Assembly (NCBI RefSeq): GCF_017301635.1 | Contig: NZ_CP071091.1 | Coordinates: forward strand, 2,182,001-2,246,000 | Direction of reading: 5' to 3' | Length of the DNA stretch: 64,000 nucleotides | DNA from: Myxococcus landrumus | GTDB taxonomy: Bacteria; Myxococcota; Myxococcia; Myxococcales; Myxococcaceae | Shown here: positions 1 through 64,000 of the stretch, piece by piece | How the letters are laid out: the number at the start of each line of letters is the position of its first letter | How positions within the stretch are numbered: the stretch's first letter is position 1 | The notes under the pieces: model-generated | What the model was told of the DNA's origin: nothing | Database searches by the model: none | Seen by the model: the letters and a program-made list of their open reading frames with translations, nothing else | Position numbers and translations under genes: made by a program

Positions 1-2022
1 CGAGCACTGCATCGCCATGTCCTCGAGCCGCTCCTCCTCCCGCTCCAACATCGCCACGGAAGGCTTGCGGCCCTGCCGCGCCCAGTGCGCCTTCAACAAC
101 CGGTGCACCAGCAGGTCAGGGTATCGACGGATGGGTGAGGTGAAGTGCAGGTAGTGCTCGGCCGCGAGCCCGTAGTGCCCCACCTTCGAGGACGTGTACA
201 CGGCCTGCATCATCGAACGCAGCAGGAGCTGGTTCAGGGCCCGCTGCTCCGGATGTCCCGAGAGCTGGCTGATGAATGCATCCAGCTCCTTCGACGACAC
301 GCCATCCTCGAACGTCAGCTTGAAGCCATACGCCTGCGCCAACGCCGCGAAGGTCGCCAGCTTCTCCGGGTCCGGCTCACCGTGGAACCGGTACACCGTC
401 GGCAAGCCCTCGTCCTGGAAGAAGCGAGCCACCGCCTCGTTGGCGGCGAGCATGCACTCCTCGATGAGCCGGTGGCTGTCCTTGCGCTCGCGCTTGTCCA
501 TGCGCTCGGGCAGGCCGTCCTTGCCCAGCACCACCTTGTGCTCGGGCAGGTCGAAGTCGATGGCGCCTCGCTCCTTGCGCATCCGCATCAGCGCACGCGC
601 CAGGGCCATCATCCGCTCGAAGTGCGGCTTGAACGCATTGCGGTGGGGCACGTCCTTGCCCGCGAGGACGTCCTGCACCTCGTTGTACGTGCACCGCGCG
701 GCGCTGCGCATCACCGCCGGATAGAGCGTGTATCCACGCCGCTGTCCCTGGGCGTCGAACGTCATGTCCGCGACCATGCAGAGGCGATCCTCGTCCGGCC
801 GCAGCGAGCAGATGCCGTTGCTCAGCCGCTCCGGAAGCATGGGCAACACGCGGTCCGGCAGGTACACGGACGTGGCGCGCCGCAGGGCCTCGGCGTCGAG
901 CGCGCTGCGCTCCCGCACGTAGTGCGTCACATCCGCGATGGCCACCACCAACCGCCATCCGCTCCCCTGCTCCTCGACGTACACCGCGTCGTCGAAGTCG
1001 CGCGCATCCTCACCATCGATGGTGACGAGCGGCATTGAGCGCAGGTCCTTGCGCTGCTCCCCGCGGGCCTCCTCGTCCGACACCTTCACGGCATAGCGGT
1101 CCGCCTCGTCCATCACCTCGGGCGGGAACTCATCCGAGAAGCCCTGCGAGAAGGCGATCCCCAGCACCTCGGGGCTGGGCGTGCCCGGCTTGCCGAGCGA
1201 ACCCGCCACCTCGCCGAAGAGGTCCTTCCCCGGGTCGAGCAGATCCGCACCGACGCCGAGGCGCACCTTCACCAGGTCGCCCTCCTGCGCCATCTGCGTA
1301 TAGGGAACTCGAATGGGCCCCGGCAGGCTCGTGTCCGTGGGGAGCACCAGCGCGTAGTGCCGATGCGCCGTGTAGACACCGACCGCCAGCTCACGCCGGC
1401 GGTCGACGACGCGCAGGAGCCGGCCCTCGTAGCGCCCTGGACGGCCGGAGAACGAGACCACCACCCGGTCATTGTCGAGCGCCCGCTGGGCCTCACCAGG
1501 CGGCAGGAAGATGTTCTCCCCCTCCCCGGACACCGGATGCACGAAGCCGAAGCCATCGCGATGGACGTGGAGGATGCCCTCCACCGTGTCGCGTGCGCCT
1601 TCGGAGCCGCCTCGCGGCCCGGAGCGCTCACGCCACTCGTCGCGGCGCCTGGAGCCCGCGCCACCCGAACGGCCCGGGTCGAAACCACGGCCGCCCCGAG
1701 CGTCGGGAGCACGGCCGCGTCCCGCGAAGTGTCCACGTCCCCGCTCGAAGGGAGCCCCACCGGAGCGCGGCTCACGCGCCTCCCTGGGATGGGCGGCCTG
1801 CGGCGTGGGAGCAGGCGTCCCCCCTTCCTGCCGGGGGCGAGGGCGAAGGAAGCGCTTGCCCTCCTTGACGATGAGACCGTCGCGCACCAGCTCACGGAGC
1901 GCGCGCTTGAGCTCGGTCTGCTGGCCAGGGTGCAAGCCCGCGAGTCGCAGGAGCTCCTTGATGCCCAGCGGGTGATCTGCGTCGGAGAGAATCTGCTGAA
2001 GAAGGTCGGAAGAGATGCTCAC
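1..2022 (-). CDS. rnr: Ribonuclease R (3' end of gene outside window)
   Basis: This is a processive 3'-5' exoribonuclease of the RNB family, which degrades structured RNA. The reading frame is open from a GTG at 2022 to the first base of the window, so the C-terminus, including the S1 domain, is missing. In order it shows an N-terminal winged-helix region (residues about 1-55, beginning VSISSDLLQQILSD), an Arg/Gly-rich insert of about 70 residues (roughly 65-135), a cold-shock-like segment beginning near TVEGILHVHRDGFGFV, and the RNB catalytic motif TIDGEDARDFDDAVYVE with its aspartates intact. The GTG was chosen because the winged-helix sequence begins there; upstream codons are not protein-like. 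The RGG-rich insert is not typical of RNase R. Confidence 0.95.
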   Translation of the reverse strand, partial: MSISSDLLQQILSDADHPLGIKELLRLAGLHPGQQTELKRALRELVRDGLIVKEGKRFLRPRPRQEGGTPAPTPQAAHPREAREPRSGGAPFERGRGHFAGRGRAPDARGGRGFDPGRSGGAGSRRRDEWRERSGPRGGSEGARDTVEGILHVHRDGFGFVHPVSGEGENIFLPPGEAQRALDNDRVVVSFSGRPGRYEGRLLRVVDRRRELAVGVYTAHRHYALVLPTDTSLPGPIRVPYTQMAQEGDLVKVRLGVGADLLDPGKDLFGEVAGSLGKPGTPSPEVLGIAFSQGFSDEFPPEVMDEADRYAVKVSDEEARGEQRKDLRSMPLVTIDGEDARDFDDAVYVEEQGSGWRLVVAIADVTHYVRERSALDAEALRRATSVYLPDRVLPMLPERLSNGICSLRPDEDRLCMVADMTFDAQGQRRGYTLYPAVMRSAARCTYNEVQDVLAGKDVPHRNAFKPHFERMMALARALMRMRKERGAIDFDLPEHKVVLGKDGLPERMDKRERKDSHRLIEECMLAANEAVARFFQDEGLPTVYRFHGEPDPEKLATFAALAQAYGFKLTFEDGVSSKELDAFISQLSGHPEQRALNQLLLRSMMQAVYTSSKVGHYGLAAEHYLHFTSPIRRYPDLLVHRLLKAHWARQGRKPSVAMLEREEERLEDMAMQCS

Positions 2023-2098
2023 GGTGGGGTCGCGGCCAGGCCGCTACGGGAACGGGTAAGCCCGAAGCGGCCGGGCGGGAACCCCCCGGCGACCGACT

Positions 2099-2124
2099 GC
2101 TTCCCGGAGTCCTCTCCGGGAAGC
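2099..2124 (-). terminator. Hairpin after the H1-tailed/chagasin-like gene
   Basis: An 11-bp perfect stem (GCTTCCCGGAG paired with CTCCGGGAAGC) around a 4-base loop lies just past the stop codon at 2130. There is no run of T after it, so it may be a weak terminator or a 3'-end stabiliser rather than a classical intrinsic terminator. Confidence 0.5.
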
Positions 2125-2129
2125 ATTGT

Positions 2130-3536
2130 TCAAGGCTTGACCGTGACGTTGATTTTGAAGGAGCGATCAACCAGGCCCGGCGCGAGCGCCTTGGCCAGGA
2201 AGAACTCCACCTCGAATGTCCCCGGGTTGCGGGGGGTGAAGAAGAATTCACGAGTCGCGGGCCCCCCATTGGGACCCTGCTCGAAGTTGGCCTCGCGCAA
2301 ACCCACGCGCTTGGCCACGGTGGGCTCGATGGCCCAGGTGAAGCCCGGCTGCTCGGGCAGGCGCACGGTGAGGCCGTGGTTGAGCTTCACGTCCACGGAC
2401 GTGGGCACCTCGCCCTCGATGTGGACCAGTTCCATCTCGTCGCGAGACACCGCGCGAGCTTCCGACGGCCGAGGCTCCACGTTCTCCGCGGAGATACGGC
2501 CGCCCCAGCCGGACGTCTTGTCCACCACGCCCATGACCTGCAGCGTGTGGCCCACGTTCTTGCGAAGGCCCTTGGCGGCGGCCTTGCCGTCGATGATGAA
2601 CGACACCTGCTGCCGCGTGCCGCCGTTGGACACGACGAGCACGAACTCCTCGCCCGTCATCTCCAGGTTGCCGCGCACCGCGGCGAAGCCCTTGATGCCC
2701 GCGCCCATGCCCGCGGCCGTCACCATGGAGACCTCACCAGGCGACAGGTAGCGCAGCCTCGGCTCGGTATCGGCGGGCGGCGCCTCAACGACCTCCGCCT
2801 CAGGCTTCTTGGCGGAGTACTTGCGCACGTCCACCACGCCGCCGTGGTTGGTCGTCTTGCGGATCATCCCGCTCACGGAGACCTTGTGGTTCACGTAGGC
2901 CGGGAGGACCTCCTGATCCGGCCCCTGGAGCAAGAAGGTGAGCTCGCGCTTGTCACGCCCCACCACCACCAGGTTGGGCATCTCGTTGAGGACGACGAGG
3001 CGGCCCTTGAGGCTGCCCTCGCCCATCACGCCACGCCCCTCGCCAGCGGTGAGCAGTTGCTCCATCTCCCGCTTCGTGAGCGGCTCGCCCGGAGGCGGAA
3101 GCTTGGTCGCGCGCGGACGGGGCTTCTCCACCGCGGGGACAGCGGGTGCGGCGGAGGCCTTCGAGCCGCTCTTGCCCGTCGAGCCCTTCGCCCCGGTCGC
3201 GGCCTTCGCGGCCGGAGCCGCCTTCGCCGTCGCGGTCTTCGCGGCAGGAGCCGCCTTCGCCGCAGACTTCTTCGTGGACACCTTCTCCGCGGTCTTCTCC
3301 GAGACCTTCTCCTTCGGCTGTTCGACCTCAGGAGCCGCCTTCTTCGCGGCGGACTTGGTGCTCTTGGCGGGCGCGTCCCCAGCCGCCTTTCCTCCCTTCG
3401 CCGTCGTGGTGGCGACCCGCTTGGACGCGTTCTTGATCAGATCCAGGCGAGAGGATTTGTCCTTCTTCGCGGCGGGCTTCGCGCCAGTCTTGCCAACGGG
3501 AGTCGCCTTCTTGGCCCCGGACTTGGGCTTGGCCAT
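2130..3536 (-). CDS. Lys/Ala-rich tailed protein with C-terminal chagasin-like (inhibitor I42) domain
   Basis: The 468-residue product starts at the ATG at 3536, which has GGAG 10 bases upstream; a longer in-frame start at 3590 lacks this. Residues 1 to about 150 are a low-complexity Lys/Ala/Pro tail that looks like a histone-H1 tail. Two similar beta-rich repeats follow (about 175-250 and 275-355, each with a GxL...VSVSG or VMGVV...GG pattern), which could be OB-like. The last 90 residues contain PGFTWAIEP, GPNGGPATREFFF and a basic strand pattern, which match the loop layout of chagasin-type cysteine-protease inhibitors. The sequence has no signal peptide, so a cytoplasmic, possibly nucleic-acid-binding protein is inferred. 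The domain call is by eye and tentative. Confidence 0.75.
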   Translation of the reverse strand: MAKPKSGAKKATPVGKTGAKPAAKKDKSSRLDLIKNASKRVATTTAKGGKAAGDAPAKSTKSAAKKAAPEVEQPKEKVSEKTAEKVSTKKSAAKAAPAAKTATAKAAPAAKAATGAKGSTGKSGSKASAAPAVPAVEKPRPRATKLPPPGEPLTKREMEQLLTAGEGRGVMGEGSLKGRLVVLNEMPNLVVVGRDKRELTFLLQGPDQEVLPAYVNHKVSVSGMIRKTTNHGGVVDVRKYSAKKPEAEVVEAPPADTEPRLRYLSPGEVSMVTAAGMGAGIKGFAAVRGNLEMTGEEFVLVVSNGGTRQQVSFIIDGKAAAKGLRKNVGHTLQVMGVVDKTSGWGGRISAENVEPRPSEARAVSRDEMELVHIEGEVPTSVDVKLNHGLTVRLPEQPGFTWAIEPTVAKRVGLREANFEQGPNGGPATREFFFTPRNPGTFEVEFFLAKALAPGLVDRSFKINVTVKP

Positions 3537-3626
3537 CGACGCTGTCTCCTTTGAGAGTTCCCGTGTACTTTCAACGGGTTGCCACGCCACCCCCAGGAGG
3601 ACTGGCAGGCTACGCGATGACTGGAG

Positions 3627-3655
3627 CTTGTAACGATGATCAGCAGGGCTGTCAA
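3627..3655 (-). promoter_or_regulatory. Sigma-70-type promoter for the H1-tailed protein gene
   Basis: On the minus strand TTGACA (3650-3655) is followed 17 bases later by TACAAG (3627-3632). This would give a 5' leader of roughly 85 bases before the ATG at 3536. Confidence 0.5.
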
Positions 3656-3712
3656 ACTAACACTTGATTTTCTCTCGGACTTTGGCAGCGAAACAGGTCG
3701 AAGAGGACGCCC

Positions 3713-4945
3713 ATGAACGACGTTGCGACACTGCTCCCGGAGGACGAAGCCCGGGCCCGAATCCTGGCCCTGGCCTCGCCGTTGTCCGCCGAATGGGTGG
3801 CGCTCGAAGAGGGCCTGGGACGCACGCTCGCCGAAGACGTGATGGCTCAGCGCACCCTTCCCCCCTGGGACAACTCGGCGATGGACGGCTACGCCGTGCG
3901 CGCGGCCGACCTGGCCGGGGCTCTCCCCGTGAGGCTGCCGGTGCTCGAAACGGTCTTCGCGGGAGGCGCACCGCGTCAAGAAGTCCGGCCGGGCACCTGC
4001 GTGCGCATCATGACGGGAGCCCCTCTTCCGCCGGGCGCTGACGCGGTGGTGATGCGCGAGCGAGTCCGCCCCGTGCCCGATGGAGGCGCCGACGAAGTGG
4101 ACGTCCTGGAAGCCGCGGTGCCCGGCCAGTTCGTGCGGCCTCGCGGCGAAGACGCACGCGAGGGAGCGCTGCTCTTGGCCCAAGGCACGCCCCTGGGCAT
4201 CCCGGAGCTGGGATTGCTCTGGGGGCAAGGCATGCTGTCGGCTCCCGTTCCGCGCGCGCCGCGAGTGGCCATCCTCTCCACGGGCGACGAATTGTGCCGG
4301 GCCGACGAGGCGCCTCGAGGCCGCATCGTCGACACCAACGCCCCATCCCTCGCCCTCGCGGTGCGGCGCGCGGGAGGACTGCCGTCCTTGCTGGGCATCG
4401 CCCAGGACACGCGGGACAGCGTGGCGGAGGCCCTGTCCCGCACGCACGGCTTCGACGTGGTGCTCACCAGCGCGGGCGTCTCCGTGGGGGAGCGCGACTA
4501 CGTGAAGGAAGTCCTCGCCGCCATCGGCGTGGAGCAGCACCTGTGGCGCGTGGCCATCAAGCCGGGCAAGCCCCTGGTGGTGGGCAGGCGCGGATCCACC
4601 CTCTTCTTCGGGCTGCCGGGCAACCCCACCTCGTCGCTCGTCACCTTCGAGCTCTTCGTCAGGCCCACGCTCCGCAAGCTGCTCGGCCATGCCGACGTGG
4701 CTCCCGTCCGGGTCTCCGGCCGGCTGGACGGGAAGCTCTCCAAGCCCCCAGGCCTGGCCCACTTCGTCCGGGTGGTGGCCTCCTGGAGGGAGGGCGCGCT
4801 CTGGGCCCGCCCCCTGTCCACCCAGACGTCCGGCGCGCTTCGGTCCGCCGCGGCCGCCACCCACCTGCTGCACTTCGCACAGGAAGCCAGCAGCTTGTCT
4901 CATGGAGACCTGGTGGAATTGCTTCCCGTCTCCTGGGGCGCTTGA
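3713..4945 (+). CDS. moeA: Molybdopterin molybdenumtransferase
   Basis: MoeA inserts molybdate into adenylylated molybdopterin to make molybdenum cofactor. The 410-residue product has the usual family length. It carries the motif DNSAMDGYAVRAADL (from residue 53), then VRIMTGAPLPPGADAVV, LSTGDEL, GRIVDTNAPS, TSAGVSVGERDYVKEVL, KPGKPLVVG and the signature GLPGNPTSSLVTFELF. The C-terminal MoeA domain IV is present. The ATG follows a GAGGA box with 5-base spacing. It stands alone rather than in a mo- operon; moaA lies about 20 kb away. Confidence 0.96.
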   Translation: MNDVATLLPEDEARARILALASPLSAEWVALEEGLGRTLAEDVMAQRTLPPWDNSAMDGYAVRAADLAGALPVRLPVLETVFAGGAPRQEVRPGTCVRIMTGAPLPPGADAVVMRERVRPVPDGGADEVDVLEAAVPGQFVRPRGEDAREGALLLAQGTPLGIPELGLLWGQGMLSAPVPRAPRVAILSTGDELCRADEAPRGRIVDTNAPSLALAVRRAGGLPSLLGIAQDTRDSVAEALSRTHGFDVVLTSAGVSVGERDYVKEVLAAIGVEQHLWRVAIKPGKPLVVGRRGSTLFFGLPGNPTSSLVTFELFVRPTLRKLLGHADVAPVRVSGRLDGKLSKPPGLAHFVRVVASWREGALWARPLSTQTSGALRSAAAATHLLHFAQEASSLSHGDLVELLPVSWGA

Positions 4946-5072
4946 GAAACCCAGGCCAGCCGTCACGCATCATTCCGGCGGTCATCAGGGCGGGGGTCCT
5001 CGGAGAGTCCGCCTTGACTATCGCTCGTGGGAGCACCAAACAGGGTGCTTCGCATCTGGAGATTGAACCATC

Positions 5073-5747
5073 ATGTCGGACACTCGCTCACCCCAGCCTC
5101 TTCCGACCCGGAAGCCGACCCAGCACCTGGAGCGCTTTTCGGAGGCGGATATCCCCACGAAGCGGGGGCCGCTGAGGACCGTCGTGTTCAGGGACCGGCG
5201 CAACGGCCGGGAGCACGTCGCCCTGGTCGCGGGTGACGTCACGGGTGTGGAGGGAGTGCCCGTTCGTATTCACTCCGAGTGTCTGACGAGCGAGGTCTTC
5301 GGCAGCCTCAAGTGCGACTGCAAGGAGCAGTTGGACCGGGCGCTGGACTTCATCACCCAGCAGGGCCTGGGCGTGGTGCTCTACCTCCGGCAGGAAGGGC
5401 GCGGCATTGGCCTGGGGAACAAAATCAAGGCGTATGCCCTCCAGTCCAAGGGTCTGGACACCTACGAAGCGAACCGCCAGCTCGGGTTCGCGGACGACCT
5501 TCGCAGCTACGACATCGCGGCGGAAATGTTGCGCTCGCTGGATGTGCGCTCGGTGGACCTCATCACCAACAATCCGCTGAAGATCGCCGGCATGGTCGAG
5601 GAAGGCATTCCCGTCCTGCGTCGAATCCCTTCCCGGACCGAGCACAATCCGCATAACCTCGACTATTTGAGGACGAAGCGCGAGCGTACGGGGCACCTGA
5701 TTGAGCTCTTCGCCGAGGACGACGACACGGAAGCCCAAGCCGGCTGA
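5073..5747 (+). CDS. ribA: GTP cyclohydrolase II
   Basis: RibA opens GTP to 2,5-diamino-6-ribosylamino-4-pyrimidinone 5'-phosphate, the first step of riboflavin synthesis. The 224-residue protein is a stand-alone RibA, not fused to RibB. The zinc-binding cysteines are seen in HSECLTSEVFGSLKCDCKEQL, and the GTP-binding and catalytic stretch is YLRQEGRGIGLGNKIKAYALQ. The end ITNNPLKIAGMVEEGI is typical. I saw no FMN riboswitch in the 127-base gap upstream, which holds only a small AGCACC/GGTGCT hairpin at about 5031-5048. Confidence 0.95.
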   Translation: MSDTRSPQPLPTRKPTQHLERFSEADIPTKRGPLRTVVFRDRRNGREHVALVAGDVTGVEGVPVRIHSECLTSEVFGSLKCDCKEQLDRALDFITQQGLGVVLYLRQEGRGIGLGNKIKAYALQSKGLDTYEANRQLGFADDLRSYDIAAEMLRSLDVRSVDLITNNPLKIAGMVEEGIPVLRRIPSRTEHNPHNLDYLRTKRERTGHLIELFAEDDDTEAQAG

Positions 5748-6633
5748 GAAAACGCCTGTGCGGCGACGGAACACCGTCGCGCGCAATGAAGCCCGCGTGC
5801 CCTTCGAGGTGCGCTTCTGGGGCGTGCGAGGTTCCATCCCCGCCCCTGGCCCACAGACAAGGCGGTACGGCGGCAACACCCCCTGCGTTGAGATCCGATG
5901 CGGGGAGGAGTTGCTGATCTTCGATTTGGGCTCGGGAGCCCGCGCGCTGGGGGACTCGCTGCTCGCCGCGGCGGGCGGGCCGGTGCGCGGCAACATCTTC
6001 ATCACGCACTACCACTACGACCATCTCCAGGGTCTCCCCTTCTTCGCGCCCATCTTCGTCCCCACGAGCGAGCTGACGATGAACGGGCCGGCGCGCAACG
6101 GGCGCACCACTCGGGAGCTGCTGAGCGGGCACATGGTGCAGCCGTACTTCCCGGTGACGGCGGAGGGCACCTTCCGCGCGAAGGTCACCTACCGGGACCT
6201 GCCAGCGGATGGGACGTTGCAGTTGGGGCCCGCCAAGGTCCAGTGGTTGGAGCTGAACCACCCAGGTGGAAGCCTGGGCTACCGCGTGGAGTGCGGTGGC
6301 CGCTCCGTGGTGTACGCCACGGACGTGGAGCACGGCAGCGACATGGACTCGGGGATGTTCGAGTTCGCGCGCGGCGCGGACCTGTTCATCTACGACTCCA
6401 TGTACACCGAGGACGAGTACCACGGCCGAGGTGGACCGGCGCGCACGGGCTGGGGCCACTCGACGTGGCAGGCCGCCGTGGCCGCGGCGGATGCGGCGCA
6501 GGTGAAGACGCTGGTGCTCTTCCACCACGACCCGAACCGCGATGACGCGGCGATGGACAAGCTGCTGCGGCAGGTCCGCAAGCACCGCCCCGATGCCATC
6601 GCCGCCAAGGAAGCGATGGTCATCAAGCTGTAG
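5701..6633 (+). CDS. Metallo-beta-lactamase-fold hydrolase
   Basis: The protein begins WGVRGSIPAPGPQTRRYGGNTPCVEI and has the metal motif THYHYDHLQG, followed by a distal ATDVEH and a late FHHDP. This is the RNase Z/PhnP-like branch of the MBL fold, and a phosphodiesterase or related hydrolase activity is inferred. The first possible start is a TTG at 5701, directly after an in-frame stop and inside ribA; a GTG at 5758, just after the ribA stop, is an equally possible start. Overlap or near-contact with ribA suggests coupled translation. The substrate is unknown. Confidence 0.85.
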   Translation: MSSSPRTTTRKPKPAEKTPVRRRNTVARNEARVPFEVRFWGVRGSIPAPGPQTRRYGGNTPCVEIRCGEELLIFDLGSGARALGDSLLAAAGGPVRGNIFITHYHYDHLQGLPFFAPIFVPTSELTMNGPARNGRTTRELLSGHMVQPYFPVTAEGTFRAKVTYRDLPADGTLQLGPAKVQWLELNHPGGSLGYRVECGGRSVVYATDVEHGSDMDSGMFEFARGADLFIYDSMYTEDEYHGRGGPARTGWGHSTWQAAVAAADAAQVKTLVLFHHDPNRDDAAMDKLLRQVRKHRPDAIAAKEAMVIKL

Positions 6634-6654
6634 CCGCCCGAGGGCGCGGGGGAC

Positions 6655-7740
6655 TCAGCCTCCGCGCCCGGCCACCGCGCGCTTCACCGTCTCGCGCAGC
6701 CCCACGAAGGGCAGCCGCTCCAGCGCGGTGGGCACGTCCACCCACTCGAAGGTGTCGTGCTCGGGCCCCAGGCGGACCTGGGCATCCGGCGAGGCGTGGA
6801 CGGCGAAGCCGCTCTCTTCCGCGAGGACAGGGGGGAGCGTCTCCCCCACCGCGAAGGCATGCCGGTAGGCCAGGTCCTCGACGGGGAGACGCAGCCCCGT
6901 CTCCTCCTCCAGCTCGCGTACCGCGGCCTGGGCGGGGGCTTCGTCGGCCTCCACGCGGCCCGTGAGGATCTGCCAGAAGCCGCCTCGCTCGGGGCTGCGG
7001 CGCACGAGCAACACGCGCGCCTCCGAGCCATGGCCTCGCACGACGGCGATGCTCACCGTGCGCATGGGCGCGGGAGCATCCACGCGCTCACTGTCGAAGA
7101 CGGCGCAGAAGCTTCGAGCCAGCGCCTCCTGCACATCGGGCAAGGAGAGGGTGTGCCCTCGCTCCCGCTGCATCGAGGTGACACCAGCCTCGCGAATGCC
7201 GCAGGGGACGATGAAGCGGAAGTGCTCCATCTTCGTGTTCACGTTGAGCGCGAAGCCGTGGGTGGTGAGCCAGCGGGAGATGTGGACACCGATGGCGGCG
7301 ATCTTCCGCGCGTCGGGGTCGCCCTCCTCGCCCAGCCAGACACCGGGCCACTTGGGGATGGGCCCCGCGGTGATGCCCCACTCGGACAGGACCTGCATGA
7401 TGGAGCGCTCGACGTCGCGCACGTAGCGGCGGACGTCCCGGCGCGCCTCGGGGAGCAGGAAGATGGGGTAGCCGACGATTTGACCCGGACCGTGGTACGT
7501 GACGTCGCCGCCGCGATTGGTCTCGAAGACCTCCACGCCCTCGGCGGCGAGGCTCTCATCGGGCGCGGTGATGTTCTCCCGCTTCGCCCCTCGCCCGAGC
7601 GTGAGGACCGGCGGGTGCTCCAGGAGGAGCAGGACGTCTCCGCTCAGCCCCTCCCGGCGCGCGTCGCCGAAGAGGCGCATCAGGTTGAGGCCGTCCTCGT
7701 ATTCCACCCGGCCGAGCCGGTAGACGGTGATGGTGTTCAC
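6655..7740 (-). CDS. lipB: LipB octanoyltransferase fused to a C-terminal Nudix hydrolase domain
   Basis: LipB moves the octanoyl group from octanoyl-ACP to lipoyl domains. The 361-residue product has a complete LipB domain (about 1-215), with GGDVTYHGPGQ, the catalytic Lys146 in KIAAIGVH and the catalytic Cys180 in PCGIREAGVTSM. A full Nudix box follows at residues 261-283 (G-x5-E-x7-REL-x-EE-x-G-L). LipB alone is about 210-230 residues, so this is a true two-domain fusion in one frame. The GTG start overlaps the stop of the upstream ATPase gene as GTGA, so translation is probably coupled. The Nudix substrate is unknown. Confidence 0.93.
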   Translation of the reverse strand: MNTITVYRLGRVEYEDGLNLMRLFGDARREGLSGDVLLLLEHPPVLTLGRGAKRENITAPDESLAAEGVEVFETNRGGDVTYHGPGQIVGYPIFLLPEARRDVRRYVRDVERSIMQVLSEWGITAGPIPKWPGVWLGEEGDPDARKIAAIGVHISRWLTTHGFALNVNTKMEHFRFIVPCGIREAGVTSMQRERGHTLSLPDVQEALARSFCAVFDSERVDAPAPMRTVSIAVVRGHGSEARVLLVRRSPERGGFWQILTGRVEADEAPAQAAVRELEEETGLRLPVEDLAYRHAFAVGETLPPVLAEESGFAVHASPDAQVRLGPEHDTFEWVDVPTALERLPFVGLRETVKRAVAGRGG

Positions 7741-9074
7741 GACGTTCCCTTCCGCCGGCCCTTCCGAGTGGAGGGCGGCTTCGTCACTTGCTCGAGCTCC
7801 CATGTTCCCGAGGGAACCCTGTTGAGGAGGGCATGCAGCTCGTGGCCCGCGCGTGGGGAGCGCTCCGCCTCGGCGGCGAGCGCGGCCAGGGCGTCGTCGG
7901 AGAGGGATGTCGCGGGGTCGCGCAGAGCAAGGCGCGCCCGAGCCATCTCGACGTAGTCCGCGCGCGTGGGTTGGCGCAGGCACAGCAACACCCGGACGTG
8001 CTCCAGGAGCCCCACTGGGAGGATGCCACGCACCGCGCGGGACAGCACCTCCGTGGTGGGAATGGAGTGCCGCTTGGAGCCGCCTCGCAGCGAGAGCGCT
8101 CCTGAGTCCGCCGACTGACCACGCGCACTGAGGACCACGGTGGGCCGGGACTCTCGCGCGAGGAAGGCAGTGAGCGCCGTCCATGGCTCGGCGCCCAGAC
8201 GCTCGACGTCTTCGATGAACAGGGGAGTGAACGACGTGTCGTCGGCGAGCGACTCAACGTCCGAGATGACTCCCCTCCCCTGCTGCTGAAGCATCCGCAG
8301 CAGGGTGCTCTTTCCGCAGCCTTCCGCGCCCACGAGGAGGACCGTGCGGACTCCCGAGTGAAGTGAGGTCTCCAGTTGCTCACGCAGCTCGGGCTGCCCC
8401 ACGAACTCCCTCACCGTGCGGGTTCGCGACGAGGTGACAGGGCGAACAGGCAGCGGCACGGGACTCACGTCCGCGAGGAGCGACGAAGACTCCGTCAGGC
8501 ACGCCTTGCAGATGAACGCCCCCGCGGGCCCAGCCACGAGGTCACCGACCTCCGCCCGAGGCCGGCAGCAGAACGAGCACCACGCCTCGAGCGAGACATC
8601 CGCGCGCGTGGGACCTCGCTCGATGATGCGAGCCTCTCGCCTGCGACGCGGCGGCGCGTCCTCCTCGGAGGGGCTCGAGACCGTTGACTCATCACGAGAG
8701 GTCGACTCAACACCGACGGGGTCCACCGTGGCGGCCACCCGCGCGAGCTGGACCTCCAACCGCTGGAGGTCTTCGCTCACCTCCGCATCGAGGACCCACG
8801 CGGCGACCGCGGGAGACTCCTCGACGGACTGGCGCTCCACCCCGGACGCGGTCCCATCCACCAGACCTTCGAGTCGCCGCTCTTCCGCGACAAGGTCCTG
8901 TCGGCTCGAGTCCAGCCGGCGCGCATGGCGCAGCAGTTGGAGCGCCCGGGCCGTGTTTCCGGCCTGCTGGTACACGGCCGCGGCGCGCTGGAGATGCTCC
9001 ACCGCGAGGGACACATCTCCCCGCAGCTCGGCGGACTGCGCGGTGCGGATCAGCTCGCGAGGGTTCTCGGCCAT
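7737..9074 (-). CDS. P-loop ATPase with a ClpX-type C4 zinc finger
   Basis: This 445-residue protein has a TPR-like helical start (residues about 5-60), an acidic/Arg-rich linker, a four-cysteine zinc finger (C166, C169, C189, C192) whose sequence closely follows the ClpX zinc-binding domain, and an AAA-type ATPase domain. Walker A is GAEGCGKST (249-257) and a likely Walker B is PLFIEDVERLG. In ClpX the finger binds substrates and adaptors, but here no ClpX AAA+ module or pore loop follows. It is coupled to lipB by a GTGA overlap and lies downstream of E2 and lipA. A role in lipoyl-protein quality control or assembly is only a guess. Confidence 0.82.
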   Translation of the reverse strand: MAENPRELIRTAQSAELRGDVSLAVEHLQRAAAVYQQAGNTARALQLLRHARRLDSSRQDLVAEERRLEGLVDGTASGVERQSVEESPAVAAWVLDAEVSEDLQRLEVQLARVAATVDPVGVESTSRDESTVSSPSEEDAPPRRRREARIIERGPTRADVSLEAWCSFCCRPRAEVGDLVAGPAGAFICKACLTESSSLLADVSPVPLPVRPVTSSRTRTVREFVGQPELREQLETSLHSGVRTVLLVGAEGCGKSTLLRMLQQQGRGVISDVESLADDTSFTPLFIEDVERLGAEPWTALTAFLARESRPTVVLSARGQSADSGALSLRGGSKRHSIPTTEVLSRAVRGILPVGLLEHVRVLLCLRQPTRADYVEMARARLALRDPATSLSDDALAALAAEAERSPRAGHELHALLNRVPSGTWELEQVTKPPSTRKGRRKGTS

Positions 9075-9266
9075 ACGGACAGAGCCTAACCGCCTTGGTA
9101 CGCCATCGCCCTGCTCCGAATCACGCCAACGCCTCGACGAGCGAGCGGGCAGCCCATCCTCCGAAGCCCACCTGGCGACTCGAGACCAGGCGGGCCGGGC
9201 TCTCCTCTTCGCGACGCGAGGCCCGGGGCATCAATCACTCCCATGCCCGGGCCACCACGGAAGACC

Positions 9267-10523
9267 TCACGCCATCGCGAGGAACAGCAGGTCCGGCTTC
9301 TCCAGGTACTTGATGACTTCGTAAACGAAGTCCGCCGCCACGGAGCCGTCGATGACGCGGTGGTCGCACGAGAGCGACAGGTTCATCATGTCGCGAATCA
9401 CAATCTGGTCGCCCACCACGGCCGGGCGCTTCTTCAGCTTGTGCACGCCCATGATGCCCACCTCGGGGTGGTTGATGATGGGCGTGGCGAACAGGCCGCC
9501 ACTCTGCCCCAGCGAGGTGATGGTGAAGGTGCCGCCCGTCAGCTCCTCCATCTTCAGCTTCCGCTCACGCGCCGCCACGCCCAGGCGCGCCGTCTCCTGC
9601 GCCAGCTCCGCCAGCGTCAGGCGATCCGCGTTCTTCACCACGGCCACCGTGAGGCCATCCGGCGTCGCCACCGCCATGCCGATGTTGTACTCGCCGCGCA
9701 CCACCAGCTCCTGCGCCGCCTCGTCGAAGTTGGCGTTCAGGTGCGGGAACTTCTTCAGCGCGGCGATGGTCGCCTTGATGATGAACGGCAGGTAGTTGAG
9801 CTTGGTGTTGTCCCCCGCCGCCGCGAGCTGCTTGTTGAGCCGCGCCCGGAGCGCCACCAGGTCCGTCGCATCCACCTCTTCCACGAAGGCGAAGTGCGGC
9901 ATGGTGAACTTCGACCGCACCATCTTCTCGGCGATCTTCTTGCGCAGGCCGCGCAGGGGAACGCGCTCGTCGGAGCGGCCCGTGGACAGCGCCGGAACCG
10001 CCGGACGCGCCTGAGCCGCGGGAGCGGCCACCACGTTCTTCGAGTCCCCACCCTCCAGCGCGGCGAGCACGTCCGCCTTCGTCACCCGCCCCTGCGGACC
10101 GCTGCCGGCAATCGTCGCCAGGTCCAGCCCATGCTCACGCGCCATGCGCCGGGTCACCGGCGTGGCCAGCACCTTCGTCGCCTGGGCCTGGGCCGCGGTG
10201 GCCGCCGGAGCCGAAGCCGCCACAGGGGCCTGCGCCGCCGGAGCGGGAGCACCGTGACCCGCCGCCTGCGCCGGAGCCGCGCCTTCAATCTCCAGCGTGA
10301 CGAGGAGCTGGTGCACCTTCGCCATGTCCCCTTCCTTGCCGTGCGTCTGCACGACGCGCCCGGCCTTCGGGCTGGGGACAGTGACGGTGGCCTTGTCCGT
10401 CATCACCTCGGCAAGCACCTGGTCTTCCTTCACGACGTCGCCGGACTTGACGTGCCACTTGACCAGCTCTCCCTCCATCACGCCTTCGCCGAGGTCGGGG
10501 AGCTTGAATTCAAAGGTTGCCAT
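9267..10523 (-). CDS. 2-oxoacid dehydrogenase E2 (dihydrolipoamide acyltransferase)
   Basis: This is the acyltransferase core of a pyruvate or branched-chain 2-oxoacid dehydrogenase complex. It has one lipoyl domain with the modified Lys44 in EVMTDKATV, an Ala/Pro linker, an E1/E3-binding domain ([23 protein letters not shown]) and the catalytic domain ending in SCDHRVIDG, with the active His near residue 388. At 418 residues with a single lipoyl domain it fits either class; gene order does not decide the substrate because no E1 gene is in the window. GGAAAG precedes the ATG. It shares strand and theme with lipA and lpdA upstream. Confidence 0.93.
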
Positions 10524-10579
10524 GCGGGTGTCTTTCCGAGAGGAACGGGGGTTGCGTCAAGCCACGAAACGAAGCCCGG

Positions 10580-11509
10580 TCAGCCGAGCCGCTCGAGGCG
10601 CTCGCGCTCCATCAGGCCCTTCATAAAGAACTCGGCGGCCCGGTAGCTGGAACGAACCAGCGGCCCCGAGGCGACGTAGAGGAAGCCGTACGACTCCGCC
10701 AGCTTCTTGTACGACTCGAACTGCGCGGGAGTCACGAAGCGCTCCACTCGCAGGTGGTACTGCGAAGGCTGGAGGTACTGTCCAAGAGTGAGCACATCCA
10801 CGCCCACCTCGCGCAGGTCCTTGAACGTCTGCTCCAGCTCCGCGTCCGTCTCGCCCAGGCCCACCATCACGGACGTCTTGGTGTAGAGGCCCTCGGGGCG
10901 GCGCTTGAGGTAGTCCAGCACGCGCAGCGACTGGCGGTAGGTGGCGCGGCGATCTCGCACCGTCGGCGTCAACCGCTCCACCGTCTCCACGTTGTGGGCA
11001 ACGACGTGCGGCTTCGCCTCGGCGACCGTGGTGAGGTCCTTCTCCACCCCCTTGAAGTCGGGGATGAGCACCTCGACGATGGTGCGCGGGCTCTCCCGGC
11101 GCAGCTCGCGGATGGCGGACGCGAAGTGGCTGGCGCCACCGTCCGGCCGGTCATCTCGGTTCACCGACGTGACGACGATGTACTCGAGGTCCATCTCCTT
11201 GACCGCCTGGGCCAGGTGGATGGGCTCCATCGGGTCCAGCGGCGGAGGCGCGCCCACCTTCACGTGGCAGAAGCGGCACGCACGCGTGCAGACCTCGCCC
11301 ATCAACATCACCGTGGCCGTGCCGCCACCCCAGCACTCGGCGATGTTCGGGCAGCGAGCCTCTTCGCACACGGTCGCCAGCTTCGTGCGCTTCACGATGG
11401 CTTTGACTCGCTCGTACCCTTCGCCGTGGGGCAACCGCACCTTCAGCCATTCCGGCTTGCGGGAGGTCTCAGGCACCTGGGGGAGAGGGAACCGATCAGG
11501 AGTCGCCAT
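10580..11509 (-). CDS. lipA: Lipoyl synthase
   Basis: LipA is a radical-SAM enzyme that inserts two sulfurs into octanoyl-E2. The 309-residue product has the LipA N-terminal cysteine motif in CEEARCPNIAECW, the radical-SAM motif CTRACRFCHV, and the late RSSYRA arginine/serine motif. Along with lipB it makes the de novo lipoylation pathway for the E2 encoded 56 bases downstream. Confidence 0.96.
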   Translation of the reverse strand: MATPDRFPLPQVPETSRKPEWLKVRLPHGEGYERVKAIVKRTKLATVCEEARCPNIAECWGGGTATVMLMGEVCTRACRFCHVKVGAPPPLDPMEPIHLAQAVKEMDLEYIVVTSVNRDDRPDGGASHFASAIRELRRESPRTIVEVLIPDFKGVEKDLTTVAEAKPHVVAHNVETVERLTPTVRDRRATYRQSLRVLDYLKRRPEGLYTKTSVMVGLGETDAELEQTFKDLREVGVDVLTLGQYLQPSQYHLRVERFVTPAQFESYKKLAESYGFLYVASGPLVRSSYRAAEFFMKGLMERERLERLG

Positions 11510-11753
11510 GGGTCGCGGGCCTTCTATGGTTTGGGCGGAAGACGTTCAAGCGGGAAGCCTCTAACGCGAGGCGTCAGCACCCGCAGGGGCTTCGCGCAAG
11601 TCCTCCCCCTTCTAATGCCCCCGTGTCCTCCAGGCAGCGGGCTCGGAGGTGACCCGCCTTGGCGCCGTGGCCTCCACGGCCTGCCAGCCCGCCGCGGGCC
11701 CACCTGGCCCACCCACGTCGCGGGAGCGTCCAGAGGCGCCCCTGGACATGACA

Positions 11754-11787
11754 AGGCCGTCCTCGGAGACGCGCTCCGGGACGGCCT
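11754..11787 (-). terminator. Long hairpin downstream of lpdA
   Basis: AGGCCGTCC (11754-11762) pairs with GGACGGCCT (11779-11787), and inside it CGGAG pairs with CTCCG, giving about 14 bp with one bulged base. There is no strong T-run, so it could be a partial terminator or a processing site. Confidence 0.45.
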
Positions 11788-11791
11788 GGGT

Positions 11792-11810
11792 GGGCTCCGG
11801 GACGGAGCCC
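11792..11810 (-). terminator. Second hairpin directly after the lpdA stop
   Basis: GGGCTCCG and CGGAGCCC form an 8-bp perfect stem around a 3-base loop, 18 bases past the stop codon. With the next hairpin it makes a tandem structure between lpdA and lipA. Confidence 0.4.
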
Positions 11811-11827
11811 GGGGCGTCATGCGCCGA

Positions 11828-13225
11828 CTAGAAGTGGCGCGGGTGGCCCAGCGTGGCCTCGGCGCCCTCGTGGACGATCTCCGAGAGCGTCGGGTGGGCG
11901 TGGATGGTGCCCGCCAGCTCCTCGGTGGTGATCTCCAGCTTCAGCGCGACGCACGCCTCGGCGAGCAGCTCCGTGGCGTGGGGGCCGATGATGTGGATGC
12001 CCAGCACCTCGTCGTACTTCTTGTCCGAGACGATCTTGATGAGGCCGCCCGACTCGTTGGTGATGGCCGCCTTCGTCACGGCGCCGAACGGGGCGTTGCC
12101 GATCTTGACGTCGTAGCCGCGCTCCTTGGCCTTCTTCTCCGTGAGGCCCACGGAGGCGACCTCGGGGTAGCAGTAGGTCGCGGACGGCGTCAGGTCGTAG
12201 TTGATGGGCTGCGGGTTCTTCCCGGCGATGTGCTCCACCGCCACCACGCACTCCGCGCTCGCCATGTGGGCCAGCATCGGGGTGGGGATGACGTCGCCCA
12301 CGGCATAGACGTTGGGCTCGCTGGTGCGCAGCATCGAGTCGACCTTGATGAAGCCGCGGTCGGTCTTGATGGACGTCTTGTCCAGGCCCACGTCCTCCGT
12401 CACGGGCGCGCGGCCCACGGCGGACAGGAGGATCTCCGCCTCGAGCGTCTTCGTCTCGCTGCCCACCTTCATGGTGACGCGCACGCCGTCGGCCGTGTGC
12501 TCCACCTTCTCCACAGCCGAGCCCGTGTGCACGTCGATGCCACGGCGGCGGAAGGTCTTCTCCAGCTCCTTGGAGATGTCCGCGTCCTCGATGGGGAGCA
12601 GCGCGGGCAGGTACTCCACGATGGAGGTCTTGCTGCCCACGTGGTTGAAGACGGACGCGAACTCACAGCCCACCGCGCCGGCGCCCAGGACGATGATGCT
12701 CTTGGGGATGCGGTCGATCTGCAGGATGGAGTCGCTGTTCATCACGCGCTTGTGGTCCACCGGAACGTTCGGCAGGGACTTGGGCACCGAGCCCGTCGCG
12801 ATGATGATGTTCTTCGCCTCGAGGACCTGCTTGGTGCCGTCGGCGGCGGTGACCTCCACCTTGCCCTTGCCAGCGATGCGGCCATGGCCCTTGATGACCG
12901 TCACCTTGTTCTTCTTCATCAAGAAGTCGATGCCGTTGGCACCCTTGGTGACGACCTTGTCCTTGTGCTTCATCGCGTTGGGCCAGTTGACCGTCGGGCT
13001 CGACACGTCGACGCCGAAGTCGCTCGCCTCGCGAACGTGGTGGAACAGCTCCGCCGTCCACAGCAGGGACTTGGTGGGGATGCACCCGCGATGGAGGCAG
13101 GTACCGCCCAGACGCTTGTCCTTCTCGATGATGGCCGTCTTCAGCCCGAGCTGCCCCGCCCGGATGGCACCCACGTAGCCGCCAGGGCCCGAACCGATGA
13201 TCACCACGTCGAACGTCTCAGCCAC
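11828..13225 (-). CDS. lpdA: Dihydrolipoyl dehydrogenase (E3)
   Basis: This FAD enzyme reoxidises dihydrolipoamide on E2 and reduces NAD. The 465-residue product has the FAD-binding GSGPGGYVGAIRAGQLG, the redox-active pair Cys43/Cys48 in GGTCLHRGCIPTKSLL, the NAD-binding GAGAVGCEFASVF, the second FAD motif VYAVGDV, and the catalytic His-Glu region HAHPTLSEIVHE near the C-terminus. It heads the lipoate-related block on this strand. Confidence 0.97.
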   Translation of the reverse strand: MAETFDVVIIGSGPGGYVGAIRAGQLGLKTAIIEKDKRLGGTCLHRGCIPTKSLLWTAELFHHVREASDFGVDVSSPTVNWPNAMKHKDKVVTKGANGIDFLMKKNKVTVIKGHGRIAGKGKVEVTAADGTKQVLEAKNIIIATGSVPKSLPNVPVDHKRVMNSDSILQIDRIPKSIIVLGAGAVGCEFASVFNHVGSKTSIVEYLPALLPIEDADISKELEKTFRRRGIDVHTGSAVEKVEHTADGVRVTMKVGSETKTLEAEILLSAVGRAPVTEDVGLDKTSIKTDRGFIKVDSMLRTSEPNVYAVGDVIPTPMLAHMASAECVVAVEHIAGKNPQPINYDLTPSATYCYPEVASVGLTEKKAKERGYDVKIGNAPFGAVTKAAITNESGGLIKIVSDKKYDEVLGIHIIGPHATELLAEACVALKLEITTEELAGTIHAHPTLSEIVHEGAEATLGHPRHF

Positions 13226-13306
13226 GCACGCCTCCGTCTATTTTTGCGGATGGAACCCGGTGGGGCTGATAACCCCCGGTCCCGGTTGGAATCAAGGAGA
13301 TTGCTC

Positions 13307-14434
13307 GTGCGCCGTTACCCGCTCAGAACCCTCCTCTTGATGCTCGTGGCGTTGATCGCCTTTGGCCGCCTGTGGTGCGTGACGCACCAGGATGAAAAGG
13401 CCGCGGCCCCGCCCTCGCGAGCCGCCGCTCCCCCGGCCGCCTCCGCGCCGGCCGCCCTCTCCCAGGACTGCCGCGCGCTGGAGCAAGCCCTGGCCGCCCC
13501 CCTCCGCGCTCCGGACGCCCCCCAGGCCGTGGCCGAGGCCCGCAAGCGCCTGGAGGCCTGTCCGCAAGCTCCCGCCCGCGCCTGTGAGCTGGCTCCCGCA
13601 CTGGCCGCCCGCGCGCCCTTCGCCCAGGGAGCGGATACCCCCCTGCGAGGGCTGCTCGGTGCCCTGTGCGAGCGGTGCGCGGGGCCCGTCAACGGCTGCG
13701 CGGAGACCGTGTCCCGCGCGATGCTGGAGGCCGCCATCGGTCGTCCGCTCAACATTCAGGAGCTTCAGTGGAACCTCGAGCACGCCGGACCGGGGACTCC
13801 GGCGGCCTGTGACGCGGTCGTGAGGTTGGGGCTCTCCCCCGCCGCGCAGACGGAAGTCGACCTTCCCGCCGGAGTGCTCCCCCTCGTCGAGGGCCTGTCA
13901 CCGCTGTGCCATCGCGCTGGGCTGTTGCCGCCCTCCGTCCTGGCCGCCGCCGCGATTCAACAAGGCGCCCGTGCACCCGCGTTGACGGCGCTGGCCCAGA
14001 CGACGAAGCCGGCGGGGACCTCGGTGGTGAAGCCGGATCAGGCTTCCGGGCCGCAGCCCGCCCTCCAGGCCTTCGACGGTGACCCGGAGACCCAGGTCAC
14101 TGTGACGCATGCGCCCCAGCAGCATCGCTGGGCGGCGGACGGAGCCCTTCGCGCGAACTACTCGCCCCCTCTGAAGACCGTGGCGTCGTTCCGCCTCAAG
14201 GCCCAGGGCGCGGGCACGCTTCGAGCCATCGTCCGCACGCCCAAGGGCGCGGGGCTGAAGGATCCGGAAGCGGGGACCTTCTTCGTCAACCCCACCGTGT
14301 GCCAGTACCAGGGCAAGGGTGAGTGGGAGACCTGCGAGCTCGCGGTCCCCCTGACCGACGTGGAGGCGATCAGCGTGTTCCCCGCGCGCGCCGACGGGAA
14401 GCTCCACGAACTGGAGGTTCGCGGCGCGCGGTGA
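13307..14434 (+). CDS. Membrane-anchored Cys-rich protein, unknown function
   Basis: I do not recognise this 375-residue protein. The GTG at 13307 was chosen because AAGGAG lies 7 bases upstream and the product then begins with Arg and a hydrophobic segment (about residues 5-24), likely a signal anchor. An Ala/Pro-rich linker follows, then a helical region with many spaced cysteines (about 55-215). The last 110 residues (from ALQAFDGDPETQVTV) look like a beta-sandwich of the discoidin type by pattern only. A periplasmic location is inferred. It is divergent from lpdA, with an 81-base shared upstream region. Confidence 0.75.
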   Translation: MRRYPLRTLLLMLVALIAFGRLWCVTHQDEKAAAPPSRAAAPPAASAPAALSQDCRALEQALAAPLRAPDAPQAVAEARKRLEACPQAPARACELAPALAARAPFAQGADTPLRGLLGALCERCAGPVNGCAETVSRAMLEAAIGRPLNIQELQWNLEHAGPGTPAACDAVVRLGLSPAAQTEVDLPAGVLPLVEGLSPLCHRAGLLPPSVLAAAAIQQGARAPALTALAQTTKPAGTSVVKPDQASGPQPALQAFDGDPETQVTVTHAPQQHRWAADGALRANYSPPLKTVASFRLKAQGAGTLRAIVRTPKGAGLKDPEAGTFFVNPTVCQYQGKGEWETCELAVPLTDVEAISVFPARADGKLHELEVRGAR

Positions 14435-14446
14435 ACAGGGGCGGCC

Positions 14447-14899
14447 TCACATCACGAGGCCGCGCTCCTTGGCGAGCTGGAAGATGGGCGCCGCGTCCTT
14501 CTTGAGCACGGCGCTGACGTCCTTGATGATCGCATCCCCCGACTTCGCCACCGAGAGGTAGTTGTCGAAGGTGCGGGTCAGGATGAGCACGCCGGAGATG
14601 ATGACGCGCTGAAGGTTGTGCTGCAGGTCGGTGCCCTCGTAGATGAGCCACGCCTGCTCGATGCACGTCCTTCTCGAGTCCACCAGGAAGTTGTTGAGGA
14701 TGGTGCGCTCGTTCGCATCGGGAACCTTGGACTTCGGGCTCACCGAACCAACGTAGATGAGGCGCGTACCGAGCCGCTGCATCGCTTCTTCCATCTGGAC
14801 CAATATCGCCGCGACATCCTCCTTGGTTGGAGGATTCAGCCAACGCGAGAAGATGACTCGGTCGATGAGCTCTGCCTTGTACGTGGTGGGGCCGTTCAC
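14447..14899 (-). CDS. Small conserved-looking protein, possibly STAS-like
   Basis: The GTG at 14899 has GGAGG 4 bases upstream, giving 150 residues; the longer frame to 15016 has no ribosome site and an unlikely N-terminus. The pattern is alternating strand and helix (ELIDRVIFSRWLNPPTKEDVA, then RLIYVGSV, then a long helix and LQRVIISGVLILTRTF), which resembles STAS/anti-sigma-antagonist-like small domains of myxobacteria. No catalytic motif is visible. It follows the his operon on the same strand but 240 bases away, so it is probably separately expressed. Confidence 0.7.
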   Translation of the reverse strand: MNGPTTYKAELIDRVIFSRWLNPPTKEDVAAILVQMEEAMQRLGTRLIYVGSVSPKSKVPDANERTILNNFLVDSRRTCIEQAWLIYEGTDLQHNLQRVIISGVLILTRTFDNYLSVAKSGDAIIKDVSAVLKKDAAPIFQLAKERGLVM

Positions 14900-15122
14900 G
14901 ATGCCTCCGGTGAGGCGGACGGTTTCAAATCGAAAAGAAGCGCCCGGCCGGCGTTCTCCACTGCGCCGCGCGTCCGGATGTGTAGCAGGAACACTCCTTT
15001 CATTGAAGTGAGTCACTGATAGCCACGCTCAAATTCATCGGGGCCCCTCCCATCTCCGGGATTCAGTCGTGACGGACAAATTCATCCGGGTCGACGCTGA
15101 CACGGTTTCCCGTCACTCGACC

Positions 15123-15143
15123 GAGACGGCGAGAACCCGTCTC
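15123..15143 (-). terminator. Hairpin overlapping the end of hisIE
   Basis: GAGACGG and CCGTCTC form a 7-bp stem with a 7-base loop, overlapping the hisIE stop codon. No T-run follows, so termination here is uncertain. Confidence 0.35.
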
Positions 15144-15771
15144 ATCCAGCATTGCCAGGAAGTGATGGCTTCACTGCACGGCGAGCGAGCACAGCTTTCA
15201 CGTCGTCCAGTCCGAGGCCCAGGGGTCTGATGGCGACGAGCAGGTGGTAGAGGAGATCCGCGGCCTCTTCCACGGCGCGAGAGGCATCCGCGTCCGCGCA
15301 GGCCGTCACCAGCTCCGCGGCTTCCTCCCCCACCTTCTTGAGGCGCAGGTTGCGGTCCGCGAGCAGGCGGTGGGTGTAGCCGGGCTTCTCGTCGGGAGCG
15401 AGTGCTCGTGCCGCGCGATCAGCCAGCGTGGCATCGAGCGCGGCCAGGCCATCCCATCTCCCCGGACCGAAGCACGATTCGTCACCGGAGTGACATGCGG
15501 GCCCCGCCTTCTCCACGCGCGCGAGGACGGTGTCGCCGTCGCAATCCGCGCGGAGGGCCACCACACGTTGGGTGTTCCCGCTGGTCGCGCCCTTGTGCCA
15601 GAGGCCCCGCGTGCGGGAGCGGTAGTGCATCTCTCCCGTCGCGAGAGTGCGCTCCAAGGCCTCCCGGTCCGCGTGCGCCACCATCAACACATCTCCAGTG
15701 CGCGCGTCCTGGGCCACCACCGTCACCAGCCCGTGGCCCTTGGTGAAGTCGAGTCCATCCAGGTCCAACAT
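15142..15771 (-). CDS. hisIE: Phosphoribosyl-AMP cyclohydrolase / phosphoribosyl-ATP pyrophosphatase
   Basis: This bifunctional enzyme does steps 2 and 3 of histidine synthesis. In 209 residues it has the HisI cyclohydrolase domain first (WHKGATSGN, zinc cysteines in DCDGDT and CHSGDESC) and then the HisE domain ([29 protein letters not shown]). The ATG has AGGAGG 6 bases upstream and shares one base with the hisN stop (TGATG). It is the last his gene. Confidence 0.95.
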
Positions 15772-16550
15772 CACGGGCCTCCTGTCGCGCCCAGCCGCTC
15801 GCGAACGGCCTGCGCCAACACGCCGTTGGTGGCGATTCCGCTTCCGCCGAAGGAGGTCCTTCGCCCCGTCCAGTCGGAGAAGACACCTCCGGCCTCCTCG
15901 ATGATGGGCTGGAGGGCCGCCGCGTCCCAGGGGGACAGCAGCTCGTCCACCATCACCTCCGCGCGCCCCGTGGCCACCATCAAGTAGCCGTAGCAGTCGC
16001 CCCAGGTGCGGGACACGGCCGCTTCGCGCGTGAGCCGCCGCCAGGCCTCGCCCCGCTCGGGATGCGTGAGGAAACGCTCGTCGGTGCAGAGCACCACCGC
16101 ACGCGAGAGGTCCGACTGGTGTGACACCTGCGTGGGAGTGTCGTTCAAGAAGCAGCCTTGCCCCGGCGCGGCCACCAGCAGCTCGCCCACGGCGGGGAAG
16201 TACGCGGCGCCCACGAGGATGCGGTCCCCCTTCGCCAACGCCACCAGCGTGCCCCACAGCGGGACGCCCCGGATGAAGGTCTTCGTCCCGTCGATAGGGT
16301 CCAGGATCCAACGACGCTCGGCGCCCGGCCGCGTCTCGCCGAACTCCTCCCCGAGGATTCCGTCCTCTGGGAAACGCGCCTCCAGCCACTCGCGCGCCGC
16401 CTGCTCCGCGGTGCGGTCCGCGACCGTGACGGGGGTGCCGTCGCTCTTGGTGTCCACCGCGATGCCTCCACGGAAGAACCCCAGCGCCACGTCGCCCGAC
16501 TTTCGCGCCACCTCCGTCGCCGCCTGCATCAGTCCTTGGATACTCGTCAT
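15771..16550 (-). CDS. hisN: Histidinol-phosphatase, inositol-monophosphatase family
   Basis: In 259 residues the metal motifs of the family are complete: [21 protein letters not shown], and [17 protein letters not shown], with WGDCYGYL between. Its place between hisF and hisIE, with overlap on both sides, argues that it is the histidinol-phosphatase of the pathway, which is otherwise missing since HisB here has only the dehydratase domain. The start at 16550 has GGAG 6 bases before and overlaps the hisF stop as ATGA. Confidence 0.93.
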
Positions 16551-17308
16551 GTCGTGCTCCGAATCGGAAGGCCGCTCTCGAGGAGCAGCGACTTGATGGC
16601 CCCCACCGTGGTGAGCCCATCGTGGAGGATGCCCGCCACCAGCGCGGCGTCCGCGCCGCCTCGCACGAGCCCCTCTCGCACGTGCTCCGCGCAACCCGCG
16701 CCCCCCGAGGCAATCACGGGCACATCCACCGCGTCCGCCACCGCGCGAGTCAGCTCCAGGTCATACCCCGAGCGGGCTCCGTCCTGGTCGATGCTGGTGA
16801 GGAGAACCTCGCCAGCGCCTCGTGCCACACACTCTCGGGCCCAGGCCACGGCCTCCAGGTCCGTGGCCTTCCTCCCTCCATGGGTGTGCACGCGCCAGCG
16901 GGGCCCCTCCCGCCGAGCGTCGATGCTCGCCACCACACACTGCGCGCCGAACCGCTCCGCGCATTCCGTGAGCAGCTCGGGGCGAGCCACCGCCGCCGAG
17001 TTGATGCTCACCTTGTCCGCGCCCGCACGCAGCGCCCGGCCGACGTCCTCCACGGTGCGCACTCCGCCTCCCACTGTCAGCGGGATGAACAGCCGCTCCG
17101 CCGTGCGCCGCACGAGGTCCCAGAGCGTCTGCCGCTCCTCGACGCTCGCGGAGATGTCGAGGAACGTCACCTCGTCCGCGCCCTCCTGCTCGTAGCGCAA
17201 GGCCAACTCCACCGGGTCCCCCATGTCGCGGAGTCCCTCGAAGCGAACACCCTTCACCACCCTGCCGCCCTTCACGTCCAGACAGACGATGAGTCGTCGC
17301 GTCAGCAT
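16547..17308 (-). CDS. hisF: Imidazole glycerol phosphate synthase, cyclase subunit
   Basis: HisF joins with HisH to turn PRFAR plus ammonia into imidazole glycerol phosphate and AICAR. The 253-residue TIM barrel shows the catalytic Asp near the start ([16 protein letters not shown]) and the second in [15 protein letters not shown], plus the phosphate loops VGGGVRT and ASGGAG. It overlaps hisB by 7 bases and hisN by 4. Confidence 0.96.
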
Positions 17309-17844
17309 TCGCTCACCTCCAGGGCAACGGTTCCCTTCATGCTGAACACGGTGCCGGTGTCCACCATCGCGTCCCTGAGAGAGAGGCCCAGCGCCTTGAA
17401 CGCCGCCTCGGTGACGTGGTGACTGTCCCGTCCTCGCAGGACTCGCAGGTGCAGCGTCACCTTCGCGTGCTCACAGAACGAGCGCATCCAGTGTTCGTAG
17501 AGGCGGTTCTTCAGCGGCCCCTCGTAGAAGAAGCGCCCACCCGCGTCGAGGCAGGCCTGCACCAGCGCGTCGTCCATCGGAAGCGTCCGCTCCGCGAAGC
17601 GCGCCGCCGTGGCGGGAATGACCCGTTGAACCGCGGTGCCCAGGGTGATGGCCACGTCTTCCATCACATGGTGGGTGAGGTCGCCCCGCGCGTGGAGCTT
17701 CAAGTCGAGCCCCGCGTAGCGCGCGAAGGTGGAGAGCATGTGGTCGAAGAACTTGAGCCCCGTGTCCACCTGCGTCGCGCCCCGTCCGATGGACAGCTCC
17801 ACGCGGACCTTCGTCTCCTTCGTCTCTCGCGTGACGGTGGTCAT
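17302..17844 (-). CDS. hisB: Imidazoleglycerol-phosphate dehydratase
   Basis: This is a monofunctional HisB dehydratase of 180 residues. The manganese-binding histidine clusters are visible in [24 protein letters not shown] and [14 protein letters not shown]. No haloacid-dehalogenase phosphatase domain is fused, consistent with the separate hisN. The ATG overlaps the hisA stop as ATGA. Confidence 0.96.
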
Positions 17845-18557
17845 TCCGAGAACTCCCGCGCGACTTCGCGTGCATCCAGTCGCCCCGTGTACAGCGCCAT
17901 GCCGATGACCGCCCCATGGGCGCCCACCGACGACAGCCCTCGCAAATCCTCCAGAGTCGTCACCCCGCCCGACGCATAGAGCCGGTGACGCGTACGAGAC
18001 ACCACGTCGCGCATGAGCGACAGGTCCACCCCTTCGAGCTGCCCTTCCTTGTGCACCGCCGTCACCAACAGTCCGCCGATCGGCAAAGGCTCCAACGCCG
18101 AGAGCACCTCATCGAGCGCCCGGCCACTTCCGAGCGTCCATCCTCTCGTCACCACTTCGCGACCTCGGACATCCGCGGCGACGACGACACGCCCGGGATG
18201 GCGGTTCGCGACCTCGGCGAGCCAGGCCGGGTCCTCGATGGCGCGCGTCCCCACCACGACGCCCGAAGCTCCCTCCTCCAGCAACGACGTCACCCGCGCG
18301 ACATCCCGCACACCACCGCCCACGGTGAAGACGAGCCCGGGTGCTTGGGACGTCAGCCGAGTGACAACGTCCGCATTGGAGCCACGCCCCAAGGCCGCGT
18401 CGAGGTCGACGACGTGGAAGTGGCGGAAGCCTACCTCGCGCCATCGGTCGAGCGCGGCCAGCGGGTCATTCACCCGGACCCGCTCCGCGTCGTACGAGCC
18501 TCCAACGAGCTGCACACATGCGCCTTCGCGCAAGTCGATGGCTGCAATCGCCTTCAT
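17841..18557 (-). CDS. hisA: ProFAR isomerase
   Basis: HisA isomerises ProFAR to PRFAR. The 238-residue barrel starts MKAIAAIDLREGACVQLVGG, with the catalytic Asp in AAIDL; the phosphate loops TVGGGVRD and YASGGV are present. The start at 18557 overlaps the hisH stop as ATGA and has GAGG upstream. Confidence 0.95.
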   Translation of the reverse strand: MKAIAAIDLREGACVQLVGGSYDAERVRVNDPLAALDRWREVGFRHFHVVDLDAALGRGSNADVVTRLTSQAPGLVFTVGGGVRDVARVTSLLEEGASGVVVGTRAIEDPAWLAEVANRHPGRVVVAADVRGREVVTRGWTLGSGRALDEVLSALEPLPIGGLLVTAVHKEGQLEGVDLSLMRDVVSRTRHRLYASGGVTTLEDLRGLSSVGAHGAVIGMALYTGRLDAREVAREFSE

Positions 18558-19147
18558 GACACCACCTCGCGCAAGAAGCCCTGGATGAAGGCCACGCCCA
18601 CGGACGAAGACTTCTCGGGATGGAACTGCACGCCGACCACCGCGCCTCGCCTCACCGCCGCGGGGAAGCGGTCCCCCTCGTGGGTGGTCCAGGCCGTCAC
18701 GATGGATGCGTCCTCGGCGCGGCAGACGAAGCTGTTCGCGTAGTAGGCAATCTCCAGCGCCGCGCCAGACACCGTGCGGTCCGCATCGACGGGGTTCCAC
18801 CCCATCTGCGGAACACGCCTCGCGTTCAGGCGAGTCACCCGCCCCTCGAAGTAGCCCAGCCCTTGGCCGAGGCCCTCATCACTCGACTCGAACAGGAGCT
18901 GCATCCCCAGGCAGATGCCCAGACAGGGCAGCCCTCGTTCCAGCGCGGAACGCATCGCCGCTCGTCCTGGGGCGAGTCTCGCGGCTGCCGCTCCGAAGGC
19001 TCCAACGCCGGGCAACACGAGGACCTCCGTGTCCACCGCGCGCACGGGGTCCTCCTCCACTCGCACCTCCACGCCAGGCACCGTGGTCAGGGCCTTGCTC
19101 AATGAGTGCAAGTTGCCCGCGCCATAGTCGAACAGAGTGACTCTCAT
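18554..19147 (-). CDS. hisH: Imidazole glycerol phosphate synthase, glutamine amidotransferase subunit
   Basis: HisH supplies ammonia to HisF. The class-I amidotransferase triad is visible: Cys in PCLGICLGMQLLFE and His/Glu in GVQFHPEKSS. It has 197 residues, the usual length. The ATG at 19147 overlaps the hisC stop by 4 bases. Confidence 0.96.
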   Translation of the reverse strand: MRVTLFDYGAGNLHSLSKALTTVPGVEVRVEEDPVRAVDTEVLVLPGVGAFGAAAARLAPGRAAMRSALERGLPCLGICLGMQLLFESSDEGLGQGLGYFEGRVTRLNARRVPQMGWNPVDADRTVSGAALEIAYYANSFVCRAEDASIVTAWTTHEGDRFPAAVRRGAVVGVQFHPEKSSSVGVAFIQGFLREVVS

Positions 19148-20184
19148 CGCAGCGACTCCCGCAGCGCCGTGAGCGCCGTCTCCAGCAAGGGCCATGGAGC
19201 GCTGCCAATCCGGAGCGCATCCCCCACTCCCGTGAGCCCCTGGAAGGCGCGCACGTTCACATCGCGCTCGCGCATCCGCTCCGCCACCTCCGATGCGCCG
19301 GGCACGGGGACCAACACGAAGTTGCCCTCCGAGGGCAGCGGCTTCAGCCCCATCGCCGACAGGGCTTCGCGAAGCCGCTCCCGATTCGCCACCGCCTCTT
19401 CGGCCCACACACGGACCCAAGGCTCGTCCTCCTTCAACGTGGCCACGGCCATCGACTCCGCGAGCTGGGACAGCTTGTACGGCCCTCGTGCCTTCTCCAC
19501 TTCGGCCATCAGTCTCGGGTGCCCCACGCCCCACCCCACGCGCATGCTCGCGAGGCCGAACGCCTTGGAGAACGTCCGCGTCACCAGCACATTCGGGCGC
19601 GTCAGCGCCAGGTCCATGAAGCCCGGGCCCCGCGCGAAATCCACATAGGCCTCGTCGAGGATGACGATACCCGGCGCCTTCTCCACCACGCGCACCACCG
19701 CCTCACGCGACAACGCCGTGCCCGTGGGGTTGTTGGGCGAACACAGGTAGATGACCTTCGCTCCCGTGGCGAGCAGGGCCTCCGGGTCCACATCGAAGTC
19801 CGCGCGAAGCGGCACCGCGGCGGGCCTCAGCCCATTCACCTTCGCGAACAACGGCATCATCACGAACGTGGGGTCCTGGAACGCGAGCACTTCGCCCGGC
19901 TCCAGGAACGCACGCAACGCACTGTCGAGGACATCGTCGGAGCCACACCCCGTCGTCACCCACTCCGACGACACACCGAGCCTCGAGGCCAGCACGCGCC
20001 GCAAGTCGGGCGCATAGCTTCGGGGATATCGAGCCAGCAGTTCCGAGTGGAACTCACCCAACTTGCGAGCCGCCGCGGGAGGCACACCAAACAGGTTGGT
20101 GTTGTCGCTCAAGTCCACACGACACGGCCGCTTCGGCGGCGAATACAGCGAGATGTCCCGGTAGGACGCGCGAAGGGGAATCAT
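19144..20184 (-). CDS. hisC: Histidinol-phosphate aminotransferase
   Basis: This is a PLP-dependent class I/II aminotransferase of 346 residues. It has SPNNPTGTALS, ILDEAYVDFA, and the PLP-lysine in TRTFSKAFGLASMRVGW. It sits between hisD and hisH and overlaps both by 4 bases, which fixes its role. Confidence 0.95.
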   Translation of the reverse strand: MIPLRASYRDISLYSPPKRPCRVDLSDNTNLFGVPPAAARKLGEFHSELLARYPRSYAPDLRRVLASRLGVSSEWVTTGCGSDDVLDSALRAFLEPGEVLAFQDPTFVMMPLFAKVNGLRPAAVPLRADFDVDPEALLATGAKVIYLCSPNNPTGTALSREAVVRVVEKAPGIVILDEAYVDFARGPGFMDLALTRPNVLVTRTFSKAFGLASMRVGWGVGHPRLMAEVEKARGPYKLSQLAESMAVATLKEDEPWVRVWAEEAVANRERLREALSAMGLKPLPSEGNFVLVPVPGASEVAERMRERDVNVRAFQGLTGVGDALRIGSAPWPLLETALTALRESLR

Positions 20185-21488
20185 GCGCCCCTCCAGGCCC
20201 GCGCGGCCTCCGCGTGAGCGAAGAGTCCCTCGCTGTCCGCGAGCAGCCCCACATCGTCCGCCAGCGCCGCCGATGCAGCACGCTCCACGCGCTGGTAGGT
20301 GGTCCACCGGTAGAAGTCGAGCAGGTTGAGCCCCGAGTACGCCCGCGCCAACCCCGCCGTGGGCAGCACATGGTTCGAGCCTGTCATGTAGTCGCCGTAC
20401 GCCACGGACGAGCGCTCCCCCAGGAAGACCGTGCCCGCATTGCGCACCCGCCCCAGATCCACCGATGGCGCCGCCGTGGCGAGGAGCAGATGCTCGGGTG
20501 CGAAGTCCGCCACGAAGGGCCAGGCCTCCTCCAACGAGGCCACACTCAACACCGCCCCTCGCGAGCCCAACGCCGCGTCCACAATCTCCCGCCGCTTCGC
20601 GCTCACCGACAGGCTCCTCACCTGCTCCGCGATGGCCTCCGCGACGTCGTCACCCAACGCCACCACGACACAGGCCGCATCCGGGTCGTGCTCCGCCTGC
20701 GCCAGGACCTCTCGCGCCACCGCCTCCGGATTCGCCGTCTCGTCGGCGACCACGAGGATTTCACTCGGTCCCGCGGGCGCTTCGATGGCCACCGCTCCCA
20801 CCACCTGAAGCTTGGCCTCGGCGACATATGCATTCCCGGGCCCGACGATGCGGTCCACGCGAGGCACGCTGCCTGTCCCGTACGCCATGGCCGCCACCGC
20901 GCCCGCGCCACCCAATGCGAAGACCCGGTCCGCGCCGGCCAGCACCGCGGCGGCCAGCACACTCGGGTGTGGCAGTCCGTCACGCCCCGGCGGGGAGCAG
21001 ACGATGACCTCCCCCACTCCCGCCACCTTCGCCGGAACCACCCCCATCAACACGCTGCTCGGATAGACCGCGCGTCCTCCTGGCGCGTACACCCCGACCC
21101 GCCCCAGCGGATCCGGCCTGCGCCCCACCAACACCCCAGGCTCCGTCTCCACCTCCACCGCGCGAGGCCGCTGCACCTCGTGAGCCCGAGCGATGTTGCG
21201 CACCGCCCGAGACAACGCTCGCGCAAGGGAGGGCTCCAACGCCGCCAGCGCCTCCTCACAGCGCGCCCGAGGCACCTCCAGCGAGGACAACGACACCCCA
21301 TCGAACCGGCGCGCCATCTCGAAGAGCGCGCTGTCTCCATCGAGCTGGACACTCGCGATGAGCTCTCGAACCCGGGCGGCGATGCGTGAATCGACGGCGC
21401 CACCGCGCAGCAACAACCGGCGCAGGTCCTCGGGCGACAGCTTCGCGAGGGGACCTTGGAACCGGAGGAAGGAAGGAAGCGGAGGCAT
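20181..21488 (-). CDS. hisD: Histidinol dehydrogenase
   Basis: HisD carries out the last two oxidations to histidine. The 435-residue product has GVYAPGGRAVYPSSVLM, the GPGNAYVAEAKLQV segment, AGPSEILVVAD, and the zinc-site stretch ending FAPEHLLL. The ATG at 21488 shares its first base with the hisG stop (TGATG) and has GGTGG upstream; a GTG at 21491 is less likely. Confidence 0.96.
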   Translation of the reverse strand: MPPLPSFLRFQGPLAKLSPEDLRRLLLRGGAVDSRIAARVRELIASVQLDGDSALFEMARRFDGVSLSSLEVPRARCEEALAALEPSLARALSRAVRNIARAHEVQRPRAVEVETEPGVLVGRRPDPLGRVGVYAPGGRAVYPSSVLMGVVPAKVAGVGEVIVCSPPGRDGLPHPSVLAAAVLAGADRVFALGGAGAVAAMAYGTGSVPRVDRIVGPGNAYVAEAKLQVVGAVAIEAPAGPSEILVVADETANPEAVAREVLAQAEHDPDAACVVVALGDDVAEAIAEQVRSLSVSAKRREIVDAALGSRGAVLSVASLEEAWPFVADFAPEHLLLATAAPSVDLGRVRNAGTVFLGERSSVAYGDYMTGSNHVLPTAGLARAYSGLNLLDFYRWTTYQRVERAASAALADDVGLLADSEGLFAHAEAARAWRGA

Positions 21489-22348
21489 CACGCCACCAGC
21501 CTTTCAATCCGGGTGACGAGGATGCCTTCGCCCCCCAGGGACTTCAGGGCATTGACCGTGCGGTAGATGGCCTTCGCGGGCACCACCGCGTGCACCGCGA
21601 CGAAGCGCCCTCCGTCCAGCACGTCGACCACCGTCGGACCATTGAGCCCCGGCAACACCTCACGCACCCGAGGGAGCATCTCCTTCGGCACGTTGGCCAT
21701 CACGTAGCGCTTGCCCCGCGCCGCGAGCACCGAGCCCAACGCGAGCTTCAATTCGTCCAGCGTCCCGCGCACCTCCGCGTCGTTCGCCTGACACGCCACC
21801 AGCCGCGCGCTGGACTCCAGCACCGTGGCCACTTCTCGAAGCCCGTTCATCTTCAACGTGGACCCGGTGGACGTCAGGTCCACCACGATGTCCGCGATGC
21901 CCAGGTGGGGCGCAATCTCCGTCGCCCCCGAGACGGGGACCACCGTGATGCTCTGCCCCCGCCGCGCGAAGTAGTCCCGCGTCAGCCGAGGGAAACACGA
22001 CGCCACGCGCATGCCGTCCCGCACATCGCTGGCCTGGCCGATGCCGCTCTCCTCACGCGCCGCCACCACGAGCCGACAGCGCCCCAGCTCCAGGTCCATC
22101 AAATGCTCGAGCTGCCGCCCCGCCTCGTTCACCAGGTCCCACCCCGTCACCCCCGCATGCGCGGCCCCGTCCGCGACGAACTCCGGGATGTCTCGGGCAC
22201 GGACGAAGATGGCCTCGAACTCACCGCCCAACGACGCGGTGAGTGCACGGTCTCCTCGGACACGCACCTCCAGGCCCGCTTCGTTGAACAGCTCACGAAC
22301 CTCTTCGGACAGACGGCCTTTGTTGGGCAGGGCAATCTTCAGCAACAT
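21488..22348 (-). CDS. hisG: ATP phosphoribosyltransferase, long form
   Basis: HisG is the first and feedback-inhibited enzyme of the pathway. The 286-residue product has the C-terminal regulatory domain of the long form (about 205-286, MANVPKEMLPRVREVLPGLNGPTV), so no hisZ is needed and none is present. The PRPP motif is ADIVVDLTSTGSTLKMNGL. It lies 48 bases after the intrinsic terminator of the leader. Confidence 0.96.
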   Translation of the reverse strand: MLLKIALPNKGRLSEEVRELFNEAGLEVRVRGDRALTASLGGEFEAIFVRARDIPEFVADGAAHAGVTGWDLVNEAGRQLEHLMDLELGRCRLVVAAREESGIGQASDVRDGMRVASCFPRLTRDYFARRGQSITVVPVSGATEIAPHLGIADIVVDLTSTGSTLKMNGLREVATVLESSARLVACQANDAEVRGTLDELKLALGSVLAARGKRYVMANVPKEMLPRVREVLPGLNGPTVVDVLDGGRFVAVHAVVPAKAIYRTVNALKSLGGEGILVTRIERLVA

Positions 22349-22396
22349 GGGTGGACCTGCGGGGGACTGCGGGGGAACGGTGGCCGCGCGGAAACG

Positions 22397-22427
22397 AAAA
22401 AAGGCCCGTCCAGGGGGGACGGGCCTT
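22397..22427 (-). terminator. Intrinsic terminator of the his attenuator
   Basis: AAGGCCCGTCC (22417-22427 on this strand) and its perfect complement (22401-22411) form an 11-bp GC-rich stem around a 5-base loop, running straight into six T (22397-22402 as A on plus). It stands between the His-rich leader and hisG, with no gene end nearby to justify an ordinary terminator. Confidence 0.88.
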
Positions 22428-22462
22428 CGGTCGCTGCGGCAGGTGCCGGGAGGGTGGTGCGT

Positions 22463-22555
22463 CTAGTGGCTCACCCAGGCATGCGCATGGCGAACGGTCC
22501 CGTCGGGGCCGAGCCGATGATGCGCATGATGGGGATGCACGGTAGAGAAACGCAC
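22463..22555 (-). CDS. hisL: His operon leader peptide
   Basis: A short frame from GTG at 22555 (or GTG at 22540) to TAG at 22463 encodes 30 (or 25) residues, 8 of them His: a cluster HPHHAHH and a second RHAHAWVSH just before the stop. Eight His in 25 codons is far beyond chance in this genome. The terminator stem begins 35 bases after the stop and hisG follows. The start is uncertain because no clear ribosome site is seen. It should act in cis by ribosome stalling. Confidence 0.8.
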   Translation of the reverse strand: MRFSTVHPHHAHHRLGPDGTVRHAHAWVSH

Positions 22556-22564
22556 GGCACCATC

Positions 22565-22592
22565 AGTAATGGCAAAGCCCCCTCGCCGTCAA
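22565..22592 (-). promoter_or_regulatory. Candidate his operon promoter
   Basis: TTGACG (22587-22592) and ATTACT (22565-22570) are 16 bases apart on the minus strand. Transcription would start near 22558, just at or before the leader GTG. Confidence 0.5.
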
Positions 22593-22660
22593 CCCGACCT
22601 CCCGTCCGCCTCTCTCAAGTCGCTTGCAAACCCTCGCCGGGGCGAGCAGGAAGCAAGGCC

Positions 22661-23776
22661 ATGCGAGTCTCGGACGTCATCATCGTGGGCGGGGGCATCA
22701 TGGGCTGCGGCATCGCGCTGCGGCTGCGGCAAGCGGGCGCTCGAGTCACCGTGCTGGAGCGCTCCATCCCCGGCGCGGAGGCCAGCAGCGCCGCGGCCGG
22801 AATGCTCGCGCCGCAGATGGAGGCGGATGGCCCCGGCCCCTTCCTCGAGCTGTGCCTGCGAAGCCGAGGCCTGTATCCCGCGTTCGCCGAGGAGCTGCGG
22901 GAGCTGTCCGGCGTCGACATCGCCTACCGGCCCAGCGGCGTCCTCAAGGTGGCCTTCAGCGAGGCCTCGGTCCATCACGTCGAGGCCACCGTCCTCTGGC
23001 AGCGCGGCATGGGCCTGCGCGCGGAGCTCCTCGACGGAGCCCAGGCTCGCGCGCTGGAGCCTCGGCTCTCACCCAAGGCGCTCGCCGCCGCCCACTTCCC
23101 GGATGACCACCAGGTGGACAACCGGCTCCTCGTGCGTGCGCTGACGATGGCCGCCGCGCGCGTGGGCGCGGAGTTCCGCAGCGGCTACGTGCGCGGCATC
23201 GTCCACGAAGCGGGCCGCGCGGTGGGCGTGGACCTGGACGGAGAAGTGCTCCGCGCCGACGCGGTGGTGCTCGCCGCGGGCTCCTGGTCTTCGCTCGTCC
23301 AGGGCGCGGGCGTGGAGGCGAAGGCGGTGCGCCCGGCGCGCGGGCAGATGATCCAGCTCCAGACGCGCCTGCCCGTCGTCGACCACATCCTCACGTCGGA
23401 GAAGGGCTACGTCGTCCCCCGCGCGGACGGACGCGTCATCGCCGGGAGCACCATGGAGCTGGTGGGCTTCGACAAGCAGGTGACGGCGGCGGGGCTGGCG
23501 AGGATCCTCGACATGGCGCTGGAGCTGTGTCCGGAGCTGGCCAACGCCCCGGTGACGGAGACCTGGGCCGGCTTCCGTCCGTGGACCGAGGACAAGCGGC
23601 CCTACCTGGGAGAGGGCCCCATGCCAGGCCTCTTCCTGGCCACCGGCCACTTCCGAAACGGCATCCTCCTGGCCCCCATCACCGCGAAGCTGGTGGCCCA
23701 GGCCCTCCTCGGAGAGCGGCCAAGCATGGACCTGGCGCCCTTCAGGTATGATCGCCTCCCCCGCGCCCATGCGTGA
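22661..23776 (+). CDS. thiO: Glycine oxidase ThiO-like FAD enzyme
   Basis: ThiO oxidises glycine to the imine used to form the thiamin thiazole in aerobes. The 371-residue DAO-family protein begins with the FAD motif VIIVGGGIMGCGIALRLRQAG, has SSAAAGMLAPQME typical of ThiO, VLAAGSWSS, and the late ATGHFRNGILLAPITA. The ATG follows AGGAAGCAAGG. It is divergent from the his operon. ThiC is encoded 4 kb downstream on the other strand; no thiG or thiS is in the window. Confidence 0.9.
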   Translation: MRVSDVIIVGGGIMGCGIALRLRQAGARVTVLERSIPGAEASSAAAGMLAPQMEADGPGPFLELCLRSRGLYPAFAEELRELSGVDIAYRPSGVLKVAFSEASVHHVEATVLWQRGMGLRAELLDGAQARALEPRLSPKALAAAHFPDDHQVDNRLLVRALTMAAARVGAEFRSGYVRGIVHEAGRAVGVDLDGEVLRADAVVLAAGSWSSLVQGAGVEAKAVRPARGQMIQLQTRLPVVDHILTSEKGYVVPRADGRVIAGSTMELVGFDKQVTAAGLARILDMALELCPELANAPVTETWAGFRPWTEDKRPYLGEGPMPGLFLATGHFRNGILLAPITAKLVAQALLGERPSMDLAPFRYDRLPRAHA

Positions 23777-23916
23777 GGGGGACCTACCTCCAGCCGCCCA
23801 CTTCCAGGGTCTTCTTCTGGACCCGAACACTGGACTGTCAACCGGCAAGTGGAGGAAGGTGGTAATTTCCCTGACTCATTCGCCATTGAAACCCGGAAAC
23901 CTCTAGAATCTCCCCC

Positions 23917-25161
23917 GTGGAAGCCATACCCCCTGCCCCACCCCGAATCCTCATCGTCGACGATGACGACTCCGTCCGAGACGTCATCTCCGTCCTCCTG
24001 CGTGAAGAGGGCTACAACTGCGTCGTCGCAAGCGGCGCCGAGATGGCGCTGGACGTAGCGGGCGAGGACGACACCCCGCTCGTCATCAGCGACATGAAGA
24101 TGCCGGGCAAGGACGGCCTCTGGCTGCTGGAGAACCTTCGGGAGCGGCTGCCGGACACGTCGGTCATCATGCTCACCGGCTACGGCGACACGGAGTCCGC
24201 GGTGGACTGCCTGCGCCGAGGCGCGGTGGACTACCTGCTCAAGCCGCCCAAGCTCACCGACCTCATCCGCGCCATCGAGCGGGCGCTCGCCAAGCGTCGC
24301 ATCGAGATGGCCCGCAAGCGCTACCAGAAGAAGCTGGAGCGCAAGGTCCGGGACCGCACGGCGGAGCTGCGAAGCGCGCTGCACAACATCGCCAACACCT
24401 ACCAGAACACGCTGCTGGCGCTGGTGGCCGCGCTCGACGCGCGCGAGCACGAGACGAGCGACCACTCGCAGCGCGTGGTCAGCTACACGTCCGCCATCGC
24501 CACGCGCATGGGCATCCAGGGCAAGGAGCTGGAGGAGATTGGCCGCGGCGCGCTGCTGCACGACATCGGGAAGATTGGCGTGCCGGACGCGGTGCTGCTC
24601 AAGCCGGGCAAGCTGACGCCGGACGAGTGGCTGGAGATGCGCAAGCATCCGGAGATTGGCTTCCAGATGATCCAAGCCATCCCCTTCCTCGCCACCCCGT
24701 CCGCCATCGTCCTCTCCCACCAGGAGCGCTTCGACGGCGCGGGCTATCCGCGCGGACTGCAGCGGCAGGAGATCCACATCGGCGCGCGCATCTTCGCCGT
24801 GGCGGACACGCTGGACGCCATGACGAGCGACCGGCCGTACCGCAAGGGCACGTCGTTCGCGAACGCCATCCAGGAGATCCGCCGCTGCGCCAACACCCAG
24901 TTCGATCCGGAAGTCGTCCGGGCGTTCCTGGACATCGGTGAAGAGGGCCTCATCCGCATCAAGGAGGAGATGGCGCTCAGGAAGCTCCAGCTCCCGCAGG
25001 CCGAGCAGGAGGCCAACGACGCGGAGGCGGAGCTGGCGCGGCTGACGGACCTGGATGACGACCTCGAGGCCGCCCCGGCCGCACCTGCGCGCCCCAGCAC
25101 GAGCGAGGCGACGGAAACCAAGGCGCCCATCATCCGGTCCGCCACGGGCAGCGAGGGCTGA
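23917..25161 (+). CDS. HD-GYP domain response regulator
   Basis: A 414-residue protein has an N-terminal receiver (phospho-acceptor Asp59 in ISDMKMPG), a coiled linker (about 130-160) and an HD-GYP phosphodiesterase domain with HD at 215-216 (LLHDIGKIGVPD) and the motif HQERFDGAGYP (from 268). Cyclic-di-GMP hydrolysis is the known activity of such domains. In the second motif the usual His-His-Glu is His-Gln-Glu. TAGAAT lies 8 bases before the GTG start and no ribosome site is visible, so the message may be leaderless. Confidence 0.93.
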   Translation: MEAIPPAPPRILIVDDDDSVRDVISVLLREEGYNCVVASGAEMALDVAGEDDTPLVISDMKMPGKDGLWLLENLRERLPDTSVIMLTGYGDTESAVDCLRRGAVDYLLKPPKLTDLIRAIERALAKRRIEMARKRYQKKLERKVRDRTAELRSALHNIANTYQNTLLALVAALDAREHETSDHSQRVVSYTSAIATRMGIQGKELEEIGRGALLHDIGKIGVPDAVLLKPGKLTPDEWLEMRKHPEIGFQMIQAIPFLATPSAIVLSHQERFDGAGYPRGLQRQEIHIGARIFAVADTLDAMTSDRPYRKGTSFANAIQEIRRCANTQFDPEVVRAFLDIGEEGLIRIKEEMALRKLQLPQAEQEANDAEAELARLTDLDDDLEAAPAAPARPSTSEATETKAPIIRSATGSEG

Positions 25162-25223
25162 GCCAGCGCGGGGAATGAGATGAACGGGCCCTCGGCGGCT
25201 GTTATGAAGTCAGCCCGCCCGTG

Positions 25224-26234
25224 ATGACGCCCGTCCCCGCCACAGATCCGCTCGCTCCGCCCTTGCTGGACGCGCAGGGGCGCCGCATGACGTATCTGCG
25301 GCTGAGCATCACGGACCGCTGCAACTTCCGCTGCACGTACTGCTCACCCGCGTCGTGGGGCGGCAAGAGAGATCTCCTGAGCCCCGAGGAGCTGGCGCGC
25401 ATCGCCTCCCTCTTCGCGTCCATGGGCATCCGCCGCGTGCGCCTCACCGGTGGCGAGCCGCTCATCCGGCCGGACATCCTGGACATCGCGCGCCGCCTCT
25501 CCAGCATCCCTGGCGTGCGCCACCTGGCCATCACCACCAACGCGAGCCACCTGGAGTCCCTCGCCGTCCCCCTGCGCGAAGCGGGTGTCGATCAGCTCAA
25601 CCTCAGCCTGGACACGCTGTCCGCGGAGACCTTCCGCCGCATCTCCAAGCAGGGTGACTTCGACGCGGTGCTCAAGGGCATCGACCGCGCCGCCGAGGCG
25701 GGCTACGGCACGCTCAAGCTCAACGTCGTGGTGATGCGAGGGGTGAACGACGGCGAGGCCCGCACGCTGGTGGACTACGCCCACGCCCGAGGCATCACCC
25801 CGCGCTTCATCGAGCTGATGCCCTTCGGCCAGGGGGTCCCCGTGCCCACCGCCGAGCTCGTCGAACGGCTTCGGGCCGAGGGCTTGCCTCTCTCCCCGGA
25901 GCCCGAGGACTCGGGCTCCGCCGCGGACTCGGTCACCTCTGGACCCGCGCGCTACTGGCGTGCTCCGGGCGGACGCGTGGGCTTCATCTCGCCCCTCACC
26001 CAGAACTTCTGTGGCGGGTGCAACCGCGTGCGCGTGGCCTCCAACGGCGACCTGAGAAGCTGCCTGGGAGGACGCGCGCAGGCGCCGCTGCATCAGCTCA
26101 TCCGGGGCGGCGCCACCGACGTGGAGCTCGCTCGCGCCATCCGCGCCGCGCTGGGCGACAAGCCGGAGGGACACCGCTTCACGGAGCCAGGCAATGGCGC
26201 CACGCTGCTGTCGATGATGGGCATCGGCGGCTGA
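25224..26234 (+). CDS. moaA: GTP 3',8-cyclase
   Basis: MoaA begins molybdopterin synthesis from GTP. The 336-residue radical-SAM protein has SITDRCNFRCTYC for the first cluster, GGEPLIRPD, the second-cluster cysteines in FCGGCNRVRVASNGDLRSC, and the C-terminal Gly-Gly (MGIGG) that is needed for activity. Either the ATG at 25224 or the GTG directly before it could be the start; neither has a strong ribosome site. Confidence 0.95.
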   Translation: MTPVPATDPLAPPLLDAQGRRMTYLRLSITDRCNFRCTYCSPASWGGKRDLLSPEELARIASLFASMGIRRVRLTGGEPLIRPDILDIARRLSSIPGVRHLAITTNASHLESLAVPLREAGVDQLNLSLDTLSAETFRRISKQGDFDAVLKGIDRAAEAGYGTLKLNVVVMRGVNDGEARTLVDYAHARGITPRFIELMPFGQGVPVPTAELVERLRAEGLPLSPEPEDSGSAADSVTSGPARYWRAPGGRVGFISPLTQNFCGGCNRVRVASNGDLRSCLGGRAQAPLHQLIRGGATDVELARAIRAALGDKPEGHRFTEPGNGATLLSMMGIGG

Positions 26235-26253
26235 GCCACACGCCGGACACACG

Positions 26254-26290
26254 ACGGGCGGGCCCGCGCCTTCGCGCATGACCCGCCCGT
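26254..26290. terminator. Bidirectional hairpin between moaA and the DUF4870 gene
   Basis: ACGGGCGGG (26254-26262) pairs with CCCGCCCGT (26282-26290); the loop contains a smaller GCG/CGC stem. It lies between two converging genes, but neither side has a long T-run. Confidence 0.5.
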
Positions 26291-26302
26291 GATGAAACCT
26301 GG

Positions 26303-26692
26303 TTACTTCACCAGCCGAAGGGCGAACGGATACTTGTACGCCTGACCCTCATTCGCCTTCAGCCCGGCGATGACGGGGAACACCAGCGCCACGATGAGGA
26401 CCACGGGCGCGATGAGGAGGCCGATGAAGAGGCAGCTCGTCGCCGCGGCGATGATGCCCGCGATGAAGACCGTGATCTGGAAGTTCAGCGACTCCACCGC
26501 GTGCTCACGGACGAAGGAGGACTCCTTGCCCTTCGTCAGCATCAGCACGAGCGGAACCGCGAATCCCAGTCCCACGAAGTTGGCGAGGATGGTGCCGATG
26601 TGAGCGACAAGGCCCATCGTCTTGTCGTCTTGAGACAGCATCGGCGATCCCGTGATGTACGAACCCATCTGCTCCCGCGGTGGAGTCTCCAT
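26303..26692 (-). CDS. DUF4870/Tic20-like membrane protein
   Basis: The 129-residue protein has a soluble N-terminus, LSQDDKTMGLVAHIGTILANFVGLGFAVPL as a first hydrophobic helix, VREHAVESLNFQI, and two more hydrophobic stretches before the end YPFALRLVK. This is the DUF4870 pattern of three to four membrane helices. The ATG at 26692 has GGGAGGGAG close upstream. Function is unknown. Confidence 0.85.
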   Translation of the reverse strand: METPPREQMGSYITGSPMLSQDDKTMGLVAHIGTILANFVGLGFAVPLVLMLTKGKESSFVREHAVESLNFQITVFIAGIIAAATSCLFIGLLIAPVVLIVALVFPVIAGLKANEGQAYKYPFALRLVK

Positions 26693-26811
26693 GAAGTCTC
26701 CCTCCCGATATTCGTCGAGGGCGCGAATGCCGCACCCATGCGCACCTACCATCGCACGCACGGCCTCGAATTGTCACGTCTCGGACAGGTGATGTTCCGG
26801 GTCGTTTGATG

Positions 26812-26840
26812 ACCTCGGACCCGACTCCCGGGCCCGAGGT
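26812..26840 (-). terminator. Hairpin after thiC
   Basis: ACCTCGG and CCGAGGT are 7-bp complementary arms separated by 15 bases, 9 bases past the thiC stop. No T-run follows. Confidence 0.4.
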
Positions 26841-26848
26841 GTCACGGC

Positions 26849-28726
<1,878 letters not shown>

Positions 28727-28758
28727 TCAACTCCTCGAGGACGGGCGGGAAGGCAGAC

Positions 28759-28779
28759 GGAGCCCAGGCTGTGGGCTCC
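28759..28779 (-). promoter_or_regulatory. Expression-platform hairpin between the TPP aptamer and thiC
   Basis: GGAGCCCA and TGGGCTCC form an 8-bp stem with a 5-base loop, directly after the aptamer and about 36 bases before the thiC start. No T-run follows, so it is probably not a plain intrinsic terminator; translational control or Rho-dependent stop are the alternatives. Confidence 0.55.
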
Positions 28780-28782
28780 ATG

Positions 28783-28872
28783 CCGCTTCCCTCCGCCGGT
28801 ATGACCCGGTTCAGGTTCCAAGGGTTGGCCGCGCCGCGCGGCCGTCTCAGCCCCTTTCGAGGGGCACCCCTA
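28783..28872 (-). promoter_or_regulatory. TPP riboswitch (THI element)
   Basis: On the minus strand the conserved pieces appear in order: GGGGTGCCCC, GGGGCTGAGACGG, an internal GC stem, ACCCTTGGAACCTGAACCGG, and GTCATACCGGCGGAGGGAAG. These are the pyrimidine- and pyrophosphate-sensing segments of the TPP aptamer. It precedes thiC, so high thiamin pyrophosphate should turn thiC off. Confidence 0.95.
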
Positions 28873-29044
28873 GCGACTGGGTGAGCATCTAGCCCACACC
28901 GAACCGGGGTTCAACCCACCCGGAGGCAGGGGCCAGGGCCCTCCAGTGAACATTCCTCGCGCAAGAACTGCGGAGCACGTCACGAGGGCGCAAACCTTGC
29001 GCGCACAGGACGCCGGAATCACCGTTCCCCGAGCGAAGCCGGTC

Positions 29045-29060
29045 TGGCCCTCGTCCTGCA
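29045..29060 (+). promoter_or_regulatory. Weak sigma-54 promoter candidate before the CBS gene
   Basis: TGGCCCTCGTCCTGCA keeps the GG and GC at the -24/-12 spacing of 16 bases in all, but deviates at several other positions. It would give a leader of about 30 bases. Confidence 0.3.
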
Positions 29061-29101
29061 ATGGCTCGCCGGAGAACCACAGAACGGAAAGAGCGCCACT
29101 C

Positions 29102-29533
29102 ATGAAAATCGTCGGAGAGCTGATGACACGCGAGGTGGTCACGCTCAAGGAGACCCAGAACCTGGGCAAGGCGGAGGAGCTGTTGAACATGCACCGCATC
29201 CGGCATCTGCCTGTCACCCGGCAGGGCAAGCTCGTGGGGCTCATCACGCACCGGGACTTGTTGAGGGCCGCGGCCACGCACGCGTCGGACCCGGCCGCCC
29301 AGCCGTTGTGGGCCGCCGACATCATGACGCGCGATGTGACGACGGTGACGCCCAACGACTCGCTGCGCGAAGCAGTGACGATGATGCTGCGCAACAAGTT
29401 CGGCTGCCTCCCCGTGGTGGCGGCGGACGGGGCGCTGGTGGGCATCCTCACGGAGGCGGACCTCGTGCGCTACGCGCAGCACCTCATCGAGGACAAGGAC
29501 CGCCGCGAGCTGGCGCGCGAGTTCAACGCCTGA
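29102..29533 (+). CDS. Tandem CBS-domain protein
   Basis: In 143 residues there are two CBS motifs: VGELMTREVVTLKETQNLGKA...LVGLITHRDLLRA (1-60) and AADIMTRDVTTVTPNDSLREA...LVGILTEADLVRY (74-128). A stand-alone pair like this binds adenosyl ligands and usually regulates a partner. GGAAAGAG lies before the ATG. The next gene downstream on the same strand is a transporter, but the 78-base gap gives no proof of a link. Confidence 0.92.
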   Translation: MKIVGELMTREVVTLKETQNLGKAEELLNMHRIRHLPVTRQGKLVGLITHRDLLRAAATHASDPAAQPLWAADIMTRDVTTVTPNDSLREAVTMMLRNKFGCLPVVAADGALVGILTEADLVRYAQHLIEDKDRRELAREFNA

Positions 29534-29611
29534 GCCGCCCTGGCCCACGCCACACCGCGTGGGTGCTTGTTCGCCGTTCCCCCCACGTCCTCGCGACGGT
29601 GATTCTCCGCC

Positions 29612-31021
29612 ATGTCCCCGCCCATTGCCTCGATGCCCGACACCGAGGCCACCCCCTCCATGCCCATCGAGGCCATCGCCGCTCCGGCCTCGCCGAGGAA
29701 CTGGACCCGGCCCGCGCTCGCGAGCGTGGGGTTGGTGGCGGTGGGCCTGGTCGCGGGCTTCGGGGTGCAGGGCGAGGTGGCGTCGCGCGCGGTGCTGGTG
29801 GCGGGCGTCTGCCTGGTGTTGTGGCTGTCGGAGCTGGTGCCTCCTTTTGTTCCCACGCTGCTCCTGCTCGGGGCCACGCCCGTGGTGCTGGGCCCCCTGG
29901 CGCCGGAGTACCACCTGTCCTCGGTGCTCACGTGGTGCGCGGACCCGGTGCTCATCCTCTTCCTCGGCGGCTTCACGCTGGAAGTGGCGGCCATGCGACA
30001 CGGCCTCGACTCCGCGGTCGCTCGCCACGTCGTGCGCGGCTCGCGAGGCCGACCTCGGCTCCTGCTCCTCCTGGTGATGGGCGGCGTGGCCTTCCTGTCC
30101 ATGTGGATGTCCAACGTGGCGGCCGCGGCGATGATGCTCGCGGCGCTCCGGCCCGTGCTGCTCGCCGCACCACCCGGCGCGCCCCTGCGGCCCGCCCTGC
30201 TGGCGAGCGTGGCGCTGGGAGCGAACCTCGGCGGAATGGCGACTCCCGTGGGCAGCGGACCGAATGCCCTCGCGGTGTCCGCGGCCAGCACCTTCGCCCC
30301 CGTCACCTTCGCGGGCTGGATGGCGTTCGCCCTGCCCCTCACCGTGCTGATGATGCTGCTGGGCTTCGGCCTCATCCTGCTGCGCTTCCGCGTGGAAGGG
30401 GTGCTGACCTTGCCCGCACCCATGACCCGGGCACTGAGCCCCTCGGGCCGCCGGGTCCTCGCGGTGAGCGCCGCCTGCGTGGCGGCCTGGCTGACGGAGC
30501 CCCTGCACGGCGTGCCCGCACCGGTGGTGGCCCTGGGCGCCACCGCGCTGCTCTTCGGCACGGGGCTGCTCCGGCGCGAGGACCTGGGCCGGCTGGATTG
30601 GTCCACCCTGCTGCTCATCGCGGGTGGGCTCGCGCTGGGCAAGCTCCTGGAGCACTCGGGGCTGGTGGCGCATGCGCTCGACGGCGCTCGATTGGAGGCG
30701 TTGCCTCGCGAGGTGCGGCTGGGGGCGCTGGTTGTCGTCGCGGCGGTGCTGTCGGCCTTGATGAGCAACACGGGCACCGCCGCCCTGCTCCTCCCACTCG
30801 CCCTGAGCGTGGAGCCCTCCGCGTCCACGCCCATCCTCGTCGCCATGGGGTGCTCGTTCGGCATCCCCTTCGCCATCAGCACGCCGCCCAACGCGATGGC
30901 CGCGGGCGAGGGGCTCGACACCTCCGAGCTCTTGCGGCTCGGGGTTCCCCTCATGGTGGCCGGTTGTCTGCTGGTCAGCGTGACGGGCCCGTGGGTACTA
31001 CGTCTCTTCGGCCTGCCATGA
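29612..31021 (+). CDS. DASS/SLC13-type anion transporter
   Basis: The 469-residue membrane protein has about 11 hydrophobic segments and two inverted-repeat signatures of the divalent anion:sodium symporter family: MSNVAAAAMM with MATPVGSGPNALA, and MSNTGTAALLLPLAL with FAISTPPNAMA. A substrate such as a dicarboxylate, citrate or sulfate cannot be told from sequence. In-frame ATGs at 29633 and 29657 are other possible starts; none has a strong ribosome site. Confidence 0.88.
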   Translation: MSPPIASMPDTEATPSMPIEAIAAPASPRNWTRPALASVGLVAVGLVAGFGVQGEVASRAVLVAGVCLVLWLSELVPPFVPTLLLLGATPVVLGPLAPEYHLSSVLTWCADPVLILFLGGFTLEVAAMRHGLDSAVARHVVRGSRGRPRLLLLLVMGGVAFLSMWMSNVAAAAMMLAALRPVLLAAPPGAPLRPALLASVALGANLGGMATPVGSGPNALAVSAASTFAPVTFAGWMAFALPLTVLMMLLGFGLILLRFRVEGVLTLPAPMTRALSPSGRRVLAVSAACVAAWLTEPLHGVPAPVVALGATALLFGTGLLRREDLGRLDWSTLLLIAGGLALGKLLEHSGLVAHALDGARLEALPREVRLGALVVVAAVLSALMSNTGTAALLLPLALSVEPSASTPILVAMGCSFGIPFAISTPPNAMAAGEGLDTSELLRLGVPLMVAGCLLVSVTGPWVLRLFGLP

Positions 31022-31140
31022 GCTACCCTCGTCCCCCCGTCCCGGACCGCAGGACGAATCCCGGGTCCAACATGAAGCACCTTCGCGGCACACGGGTTGA
31101 AAGGGCAATGCCGGAGCACGGCCCGGCGGAGGGAGAGCCC

Positions 31141-31662
31141 ATGACGTCCGTTACCGTCACAGAGTATGAAACGCGCCTGTACTGGCAGGGCGAACGGGGT
31201 GCTGTCCTGACGAGCGACCGTGCGCCCCCCGTCCCCATCGGACTCCCGCTCGTCGAGCGCGGCACGCCGGAGAGCGGTCGCTGGGCGCCGGAGGCGCTGC
31301 TGGTGGGCGCGGTGGAAGGCCGCACGCTGCTCGCGTTCCTGGAGCGGGCGCGCGAAGCCGACGTGCGCATCCTCTTCTACCAGAGCAGCGCCGTGGCCCG
31401 CGTCGTCGCGGCCCAGGGCCAGCCGCCGCACCTCACGGACCTCATCGTTCGTCCCCACGTGGCCGTGGCCACGGACGCGGAAGCGGAGGTCGTGCGCCTC
31501 ATCTTCTCCGAGCTTCCCGCGCACTGCTTCCCCAGCTCGGTCATCCAGATCTTCCCTCGCATCGAGCCGGTGGTGGAGACGTGGCAATCCCAGGCCACGA
31601 GCGTCCGCCCCCAGCCCGACACTTCCCGCACGCGGCCCGCGCCGCGCCTCGCACTCCCCTGA
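31141..31662 (+). CDS. OsmC-like protein lacking the first redox cysteine
   Basis: The 173-residue protein follows the OsmC/Ohr pattern: APEALLVGAVEGRTLLAFLERA (central helix), a middle sheet, EVVRLIFSELPAHCFPSSVI and a short C-terminal tail. The second family cysteine is present (Cys129 in AHCFPSS), but the peroxidatic cysteine of the central helix is replaced, with Arg61 at or next to that place. Hydroperoxide reduction by the usual two-cysteine path is therefore unlikely. GGAGGGAGAG precedes the ATG. Confidence 0.78.
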   Translation: MTSVTVTEYETRLYWQGERGAVLTSDRAPPVPIGLPLVERGTPESGRWAPEALLVGAVEGRTLLAFLERAREADVRILFYQSSAVARVVAAQGQPPHLTDLIVRPHVAVATDAEAEVVRLIFSELPAHCFPSSVIQIFPRIEPVVETWQSQATSVRPQPDTSRTRPAPRLALP

Positions 31663-31680
31663 CCCTTCGAGCCCCCATCC

Positions 31681-33102
<1,422 letters not shown>

Positions 33103-33156
33103 CGTCCCTCGGATGACCCCACCCGCGCGGTACCATCGCCCCGCGCGGCGAGGTCT

Positions 33157-33170
33157 ACGACGACCGTCGT
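33157..33170. promoter_or_regulatory. Upstream BlaI-type operator half-site pair
   Basis: ACGAC-N4-GTCGT is an imperfect copy of the perfect operator that follows 6 bases later. It covers the area just upstream of the -35 box of the blaI-like gene. Confidence 0.6.
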
Positions 33171-33197
33171 TGACAGTTACGACACCCGTCGTAATAC
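33170..33197 (+). promoter_or_regulatory. Promoter of the BlaI/M56 pair
   Basis: A consensus TTGACA (33170-33175) is followed 16 bases later by TAATAC (33192-33197). The start of transcription would fall close to 33204, nearly at the ATG at 33206. Confidence 0.65.
33177..33194. promoter_or_regulatory. BlaI-type operator in the promoter
   Basis: TTACGACACCCGTCGTAA is a perfect 7-bp inverted repeat with a 4-base centre, lying between the -35 and -10 boxes. This TACnAC/GTnGTA form is what BlaI/MecI repressors bind, so autorepression is expected. Confidence 0.75.
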
Positions 33198-33205
33198 TCC
33201 GGCGG

Positions 33206-33598
33206 ATGATGCCCGTTCCTCCCCAGCCGACGCGCGCCGAGCTGGCCATCCTTCGGGTCCTCTGGCAGCTCGGGCCCAGCACCGTGCGCCAGGTGCATGA
33301 GTCCCTCCGGGACACGCAGGACAACGACACCGGCTACACGACGGTGCTCAAGCTCCTGCAGAACATGACCGAGAAGGGGCTCGTCCAGCGAGACGAGACC
33401 GAGCGCACCCACGTCTACGAGGCGTCCCTCAGTCAGAAGCGCACCCAGCGGGACTTGCTGCGCGACCTGATGGACCGGGCCTTCGGTGGCTCCGCCTCCA
33501 GCGTCGTCGCCCAGGCGCTGTCGATGAAGCGGACGTCCGCGGAGGAGCTGGCGGAGATTCGGAAGCTGCTGGACGAGCACGAGAGGCGGGGGAAGTGA
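33206..33598 (+). CDS. BlaI/MecI-family repressor
   Basis: The 130-residue winged-helix protein begins PPQPTRAELAILRVLWQLGPSTVRQVHESL and has GYTTVLKLLQNMTEKGLVQRDE, the DNA-binding core of BlaI, followed by a C-terminal dimer helix region. It overlaps the M56 peptidase gene (TGATG). In the Bla/Mec paradigm the peptidase cleaves this repressor upon signal. No beta-lactamase gene is in the window. The message may be leaderless because the -10 box ends 9 bases before the ATG. Confidence 0.93.
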   Translation: MMPVPPQPTRAELAILRVLWQLGPSTVRQVHESLRDTQDNDTGYTTVLKLLQNMTEKGLVQRDETERTHVYEASLSQKRTQRDLLRDLMDRAFGGSASSVVAQALSMKRTSAEELAEIRKLLDEHERRGK

Positions 33599-35487
33599 TG
33601 GACGCGCTGGACTCGCTAGAACGAGCCCTTCTCGCTTTTGTCTGGCAGGGAGCGGCGGTGGCGTTGGTGACGGCCGGAGTGATGGCCCTGATGTCTCGCC
33701 GGTCCGCCCATGGCCGCTATGTCGTCGCGTGCCTGGGCCTGTTGACCATGGCGGTGCTCCCCCTCGTCACGTTCCTGGGCGCGGTGATGGAGGGCCTGGG
33801 GCCGGTGGCGGCGACGAGTGGCCTGACGCCCGAGCCGCTCCTCCCGGTGACTCGCGCCAGCACCACCCTCCTGGTGGACACCGCGGCGCGCGAGGCGGTG
33901 GTGGCCAGCCCCTCCTGGCTGGAGCTGCCCCGGCACTGGCTGTTGCCGGCGTGGTGCTGTGGCGTGCTGCTCCTGTCGGCGAGGACGCTCGTGTCCTGGT
34001 ACGCCGCTCAGCGCATGTCGCGCCTGCACACGCAGGAGCCCGCGGCCGCGTGGGCCCAGGCCTTCGAGCAGGCGCTCTCGCGCATGAAGCTGACGCGTCC
34101 CGTCCGGCTGTTGGCCTCGGCTCGCGTGGACGTGCCCCAGGTCATCGGCCTGTGGCGTCCGCTCATCCTCGTCCCGGCGGGCGCCATCGTGGGACTGACG
34201 CCCGCGCAGCTCGAGGCGGTGCTCTCCCACGAGCTGGCCCACATCCAGCGCCACGACTACCTGGTGAACCTGCTCCAGGCGCTGGTCGAGACCTTCCTGT
34301 TCTACCACCCCGCCGTCTGGTGGCTGTCCCACCGCATCCGCGAGGAGCGCGAGCACTGCGCGGATGACCTGGCCGTGCGGTCCTGCGGTGACGCGGTCCT
34401 CTACGCCCGAGCCCTCGCCCACATCGAGCAGGTCCGCGCGTCCCCCTCCCCCGTGCTCGCGCTTGGCGCGAATGGTGGTTCCTTGTTGTCCCGCATCCGC
34501 CGCCTGTTGGGTGTCCCCGAGAGTCATGCTCCCCGCCGGCCGTGGAGGCTGGTCAGCGGCCTGGGCGGCGCGGCCCTCGCCGTCGCGCTGGGTTCCTCAC
34601 AGGTTCCCCTCCCCGCGATGGCCGTCGCGCCCGTCACGCCGCCGATTCTCTCGCTGCCCACGTCTCCCGCCGCGCAGCCCCCGCGCACCTTCGCGATGAA
34701 CGAGCCCGCGGATCCCCGGCCACTCGTCGCCCCGCTTCCGAAGGTGTTCCCGGCCAGCGTCAACGGCCCCGGCAAGGCTCCGCTGCGTCTCACGGCGAAG
34801 CCTTCACCCAGGAAGCCTCGCGTCCCGCCTCCGGCGACGCTGCTCATCCCCGACACGGAGGGAATCGCCCGAACGGAGCTGCCTCGGACGCCGTATTCGC
34901 TCGACGCGGAGCCCGCCCTGGCTGTCGCCGCGGAGGAGCCCAAGGCGACGCCTCCCGCCGAGGCCGCGCCCGCTCCCGCGCCGGCCGTCGAGCCCGTCGT
35001 CGCGATGCCGCAGGCCCCCTCTCCGATTCCCTCCGAGGATGGCATCTTCACCTTGGGACCTGGCATCACCCCGCCTCGATTCGTCTCGGGACAGCGCCTC
35101 AACTTCGCCGACCTGACGCAGAACATCCGCTCGCGTGTGTCCGCCGTCCCCAAGGGCGTCGTGGTGACCCGCTGCACCATCACCACCGACGGCTCCGTCA
35201 CGGACTGCAAGTCGCTGCAGGGCCTCTCCGGGCTGGAGGACGGCATCATCCGCACGCTGACCACGTGGCGCTACGCGCCCGCCACCCTCGACGGCAAGCC
35301 CGTCCCCGTGCACTACGACTTCGACGTCTGGTTCACGAATGAGCCGGGCGGCGGTGTGGAGGAGCAGCGCCGGTTCGCCCGCGCGGATGTTCCAGGAACG
35401 CGCGCGGATGGCTCCAGCCAGAACGGCTGCGTCCTCTGCGCGAGCGTCTCCGCCTCCAGCCTCGTGACACCGCCCATCGGCTTCTGA
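33598..35487 (+). CDS. BlaR1-like M56 membrane peptidase with TonB-type C-terminal domain
   Basis: The 629-residue protein has about four N-terminal membrane helices around the zinc-protease motif HELAH (residues 211-215, in [14 protein letters not shown]) and a second zinc ligand region [14 protein letters not shown] further helix (about 320-340) leads to a long Pro/Ala-rich linker, and the C-terminal 110 residues match the TonB C-terminal domain ([21 protein letters not shown]...[19 protein letters not shown]). The usual penicillin-binding sensor domain is absent. It probably senses an envelope cue and inactivates the BlaI-like partner. Confidence 0.9.
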
Positions 35488-35520
35488 GGCACGGCTCCCG
35501 GTGCGCGCGCGGCCTTGTCG

Positions 35521-36623
<1,103 letters not shown>

Positions 36624-36627
<4 letters not shown>

Positions 36628-37325
36628 GCTCGTGAAGCGTGTGCCGACTCCAGCGCGCCCACGAGCGCACCCGTGTCGAAGGGCTTGGGAAAGACATCGA
36701 CACCCACACCTCGCGGCGCCAGGTCCGGCCACGCCGTCATGACGAAGGTGGGCAGGCTCGGGTAGCGCTCACGCAGCTTGCGGAAGGCCTCGCCATCCGG
36801 CCCGCCCGGCATGCGCAGGTCCACCAGCGCGGCGAAGGGCGCCGTGCATGACAACAGGTCCGTGTCCAACACCGAGGCCACCGTCACACAGGAGAAGCCC
36901 CGGGCACGCAGCACCTCCGCGAGGTTGTCGCTCAGCGCCGGGTCGTCCTCCGCCACCACCACCAGCCCGTCCCTCCGCGCATTGGCCAGCAAGTCCATCA
37001 GCGTGGAGATGGGCACGGGCTTGGGGAGCACCGCGAGCAGGCCCTCGCGCCGCGCCGTCTCCAGGTCGTCCTCGCTGGGGTACGCCGTGACGATGACGGC
37101 GGCGATCCCCGGGTCCAACCGCCGGATGCGCCGCACCGCGTCCGCGCCGCTCATGCCGGGCATGCGCATGTCCGTCACGAACGCATCGAAGCGCGTGGTC
37201 CCCACCGCGCGCAGGGCCTCGTCTCCCGTGCCCACCACGGTGGCCTGGTGTCCCTCGTCGCGAAGAATCTCCGCGAGGTTCTCGGCCAGCGCCTGATTGT
37301 CATCCAGCAGAAGGTAGCGTCGCAT
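36624..37325 (-). CDS. Double-receiver response regulator
   Basis: Two receiver domains are joined head to tail in 233 residues: the first with [12 protein letters not shown] and the late lysine in LPKPVPIS, the second with [13 protein letters not shown] and FPKPFDTG. There is no output domain, so it is likely a phosphate relay or sink. It overlaps the upstream kinase gene by 26 bases and the downstream one by 4. Confidence 0.93.
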
Positions 37326-38493
37326 CGGGCCCCTCCTGAGCGGACGTGGGAAGCTGAATCACGAAGCGTGCTCCAGCACCGGCGCGCGGCGCATACGTGA
37401 TGGACCCGCCGTGGCGCTCCAGGATGCGCCGCACGAGCGCCAGGCCCAGGCCGATGCCCCGCGCCTTGGTCGTAATCAACGGCTCGAAGAGGCGCCCCCG
37501 GACGCTCTCGCTGACGCCCGGTCCCGTGTCCTCCAGGACCAGCTCCACCGTGCCCGGCTCGCGAGGTGCCCCCACGAGCGACACCTCGCCGCCCGTCTCC
37601 TCCAGCGCCTGCACGGCGTTCTGCACCAGGTTGACGAAGACCTGGCGCAACTGCCCCGCGTCCCCCTGCACGGGCGCCAGCGAGACCAGGCCCTCTGTCC
37701 GGATGCTCACGCCCTCCGGACGCGGCACGGCCTTGAGCGCCTCCTGCCAGACCTCGTCCAACCAGACCTCCTGGCGTTGCAGCGGGCGGTCCCGAATCAT
37801 GTCCAGCAAGTCGGAGACGATGTGATTGGCGATGCCCACCTGTTCGCCGATGCGGTCCAGGTGCTTGTGGGTGCGCTCATCCACCGTGGCACCCGCGCGG
37901 CTGCGCAGGATGTAGAGCGAGGTCTCGATGACACCCAGGGGATTGCGCAGCTCATGCCCGATGGAGCCCACGAGCTGCCCGAAGGTGGCCAGTCGCTCGG
38001 TGCGCGCCTGCTGGGCCAGCAGGTCCTCGCGGTACGTGTGGAGCATGATGGCCAGCTCCAGGTCCAGGATGCGACCCAGCGCGGTGCGCGTGCGGTGCCG
38101 CGTCTCCGCGTCTCCCGGAAGCTCCGTGTCGATGACCGCGTTGAGCTCCTGTCGCAGCACGTTCATCGCGCCGAACATGTAGTGCTGCGGCAGCGAGATT
38201 CGCACGTGCATGCGGCCAATGCGGCAGCGCAGCGCGAAGTACGCCTCGTCCCAAGGCCCGCGCAGGAGCTGGTCCATCCACACCTGCAACGTGCCCTTGA
38301 GGTGACCGACCTTGCTCTCGCCTCCCTCCAGGGCCTGGCGCGCGCCATCGTGCTCCAGGATGCGGTCGTAGAAGACACGCGCGATGTGGGGGAAATGCGG
38401 CTTCGCGACGGCATGGAGCCCGACGAGGGATTGCTCGTCCAGCGCTCCAAACGCCACGTACCGCTTCAGCTCCTCGAACAAAGTTTCCGCCAT
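37300..38493 (-). CDS. Globin-coupled histidine kinase
   Basis: In 397 residues the first 165 follow the sensor-globin pattern: [34 protein letters not shown], and the haem-proximal histidine region [20 protein letters not shown] HisKA domain ([17 protein letters not shown]) and HATPase ([32 protein letters not shown]) follow. A haem-based oxygen or redox sensor is inferred. ATG 38493 was chosen; ATG 38529 would add 12 residues and also lies downstream of the sigma-54 promoter candidate. Confidence 0.9.
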
Positions 38494-38546
38494 GGTTTCG
38501 GGGCTGGAGACTAACCGCTCACCCCACATCGGACGAGGAACTCTGG

Positions 38547-38563
38547 AGCAAGCATCACGCCAG
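38547..38563 (-). promoter_or_regulatory. Sigma-54 promoter for the globin-kinase operon
   Basis: CTGGCGTGATGCTTGCT on the minus strand fits the -24/-12 consensus, with invariant GG and GC at the right spacing and the TTGCT box complete. Transcription would start near 38536, upstream of both possible kinase starts. Confidence 0.7.
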
Positions 38564-38699
38564 GCACGCGAGGGCCTGACGGACCCAGGAGCACGCAAGA
38601 TGTGCGCGCCGGGCCCATCCAGGCCGATGGCGCGCAAATCCTGCGCGAACTCGTGCGAGGGCACCGCTCACCGCGCTGCTCGGAGTCCCTGCGAGGCGC

Positions 38700-39884
38700 T
38701 CAGTGCATCAGCGTCTGGCGCCCTCCTCGCCCGACTGACAGGGACTCTCGCGTCACCGTCTCGCGACCGGTGGCCTTGCCGCGCTCCAGCAACGACTTGA
38801 GGCGCAAGAGGTCGTCATCCATCTGACGCTTGGGGTCCACCCCCAGCAGCCGCGCGAAGGCATGGCCAATGGCACCCGCTGGCGGGTTGTAGGCGAGGCG
38901 GATATCCAGTCGCGTGCCGCCCTTGGGCGTGCGCTCGAAGTGGATGACGCCCGCGTTCTCCACCGACGTGCCCTTCACGCTGCGCCACGCGAGCAGCTTG
39001 TTCTGCACGCGCTGGGTGACCTCCGCCTCCCATTCGAAGTGCAGACCCGCGGGGCCCTTCACCTTCCAGAACGAACGGCCCGAGGAGTCCACGCGAATCT
39101 CATCCACGTGAGTCATGAAGCGCGGGAAGTTCTGCATCGCATCCCAGAAGGAGAAGACCTCCTCCACCGGCGCATTCACGGTGATGTCCTTGTGCAACGT
39201 GATGGCGCGAGGCCCCACGCCGACGCCCGTGAGCCTCCGAAGCTCCAGGTTGCTGAGCGCGCGGACACCCAGCACCGCGCCTCCCACGCCGAGCAGAAGC
39301 CCCAGCGCTCCGCGTTGCCGGAAGGCCCACGAGGCCAGGGACAGTCCGCCCATCACCCCGAAGAAGCGCGCGGAAGGTGACCAGTGCGAGGAGCCGAACG
39401 TCCTGGGCGGCCCTCGGCGAGGCATCCCCCCTTGCAGCTCGGGCTGGCGCCCCGATTGGGCGAAGGGCCCCAGCCGGCTCTCCACGCCGCGCACGCCTCG
39501 CACACGGCCCACGGCGGGGACCACCCGCTTGAGCTCGTCGACGAGGATGGAGCCCTCGAGCCGTACCCGTCCGTCCCGCACCGAGACTCGCACCGCGCCG
39601 GGATGCGAACACACCCGGCCCAGCGCCGCGCGCACCCGTTCGCCGAGCGTCACGTCATCCACGGGCTCCGAACGAAAGCGATGGAGGGATTCGAGGAACA
39701 ACCCCCGCGAGCGCTGCGTCAGGTCTCGCCGGAGGACCCCCGCCGCGCAGCCCGCTTCGTGGGCCGCGTGCACCGCCTTGCCCTGCAGGTGAGACCTGCG
39801 CCAGCGGCCACTTCGAGGGTCCGACCAGTACATCATCCCCACGCCAAGCCCCAATCCACCCAGACCCCACAAGGCTGCCTTCAT
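38700..39884 (-). CDS. Membrane protein with BON and SRPBCC domains
   Basis: The ATG at 39884 has a perfect AGGAGG 6 bases upstream. In 394 residues it shows an N-terminal Gly-rich hydrophobic segment (LWGLGGLGLGVGMMYWSD), a BON domain (about 75-135, VRVSVRDGRVRLEGSILVDE), one or two hydrophobic segments (about 180-220), and an SRPBCC/polyketide-cyclase-like domain from DITVNAPVEEVFSFWDAMQNFPRFM to near 370. Such fusions occur in cell-envelope or stress-related loci. The function is not known. Confidence 0.85.
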   Translation of the reverse strand: MKAALWGLGGLGLGVGMMYWSDPRSGRWRRSHLQGKAVHAAHEAGCAAGVLRRDLTQRSRGLFLESLHRFRSEPVDDVTLGERVRAALGRVCSHPGAVRVSVRDGRVRLEGSILVDELKRVVPAVGRVRGVRGVESRLGPFAQSGRQPELQGGMPRRGPPRTFGSSHWSPSARFFGVMGGLSLASWAFRQRGALGLLLGVGGAVLGVRALSNLELRRLTGVGVGPRAITLHKDITVNAPVEEVFSFWDAMQNFPRFMTHVDEIRVDSSGRSFWKVKGPAGLHFEWEAEVTQRVQNKLLAWRSVKGTSVENAGVIHFERTPKGGTRLDIRLAYNPPAGAIGHAFARLLGVDPKRQMDDDLLRLKSLLERGKATGRETVTRESLSVGRGGRQTLMH

Positions 39885-40112
39885 GTCGTGCCTCCTGTCC
39901 GATGGTCGATACGACCTATCGGGGAAACGTGAAGGCGCGAGTGCCGCGGTGCAGCAGCCAGCGGCGCTCCGAGCCACGGCTCGTGAGCCTGTCCGCCGCG
40001 CGAGCCGGGGGCAGGCATTCGCCCCCTTCCTGGCACCTCGGGTGGGAAGAGGTCCGCATGCACAGGTTGAGCGGAATGAGGGGACATTCCCCTCGGCACG
40101 AGGCTCATCCGC

Positions 40113-40319
40113 ATGCCTACTCAGCAGCCGCCGATTCCCGGACTCCCCTCGCCCCTTCCGCCGGGTCCCAAGCCTTCGCACAACGTGCCAGTCCAGGAGC
40201 CCGACCCTCGCCATCCCCAGCAGGAGCCGCCGAATCCCGTAACGCCCTCCGAGCGTCCACACCGGCGTCAGCCGCCCCTCGTCGAGCCACCGCCTCCCGT
40301 CGGGCGCTCCACGACGTAG
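40113..40319 (+). CDS. Small proline-rich protein (tentative)
   Basis: A 68-residue frame from ATG encodes a protein with about one third proline and no hydrophobic core (MPTQQPPIPGLPSPLPPGP at the start). No clear ribosome site is seen. The region is otherwise empty and a hairpin follows its stop, which makes a small disordered protein possible but unproven. Confidence 0.4.
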   Translation: MPTQQPPIPGLPSPLPPGPKPSHNVPVQEPDPRHPQQEPPNPVTPSERPHRRQPPLVEPPPPVGRSTT

Positions 40320-40330
40320 GCCCGCTCCCC

Positions 40331-40347
40331 CTCGCCAGGCTGGCGAG
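40331..40347 (+). terminator. Short hairpin after the proline-rich frame
   Basis: CTCGCCA and TGGCGAG pair perfectly around a 3-base loop, 12 bases after the TAG at 40317. No T-run follows. Confidence 0.35.
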
Positions 40348-40436
40348 CCCGGCCGCTTCCAGGCTCCGCCACCTCATGCGTGTCCAACTTCAAACAAGAG
40401 GAGGTCGCGCCACCCGCGCACGGCAAGGAGGCACCC

Positions 40437-41132
40437 ATGCAAGGACCCGAGTTCCAGGACCGCTTCATGGCCGGCCGTGTCCTCGCGAGATATCTCTCCC
40501 ACCATGCGCACCGGCCCGAGACCCAGGTGCTGGCCCTGCCGCGCGGCGGAGTCCCCGTGGGCTACGAAGTCGCACGCGCCCTCGATGCGCCCCTCGACGT
40601 GTTCGTCGTCCGCAAGCTGGGCGCTCCAGGACACGAGGAGCTGGCGATGGGCGCCATCGCCACGGGCGGCACCCGCGTGCTCAACCCCGAGGTGCTGCGT
40701 GAGCTGCGCATCTCCCGGGAACAGCTGGATGCCGTCGCCCGACGCGAAGCCCTGGAGCTGACGCGCCGCGAGTCGAGTTACCGCTCCGGGCGGCCTCCGC
40801 TGGAAGTCCAGGGGCGCGATGTCATCCTCGTGGATGACGGACTCGCCACGGGCTCCACCATGCGCGCCGCCGTGGGCGCGCTCCACAAGCAACGGCCCGC
40901 CCACATCATCGTCGCCGTCCCTGTCGCCCCAGCGGAAACGTGTGACGAGGTCAAAGCACTCGCGGACGAAGTGGTGTGTGCTCGAACCCCAGAGCCCTTC
41001 TATGCCGTGGGCCTCTGGTATCGAGACTTCGAGCAGACCTCGGACGCCGAGGTGCAAGAGCTCCTGGAACGCCGGGCCCAGGAGCTGGCATCACCCCGCC
41101 ACCTCCACGACGCCAGCGCCCCTCTCGCCTGA
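40437..41132 (+). CDS. Phosphoribosyltransferase-family protein
   Basis: The ATG at 40437 has AAGGAGG 5 bases upstream, so the longer frame from 40380 is rejected. In 231 residues it shows VLALPRGGVPVGYEVARAL, LGAPGHEELAMGAI and the PRPP motif VILVDDGLATGSTM. This is the ComF-like/erythromycin-esterase-associated branch of type I phosphoribosyltransferases. The substrate is not known. Confidence 0.9.
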   Translation: MQGPEFQDRFMAGRVLARYLSHHAHRPETQVLALPRGGVPVGYEVARALDAPLDVFVVRKLGAPGHEELAMGAIATGGTRVLNPEVLRELRISREQLDAVARREALELTRRESSYRSGRPPLEVQGRDVILVDDGLATGSTMRAAVGALHKQRPAHIIVAVPVAPAETCDEVKALADEVVCARTPEPFYAVGLWYRDFEQTSDAEVQELLERRAQELASPRHLHDASAPLA

Positions 41133-41243
41133 GCTGGACGCGGTCCATCGCGACCCTCGCCGCTTCCCTGCTCTCCGACCGACAGAGGTGTCCGTGAGCG
41201 AGGACATCCGTGCGCGGCGCGTGACGGGATTCCGGGTAGGCTC

Positions 41244-43382
41244 GTGCGACCACACCCCATGCACGAGTTCCCCACCCGCAGGCAGATGCTGCTGGCCGTC
41301 GTCGCGGCCTCGACACTCGCCGCCTTCATCGAGTGGACCTGGTCGAGCGCCAGCGCGGCCAGCGCCCTGCCTCGCGTCCTCACCACCGCGGCCCTGGTGT
41401 TCATCTGCGCTGGCACTCCCGCGCTGGTGCTCGCGCGCGCTCGCGAGCGCACCCGGCGAGAACGCGACGCGGCCCGGCGCAGCGCCGACGACTCCAGCGC
41501 CCTTCGCGATGCCCTCATGGATGTCACGCCCGTGGGCTTCGCCTTCTTCGACCGCAACCTGCGCTACATCCACGTCAACCCCGCGCTCGCGGCCATGAAT
41601 GGACTGCCCGCGGGAGGGCATCTGGGCCGTCACGTCTCGGAGGTGATGCCGGAGCTGGGCCGATTGCTCGCGCCGCGTCTCAAGCGCGCCCTGGAGACGG
41701 ATGCCCCCATCACCGACACGTGCCTGGAGGTGGAGACGCCCGCCGCGCCCGGTGAGCCGCGCTTCTGGTTCGGCAGCTACTCGCGCGTGAGCGGTTCGGG
41801 AGGTGAAGTGCTGGGCGTCATCGCCTCACTCTCCGAGCTCACCGAGCGCATGCGCGCCGAGCAGACGCTCCAGGAGCACGAGGGACGGCTGGACGTGCTG
41901 ACGCGCTCGCTGCCCGACTACCTCTGGGGCGGCAAGCTGCGCGAGGGCGCGCTGCGGGACTTCTACTGCACCCCCGTCATCGAGCGCACCACGGGCTATC
42001 CCGCCTCCGCCTTCGCGGAGCCCGGCCCGGGTGGCGGCCCGCCGCCCCTGTGGGCGGAAATGATTCACCCCGACGACCGCACGCGCTACCGCACGCGCAT
42101 CGAGTCGCTCGCGCCCGGCTCCGAGGTGGAGCTGGAGCACCGCATCATCTGCGCCGACGGGCGCGTGCGCTGGGTGCGCAGCCGCGCGACGGCCTCCGCG
42201 CGAGACACGCAGGGCGAGCTGCACGTGGGCTGCGTCGTCACGGACATCACCGACCGCTATCTCGCGGACGAGCTGCGCCAGCGCCTCCACGAGAGCTTCC
42301 GCCGCTCCGCCCAGGAGTGGCGTCGCACGTTCGACGCCGTCAGCTCCCCCCTGGTCGTGCTCGGCGCGGACGGCACCGTCCAGCGCCTCAACGCCGCGGC
42401 CTGCATCCTGTTCGGCGGTCTGGACCCTTCCGGCCAGCCGCTGTCCACCGCCGCCTTCTCCCCTCCGTGGTCCAGCACCCCGCCCCTGGTGGACGAGCTG
42501 CGCAGGACGCACGGCATCATCACCCGCGAAGTGACGGACCCGCATGCCCACCGCACCTGGGAGCTGTCCGCCGCCTGGGTCGATGAAGCCGGTGGTGAGG
42601 ACTCGCGCATCATCCTCGTCGCTACGGAAGTCACACGATTGCTGGAGCTTCAGGCCAGCCTGCGCCGCAGTGAGACCATGGCCGCCATGGGCGCCATCGT
42701 CGCGGGCGTCGCGCACGAGGTCCGCAACCCCCTCTTCTCCATCTCCGCCGTGGTGGACGCCGTGGAGGCCACCGTCGGCAAGCGCGCGGACCTGGCCCCA
42801 TACGTGGATGTGCTGCGTGGTGAAGTGCGCCGCCTCAACCACCTCACCCAGGAGCTGTTCGAGTACGGCCGCCCCACCCGGGGCGAGTGGGTGGAGGGCC
42901 CCATCCGTCCCGTCGTGGAGGAGGCCCTGGCCGCCTGCACGCGCACGGGGGAACAGTCCCGTGTCACCGTCACCCCCGCGCTCGCGGAAGTGCTGCCCTC
43001 CGTGCGCATGGACTCACGGCGGCTGTTCCATGTCTTCCGCAACGTGGTGGAGAACGCGGTGCAGCACTCCCCCGCGGGCACGACGGTGAGCGTGGCCACG
43101 TCTCCGCTGGAGGAAGAGGGCCGCGCCTGGGTGAGCTGCACCGTGAGGGACGGAGGGCCGGGCTTCCGCGAGGAGGACCTCCCGCATGTCTTCGAGCCCT
43201 TCTTCAGCAAGCGCCGAGGTGGAACGGGCCTGGGCCTGGCCATCGTCCAGCGCATCCTGGAGGAGCATCAGGGGCGCATCCGGCTGCGAAATCACCCAGA
43301 GGGTGGCGCGGAAGTCACTCTGCTGCTACCAGCGGTGTCTGCACCCACCCTCCGCTTGTCGATGGACCCGCTCGCCTCATGA
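41244..43382 (+). CDS. Membrane PAS-domain histidine kinase
   Basis: In 712 residues two N-terminal hydrophobic helices (about 15-33 and 43-62) are followed by three PAS-like domains (about 90-200, 215-345, 355-460), a HisKA domain (GVAHEVRNPLFSISAVVDAV) and an HATPase (NVVENAVQHS, DGGPGFRE, GGTGLGLAIVQRIL). The GTG at 41244 is preferred over the ATG at 41259 because of a weak AGG upstream. It overlaps the next gene, an NtrC-type regulator, as ATGA, so the two are a cognate pair. Confidence 0.93.
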   Translation: MRPHPMHEFPTRRQMLLAVVAASTLAAFIEWTWSSASAASALPRVLTTAALVFICAGTPALVLARARERTRRERDAARRSADDSSALRDALMDVTPVGFAFFDRNLRYIHVNPALAAMNGLPAGGHLGRHVSEVMPELGRLLAPRLKRALETDAPITDTCLEVETPAAPGEPRFWFGSYSRVSGSGGEVLGVIASLSELTERMRAEQTLQEHEGRLDVLTRSLPDYLWGGKLREGALRDFYCTPVIERTTGYPASAFAEPGPGGGPPPLWAEMIHPDDRTRYRTRIESLAPGSEVELEHRIICADGRVRWVRSRATASARDTQGELHVGCVVTDITDRYLADELRQRLHESFRRSAQEWRRTFDAVSSPLVVLGADGTVQRLNAAACILFGGLDPSGQPLSTAAFSPPWSSTPPLVDELRRTHGIITREVTDPHAHRTWELSAAWVDEAGGEDSRIILVATEVTRLLELQASLRRSETMAAMGAIVAGVAHEVRNPLFSISAVVDAVEATVGKRADLAPYVDVLRGEVRRLNHLTQELFEYGRPTRGEWVEGPIRPVVEEALAACTRTGEQSRVTVTPALAEVLPSVRMDSRRLFHVFRNVVENAVQHSPAGTTVSVATSPLEEEGRAWVSCTVRDGGPGFREEDLPHVFEPFFSKRRGGTGLGLAIVQRILEEHQGRIRLRNHPEGGAEVTLLLPAVSAPTLRLSMDPLAS

Positions 43383-44740
43383 CACGCACCCGCATCCTCC
43401 TCGTGGACGACGAGCCCGGCGTCAGGCTGGGAATGAGGGGCTATCTCTCCGCCCACGGCTTCGACGTGGACGAGGCCCAGAGCATCACCGAGGCGCAGGA
43501 GGTCTTCCGCACGCACCGTCCCGACGTGGCGGTGGTGGACTACCGGCTGACGGACGGCACCGCGCTGGAGCTGTTGCCGCGCCTCAAGGAGATCGACGCC
43601 GCGGTGCCGCTGGTCGTGCTCACGGGACATGGCTCCATCGAGCTGGCGGTCCAGGCCGTGAAGGAAGGCGCCGAGCAGTTCCTCACCAAGCCCGTGGAGC
43701 TCGCGGTGCTCAAGGTGGTGCTGGAGCGACTGGTGGCCCAGCGGCGGGAGCGCCTGCGGTTGCGCGCGGACCAGTCGCGCACCGCGCGCACCAGCGTGAA
43801 TCCCTTCCTGGGCGGCAGCGCCGCCATCCGGAGCCTGCGCGCCGAGGCGGAGCGCATCCAGCACAGCGACAGCCCGGTCCTCGTCACCGGAGAGACGGGC
43901 AGCGGCAAGAGCGTGCTCGCGCGCTGGCTGCATGAGGGAGGACCTCGCGCGGATGCGCCCTTCGTGGACTTGAACTGCGCGGCGCTGTCGCGGGACCTGC
44001 TCGACTCGGAGCTGTTCGGCCACGAGAAGGGCGCGTTCACCGGCGCGGTGGCCGCCAAGCAGGGCCTGCTGGAGGTCGCCGACCGGGGCACGCTCTTCCT
44101 GGATGAGATTGGTGACATGGACCTCACCGTCCAGCCCAAGCTCCTCAAGGTGCTGGAGGAGAAGCGCTTCCGCCGCCTCGGTGACGTCCGGGACCGGCGC
44201 GTCGACGTGCGGCTCATCGCGGCCACCCATCAGGACCTGAACATCGCGGCTCGCGAGAAACGCTTCCGAGGCGACCTCTACTTCCGCGTCAGCACCCTCA
44301 TCCTCCACGTGCCCGCGCTGCGCGAGCGCCCGGAGGACATCCCCGTGCTGGCCCAGCACTTCCTCGCGGAGATGGGCGGCGCGCGAGGCCGGGCCAGCGT
44401 GGGTCTGCAAGCCGACGCGGAGAGCGCGCTGATGCGCTACCCCTGGCCCGGCAACATCCGAGAGCTGCGCAACGTCCTGGAGCGCGCCGTGCTGCTCTCC
44501 GGCGGGGGCCCGCTCTCCCGAGGCGACCTGCGCTTCGAGTCGTCCACCGACGAGCCCAGCGGCGACGACAACCTCACGCTGGAGGAGCTGGAGCGCCGCC
44601 ACATCGAGCGCGTCCTGCGCCGGGAGAATGGCCACGTCGAGCGGGCCGCCCTCCGCCTCGGAATCCCCCGCTCCTCCCTCTATGAGCGGCTGAAACGTTT
44701 GGGAATCAACAGATCCGGATTCCAGAAATCGGATCCGTGA
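43379..44740 (+). CDS. NtrC-type sigma-54 response regulator, partner of the PAS kinase
   Basis: The 453-residue protein has a receiver (VAVVDYRLTDGTA), an AAA+ domain with GETGSGKS, GAFTGA and GTLFLDEIGD, and a Fis-type helix-turn-helix (ENGHVERAALRLGIPRSSLYERL). All sigma-54 activation residues look intact. Its ATG overlaps the kinase stop. Confidence 0.95.
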   Translation: MTRTRILLVDDEPGVRLGMRGYLSAHGFDVDEAQSITEAQEVFRTHRPDVAVVDYRLTDGTALELLPRLKEIDAAVPLVVLTGHGSIELAVQAVKEGAEQFLTKPVELAVLKVVLERLVAQRRERLRLRADQSRTARTSVNPFLGGSAAIRSLRAEAERIQHSDSPVLVTGETGSGKSVLARWLHEGGPRADAPFVDLNCAALSRDLLDSELFGHEKGAFTGAVAAKQGLLEVADRGTLFLDEIGDMDLTVQPKLLKVLEEKRFRRLGDVRDRRVDVRLIAATHQDLNIAAREKRFRGDLYFRVSTLILHVPALRERPEDIPVLAQHFLAEMGGARGRASVGLQADAESALMRYPWPGNIRELRNVLERAVLLSGGGPLSRGDLRFESSTDEPSGDDNLTLEELERRHIERVLRRENGHVERAALRLGIPRSSLYERLKRLGINRSGFQKSDP

Positions 44741-44848
44741 TCTGGAAAGTGGCGGGCGCTGGCGCGAGTCGAGGGCACGCAAGTACCGGGAAAGTCGTGA
44801 GGAACCTCGCGCGGCGCACTGGCCCCCCGCTTGCTCCGGGCCCGGCGC

Positions 44849-45223
44849 GTGTCACAGAACCTCCTCATCGTCGATGACGAATCCGCCCTGTGCTGGGTGC
44901 TGGGTCAGTTCTTCTCGGGCGCCGGCTATCGGGTGGACTCGGCCCAGGCGCTGGACGAAGCGCTGGGGTTGATGACGACGGGTCGCTATGACCTGGTCAT
45001 CAGCGACCTTCGGTTGAGTGGAACACAGTCCGAGGAGGGGCTGGTCCTGGCGGACTTCGTGCGGCGTTACGCCCCCGAGACGCGGGTGCTCCTGCTGACG
45101 GCGTTCGCGTCTCCTGAGCTGTCCGAGCGGGCCAAGGGTCTGGGCGTGGACCTTGTGTTGCCCAAGCCGCAACCGCTGCCCTCCCTGGCCCAACACGTCT
45201 CCCAATTGTTGGCGGCACGTTGA
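44849..45223 (+). CDS. Single-domain response regulator
   Basis: A 124-residue receiver has the acidic pair in LLIVDDESALCWVL, phospho-Asp in LVISDLRLSG and the lysine in LPKPQPLP. There is no output domain. The start is not certain: GTG at 44849 gives a standard-length domain, while a TTG at 44831 would add six residues. Its stop overlaps the start of the OmpA/TSP3 gene (TGATG), tying it to the envelope genes downstream. Confidence 0.88.
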   Translation: MSQNLLIVDDESALCWVLGQFFSGAGYRVDSAQALDEALGLMTTGRYDLVISDLRLSGTQSEEGLVLADFVRRYAPETRVLLLTAFASPELSERAKGLGVDLVLPKPQPLPSLAQHVSQLLAAR

Positions 45224-47025
45224 TGTGGCCCGTGCCCTTCTGGCAGCGTCCAGACATGCGAGTGCGTGCCCACCCACCCCGCCCCCTGGCGCTGCTGGCC
45301 CTTCTGCTGCTGACAGCAAGCGTCGCGAGGGCGCAAGCGCAGACGTCGCAGGCCATTGATGTCCAACAGTACAAGCCCGGCCCTGGTGCCTACGACGTGC
45401 TGGGAATGCACGGCGCCCGCGTGGGCAAGCACCTGGATTGGAACATCGGGCTGTCGGTCAACTACGGCGAGGACCCGCTCAACCTGCTGGACCCGCGCAA
45501 GGACGCGTTCGTCTACCGCATCGTCGACAGCCAGTTCTCGCTGGACCTGATGGGCGCGGTGGCGCTGTTCGAGCGGCTGGAGCTGGGTGTGTCGCTGCCC
45601 GTCTCCACTACGTCCTCGCAGCCCGCCGGCGCGATTGCCCCGTCGCTGGTGGATGGCGCCGCGAGCACGGGCATTGGAGACCTGCGGCTGGTGCCCAAGG
45701 TGCTGCTGCTGTCCACCGAGGGCGGTGTGCACCTGGCGTTCGTCGCGCCCGTGACGTTGCCCACCGCGGGAGCCTCGGGCTTCCTGGGCACGAAGGGGCC
45801 AACGTTCCAGCCCCGGCTCGTGGCCGAGTGGGCCGGCGAGTCACTGCGCCTGCTGGCCAACGTGGGCGTCAACCTTCGCGGCGAGCAGCAGCTTCGCAAC
45901 CTGCGCGTGGGGAATGAGTTCTCGTACGCGGCGGGAGCGGAGGTGCCGCTCACGCGCGCGCTGACCGTGGCGGCGACGGTGTCGGGCGCGCTCGGGCTGA
46001 AGGAGGCGAACTCGGAGGAGCGTCCGCTGGAGGCGCTGGGCGCGGTGAAGTACCGCTTCACGGATGAGCTGTCGGCGCATCTGGGCGCGGGACCGGGGCT
46101 GACGCGCGGCTATGGCACTCCGGGGTTCCGCCTGCTGGGAGGACTGGCGTGGACGGGCTCGTCTCCCGCGTCGAAGCCCGCGCACAAGTGCGAACTGGGC
46201 CCCGAGGACTTCGATGGCTTCCAGGACGACGACGACTGCCTGGACCCGGATGACGACGTGGATGGAATCCTCGACGGTCCCGACGTGTGCCCCGGCGAGC
46301 CGGAGACCTTCAACCAGTATCAGGACGAGGATGGCTGCCCGGATGAGGTGCCCGCGGCGCAAGGCACGTCGACGGAGTCGGAGGCGAGCGAGCCCATGAA
46401 GTTGGTGCCCGCGGCGGTCGACACGGATGGAGACGGGCTCATCGACACCGAGGACCGCTGCCCCACCGAGCCCGAGGACGCCGACGGCTTCGAGGACGCC
46501 GACGGCTGCCCCGACCCGGACAATGACCGCGACGGCGTGCTGGACACGGTGGACGCGTGCCCGCTCGAGGCCGAGAGCATCAACGGCGTGAAGGACGAAG
46601 ACGGCTGCCCCGACAAGGGCAAGTCGAGCGTGCGACTGGAGGGCTCGCGCATCGTCATCCTGGACAAGGTCTACTTCGCCACGGGCAAGGACATCATCCT
46701 GCCCAAGTCCTACGGTCTGCTGGCCCAGGTCGCCTCCATCCTCAAGGCCAACCCGCAGATGGAGCGCGTGCGCGTGGAGGGACACACGGATGACAAGGGC
46801 TCGGACACGAGCAACCTGGACCTGTCCCAGCGGCGCGCGAACACCGTCCGCGAGTTCCTGGTGAAGGCGGGCATCGCGCCGGAGCGTCTGGAGGCCCAGG
46901 GCTTTGGCGAGACCCAGCCGGTGGACACCAACAAGACGGCCCAGGGACGCGAGAACAACCGCCGCGTCGAGTTCAACGTCGTGAAGACCGCCGAGGACTC
47001 CTCGGCGCAGGAGACCACGCCATGA
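45223..47025 (+). CDS. Outer-membrane protein with TSP3 repeats and OmpA domain
   Basis: The 600-residue protein has a signal peptide (hydrophobic core in PLALLALLLLTASVARA), a beta-barrel-like region (about 50-320), then calcium-binding thrombospondin-3-type repeats rich in DxDxDG (DFDGFQDDDDCLDPDDDVDG and later DTDGDGLIDTEDRC, DNDRDGVLDTVDAC), and an OmpA peptidoglycan-binding domain (VRVEGHTDDKGSDTSNLDLSQRRA, GFGETQPVDTN). It should link the outer membrane to the cell wall. An ATG at 45256 gives a tidier signal peptide and is an alternative start. Confidence 0.92.
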   Translation: MWPVPFWQRPDMRVRAHPPRPLALLALLLLTASVARAQAQTSQAIDVQQYKPGPGAYDVLGMHGARVGKHLDWNIGLSVNYGEDPLNLLDPRKDAFVYRIVDSQFSLDLMGAVALFERLELGVSLPVSTTSSQPAGAIAPSLVDGAASTGIGDLRLVPKVLLLSTEGGVHLAFVAPVTLPTAGASGFLGTKGPTFQPRLVAEWAGESLRLLANVGVNLRGEQQLRNLRVGNEFSYAAGAEVPLTRALTVAATVSGALGLKEANSEERPLEALGAVKYRFTDELSAHLGAGPGLTRGYGTPGFRLLGGLAWTGSSPASKPAHKCELGPEDFDGFQDDDDCLDPDDDVDGILDGPDVCPGEPETFNQYQDEDGCPDEVPAAQGTSTESEASEPMKLVPAAVDTDGDGLIDTEDRCPTEPEDADGFEDADGCPDPDNDRDGVLDTVDACPLEAESINGVKDEDGCPDKGKSSVRLEGSRIVILDKVYFATGKDIILPKSYGLLAQVASILKANPQMERVRVEGHTDDKGSDTSNLDLSQRRANTVREFLVKAGIAPERLEAQGFGETQPVDTNKTAQGRENNRRVEFNVVKTAEDSSAQETTP

Positions 47026-48191
47026 CCCGGACCCTTCCTTGGCTGTGGGTGGTGGCGCTGGTGACGTTGTCGGCGCACGCCGAGCAGACCGCGGACCCTT
47101 GCGGGGGCCTGCGCTTCGTCAACGGGCGCGTGGAGCTGGGACGCCCGCTCGCGCCCAAGGGCCCCGAGACGGAGGCGTGCCTCAAGCACGTGGCGCAGGC
47201 ACTCGTGTCGAGACCCGCCATCCGCTCGGTGACGTTGGCGGCGAGGCTGCCGGACGCGGAGCGCCTGGATGGACAGGGCCTCGCCGTGGCGAAGGCCGCG
47301 GCGGAGGTGTTGGTATCAGCGGGAGTGCCGCGCACGCGCGTGTCCGTGGTGGCGCCCCCCGCGGTGCCGGGTGAGTCGGGCCGGCTTCAGCTCGCGTATG
47401 TCGAACGCCCCGCGCAGCCTCGCGTGGCCCAGGTGCGCGCCTCCAGTGGACAGGTGTCGGCCGGTCCCTCCCCCGCCGAGCTTCGCCCGCGCGGCACGGG
47501 GGATTCGCTCTACACCCAGGAGTTGTTCCACACAGCGCCGGATGCGAGCGCGGAGCTGGAGCTGGCGGACGCGAGCCGCGTCCGGGTGACGCCGAACAGC
47601 CTGGTGCGGCTGGGCGCCATCGAGCTGGGGGCCACCGGCAAGCGCGTGGTTCGGCTGGAGCTGATGCGGGGCTCCATCGAGACGATGGCGGCGCCGGGAG
47701 GAGATGGCTCGGTGTTCGAGGTGCGCACGCGCGGCGCGGTGGCCGGCGTGCGGGGAACCCAGTTCCGGGTCTCCGCACAGGAAGACGGCGCCAGCCGACT
47801 GGAGACGCTGGAGGGCAAGGTGGCGCTGGGCTCGGACAAGGCCGAGGTCGAGGTGGTCCATGGCCAGGGCTCGCGCGTGTTGCCGGGCGCCGCGCCTGAG
47901 CCCCCGCGTCCGCTGCTGGCCGCGCCGCTGCTGAACGGACCTCGCGGCGGGAGCTTCACCACCGCGCCGACGCTCGAGTGGTTCAGCGTGCCGGGGGCGA
48001 AGACGTACCGCGTGGAGCTGGCGCGGACCGCGGACTTCGCAGCGGGCGTGCGGACCCTCGACGCCCAGGACGTGAAGCTGGCGGTGCCCGCGGAGGCCAC
48101 GGGCAAGTGGTTCTGGCGTGTATTGGCAGTGGACTCGGACGGCTTCATCGGCTTCCCTTCCAAGATCTTCGCCTTCGACCTGCGGCCCTGA
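47022..48191 (+). CDS. FecR-domain exported protein with degenerate OmpA-like region
   Basis: In 389 residues there is a signal peptide (LPWLWVVALVTLSAHA), a region that looks like a decayed OmpA domain (SVTLAARLPDAERLDGQGLA..AAAEVLVSAGVPRTRV), a FecR domain (RVRVTPNSLVRLG, RLELMRGSIE, RTRGAVAGVRGTQFRVS), and a C-terminal Fn3-like segment (PTLEWFSVPGAKTYRVELA). It overlaps the OmpA/TSP3 gene by 4 bases. It is probably periplasmic. Confidence 0.88.
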   Translation: MTRTLPWLWVVALVTLSAHAEQTADPCGGLRFVNGRVELGRPLAPKGPETEACLKHVAQALVSRPAIRSVTLAARLPDAERLDGQGLAVAKAAAEVLVSAGVPRTRVSVVAPPAVPGESGRLQLAYVERPAQPRVAQVRASSGQVSAGPSPAELRPRGTGDSLYTQELFHTAPDASAELELADASRVRVTPNSLVRLGAIELGATGKRVVRLELMRGSIETMAAPGGDGSVFEVRTRGAVAGVRGTQFRVSAQEDGASRLETLEGKVALGSDKAEVEVVHGQGSRVLPGAAPEPPRPLLAAPLLNGPRGGSFTTAPTLEWFSVPGAKTYRVELARTADFAAGVRTLDAQDVKLAVPAEATGKWFWRVLAVDSDGFIGFPSKIFAFDLRP

Positions 48192-48199
48192 AGTTCGAG

Positions 48200-49621
48200 A
48201 TGAATCCGAGTCCCAAGCCTCCTTCCCGCATTCCACGGCCGTCCCCCGGCCAGCTCCGCGTCGCCGCAGCACTGGTGGGGGTGGTCCTGGCCGGAATCAC
48301 GGCGGTGACGGGAGGGGCTCCGGGATTTCTCGAGCGCTCGTTGTACGACCAGGCCGTGAGCCGGCTCCTGCCGGGGGTGCCTCGCAGCGCGGACCTGGTG
48401 CTGGTGGAAGTGGATGACCGGGCCCTGGCCGCGCTGGGCGAGCGGTGGCCCCTGTCCCGCGCGACGTGGGCGCGAGTCTTCCAGGCGCTGGCGGCCCAGC
48501 GTCCGGCGGCGGTGGCGGTGGACGTGGTGTTCGACCAGCCCGGCCCCCGGGAAGCGCTCGAGCTGGGTGAGGACATCCTGACCTCGCTGCGCGAGTCGGG
48601 GTTGGCGGAGCAGCCCGCGGGCGCGGCGCTGGTGGCGGAACTCGAAGCGCGGCTGCGGGCGCAGGATGGAGACGCCCGGCTCGCGGAGGCCCTCGCGGAG
48701 AACGGGAGCGTCATCCTGGGAGCCGCGGCGCTCACCGAGGACGTGTCCCTGATGCCGCCCCTCGAGGACGGAGCGCTGGCGACACCACTCCCGTTGCCCG
48801 TGGAGACGCTGCGGCTCCAGTCGCGGGAGATTGCCGGCAGCATCGCTCCGCTGCGCATGGCGGCGCATGGCAGCGGCACGCTGAACATGCTCGTGGAGGG
48901 TGACGGCGTCATCCGGCGCTATCCCTATGCCGTGGGCGTGGGAGGACAGGCCTGGCCTTCGCTGGCGCTCGCGACCGCGCTGCGGTTGATGCCCGAGCAG
49001 GCCGAGACGCTGATGCGCCGTGCGGCCTTGGACCATGGCGCGCCGTTGATGCGGCTGCCCGCGCCGGACTGGCTCCCCCGGGTGAGCCTCGCGGACGTGC
49101 TCCAGGTGGACCCTCGCTCCGTGGGATTGGACCTGGCGCTGCGAGGCAAGACGCTCTTCGTCGGCGTCACCGCGACAGGCCTGCATGGCCAGAGCACGCT
49201 GCCAGGACAGGTGGCGGTGCCGGGCGTGGAGATCCACGCCTTCGCGCTGGACAACCTTCGCGCGGACCGGCTGATGCGCTCCTCGGGTGTCGTGGCGTTG
49301 ACGGGTGTGCTGGAGACCCTGCTGCTCATGGTGTTCTTCGGGTGGCGCTGCCGCCGCGCGAGGACCTTGGGCGCGGTGATTCGCACGGCGATAGCGCTCG
49401 TGGCCACGCACGTGGCGCTGGTGGGCTGGCTGGCCGCGGACCTCGGGTGGGTGGTGCCGCTGGTGCCCGGGGCACTGGGGCTCGGGCTGATGTTGCTGGT
49501 GGATTCGGCCGCGCGCGCGGAGGAGCTGGGCCGACAGCGAGGCGCGTTGCGCCGTCTCTTCGTGCGCTATCCGCAGGCGTCTCCGAGCACCGCGGTGCCC
49601 CCGGGTGGGGACCCGCGGTAG
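48200..49621 (+). CDS. CHASE2-domain membrane protein
   Basis: The 473-residue protein has an N-terminal helix, a large extracytoplasmic CHASE2 sensor domain (DLVLVEVDDRALAALGERWPLSRATWARVFQAL, through VFVGVTATGLHG), and three C-terminal membrane helices. CHASE2 normally precedes a cyclase or kinase domain; here the protein ends shortly after the last helix, so the output must be another protein. It lies 8 bases downstream of the FecR gene. Confidence 0.9.
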   Translation: MNPSPKPPSRIPRPSPGQLRVAAALVGVVLAGITAVTGGAPGFLERSLYDQAVSRLLPGVPRSADLVLVEVDDRALAALGERWPLSRATWARVFQALAAQRPAAVAVDVVFDQPGPREALELGEDILTSLRESGLAEQPAGAALVAELEARLRAQDGDARLAEALAENGSVILGAAALTEDVSLMPPLEDGALATPLPLPVETLRLQSREIAGSIAPLRMAAHGSGTLNMLVEGDGVIRRYPYAVGVGGQAWPSLALATALRLMPEQAETLMRRAALDHGAPLMRLPAPDWLPRVSLADVLQVDPRSVGLDLALRGKTLFVGVTATGLHGQSTLPGQVAVPGVEIHAFALDNLRADRLMRSSGVVALTGVLETLLLMVFFGWRCRRARTLGAVIRTAIALVATHVALVGWLAADLGWVVPLVPGALGLGLMLLVDSAARAEELGRQRGALRRLFVRYPQASPSTAVPPGGDPR

Positions 49622-49697
49622 GAACGTTGTTGGCATGACCTGTCCAACCCGCGCTCGGTAACTCGAGGGCGGCCTTCCGTGGCAGCATTCGAGGCAC

Positions 49698-51500
49698 ATG
49701 GCCCGATACGCCCTCATCGCCGAGCCGGATCCGCACCGCGCCGCCAGCCTGCTGGCCCTCGTCACGGCGGAGGGACTCGAGGGGGTGCTGGCCCGGGACG
49801 GCGCCGAGGCGCAGGAGCTGGTGCGCCAGCGCAGCGCCCCCACCCTGCTGCTCACGGACCTGGCGCTGCCACGCGTGGATGGCTTCGAGCTGCTGTCCTG
49901 GCTGCGCGAGCGGCAAGACGCCGAATCCACGCGAGTGGTGGTGGTGACGGCCTTCGACGAGCTGCGCGTGCGGGCCTGGCAGCTCAAGGACACGCTGGGC
50001 ATCCACTCCCTGCTGAGCCGCCGCGCCCCCACCGAGACGATGCGGGACACCGTGCGGACGGCGCTCGCGGGACAACGCTCCGTGCAAGCGCCCCCGGCCG
50101 AGAGCAGCTCGTCGGAGGAGGAGCGGCAACGGCTCGCGCGAGTCGATGCGATGCGGCTGGTGGACGACGGTCCTCCCGAGGCGGAGTTCCAGGAGCTCGT
50201 CTCGGAGGTGGCCCAGGCGTTCGCGGTCCCGATGGCGCTGCTGACGCTGGTGCTCGGAGACAGGCAGTGGTTCAAGGCCCACGTGGGCTTGCCGCACGCA
50301 CTCGCGCGCGACCGGGGGACACCTCGGGACTGGGCCTTCTGTCACCACGTGGTGATGGGTCGGGAGTCGCTGGTCGTCCCAGACGCCCGGCGCCATCCGG
50401 TGTTTCGCGACAACCCGCTGGTGCGTGAAGGCGTCATCGGCAGCTACGCGGGGGCACCGCTGGTGACGCCCCAGGGCGAAGTGCTGGGCACGCTGTCGCT
50501 CATCGACACGCGGCCGCTCGTGCTCGGTACCGAGGACATCGTGGCGCTGCGAGAGCTGGCGCGGCGCGTGGCCGGAGACCTGGAGCTGAGGTCTCGCGCG
50601 CGGCAGGAGACGCGAGACCTGGGACGCGCCCGGCACGAAGGCGCGCAGTCACTGGGCACGGCGCTGACGCAGGTGCGCGACGCCATCCAAGCGCTCGACG
50701 TGGCGACGTTGCTGGTGGCTCCCGGACGGCACCCCTTCGCGGGCAACACCGCGTTGTCGGAGATGCTGGGCATGCCGCTGGAGAGCATCCCCACCCTGAC
50801 GTTCGAGTCCTTCCGGCAACAGGTCGCGGAGCTCACGGCCGACCCGTCGGGGCGCTCGCTGGTGTTGGACCTGGCCTCGGAGTCCTCGCAGGGACTGCAC
50901 CTCACCCTCACGTTGGAGCGCCCGCGTCCGCGCCGGGTGCGCTGGGTGGCGCGCCCCTTTCGAGTCCCAGGCGGCGTCGCGCAACTCCTGACGCTCTCCG
51001 AGCTGGGGGGCGCCTCCCCCCGGGAGGAGCGCGAGCGGATGCTGCGAGTGGACGCGCTGACGGGCCTGGCCACCCGGCGCGTGGGAGAGGAACACCTGCT
51101 GCGAGAGATTGCCCGCTGTCGAAGAGACGGCGTGGCCTGTGGCGTGGTGCTGGTGGACCTGGTGGGGCTGGGCCACCTCAACCTGAGGCATGGCTTCGAC
51201 GCGGGAGACACCGCGCTGCGAGACGTGGCCCGCGAGCTGGAGGCCCTCAGTCCTCCGGCGGGAGGTCTCGCGGTGCGCTGGGAAGGAGGCACCTTGCTCC
51301 TCGCGCTTCCGGGCCACGGGGCCGCCGCGACGGAGGCCACACGAGAGCGGCTCCACGCCGAAATGAATCCCTCCCTTCGAGTCCACAGCGTGTCGGCGGT
51401 CGTCGAGGGCGAGGAGGACCCTCGGGAGATGCTCGCACGCGCACAGGCCGCGCTGGCGCGCACGAAGGCCGAGCATCACGCGAGAAGTCCTCGCGACTGA
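49698..51500 (+). CDS. Receiver-GAF-degenerate GGDEF protein
   Basis: In 600 residues there is a receiver (LLTDLALPRVDGFEL), a GAF domain (about 170-300, FCHHVVMGRESLVVPDARRHPVF), a PAS-like middle, and a GGDEF-type domain from DALTGLATRRVGEEHLL. The signature site reads RWEGGTLLLALP where RxGGDEF is expected, so diguanylate cyclase activity is unlikely; it may bind GTP or act as a protein-interaction module. It is probably the end of the run that starts at 44849. Confidence 0.87.
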   Translation: MARYALIAEPDPHRAASLLALVTAEGLEGVLARDGAEAQELVRQRSAPTLLLTDLALPRVDGFELLSWLRERQDAESTRVVVVTAFDELRVRAWQLKDTLGIHSLLSRRAPTETMRDTVRTALAGQRSVQAPPAESSSSEEERQRLARVDAMRLVDDGPPEAEFQELVSEVAQAFAVPMALLTLVLGDRQWFKAHVGLPHALARDRGTPRDWAFCHHVVMGRESLVVPDARRHPVFRDNPLVREGVIGSYAGAPLVTPQGEVLGTLSLIDTRPLVLGTEDIVALRELARRVAGDLELRSRARQETRDLGRARHEGAQSLGTALTQVRDAIQALDVATLLVAPGRHPFAGNTALSEMLGMPLESIPTLTFESFRQQVAELTADPSGRSLVLDLASESSQGLHLTLTLERPRPRRVRWVARPFRVPGGVAQLLTLSELGGASPREERERMLRVDALTGLATRRVGEEHLLREIARCRRDGVACGVVLVDLVGLGHLNLRHGFDAGDTALRDVARELEALSPPAGGLAVRWEGGTLLLALPGHGAAATEATRERLHAEMNPSLRVHSVSAVVEGEEDPREMLARAQAALARTKAEHHARSPRD

Positions 51501-51513
51501 GGTCCCCAGCGCG

Positions 51514-52479
51514 TCACCACGACGCGTGGGGAGACAACAAGGCCTGGCCCTCCAGCCGAGCCACGAAGGCATCCACCTCGTCGCGGTCAGGGAGACCCGA
51601 CATCGCGCCCAGCCGCATGGTGGTCAGCGCCGACGTCGCGTGAGCGAAGCGCACCGCGTCCGCGAGTGAGCGCTTCTCCCCCAGGGCCACGGACACCGCC
51701 GCGACGAAAGCCTCACGAGCCCCCGCGGTGTCCACCCAGTCCACGGGCAGGTTCGGCAACCACAGCTCGCCCTCCTTGCCCAAGAGCAGATGCCCTTGTG
51801 GAGCCGCCACGACGGCGGCCCCGGCACCTCGGCGCACCATGTTCTCCGCGGCCTGCCGAGCGGAGTCGAGGTCCCCCACGTCCAACCCCGTCAGCACCGC
51901 GGCCTCCGCGCCCCCCAGACACACGACATGGACCGCCTCCAGCAGCTCTTCCGGGAGCGAGGTGGCCGACCTGGGCGACAGGACGATGTGCGAGCCCGCG
52001 GCCCGCGCGATGTGGACGGCGGCGACGACCGCCTCCAACGGGACACCCAGGTGCGCGAGGAGCACGTCCGCGCGAGTGATGCGCTCCTCGGCGGCGAACA
52101 CGTCCTGCACGCACAAGCGCCGGTTCGCGCCCGCCACGGCCAGACACTGCGCCCGCCCTGCTTCATCCCCCATCTCCATCATCACGCCCGTGCTCTCGCC
52201 CGGGTCCCGAGCAACGGCGCGCGTCTCCACGCCCTCCTCCTCGAGCTGCTCCAGGAGCGCCATCCCGCGGACATCCATCCCCACGCGCCCCACCAGCGTC
52301 GCCCGAGCGCCCAGCCGCGCCACCGCCACGGCGCCGTGAGCCCCCTTTCCGCCCAACTGCTCCAGGAACGAGTACCCCTCCACACGCTCACCGGGCCCTG
52401 GGAGCCGAGCCCCCTGGACCCGGAAGTCCGTGCTGATTCCACCGACCACGACGATGTCGGCCTGCCTCCGCGGAGCCAT
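51514..52479 (-). CDS. PfkB/ribokinase-family sugar kinase-like protein
   Basis: The ATG at 52479 (with G-rich sequence 6 bases before) gives 321 residues. PfkB signatures are present: GGISTDFRVQGARLPGPGERV, LGGKGAHGAVAVARLGA and, at the catalytic site, DTAGAREAF. The canonical motif is DTTGAGDAF; here Gly is Arg and the catalytic Asp is Glu256. Activity is therefore uncertain. It converges on the receiver-GAF gene. Confidence 0.87.
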   Translation of the reverse strand: MAPRRQADIVVVGGISTDFRVQGARLPGPGERVEGYSFLEQLGGKGAHGAVAVARLGARATLVGRVGMDVRGMALLEQLEEEGVETRAVARDPGESTGVMMEMGDEAGRAQCLAVAGANRRLCVQDVFAAEERITRADVLLAHLGVPLEAVVAAVHIARAAGSHIVLSPRSATSLPEELLEAVHVVCLGGAEAAVLTGLDVGDLDSARQAAENMVRRGAGAAVVAAPQGHLLLGKEGELWLPNLPVDWVDTAGAREAFVAAVSVALGEKRSLADAVRFAHATSALTTMRLGAMSGLPDRDEVDAFVARLEGQALLSPHASW

Positions 52480-52670
52480 GTCCGTCCCCCCTCGCCCCAC
52501 GGCCGCGCTGCGACGGCCACCTGGGACCTGACCGTTCCAAGGGTACGCACGCCCTCGGCTCCGGTGCCCGGCTGGCCGCCGTGCTCCTCCTCCGCTCCAG
52601 CACTCCCCCAACCTCCTGAAACTCCAGGAATTTCGCCGCACCCCCAGTGCCCAGGGCCTCCCGTCGCGCA

Positions 52671-52700
52671 TTGACACCTCGCGTTGGGCCATGCTACCTA
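52671..52700 (+). promoter_or_regulatory. aib operon promoter
   Basis: A consensus TTGACA (52671-52676) is followed 17-18 bases later by CTACCT/TACCTA (52694-52700), giving a leader of about 50 bases before the aibR GTG. Confidence 0.6.
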
Positions 52701-52713
52701 CCGGTCGGTAGGT
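52696..52713. promoter_or_regulatory. AibR (TetR-type) operator
   Basis: ACCTACCGGTCGGTAGGT has perfect 8-bp inverted arms with a 2-base centre and overlaps the -10 region of the aib promoter. Binding here would block transcription; the expected inducer, isovaleryl-CoA or a related acyl-CoA, is taken from work on the M. xanthus homologue. Confidence 0.8.
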
Positions 52714-52755
52714 CGTGGATTTGTAAGATTTACAGTCCTTCGAGACGAGGCACAC

Positions 52756-53436
52756 GTGACGCAAGGCGGACGGAAGCCAGATGAGGGTGAGCGCTACCGC
52801 GCGATTCTCGAGACGGCGGCGCGGCTCATCTGCGAGCGCGGCTACGAAGGCACCTCGATGCAGGAGATCGCCGCCGCGTGCCGGATGACGAAGGCGGGGC
52901 TCTACCACCACATCCAGAACAAGGAGCAGCTGCTCTTCGCCATCATGAACTACGGGATGGACCTGTTCGAGGAGCAGGTCCTCTCGCGCGTTCAGGACAT
53001 CGCGGACCCGGTGGATCGGCTGCGCGCGTGCATGCGCCACAACATCCTGCTGGTGACACGTGGGTGGAGCAAGGAGGTCATCATCATCCTCCACGAGCAC
53101 GCCACGCTCACCGGTGAGGCGCGCGCCTTCATCGACAACCGAAAGAAGCGCTACGTGGGCTTCCTCGAGGAAGCGTTCGCGCAGGCCGCGCAGCAGGGGC
53201 GCATCCGTCCGGTGGACCCGACCATTGGCGCGTTCTCGTTCCTGGGCATGGTGTTGTGGGTCTACAAGTGGTTCAAGCCCGACGGCCGGCTGACGGACGA
53301 GCAGATCGCCGACGGGATGGTGGACCTCCTCTTCCCGCCCATCGTCGCGGCCGCCGTCGACGGTCAGCCGGGAGTCTCCTCGTTGCGAGTGGTGCCTCGG
53401 ACCGCCGCTTCGGGTTCGGGCACGGAGGAGCCGTGA
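52756..53436 (+). CDS. aibR: TetR-family regulator of alternative isovaleryl-CoA synthesis
   Basis: The GTG at 52756 has GAGG 5 bases upstream. In 226 residues the TetR helix-turn-helix is TSMQEIAAACRMTKAGLYHHIQNKEQLL, followed by an all-helical ligand domain. The downstream genes and order match the aib cluster of Myxococcus xanthus, where this protein is the acyl-CoA-responsive repressor. Its stop overlaps aibA as GTGA. Confidence 0.9.
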   Translation: MTQGGRKPDEGERYRAILETAARLICERGYEGTSMQEIAAACRMTKAGLYHHIQNKEQLLFAIMNYGMDLFEEQVLSRVQDIADPVDRLRACMRHNILLVTRGWSKEVIIILHEHATLTGEARAFIDNRKKRYVGFLEEAFAQAAQQGRIRPVDPTIGAFSFLGMVLWVYKWFKPDGRLTDEQIADGMVDLLFPPIVAAAVDGQPGVSSLRVVPRTAASGSGTEEP

Positions 53437-54230
53437 AGACCGCGCGTTGGTGTTCGCTGGAAGAAGCCGTCGCGTCGATTCCCGACGGAGCCTCGTTGGC
53501 CACGGGCGGCTTCATGCTCGGCCGCGCGCCCATGGCGCTGGTGATGGAGCTCATCGCGCAGGAGCGCCGGGGGCTGCGGCTCATCTCGCTGCCCAATCCG
53601 TTGCCCGCGGAGTTCCTCGTCGCGGGGGGATGTCTGGCCCACCTGGATATCGCCTTCGGCGCGCTGAGCCTGGAAGGCCGCGTGCGGCCCATGCCCTGTA
53701 TCAAGCGGGCCATCGAGCAGAACACGCTGTCCTGGCGCGAGCATGACGGCTACCGCGTCGTCCAGCGCCTGCGCGCCGCGTCCATGGGCCTGCCCTTCAT
53801 CCCCGCGCCCGACGCGGACGTGTCGGGGCTGGCGCGCGCGGAGCCCCCGCGCACCGTGGTGGACCCATTCACGGGCGAGAGCGTCCCGGTGGAGCCCGCC
53901 TACTTTCCGGACGTCGCGCTGATTCACGCGCGGGCCGCGGATGAGCGCGGCAACCTCTTCATGGAGGACCCGACCACGGACCTGCTCGTCGCGGGAGCCG
54001 CGCGGCGGGTGATTGCCACGGTGGAGGAGCGGGTGTCTCGCCTTCCTCGCGTCACCATTCCCGGCTTCCAGGTGGACCGCATCATCCTGTCCCCTCGAGG
54101 CGCGCTGCCCACGGGCTGCGTCGGGCTGTATCCCCATGATGACGCCATGCTGGCGCGCTACCTGTCGCTCGCGGAAGCGGGCCAGGAAGCGGAGTTCCTC
54201 GACTCGCTGCGACGCCGGAGGGCGGCATGA
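53433..54230 (+). CDS. aibA: Methylglutaconyl-CoA decarboxylase subunit A (CoA-transferase fold)
   Basis: In 265 residues this follows the alpha subunit of glutaconate CoA-transferases (GASLATGGFMLGRAPMALVMELI, DVALIHARAADERGNLFM). In the M. xanthus pathway AibA/AibB is not a transferase but decarboxylates 3-methylglutaconyl-CoA to 3,3-dimethylacrylyl-CoA. The GTG start has GGAGGAG just upstream and overlaps aibR. Confidence 0.9.
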   Translation: MKTARWCSLEEAVASIPDGASLATGGFMLGRAPMALVMELIAQERRGLRLISLPNPLPAEFLVAGGCLAHLDIAFGALSLEGRVRPMPCIKRAIEQNTLSWREHDGYRVVQRLRAASMGLPFIPAPDADVSGLARAEPPRTVVDPFTGESVPVEPAYFPDVALIHARAADERGNLFMEDPTTDLLVAGAARRVIATVEERVSRLPRVTIPGFQVDRIILSPRGALPTGCVGLYPHDDAMLARYLSLAEAGQEAEFLDSLRRRRAA

Positions 54231-54967
54231 GCGCCATGGTCGACATCACTCCCGCGGAGACCGTGGTCTCCTTGCTCGCGAGGCAGATTGACGATGGCGC
54301 GGTGGTGGCCACGGGCGTCGCCTCGCCGCTGGCCATCCTCGCCATCGCCGTCGCGCGAGCCACCCACGCGCCGGACCTGACGTACCTGGCCTGCGTCGGC
54401 TCGCTGGACCCGGACATCCCCTCGCTGCTCCCCTCTTCCGAGGACCTGGGCTACCTGGAGGGACGCTCGGCGGAGATCACCATCCCCGACCTCTTCGACC
54501 ACGCGCGGCGTGGCCGGGTGGACACCGTCTTCTTCGGCGCGGCCGAGGTCGATGCCCTGGGCCGCACCAACATGACGGCCAGCGGGAGCCTGGAGCAGCC
54601 TCGGACGAAGTTCCCGGGCGTGGCGGGCGCGGCGACGCTGCGTCAGTGGGTCCATCGGCCGGTGTTGCTGGTGCCTCGGCAGTCGCGCCGCAACCTGGTG
54701 CCGGAAGTCCAGGTGGCCACGACGCAGGACCCTCGCCGCACGGTGCGCCTCATCTCGGACCTGGGTGTCTTCGAGCTCGGGGCCTCCGGCGCGCGGCTGC
54801 TGGCCCGTCATCCCTGGGCCACGGCCGACGACATCGCCGAGCGCACGGGCTTCGAGTTCGAGGTGGATGAGTCGCTTGCCGTCACCCCCCTACCGGACGC
54901 GCGCACCGTCGCGGCCATCCGGTCGTTGGACCCTCGTGGCTACCGAGACCAGCTCGTCGGCCGCTGA
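54227..54967 (+). CDS. aibB: Methylglutaconyl-CoA decarboxylase subunit B (CoA-transferase fold)
   Basis: In 246 residues this follows the beta subunit of glutaconate CoA-transferases. At the place where transferases have the catalytic Glu that forms the CoA ester, the sequence reads LTYLACVGSLD, with Cys56, as in the known decarboxylase. Other motifs are GAAEVDALGRTNMTA and DLGVFELG. It overlaps aibA by 4 bases. Confidence 0.9.
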   Translation: MSAMVDITPAETVVSLLARQIDDGAVVATGVASPLAILAIAVARATHAPDLTYLACVGSLDPDIPSLLPSSEDLGYLEGRSAEITIPDLFDHARRGRVDTVFFGAAEVDALGRTNMTASGSLEQPRTKFPGVAGAATLRQWVHRPVLLVPRQSRRNLVPEVQVATTQDPRRTVRLISDLGVFELGASGARLLARHPWATADDIAERTGFEFEVDESLAVTPLPDARTVAAIRSLDPRGYRDQLVGR

Positions 54968-55015
54968 ACCCTCAATCCCAGACGTTGTTTTGAGAATTCT
55001 CTCGGAGGTACGGAG

Positions 55016-56053
55016 ATGAAGGCCGTCGTTCTGCGCAGTTTCGGTGAAGCGGGCAACCTGAAGATGGAAGACGTCCCGGTCCCCACGCCGGGCCGGGGTG
55101 AAGTCCTGTTGCGGGTGCACGCGTGTGGCGTCTGCTACCACGACGTCATCAACCGCCGGGGCAACCTGCCCCGCACCAGCGTGCCGGCCATCCTGGGCCA
55201 CGAGGCCGCGGGAGAAGTCGTCGCGGTGGGTCCCGACACGCCGGGCTGGAAGACGGGTGACCGCGCGGCGACGCTCCAGCGGCTGTCCTGCGGAACCTGC
55301 GCGCTGTGCCGCAGCGGGCGCAACAGCCTGTGCAAGACGGACAACCGCTTCTTCGGTGAGGAGCTGCCCGGCGGCTACTCGCAGTTCATGGTCGCGCCGG
55401 TGGCGGGCCTGGGTCGGGTGCCCGCGTCGCTGCCCTGGGAAGAGGCGGCCACGGTCTGCTGCACCACGGGCACGGCGGTGCACACGCTGCGCACGCGAGG
55501 CAAGGTCCGCGCGGGCGAGACGGTGCTCATCACCGGCGCCAGCGGTGGCGTGGGCATGTCCGCGGTGCAGCTCGCGAAGCTGGATGGCGCGCGCGTCATC
55601 GCGGTGACGTCCGGTGAGGCCAAGGTGCAGCCCCTGCGCGATGCGGGCGCGGACGAGGTCATCCTCTCACGCGGCCTGGACTTCGCGTCGGAGGTGCGCA
55701 AGCGCACGAAGGGCCAGGGCGTGGACCTGGCTGTGGAGATCGTCGGCAGCGTCACGTTCGACCAGACGCTGAAGTCGCTGACGCCGGGTGGACGGCTCGT
55801 CGTGGTGGGCAACCTGGAGTCGGGAATCGTCCAGGTCAACCCGGGGCTCGTCATCGTGAAGGAGCTGGAGATCATCGGCGCGTACGCCACGAACCAGGCG
55901 GAGCTGGACGAGGCGCTGCGGCTGACGGCCACCGGAGGCGTGCGCCAGTTCGTCACGGACAAGGTGCCGCTGGCGGAGGCGGCGCGGGCGCACTTCCGGC
56001 TGGAGAACCGCGAGGTGGCGGGCCGGCTGGTGCTGGTGCCTCCCCAGGCGTGA
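55016..56053 (+). CDS. aibC: Dimethylacrylyl-CoA reductase, zinc-type MDR family
   Basis: In 345 residues this medium-chain dehydrogenase/reductase has the catalytic-zinc region HACGVCYHDVINRRG and GHEAAGEVVAVG, structural-zinc cysteines in CGTCALCRSGRNSLC, and the nucleotide fold TGASGGVGMSAVQLA. In the aib pathway it reduces 3,3-dimethylacrylyl-CoA to isovaleryl-CoA. GGAGG lies upstream of the ATG. Confidence 0.9.
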   Translation: MKAVVLRSFGEAGNLKMEDVPVPTPGRGEVLLRVHACGVCYHDVINRRGNLPRTSVPAILGHEAAGEVVAVGPDTPGWKTGDRAATLQRLSCGTCALCRSGRNSLCKTDNRFFGEELPGGYSQFMVAPVAGLGRVPASLPWEEAATVCCTTGTAVHTLRTRGKVRAGETVLITGASGGVGMSAVQLAKLDGARVIAVTSGEAKVQPLRDAGADEVILSRGLDFASEVRKRTKGQGVDLAVEIVGSVTFDQTLKSLTPGGRLVVVGNLESGIVQVNPGLVIVKELEIIGAYATNQAELDEALRLTATGGVRQFVTDKVPLAEAARAHFRLENREVAGRLVLVPPQA

Positions 56054-56108
56054 GCGGACGAGGCGGCGAACCTAGGCATTGACGCACGGATTGGAAGCGA
56101 GGAGTCCC

Positions 56109-57371
56109 ATGAAGAAGCGGGTTGGAATCGAGGCGCTGGCTGTGGCCGTGCCGTCGCGGTACGTGGACATCGAGGACCTGGCGCGGGCGCGTGGAGTGGA
56201 CCCGGCGAAGTTCACCTCGGGCCTGGGCGCTCGGGAGATGGCCGTCACGGACCCGGGTGAGGACACGGTGGCGCTGGCGGCCACGGCGGCCGCGCGGCTC
56301 ATCCAGCAGCAAGGGGTGGACCCGTCGCGCATCGGCATGCTGGTGGTGGGCACCGAGACGGGCATCGACCACTCGAAGCCGGTGGCCTCGCATGTCCAGG
56401 GCCTGCTGAAGCTGCCGCGCACCATGCGCACGTTCGACACGCAGCACGCGTGCTACGGCGGCACCGCGGGACTGATGGCCGCGACGGAGTGGATTGCCTC
56501 GGGCGCGGGCGCGGGCAAGGTGGCCATCGTCATCTGCGCGGATATCGCGCGCTACGGGCTCAACACCGCGGGCGAGCCCACGCAGGGCGGCGGCGCGGTG
56601 GCACTCCTCGTCTCCGAGCAGCCGGACCTGCTCGCATTGGACGTGGGCCTCAACGGCACGTGCACCATGGATGTCTACGACTTCTGGCGGCCCGTCGGCC
56701 GTCGGGAGGCGTTGGTGGACGGGCACTACTCCATCAACTGCTACCTGGAAGCGCTGTCGGGGGCCTACCGTGGCTGGCGCGAGAAGGCCCTGGAGCACGG
56801 GCTGGTGCGCTGGTCCGGCACGATGCCCGGCGAGCAGCTCGCGCGCATCGCCTACCACGTCCCCTTCTGCAAGATGGCGCGCAAGGCGCACACGCAGCTT
56901 CGGCTGTGTGACCTGGAGGACGCGGTGGGCCCGGGCCCCGGCACTCCCGAGGCGCGGGAGGAAGTGGCGAAGTCCTCGGCCAGCTATGACGCGCAGGTGG
57001 CCACGTCGCTGGGGCTGAACTCCCGCATCGGCAACGTGTACACCGCGTCGCTGTACCTGGCCCTGGCGGGACTGCTCCAGCGCGAAGGGGCGCAGCTCGC
57101 CTCCCAGCGCATCGGCCTGCTGTCCTACGGCAGCGGCTGCATGGCGGAGTTCTACTCTGGCGTCGTCGGCGAGAAGGCCGCGGAGCGGATGGCCCGCGCG
57201 GACCTGGAGGGTGTGCTGGCCCGGCGCGAGCGCGTGTCCATCGAGGAGTACGAGCGGCTGATGAAGCTGCCCTCGGACGCGCCCGAGGCCAAGGCTCCGG
57301 CGCCCGGCACCTTCCGCCTCTCGGAGATTCGCGACCACAAGCGCATCTACGTCGAGGGCGGCGCGGCTTGA
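56109..57371 (+). CDS. mvaS: Hydroxymethylglutaryl-CoA synthase
   Basis: MvaS condenses acetoacetyl-CoA with acetyl-CoA to HMG-CoA, the entry point of both the mevalonate and the aib route. The 420-residue protein has the catalytic Glu in VVGTETGIDHSKP, the catalytic Cys in FDTQHACYGGTAGLM and the His in AYHVPFCKMARKAH. The ATG at 56109 has AGGAG 4 bases upstream; the 30-base longer frame has no such site. Confidence 0.95.
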   Translation: MKKRVGIEALAVAVPSRYVDIEDLARARGVDPAKFTSGLGAREMAVTDPGEDTVALAATAAARLIQQQGVDPSRIGMLVVGTETGIDHSKPVASHVQGLLKLPRTMRTFDTQHACYGGTAGLMAATEWIASGAGAGKVAIVICADIARYGLNTAGEPTQGGGAVALLVSEQPDLLALDVGLNGTCTMDVYDFWRPVGRREALVDGHYSINCYLEALSGAYRGWREKALEHGLVRWSGTMPGEQLARIAYHVPFCKMARKAHTQLRLCDLEDAVGPGPGTPEAREEVAKSSASYDAQVATSLGLNSRIGNVYTASLYLALAGLLQREGAQLASQRIGLLSYGSGCMAEFYSGVVGEKAAERMARADLEGVLARRERVSIEEYERLMKLPSDAPEAKAPAPGTFRLSEIRDHKRIYVEGGAA

Positions 57372-57425
57372 CGTGAAGCCCCCCGTGGCCGCCTGGGGAC
57401 ACTCCGGCGGCCCGGAACACGTGAG

Positions 57426-57446
57426 CCCCACGGCGCCACCGTGGGG
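57426..57446 (+). terminator. Hairpin after the aib operon
   Basis: CCCCACGG and CCGTGGGG form a perfect 8-bp stem with a 5-base loop between mvaS and the next gene. No T-run follows. Confidence 0.5.
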
Positions 57447-57482
57447 TGTCGAGTGCGGCGAGGACTGACATAAGCTGAGGGG

Positions 57483-58220
57483 ATGCCGACGGAACTGACG
57501 CGGCTTCGCGTCTCGTGCTTCCACTCGTTGCGGGATGTCGACCTGAGCCTCAAGGGCCTCAGCGTGCTGGCGGATGTCCAGGGGACGGCGACGAAGGACC
57601 TCGCCTCGCTGCTCGCGCTGCTGAAGGCCCTGGCCGAGGGTGGGCTTCAGCGACACCTGCAAGCGACCCGGGTACTGGGCCCGTCCCACGGACAAGAGGC
57701 GGTCCGCCTGGAGCTGACCTTCCAGGACAACCAATACGGCATCGAGCTTCGGCCGCGGACGGATGGCACCTGGTGGGTGGCCTCGGAGTCAGTGGACCTC
57801 CTCGTGGGCATGTCGTGCGTGTTGCTCGACCCCGACCGGGATGAACCTCGAGCTGAAGCAACATTGTCCCTGTACTCGCTGGAGGTGCCCGAACCCGTGG
57901 CGTCGAAAGACCCCAGCGACAGCGAGGGACCGGTCCTCGGGCAGATCCTCCATGGCGCGATGGCGTGGATGCGACGCGTCCTCATGGGGATTCGCATCGA
58001 ACCGGAGCTCTCCTGCGCCCCGGCGATGCTCTTCTTCTTCGAGGAAACGAACCGCGACCTGCCCCCCAACGCCGTCTGGGAGCGAGCCCAAGGCATCCGC
58101 GCCACGGCGAGCCTGCACCAGGTGCTGCTGTGCACGGCCTCGGCGGCGCTCGTGGAAGCCTTCGACGTGCGAGACGTCCTCCACGTGGACACGAACCACG
58201 GCGCGTCGAACATCCGCTGA
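57483..58220 (+). CDS. Degenerate OLD/RecF-like ATPase-fold protein
   Basis: The 245-residue protein starts LTRLRVSCFHSLRDVDLSLKGLSVLADV, the usual opening of AAA_21/OLD-type ATPases, but where GxNGxGKS is expected it has DVQGTATKD, so Walker A is lost. A Walker B-like strand (AMLFFFEETNRDLPP) and a switch-like end (VLLCTASAALVEAFDVRDVLHV) remain. GAGGGG precedes the ATG. It seems a folded but non-hydrolysing relative. The function is not known. Confidence 0.78.
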   Translation: MPTELTRLRVSCFHSLRDVDLSLKGLSVLADVQGTATKDLASLLALLKALAEGGLQRHLQATRVLGPSHGQEAVRLELTFQDNQYGIELRPRTDGTWWVASESVDLLVGMSCVLLDPDRDEPRAEATLSLYSLEVPEPVASKDPSDSEGPVLGQILHGAMAWMRRVLMGIRIEPELSCAPAMLFFFEETNRDLPPNAVWERAQGIRATASLHQVLLCTASAALVEAFDVRDVLHVDTNHGASNIR

Positions 58221-58404
58221 CGCAAGAGCCCGACTGACGGCTCGCGGACAGCGGACTCACCCTGTCGGGAGCCTCGGACAAGCCCCACTTCGCGGGGATA
58301 CGTCCACGACGCATTCCCTACCGCCTCGCGGCCACCTTCCTCGGACGCGAAGGAGCCAACACACTGGAGCCCATGGGCATGGCCCACACGCTTCAGGAGG
58401 CACC

Positions 58405-59265
58405 ATGGCGGACGCACCCATTGCCATCACCGGTTGCACGGGAAGATTGGGAGGACGCATCGCGAGACGGCTCGCCGAGCGAGGAGTCCCCCTTCGCCTC
58501 ATCGCCCGTGACGCGAAACGGGCCCCCGTCCTGCCTGGCGCCGAGGTGCGCGTCGCGACCTATCGGGACCGGGACGCGCTGGCGCGGGCACTCGAGGGCA
58601 CTCGAACCGTGCTCTTCGTCTCCGCGACGGAATCCCCCCGCCGCCTCGAGGAGCACTCCGCCTTCATCGACACGGCGGCCTCCGTGGGAATCGAGACCCT
58701 GGTCTACACGTCGTTCCACGGCGCGGCCCCGGATGCGACCTTCACGTTCGCCCGGGACCACTGGGCCACCGAGCAGAAGCTCCGCGAGCAGCGCTTCGCC
58801 TCGGTGATGCTCCGGGACAACCTCTACCTCGACTTCCTCCCCATGATGGTTGGCGAGGACGACATCATTCGCGGTCCCGCGGGGAACGGCCGGGTCGCCG
58901 CCGTGGCCCAGGACGACATCGCCGACGTCGCCACCGCCGTGCTGCTCAACCCCGGCGAGCACCGGGGCCAGACGTATTCACTGACGGGCCCCAAGGCCAT
59001 GAGCTTCGACGACGTCGCCGCGGTGCTGAGCCGGCGACTGGGCCGGACCATCCGGTACTACGCCGAGAGCATCGACGAGGCCTATCGCTCCCGAGAGAAG
59101 TACCGGGCCGAGCCGTGGCAGGTGGAGGCATGGGTGAGCACGTACACGGCCATCGCGGAGGGGGAGCTCTCGGACGTCACGACCGACGTCGAGCGCATCG
59201 CGGGCCACGCCCCCATGGGCCTGGACACCCTCCCGCTTCACAGCGCCAGCAGCACCTCGAGCTGA
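58405..59265 (+). CDS. NmrA-like NAD(P)-binding protein
   Basis: The ATG at 58405 has AGGAGG 4 bases upstream. In 286 residues an atypical short-chain reductase fold begins ITGCTGRLGGRIARRLAERGVPLRLIARD, with VLFVSATES and VYTSFHGAAPDATFTFARDHWATEQKL, as in NmrA/quinone reductase 2 relatives that sense or use NADP. No Tyr-x-x-x-Lys site is visible. The gene's last 28 bases overlap the converging YqeY-like gene. Confidence 0.88.
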   Translation: MADAPIAITGCTGRLGGRIARRLAERGVPLRLIARDAKRAPVLPGAEVRVATYRDRDALARALEGTRTVLFVSATESPRRLEEHSAFIDTAASVGIETLVYTSFHGAAPDATFTFARDHWATEQKLREQRFASVMLRDNLYLDFLPMMVGEDDIIRGPAGNGRVAAVAQDDIADVATAVLLNPGEHRGQTYSLTGPKAMSFDDVAAVLSRRLGRTIRYYAESIDEAYRSREKYRAEPWQVEAWVSTYTAIAEGELSDVTTDVERIAGHAPMGLDTLPLHSASSTSS

Positions 59266-59594
59266 GCCTGGACCGCGCGGGCCTCATCGGTCTTGCCCAG
59301 CTGGGTGTAGAGGGCCACCGCGTCTCGGCGCTCCTGAAGCTCCCGGTCGACCACGGCCTGCACCGTCTCCGGACTCAGGACCAGCCGAGCGACCTCACCG
59401 CTGCCCAGTCCCCCCGCGCTTCCTGCGAACACCCCCAGGACCGCCGCCGGGGCCACGCTCAGGTCGGCGGCCTCCGCGTTGTCGATGGCGGCCATCGTCG
59501 CGCGAAGCGCCGCCGTCGCATGGGTGTTTCGAGTGCGCATCGCCTCCTTGAGCGCCGCGCGCAGGACCGCCTTCCACTCATCGACCGTTCTCAT
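59238..59594 (-). CDS. YqeY/GatB-like domain protein
   Basis: In 118 residues the pattern ALKEAMRTRNTHATAALRATMAAIDNAEA, then VQAVVDRELQERRDAVALYTQLGKTDEARAVQAQLEVL, resembles the GatB/YqeY tail domain that binds tRNA in GatB. Stand-alone members have no settled role. It converges on and overlaps the NmrA-like gene. Confidence 0.8.
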   Translation of the reverse strand: MRTVDEWKAVLRAALKEAMRTRNTHATAALRATMAAIDNAEAADLSVAPAAVLGVFAGSAGGLGSGEVARLVLSPETVQAVVDRELQERRDAVALYTQLGKTDEARAVQAQLEVLLAL

Positions 59595-59868
59595 CTGGCC
59601 ACCCTATCGCGCCGCATTGTTCGACACCCAACGCGGCGACCGCGTCCGAGTCTGTCTCGACGGAACCCGCCCCGCTCACTCTTCTGAGCCACAACGGAGT
59701 TGCCCCTGTCCCCGGCGCACCAAAATGCGGATCCACCCGGATTTCCATGCTAGGCAGCGCCGACTCGAGGTGAAGGCGACGAGTGACAGAAACGTCGCGG
59801 CGAGGTGTTCATCTCTTCAGCGCGAGGTGAACCACCACCCGCGCCACTCCGCTGTGAAGGGGGCCCTT

Positions 59869-60408
59869 GTGTTTCCGATGACTTGGCTCAGGAACGCTGT
59901 CGTCGCCGTGCTGACGGCCTTCTCGGCCCTCGCGGCCACCGAGGCCTCGGCCCAGACGCATTCGGCCTTCTTCCTGTCCCGGAGCGAGAACCGGAACCAG
60001 GTCCACTACGCCCTCCGCCTCGACGAGGCCTGCCGCCCCGTGGGGACCCAGCCCGTCTTCGTCTATTGGCGGATGCTGGAGCGCGGCGAATCGGAGGTAG
60101 AAGACCTGCTGGGCGTCGAGCAGCCCGTGTACGGACTGGACGGAACGCAGCAGGTGGAGGCCACCGCCGACGGCTGGAAGGTGCGCATCCGGCTCAGGGC
60201 TTTCCCTGAGCGCCCCATCGACATCACCACCACCGCGTCGCGCGGCCCGTGCACCGTGCAGGCCTGGACCAAGGTGGGCGCCCACGTCGCGCAGCTCGAG
60301 CACATCTTCGTGAAGACCTCCTGGCCCTTCTCGGTCGACTTCGTGCGGCTGGACGGCATGACCCCGGACGGCAGCACCGTCACGGAGCTGGTCCGCTCGC
60401 GGGACTGA
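59869..60408 (+). CDS. DUF4833-domain exported protein
   Basis: The GTG at 59869 has AAGGGGG 5 bases upstream and gives a 179-residue protein with a signal peptide (AVVAVLTAFSALAATEASA). The mature part shows FFLSRSENRNQVHYALRLDEACRPVG, VFVYWRMLERGE and VEQPVYGLDG, which fits DUF4833. The function is not known. Confidence 0.82.
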   Translation: MFPMTWLRNAVVAVLTAFSALAATEASAQTHSAFFLSRSENRNQVHYALRLDEACRPVGTQPVFVYWRMLERGESEVEDLLGVEQPVYGLDGTQQVEATADGWKVRIRLRAFPERPIDITTTASRGPCTVQAWTKVGAHVAQLEHIFVKTSWPFSVDFVRLDGMTPDGSTVTELVRSRD

Positions 60409-60517
60409 CCCCCGCCCCGCCCCCCCCACGGACGCCTGGAATTCCTGTAATTCTGTCGCCATGAAAAAATAAGCAGGGCGGCCACAACCTTGTTTCGCTG
60501 ATTCCGATAATGAGGGC

Positions 60518-61750
60518 ATGACCAGTGTCGTCGGCCCCCGCCGCTCGCCCTCCCTTGCCCGTTCGACTGAAGCCGATACCGCGCGTGAGACCTCCGGTCC
60601 CCGGAAGTCCAACACGGCTCGCAGCGATTTCCAGCCCGCGCGCGCCAACAACGCGCAGTCGGCGCTGACGAAGCTGGGCGCGACCTTCGTCCCCGTGACG
60701 TCCGCCGAGGCCCAGGGCGCGAAGTCCACGGCTGGCACGCAGGCCACGCCGCTGACGCAGAGCATCAGCCCCAACGCGGACATCAAGGACAACACCACCG
60801 TCACCAGCACGCTGGAGATGGCGCAGGACGCGAAGGTGTCGTCGCTCAAGCTGGACCTGGACATCGAGCACACCTACCGCGGCGACCTGATGGTGAAGCT
60901 GACCGCGCCGTCGGGCAAGAGCGTGATGGTGTCCGACCGCCAGGGCAGCTCCGCGGACGACCTCAAGGGCTCCTTCGACCTGTCCGCCTTCGCGGGCGAG
61001 TCCACCAAGGGCACCTGGACGCTGGAGGTCCAGGACAAGGCCAAGGGTGACAGCGGCACGCTGAAGCAGTGGGGCCTGAACATCGTCCCCGAGACGAAGG
61101 CGCCGGAACCGGAGCCCGAGCCGTCGGATGACCCGTTCAACGGCCTGCGCGACGAGGCGCTGCTGAAGGCCGTGCGCGACTCGAACGCCGGCATCAAGGT
61201 CGTCAGCTACAACGACGCCCGCAAGCACATCTTCACCAGCCTGGACGTGAAGGACAACGGCAAGGTCGAGTGCGTCTACACGGGCCTGGAGACGCCGGGC
61301 GGGAAGATTCCCAACAACTCGGTGATGAACGTGGAGCACACGTGGCCGCAGTCGAAGGGCGCCACGGGCCCCGCGAAGAGCGACCTGCACCACCTGTTCC
61401 CCACCGACAGCAAGGCGAACTCCAAGCGCAGCAGCTTCCCGTTCGGCGAAGTGGTGAACGTGAAGTGGAGCCACAACGGCGCCAAGCTCGGCACGGACGC
61501 CAAGGGCAACACCGTCTTCGAGCCGCCCGACTCCCACAAGGGCAACGTGGCTCGCGCGATGTTCTACTTCTCGTCGCAGTACAGCCGCCCCATCCCCAAC
61601 GACGAGGAAGCCGCCCTCAAGAAGTGGAACAAGCTCGACGCCGTGGACGCCGCTGAAATCGAGCGCAACCGCAAGGTGGCGACCATCCAGGGCAACACCA
61701 ACAAGTTCGTCGAGCACTCGAACCTGGCGGACCGCATCAAGGACTTCTAG
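60518..61750 (+). CDS. Endonuclease I family nuclease with proprotein-convertase P-domain
   Basis: In 410 residues a disordered start (1-85) is followed by a P-domain (about 90-195; LDIEHTYRGDLMVKLTAPSG, GTWTLEVQDKAKGDSGTL) and a C-terminal endonuclease I domain with the His-metal finger NVEHTWPQSKG, DLHHLFPTDSKANSKRSS and WSHN. This domain cleaves DNA or RNA non-specifically. No N-terminal signal peptide is seen although the P-domain is usual in secreted proteins. GATAAT lies 7 bases before the ATG, so the message may be leaderless. Confidence 0.9.
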   Translation: MTSVVGPRRSPSLARSTEADTARETSGPRKSNTARSDFQPARANNAQSALTKLGATFVPVTSAEAQGAKSTAGTQATPLTQSISPNADIKDNTTVTSTLEMAQDAKVSSLKLDLDIEHTYRGDLMVKLTAPSGKSVMVSDRQGSSADDLKGSFDLSAFAGESTKGTWTLEVQDKAKGDSGTLKQWGLNIVPETKAPEPEPEPSDDPFNGLRDEALLKAVRDSNAGIKVVSYNDARKHIFTSLDVKDNGKVECVYTGLETPGGKIPNNSVMNVEHTWPQSKGATGPAKSDLHHLFPTDSKANSKRSSFPFGEVVNVKWSHNGAKLGTDAKGNTVFEPPDSHKGNVARAMFYFSSQYSRPIPNDEEAALKKWNKLDAVDAAEIERNRKVATIQGNTNKFVEHSNLADRIKDF

Positions 61751-61945
61751 GCCGCACCCGGCCCCCGGCAGACACCGCGGCCCCGGTGTCTGTCGGCGCG
61801 GGCCCATTCACTCGCGCACACAGGGCTCACCCTCGCGTGCGCGAGCCGCCGTACCGCTCCCTGAGCTCGCCTGTTGTCTCTCCAGCCCCTCCTCGCCACC
61901 TTGGGCGGGGACGCGCCTCACTTTCGAGCGCGTGGGGAGGCGGAC

Positions 61946-62851
61946 ATGAAGGCCATCGTGCTGACCGGCTATGGGGACGTCGACTGCCTGGAGCTTCGGG
62001 ACATGCCCGAGCCCCACCCCGCCGCTGGAGAAATCAGGGTCCGCGTCGCGGCGGCGAGCATCAACCCCATCGACTGGAAGATGCGCCGGGGTGACGTGAA
62101 GAACCTCTTCCCGCTGAAGCTCCCCGCCATTCTCGGACGGGATGTCTCCGGGGAAGTCGTTGAAGTGGGCCCGGGCGTCACCGCCTTCAAGGTGGGCGAC
62201 CGCGTGATGGGGCTCGTCAACGGAGGGTATGCCGAGCAGGTCGTCTCCCCCGTCGAGGCCTGGGCACGCGTCCCGCCCTCTCTCGACCTGACGGACGCGG
62301 CGGCACTCCCACTCGTCGCGCTCACGGGGACCCAGCTCGTCGAGGAGGCGGTGAATCCCTCACCCGGTGACATCGTGCTCGTCACGGGAGCCCTGGGCGG
62401 AGTGGGCCGCGCGGCCCTGCATGCCGCGAAGCTCCGGGGAGCCAAGGTCTGGGCGGGTGTCCGAGCCAAACAGAAAGCAGACGCGGCCCGGCTCGGCGCG
62501 GACGGCGTCGTGGCGCTGGATGACCCGGCGGACCTCGACAGGTTGCCCACACTGGACGCCATCGCGGACACGCTGGGTGGAAGCGTCGTCGCTCGGCTGC
62601 TCTCTCGCGTCAAACCCGGCGGCACCATCGGCAGCGTCGTGGGCGAGCCTCCTGGCGCCAAGGAGAAGGGCCTGAAGGTCCACGCCATCGTGACCCACCC
62701 CGACAGCCAGCGCCTCGCGAAGCTGGGGGAAGATGTGGCGAAGGGCGAGCTGGTCATCCCCATCGGCAAGCGCATGCCCTTGGCGGAGACACGTGACGCG
62801 CAGAAGCTGGCCGAGCGCGGCGGCGCGGGGAAAGTCCTCCTGGTGCCGTGA
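61946..62851 (+). CDS. Quinone-oxidoreductase-type NADP-dependent reductase
   Basis: The ATG at 61946 has GGGGAGG 5 bases upstream. In 301 residues this zinc-free MDR protein has ASINPIDWKMRRGD, LGRDVSGEVVEVGPG and the nucleotide fold VTGALGGVGRAALHAAK. It probably reduces a quinone or enone with NADPH; the substrate is unknown. Confidence 0.9.
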   Translation: MKAIVLTGYGDVDCLELRDMPEPHPAAGEIRVRVAAASINPIDWKMRRGDVKNLFPLKLPAILGRDVSGEVVEVGPGVTAFKVGDRVMGLVNGGYAEQVVSPVEAWARVPPSLDLTDAAALPLVALTGTQLVEEAVNPSPGDIVLVTGALGGVGRAALHAAKLRGAKVWAGVRAKQKADAARLGADGVVALDDPADLDRLPTLDAIADTLGGSVVARLLSRVKPGGTIGSVVGEPPGAKEKGLKVHAIVTHPDSQRLAKLGEDVAKGELVIPIGKRMPLAETRDAQKLAERGGAGKVLLVP

Positions 62852-62886
62852 CGTCTCGAGCCTGGTCGCCTTCCAGTCTCGCGGTA

Positions 62887-62915
62887 CTCGGCACGTGATG
62901 CTCTCACGTGCCGAG
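62887..62915. terminator. Perfect 12-bp hairpin after the MDR reductase gene
   Basis: CTCGGCACGTGA and TCACGTGCCGAG pair over 12 bp around a 5-base loop, 35 bases past the stop. No T-run follows. It could be a terminator or, since it also contains palindromic CACGTG cores, a protein-binding site. Confidence 0.5.
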
Positions 62916-62940
62916 ACGCATTCACTCACGGACCGAGATA

Positions 62941-63069
62941 TTTCAGTCATCGCTGCTCGGAAAATCCTCACGGTTCAACGGGCACATCTTGGCTTCCCCG
63001 GTATCAATGACTGAAACATACGTCATTGGGTGGATCCCTTTCGCCAAGTGAGCCACTTGGGTATACCCA
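62941..63069. promoter_or_regulatory. Palindrome-rich upstream region of the Ser/Thr kinase gene
   Basis: Three symmetric elements lie here: TTTCAGTCAT (62941-62950) inverted at 63007-63016; CCAAGTGAGCCACTTGG (63044-63060); and the 12-bp palindrome TGGGTATACCCA (63058-63069), which ends 7 bases before the kinase ATG. Base content is lower in GC than in the genes around. Regulation by one or more dimeric proteins is inferred. Confidence 0.5.
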
Positions 63070-63076
63070 TAGCGTC

Positions 63077-64000
63077 ATGAGCCGCGCGTCAGCCGTGTTC
63101 GGAACATTGCTGGGGCAGAGATACGAACTGCGTCAGCGAATTGGCGTGGGCGCCATGGGCCTCGTGTACGAGGCGGCGCGAGTCGACGACGGCGACGAAG
63201 TGGCCATCAAGGTGCTTCAGCAGCACCTGGTCGACGACCCGGCGATTCTCGCGCGCTTCAAGCGCGAGGCGCACGCGACGGTGGGCCTGAGCGACCCTCA
63301 CCTGGTCCAGGTGAAGGACTTCCAGTGCAACCCGGACGAGCCACCCTTCATGGTGATGGAGCTGCTCCGCGGCCAGACGTTGCACCTGCTCTTGAAGCAG
63401 CAAGGCCCGATGCCCGTCGCCCGCGCGGCGGCGCTCGCGATTCAAACGCTGTCCGCGCTGGGCACCGCTCACCGCGCGGGCGTCATCCACCGCGACATCA
63501 AGCCCGACAACCTCTTCGTCACCTCGACCGAGGCCGGCGAAACGGTGAAGGTGCTGGACTTCGGCGTGGCGCGGATGCTGAACGAGGACGACGCGGCCGC
63601 GGTGGGCGCGGAGGCGGGCGCCTGGGTGGGAACCCCGTCGTTCATGGCGCCCGAGCAGGTCCGCTGCAAGCCGGTCGACGCGAGGGCGGACCTCTACTCG
63701 TTGGGTGCGTGTGTCTTCCAGATGGTCACCGGGCGTCAGCCCATCGACGTGGCCGACACGGTGGCCCTGTTCTCCGCCATCGTGGAGCGCGTGCCGCCCC
63801 TGGCCACCGAGCTTCGCCCCGATGTGCCCGAGGCCTTCTCGCAACTGCTCGCGAAGGCCCTGCACAAGAATCCCGCGGAGCGCTTCACCAGCGCCGAGGA
63901 GATGGCTCGCGCGCTCGAACCCTGGGCCGCGCCAGCCCCCGCCCCGGCCCCGGTGGAAGTCGCGCCCGAGCTCGCCCCCGAGCCCACCTCCGGGCCCTTC
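63077..64000 (+). CDS. Ser/Thr protein kinase (Hanks type), 3' end outside window
   Basis: The frame runs from ATG at 63077 to the last base of the window (308 codons). Kinase motifs are complete: glycine loop IGVGAMGLVYEA, VAIKVL, HRDIKPDNLF, the LDFGVAR metal site, and GTPSFMAPEQ. After the kinase domain (to about residue 280) an Ala/Pro-rich linker begins, so a sensor or effector region and perhaps a membrane helix lie beyond the window. Such kinases are abundant in myxobacteria. Confidence 0.95.
   Translation, partial: MSRASAVFGTLLGQRYELRQRIGVGAMGLVYEAARVDDGDEVAIKVLQQHLVDDPAILARFKREAHATVGLSDPHLVQVKDFQCNPDEPPFMVMELLRGQTLHLLLKQQGPMPVARAAALAIQTLSALGTAHRAGVIHRDIKPDNLFVTSTEAGETVKVLDFGVARMLNEDDAAAVGAEAGAWVGTPSFMAPEQVRCKPVDARADLYSLGACVFQMVTGRQPIDVADTVALFSAIVERVPPLATELRPDVPEAFSQLLAKALHKNPAERFTSAEEMARALEPWAAPAPAPAPVEVAPELAPEPTSGPF

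What the first reader, a model, noticed from the sequence alone, without database searches (positions are those of the whole stretch)
7737..9074. A ClpX-type zinc finger on a non-ClpX ATPase inside a lipoylation block
Residues 165-192 copy the ClpX zinc-binding domain (CxxC...GPxxxxICxxC), a module I know mainly from ClpX itself. Here it sits between a TPR-like start and a different P-loop ATPase, and the gene is coupled to lipB by a 4-base overlap, next to E2 and lipA. The finger could recruit lipoyl-complex subunits or Clp adaptors, making this a candidate assembly or quality-control factor.
Basis: partly seen in the sequence, partly recalled or inferred. Interest (0 to 1): 0.65.

Follow-up and report, generated by a model that had tools for sequence, protein, structure and literature searches.

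The report
lipB-linked protein with ClpX-type zinc finger
A gene found next to a lipoic-acid attachment gene across one group of myxobacteria carries the protein-docking finger of the ClpX protease on a different, partly worn-down ATPase, which suggests an unstudied helper that may link lipoylation to protein quality control.

Summary
Window 7737-9074 (minus strand) encodes 445 aa: a TPR-like start, a genuine ClpX-type C4 finger (Pfam zf-C4_ClpX, E 3.1e-11) and an AAA+ module; its stop overlaps the lipB start by four bases. It is not confined to one strain. I count 97 carriers among 145 genomes of the order (94 of 96 of the own family). In 95 of 97 the gene lies directly upstream of lipB; in the other two lipB is on another contig or was not found in full. 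The link to E2 and lipA is weaker: E2 is upstream in 20 of 29 genomes with enough flank. The finger motif is in 57 of 57 proteins and is the region under strongest purifying selection. The AAA+ module is missing in 4 of 57, the Walker-B acids are lacking in 14 of the remaining 53, and by profile it resembles RuvB more than ClpX. So the fixed core is TPR plus finger. An SspB-family gene was found in 91 of the 97 carriers. I favour a docking or scaffold protein for LipB that uses a ClpX-type adaptor finger. That function is inferred; no partner has been shown. New variant of a known kind.

The parts
7737..9074 (-). the gene: TPR-like hairpins + ClpX-type finger + AAA+ module, 445 aa
   Evidence: ORF and translation; one match at E <= 0.001 in the own genome, 100% identical
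8844..9074 (-). N-terminal TPR-like helical hairpins, residues about 1-77
   Evidence: helices 5-18, 21-37, 41-54, 59-77; mean pLDDT 96-98 in the six ten-residue blocks 11-70; TPR_2 in 8 and TPR_12 in 7 of 26 members
8472..8582 (-). ClpX-type C4 zinc finger, residues 165-201 (Cys166, Cys169, Cys189, Cys192; docking-loop AGP 181-183)
   Evidence: Pfam zf-C4_ClpX E 3.1e-11; motif in 57 of 57 proteins; dN/dS 0.00-0.21, lowest of the four regions in each of 7 comparisons
7785..8411 (-). AAA+ module, residues 222-430: Walker A GAEGCGKS (249-256), Walker-B-like IED, sensor-2-like SPR
   Evidence: AlphaFold model of the domain alone, mean pLDDT 87.6; RuvB profile over 180 columns; Walker A in 53 of 57; motif names beyond Walker A are my reading
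6655..7740 (-). lipB fused in frame to a Nudix domain; start overlaps the stop of the finger gene by 4 bases
   Evidence: LplA-B_cat E 7.4e-44 and NUDIX E 2.8e-16 in one ORF; overlap
9267..10523 (-). E2, 2-oxoacid dehydrogenase acyltransferase with lipoyl domain
   Evidence: Pfam 2-oxoacid_dh E 1.3e-87, Biotin_lipoyl E 2.5e-20
10580..11509 (-). lipA, lipoyl synthase
   Evidence: Pfam LIAS_N and Radical_SAM
11828..13225 (-). E3, dihydrolipoyl dehydrogenase-like
   Evidence: Pfam Pyr_redox_2 and Pyr_redox_dim; the name E3 is my reading

Best explanation
This is a myxobacterial accessory protein of LipB, the octanoyl transferase that starts lipoylation. Shown here: a gene kept directly upstream of lipB in one bacterial order; a constant core of TPR-like start plus ClpX-type finger; and an optional RuvB-like AAA+ module that keeps its nucleotide loop but not always its Walker-B acids. 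Inferred: the finger is a protein-docking module that has kept the adaptor-docking loop (AGP) of bacterial ClpX. It would bind a partner tail of the SspB kind, or pair with a ClpX finger, while the TPR part holds LipB or a lipoyl-complex subunit. The AAA+ part, where present, would act as an ATP-dependent clasp rather than an unfoldase. The protein would thus act as a scaffold that brings the lipoylation enzyme, or poorly lipoylated protein, within reach of the SspB-ClpXP system, or shields it from that system.
For: Finger present in 57 of 57 and the most constrained region in 7 of 7 comparisons. AAA+ absent in 4 of the 57; on the LipB tree the six AAA-less rows need 4 changes, at least 3 on starred branches, so TPR plus finger is the part always kept. 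Linkage to lipB in 95 of 97, with a gap of at most 32 bases in 81 of 95, and it survives loss of the E2 neighbour. The ClpX ZBD is an adaptor-docking and dimerising domain (PMC9035409 and PMC7647994, passages). An SspB-family match at E <= 0.001 occurs in 91 of the 97 carriers. All 18 SspB proteins read end in a basic HL[RK]-type tail, RGHLR[LVI][VI]K in 16 of them (three of the 18 are from non-carriers).
Against: No interaction is shown. The finger has one extra residue next to the docking loop compared with ClpX, so tail binding may be lost. SspB also occurs in 20 genomes that I count as lacking the family, so it does not depend on it, and the co-occurrence follows phylogeny. SspB matches are weak: in the own genome 28 bits against a cut-off of 27. 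SspB was not found in 4 carriers, and 2 more are not shown in the listing. The tail pattern finds only SspB in the own genome, so no lipoylation protein there was found to carry it; the pattern uses GC-rich codons. Gene adjacency can be inertia.
Confidence: 0.35

Rival explanations
1. Dedicated LipB assembly or regulatory factor without any Clp involvement: the finger is only a folded zinc hairpin that self-pairs or binds LipB-Nudix directly, and ATP binding by the AAA+ part regulates octanoyl transfer.
For: lipB is the one constant neighbour and the two genes overlap; the finger differs from ClpX by one inserted residue and by an invariant Trp165 and Cys170; isolated ClpX fingers dimerise (PMC9035409, passage).
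Against: The docking loop AGP of ClpX is retained: A, G and P in 49, 50 and 52 of 54 aligned rows, with 1-2 rows gapped. Mere folding may not require this.
Confidence: 0.3
2. Operon passenger: the protein has another task (for example signalling or stress response) and sits with lipB only for co-expression or by inertia.
For: In 9 of 29 genomes the block is detached from E2; in seven of these nine the unit starts beside a divergent MFS transporter gene. The MBL, RibA and MoeA genes downstream are conserved in many loci too, with no evident functional link.
Against: Adjacency to lipB persists in 95 of 97 carriers while E1 and E2 come and go.
Confidence: 0.22
3. A decayed ClpX paralogue: finger and AAA+ both descend from ClpX, and pore and ClpP-docking loops were lost.
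For: Same domain order as ClpX; ClpX chains top the structural comparison (6vfx_C Z 14.7, 3.0 A over 194; 3hte_E Z 14.7, 7.7 A over 206; domain alone 6vfs_D Z 14.3, 2.9 A over 193).
Against: RFC 2chg_B (Z 13.8, 3.1 A over 176) and Orc1 2v1u_A (Z 13.7, 2.8 A over 182) are within 1 Z of the top, hence tied; RuvB 8efy_D is Z 13.6, 8.3 A over 186. By profile ClpX aligns over 64 columns only, RuvB over 180. Pfam gives AAA_16 in 22 of 26 members, and no Clp AAA model is among the 25 families shown of 49.
Confidence: 0.08

Closest known systems
ClpX (bacterial AAA+ unfoldase of ClpXP)
   Same: N-terminal C4 finger with the docking loop AGP; finger placed before an AAA+ module
   Different: No GYVG pore loop and no IGF-type loop in the translation, and IED instead of DE at Walker B (motif names recalled); added TPR-like start; AAA+ closer to RuvB by profile; two ordinary ClpX genes coexist in the genome
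RuvB / clamp-loader type AAA+ ATPases
   Same: AAA+ core and lid align over 180 columns, probability 96.0
   Different: Arginine-finger position not conserved (H, Q, K, R or G in A1, my reading); Walker-B acids lacking in 14 of 53 by pattern; RuvB_N score below its cut-off
Cyanobacterial sigma factors with an accessory zf-C4_ClpX domain
   Same: A ClpX-type finger attached to a protein that is not ClpX (PMC11119718, one passage)
   Different: Different partner domains and lineage; no lipB link is mentioned in the passage read
PDIP38 / SspB adaptors of ClpX
   Same: Same interaction system: adaptors dock on the loop of this finger (PMC7647994, passages)
   Different: Those proteins are the ligands of the finger; the protein here carries the finger itself

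Membership tests
ClpX | C4 zinc-binding domain of ClpX type | tested here: met
   zf-C4_ClpX 43.4 bits against cut-off 27; 97.2 probability to ClpX ZBDs
ClpX | whole-protein match to the ClpX equivalog models | tested here: not met
   NF003745 23.6 bits against cut-off 359, residues 164-202 only; TIGR00382 13.4 bits against 370.75
ClpX | pore-1 GYVG and IGF-type ClpP-docking loops | tested here: not met
   neither string occurs in the 445 aa; the two ClpX proteins of the genome have GYVG and LGF (my reading)
ClpX | AAA+ fold of the ClpX kind | tested here: inconclusive
   ClpX Z 14.7 (3.0 A over 194), but RFC Z 13.8 (3.1 A over 176) is tied; domain alone ClpX 14.3 against Orc1 13.7
AAA+ ATPases | Walker A | tested here: met
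   GAEGCGKS; 53 of 57 members, the other four lack the module
AAA+ ATPases | Walker B acidic pair | tested here: inconclusive
   IED in this protein; ED or DD by pattern in 39 of 53 members with the module, not in 14 (L062 is borderline)
RuvB | Pfam RuvB_N gathering score | tested here: not met
   14 bits against cut-off 27
TPR proteins | helical hairpin repeat | tested here: inconclusive
   hairpins in the model; TPR_2 E 0.016 in this protein, below cut-off
ClpX adaptor receptor (works like a ClpX ZBD) | binds SspB-type tails or pairs with ClpX fingers | not testable with these tools
   needs binding assays

The most novel reading that the evidence does not exclude
Myxobacteria run a second, non-protease receptor for the SspB/ClpX adaptor system: the TPR-finger protein made from the lipB operon captures SspB or the ClpX finger at the lipoylation machinery, so that unlipoylated or damaged 2-oxoacid dehydrogenase parts are handed to, or protected from, ClpXP in step with lipoate supply.
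Probability: 0.15. Interest if true: 0.78.

Novelty: new variant of a known kind. Interest (0 to 1): 0.52.

Why it matters
A review calls the ClpX finger 'family-specific' (PMC9035409, passage). A family that detaches this docking module, keeps it almost unchanged while the ATPase behind it erodes, and ties it to lipB would suggest that the adaptor code of ClpXP is used outside the protease. It would also offer a candidate for a bacterial lipoylation accessory factor linked to proteolysis. Nine paper searches (terms around zf-C4_ClpX, ClpX zinc finger and lipoyl, lipB and Nudix, ClpXP and lipoylation, and Myxococcus xanthus lipA) listed nothing that I recognised as describing this family. I judged this from titles and abstract starts, and that library lacks most subscription journals.

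Tried and rejected
ClpX descent of the ATPase: considered because ClpX chains top the structural list; kept as a low-probability rival because of profile reach and ties in Z.

SspB-like tails on the neighbours as finger ligands: a pattern search of the own genome found only SspB itself (1 match). The pattern uses GC-rich codons and would miss others. Its control, the pattern read backwards, gave 5 forward and 0 reverse matches, so a single match is not rarer than chance in itself; it counts only because it falls on the SspB end.

Strict co-occurrence with SspB: rejected. 91 of 97 carriers have a match at E <= 0.001, but so do 20 genomes counted as without the family, among them G127, whose status is open.

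E2 as the key partner: weakened. Of 29 distinct genomes for which I had at least about 1.3 kb upstream, 20 (window included) have E2 there and 9 do not (tallied by hand). Loci with shorter flanks, including most same-genus loci, are not in this count.

Literature: 9 of 10 searches used. I saw passages only of PMC9035409, PMC7647994 and PMC11119718, and search listings for the rest.

The tallies of 104 of 145 genomes and 192 of 195 include matches to ClpX itself through the finger. I therefore chose carriers by hand from the listed matches and counted 97. G054 and G127 of the own family have no accepted match; no lipB was found in either.

Full report
What is there. The ORF at window 9074-7737 (minus) encodes 445 aa, with one match to itself in its 10.37-Mb genome. 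Residues 165-201 match zf-C4_ClpX at 43.4 bits against a cut-off of 27. AlphaFold gives helical hairpins at 5-77, a low-confidence linker, the finger (block means 73-77 pLDDT) and an AAA+ module at about 222-430; the module alone reaches mean pLDDT 87.6. The stop codon overlaps the GTG start of lipB by four bases. lipB itself is one frame with a Nudix domain. Upstream lie E2, lipA and an E3-like gene.

Who has it. I searched 145 genomes of the order with this protein and 195 of the phylum with a 26-row alignment. From the listed matches I accept 97 carriers: 94 of 96 genomes of the own family, 1 of 1 of family f7 and 2 of 5 of f8. The acceptance is mine, by extent and place of the match. I accepted none in families f2-f6 and f9, nor outside the order, where the best matches listed cover finger and P-loop only, as ClpX does; those lists are capped. 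lipB-Nudix matches occur in 143 of 145 genomes. In 95 of 97 carriers the gene is directly upstream of lipB on the same strand; in G139 the two lie on different contigs, and for G138 only a Nudix-part match was listed. In 81 of these 95 the matched parts are at most 32 bases apart.

Neighbourhood history. In several loci the order is lipA - E1beta - E2 - E1alpha - this gene - lipB-Nudix (L054, L061, L062, L063, L095; E1 identities by Pfam in L095). In relatives without the gene, E1alpha precedes lipB with nothing between that I identified (L085-L090, L099, L100); in L083 and L084 an LpdA-like gene does. In the window and its near relatives the E1 genes are not at this site. Of 29 genomes with enough upstream sequence, 20 have E2 there and 9 do not. 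In seven of these nine (L033, L047, L048, L053, L056, L057, L058) a divergently read MFS transporter gene lies upstream instead. So the durable partner is lipB.

What is conserved. Among 57 distinct proteins, the WCSFCC finger is in 57 of 57 and Walker A in 53 of 57. L040, L055, L096 and L098 lack the module. L092 and L093, not among the 57, are 130- and 121-aa frames with a TPR-like start and a more degenerate CxxC...CxxC. Two acids at the Walker-B position are found by pattern in 39 of 53 and not in 14. On a LipB-Nudix tree of 72 rows the AAA-less state (6 rows) needs 4 changes, at least 3 forced by starred branches, against a shuffled mean of 5.9, with 3 of 500 shuffles as low; this is a quick search with SH-aLRT only. 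In seven pairwise comparisons by my own Nei-Gojobori script, dN/dS is 0.00-0.21 for the finger, 0.22-0.46 for the AAA+ region, 0.24-0.34 for the TPR region and 0.24-0.59 for the linker. The finger is therefore the most constrained part.

What the ATPase is. Profile comparison aligns it to RuvB over 180 columns (probability 96.0) and to ClpX over 64 columns near its C-terminal end (87.9); the finger aligns to ClpX ZBDs at 97.2. Pfam on 26 members: zf-C4_ClpX 26, AAA_16 22, AAA_22 18. Structural comparison puts ClpX first at Z 14.7, with RFC and RuvB within about 1 Z, so it does not decide. Foldseek by itself ranks RuvB first. ClpX as a whole-protein call is excluded.

The Clp side. The own genome has two ClpX genes and one SspB-family match. 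The 18 SspB proteins read end in RGHLR[LVI][VI]K in 16 cases, KNHLKLVK in L160 and RRHLRLVR in L162 (L160-L162 come from non-carriers). E. coli SspB docks on the ClpX finger by such a tail (recalled), and a docking loop has been mapped for human CLPX (PMC7647994, passages); that this loop corresponds to AGP in bacteria is my own alignment. The AGP is kept in the finger here, with one residue inserted after it. This makes tail binding plausible but unproven. SspB matches: 91 of 97 carriers, 4 without, 2 not shown; 20 genomes counted as non-carriers also have one, so the association is weak and follows phylogeny.

Verdict. The finding is real and conserved, and I found no description of it in the library searched. 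I rate a docking or scaffold role at 0.35, a purely LipB-directed factor at 0.30, a passenger at 0.22 and a decayed ClpX at 0.08.

Noticed in passing
window 6655-7740 (-): LipB and a Nudix hydrolase are one polypeptide; the 361-aa query matched in 143 of 145 genomes of the order, in most listed rows along nearly its full length, in a few the LipB part alone. A paper search for lipB, Nudix and octanoyltransferase listed one paper, on bacterial protein abundance (listing only).
   Followed up: partly
own genome G000:C1:8077016-8077111 (L044): A 68-aa open frame with a ClpX-type finger (40.3 bits), separate from ClpX and from this family.
   Followed up: no
G000:C1:2022933 and 4039287 (L041, L042): Two full ClpX paralogues in the own genome; most genomes of the order show two or more finger matches.
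   Followed up: no
L151-L168: Myxobacterial SspB genes with a conserved docking-type tail; smpB-like frames (my reading) lie beside several of them.
   Followed up: partly
L054, L061-L063, L095 versus window: E1alpha and E1beta sit in the lipA-E2-lipB operon in some relatives but not at this site in the window; where they are in the own genome was not sought.
   Followed up: no
L006, L010 against L001: The linker between TPR and finger varies greatly, giving proteins of 445 to 779 aa within one genus, with starts chosen by me.
   Followed up: no
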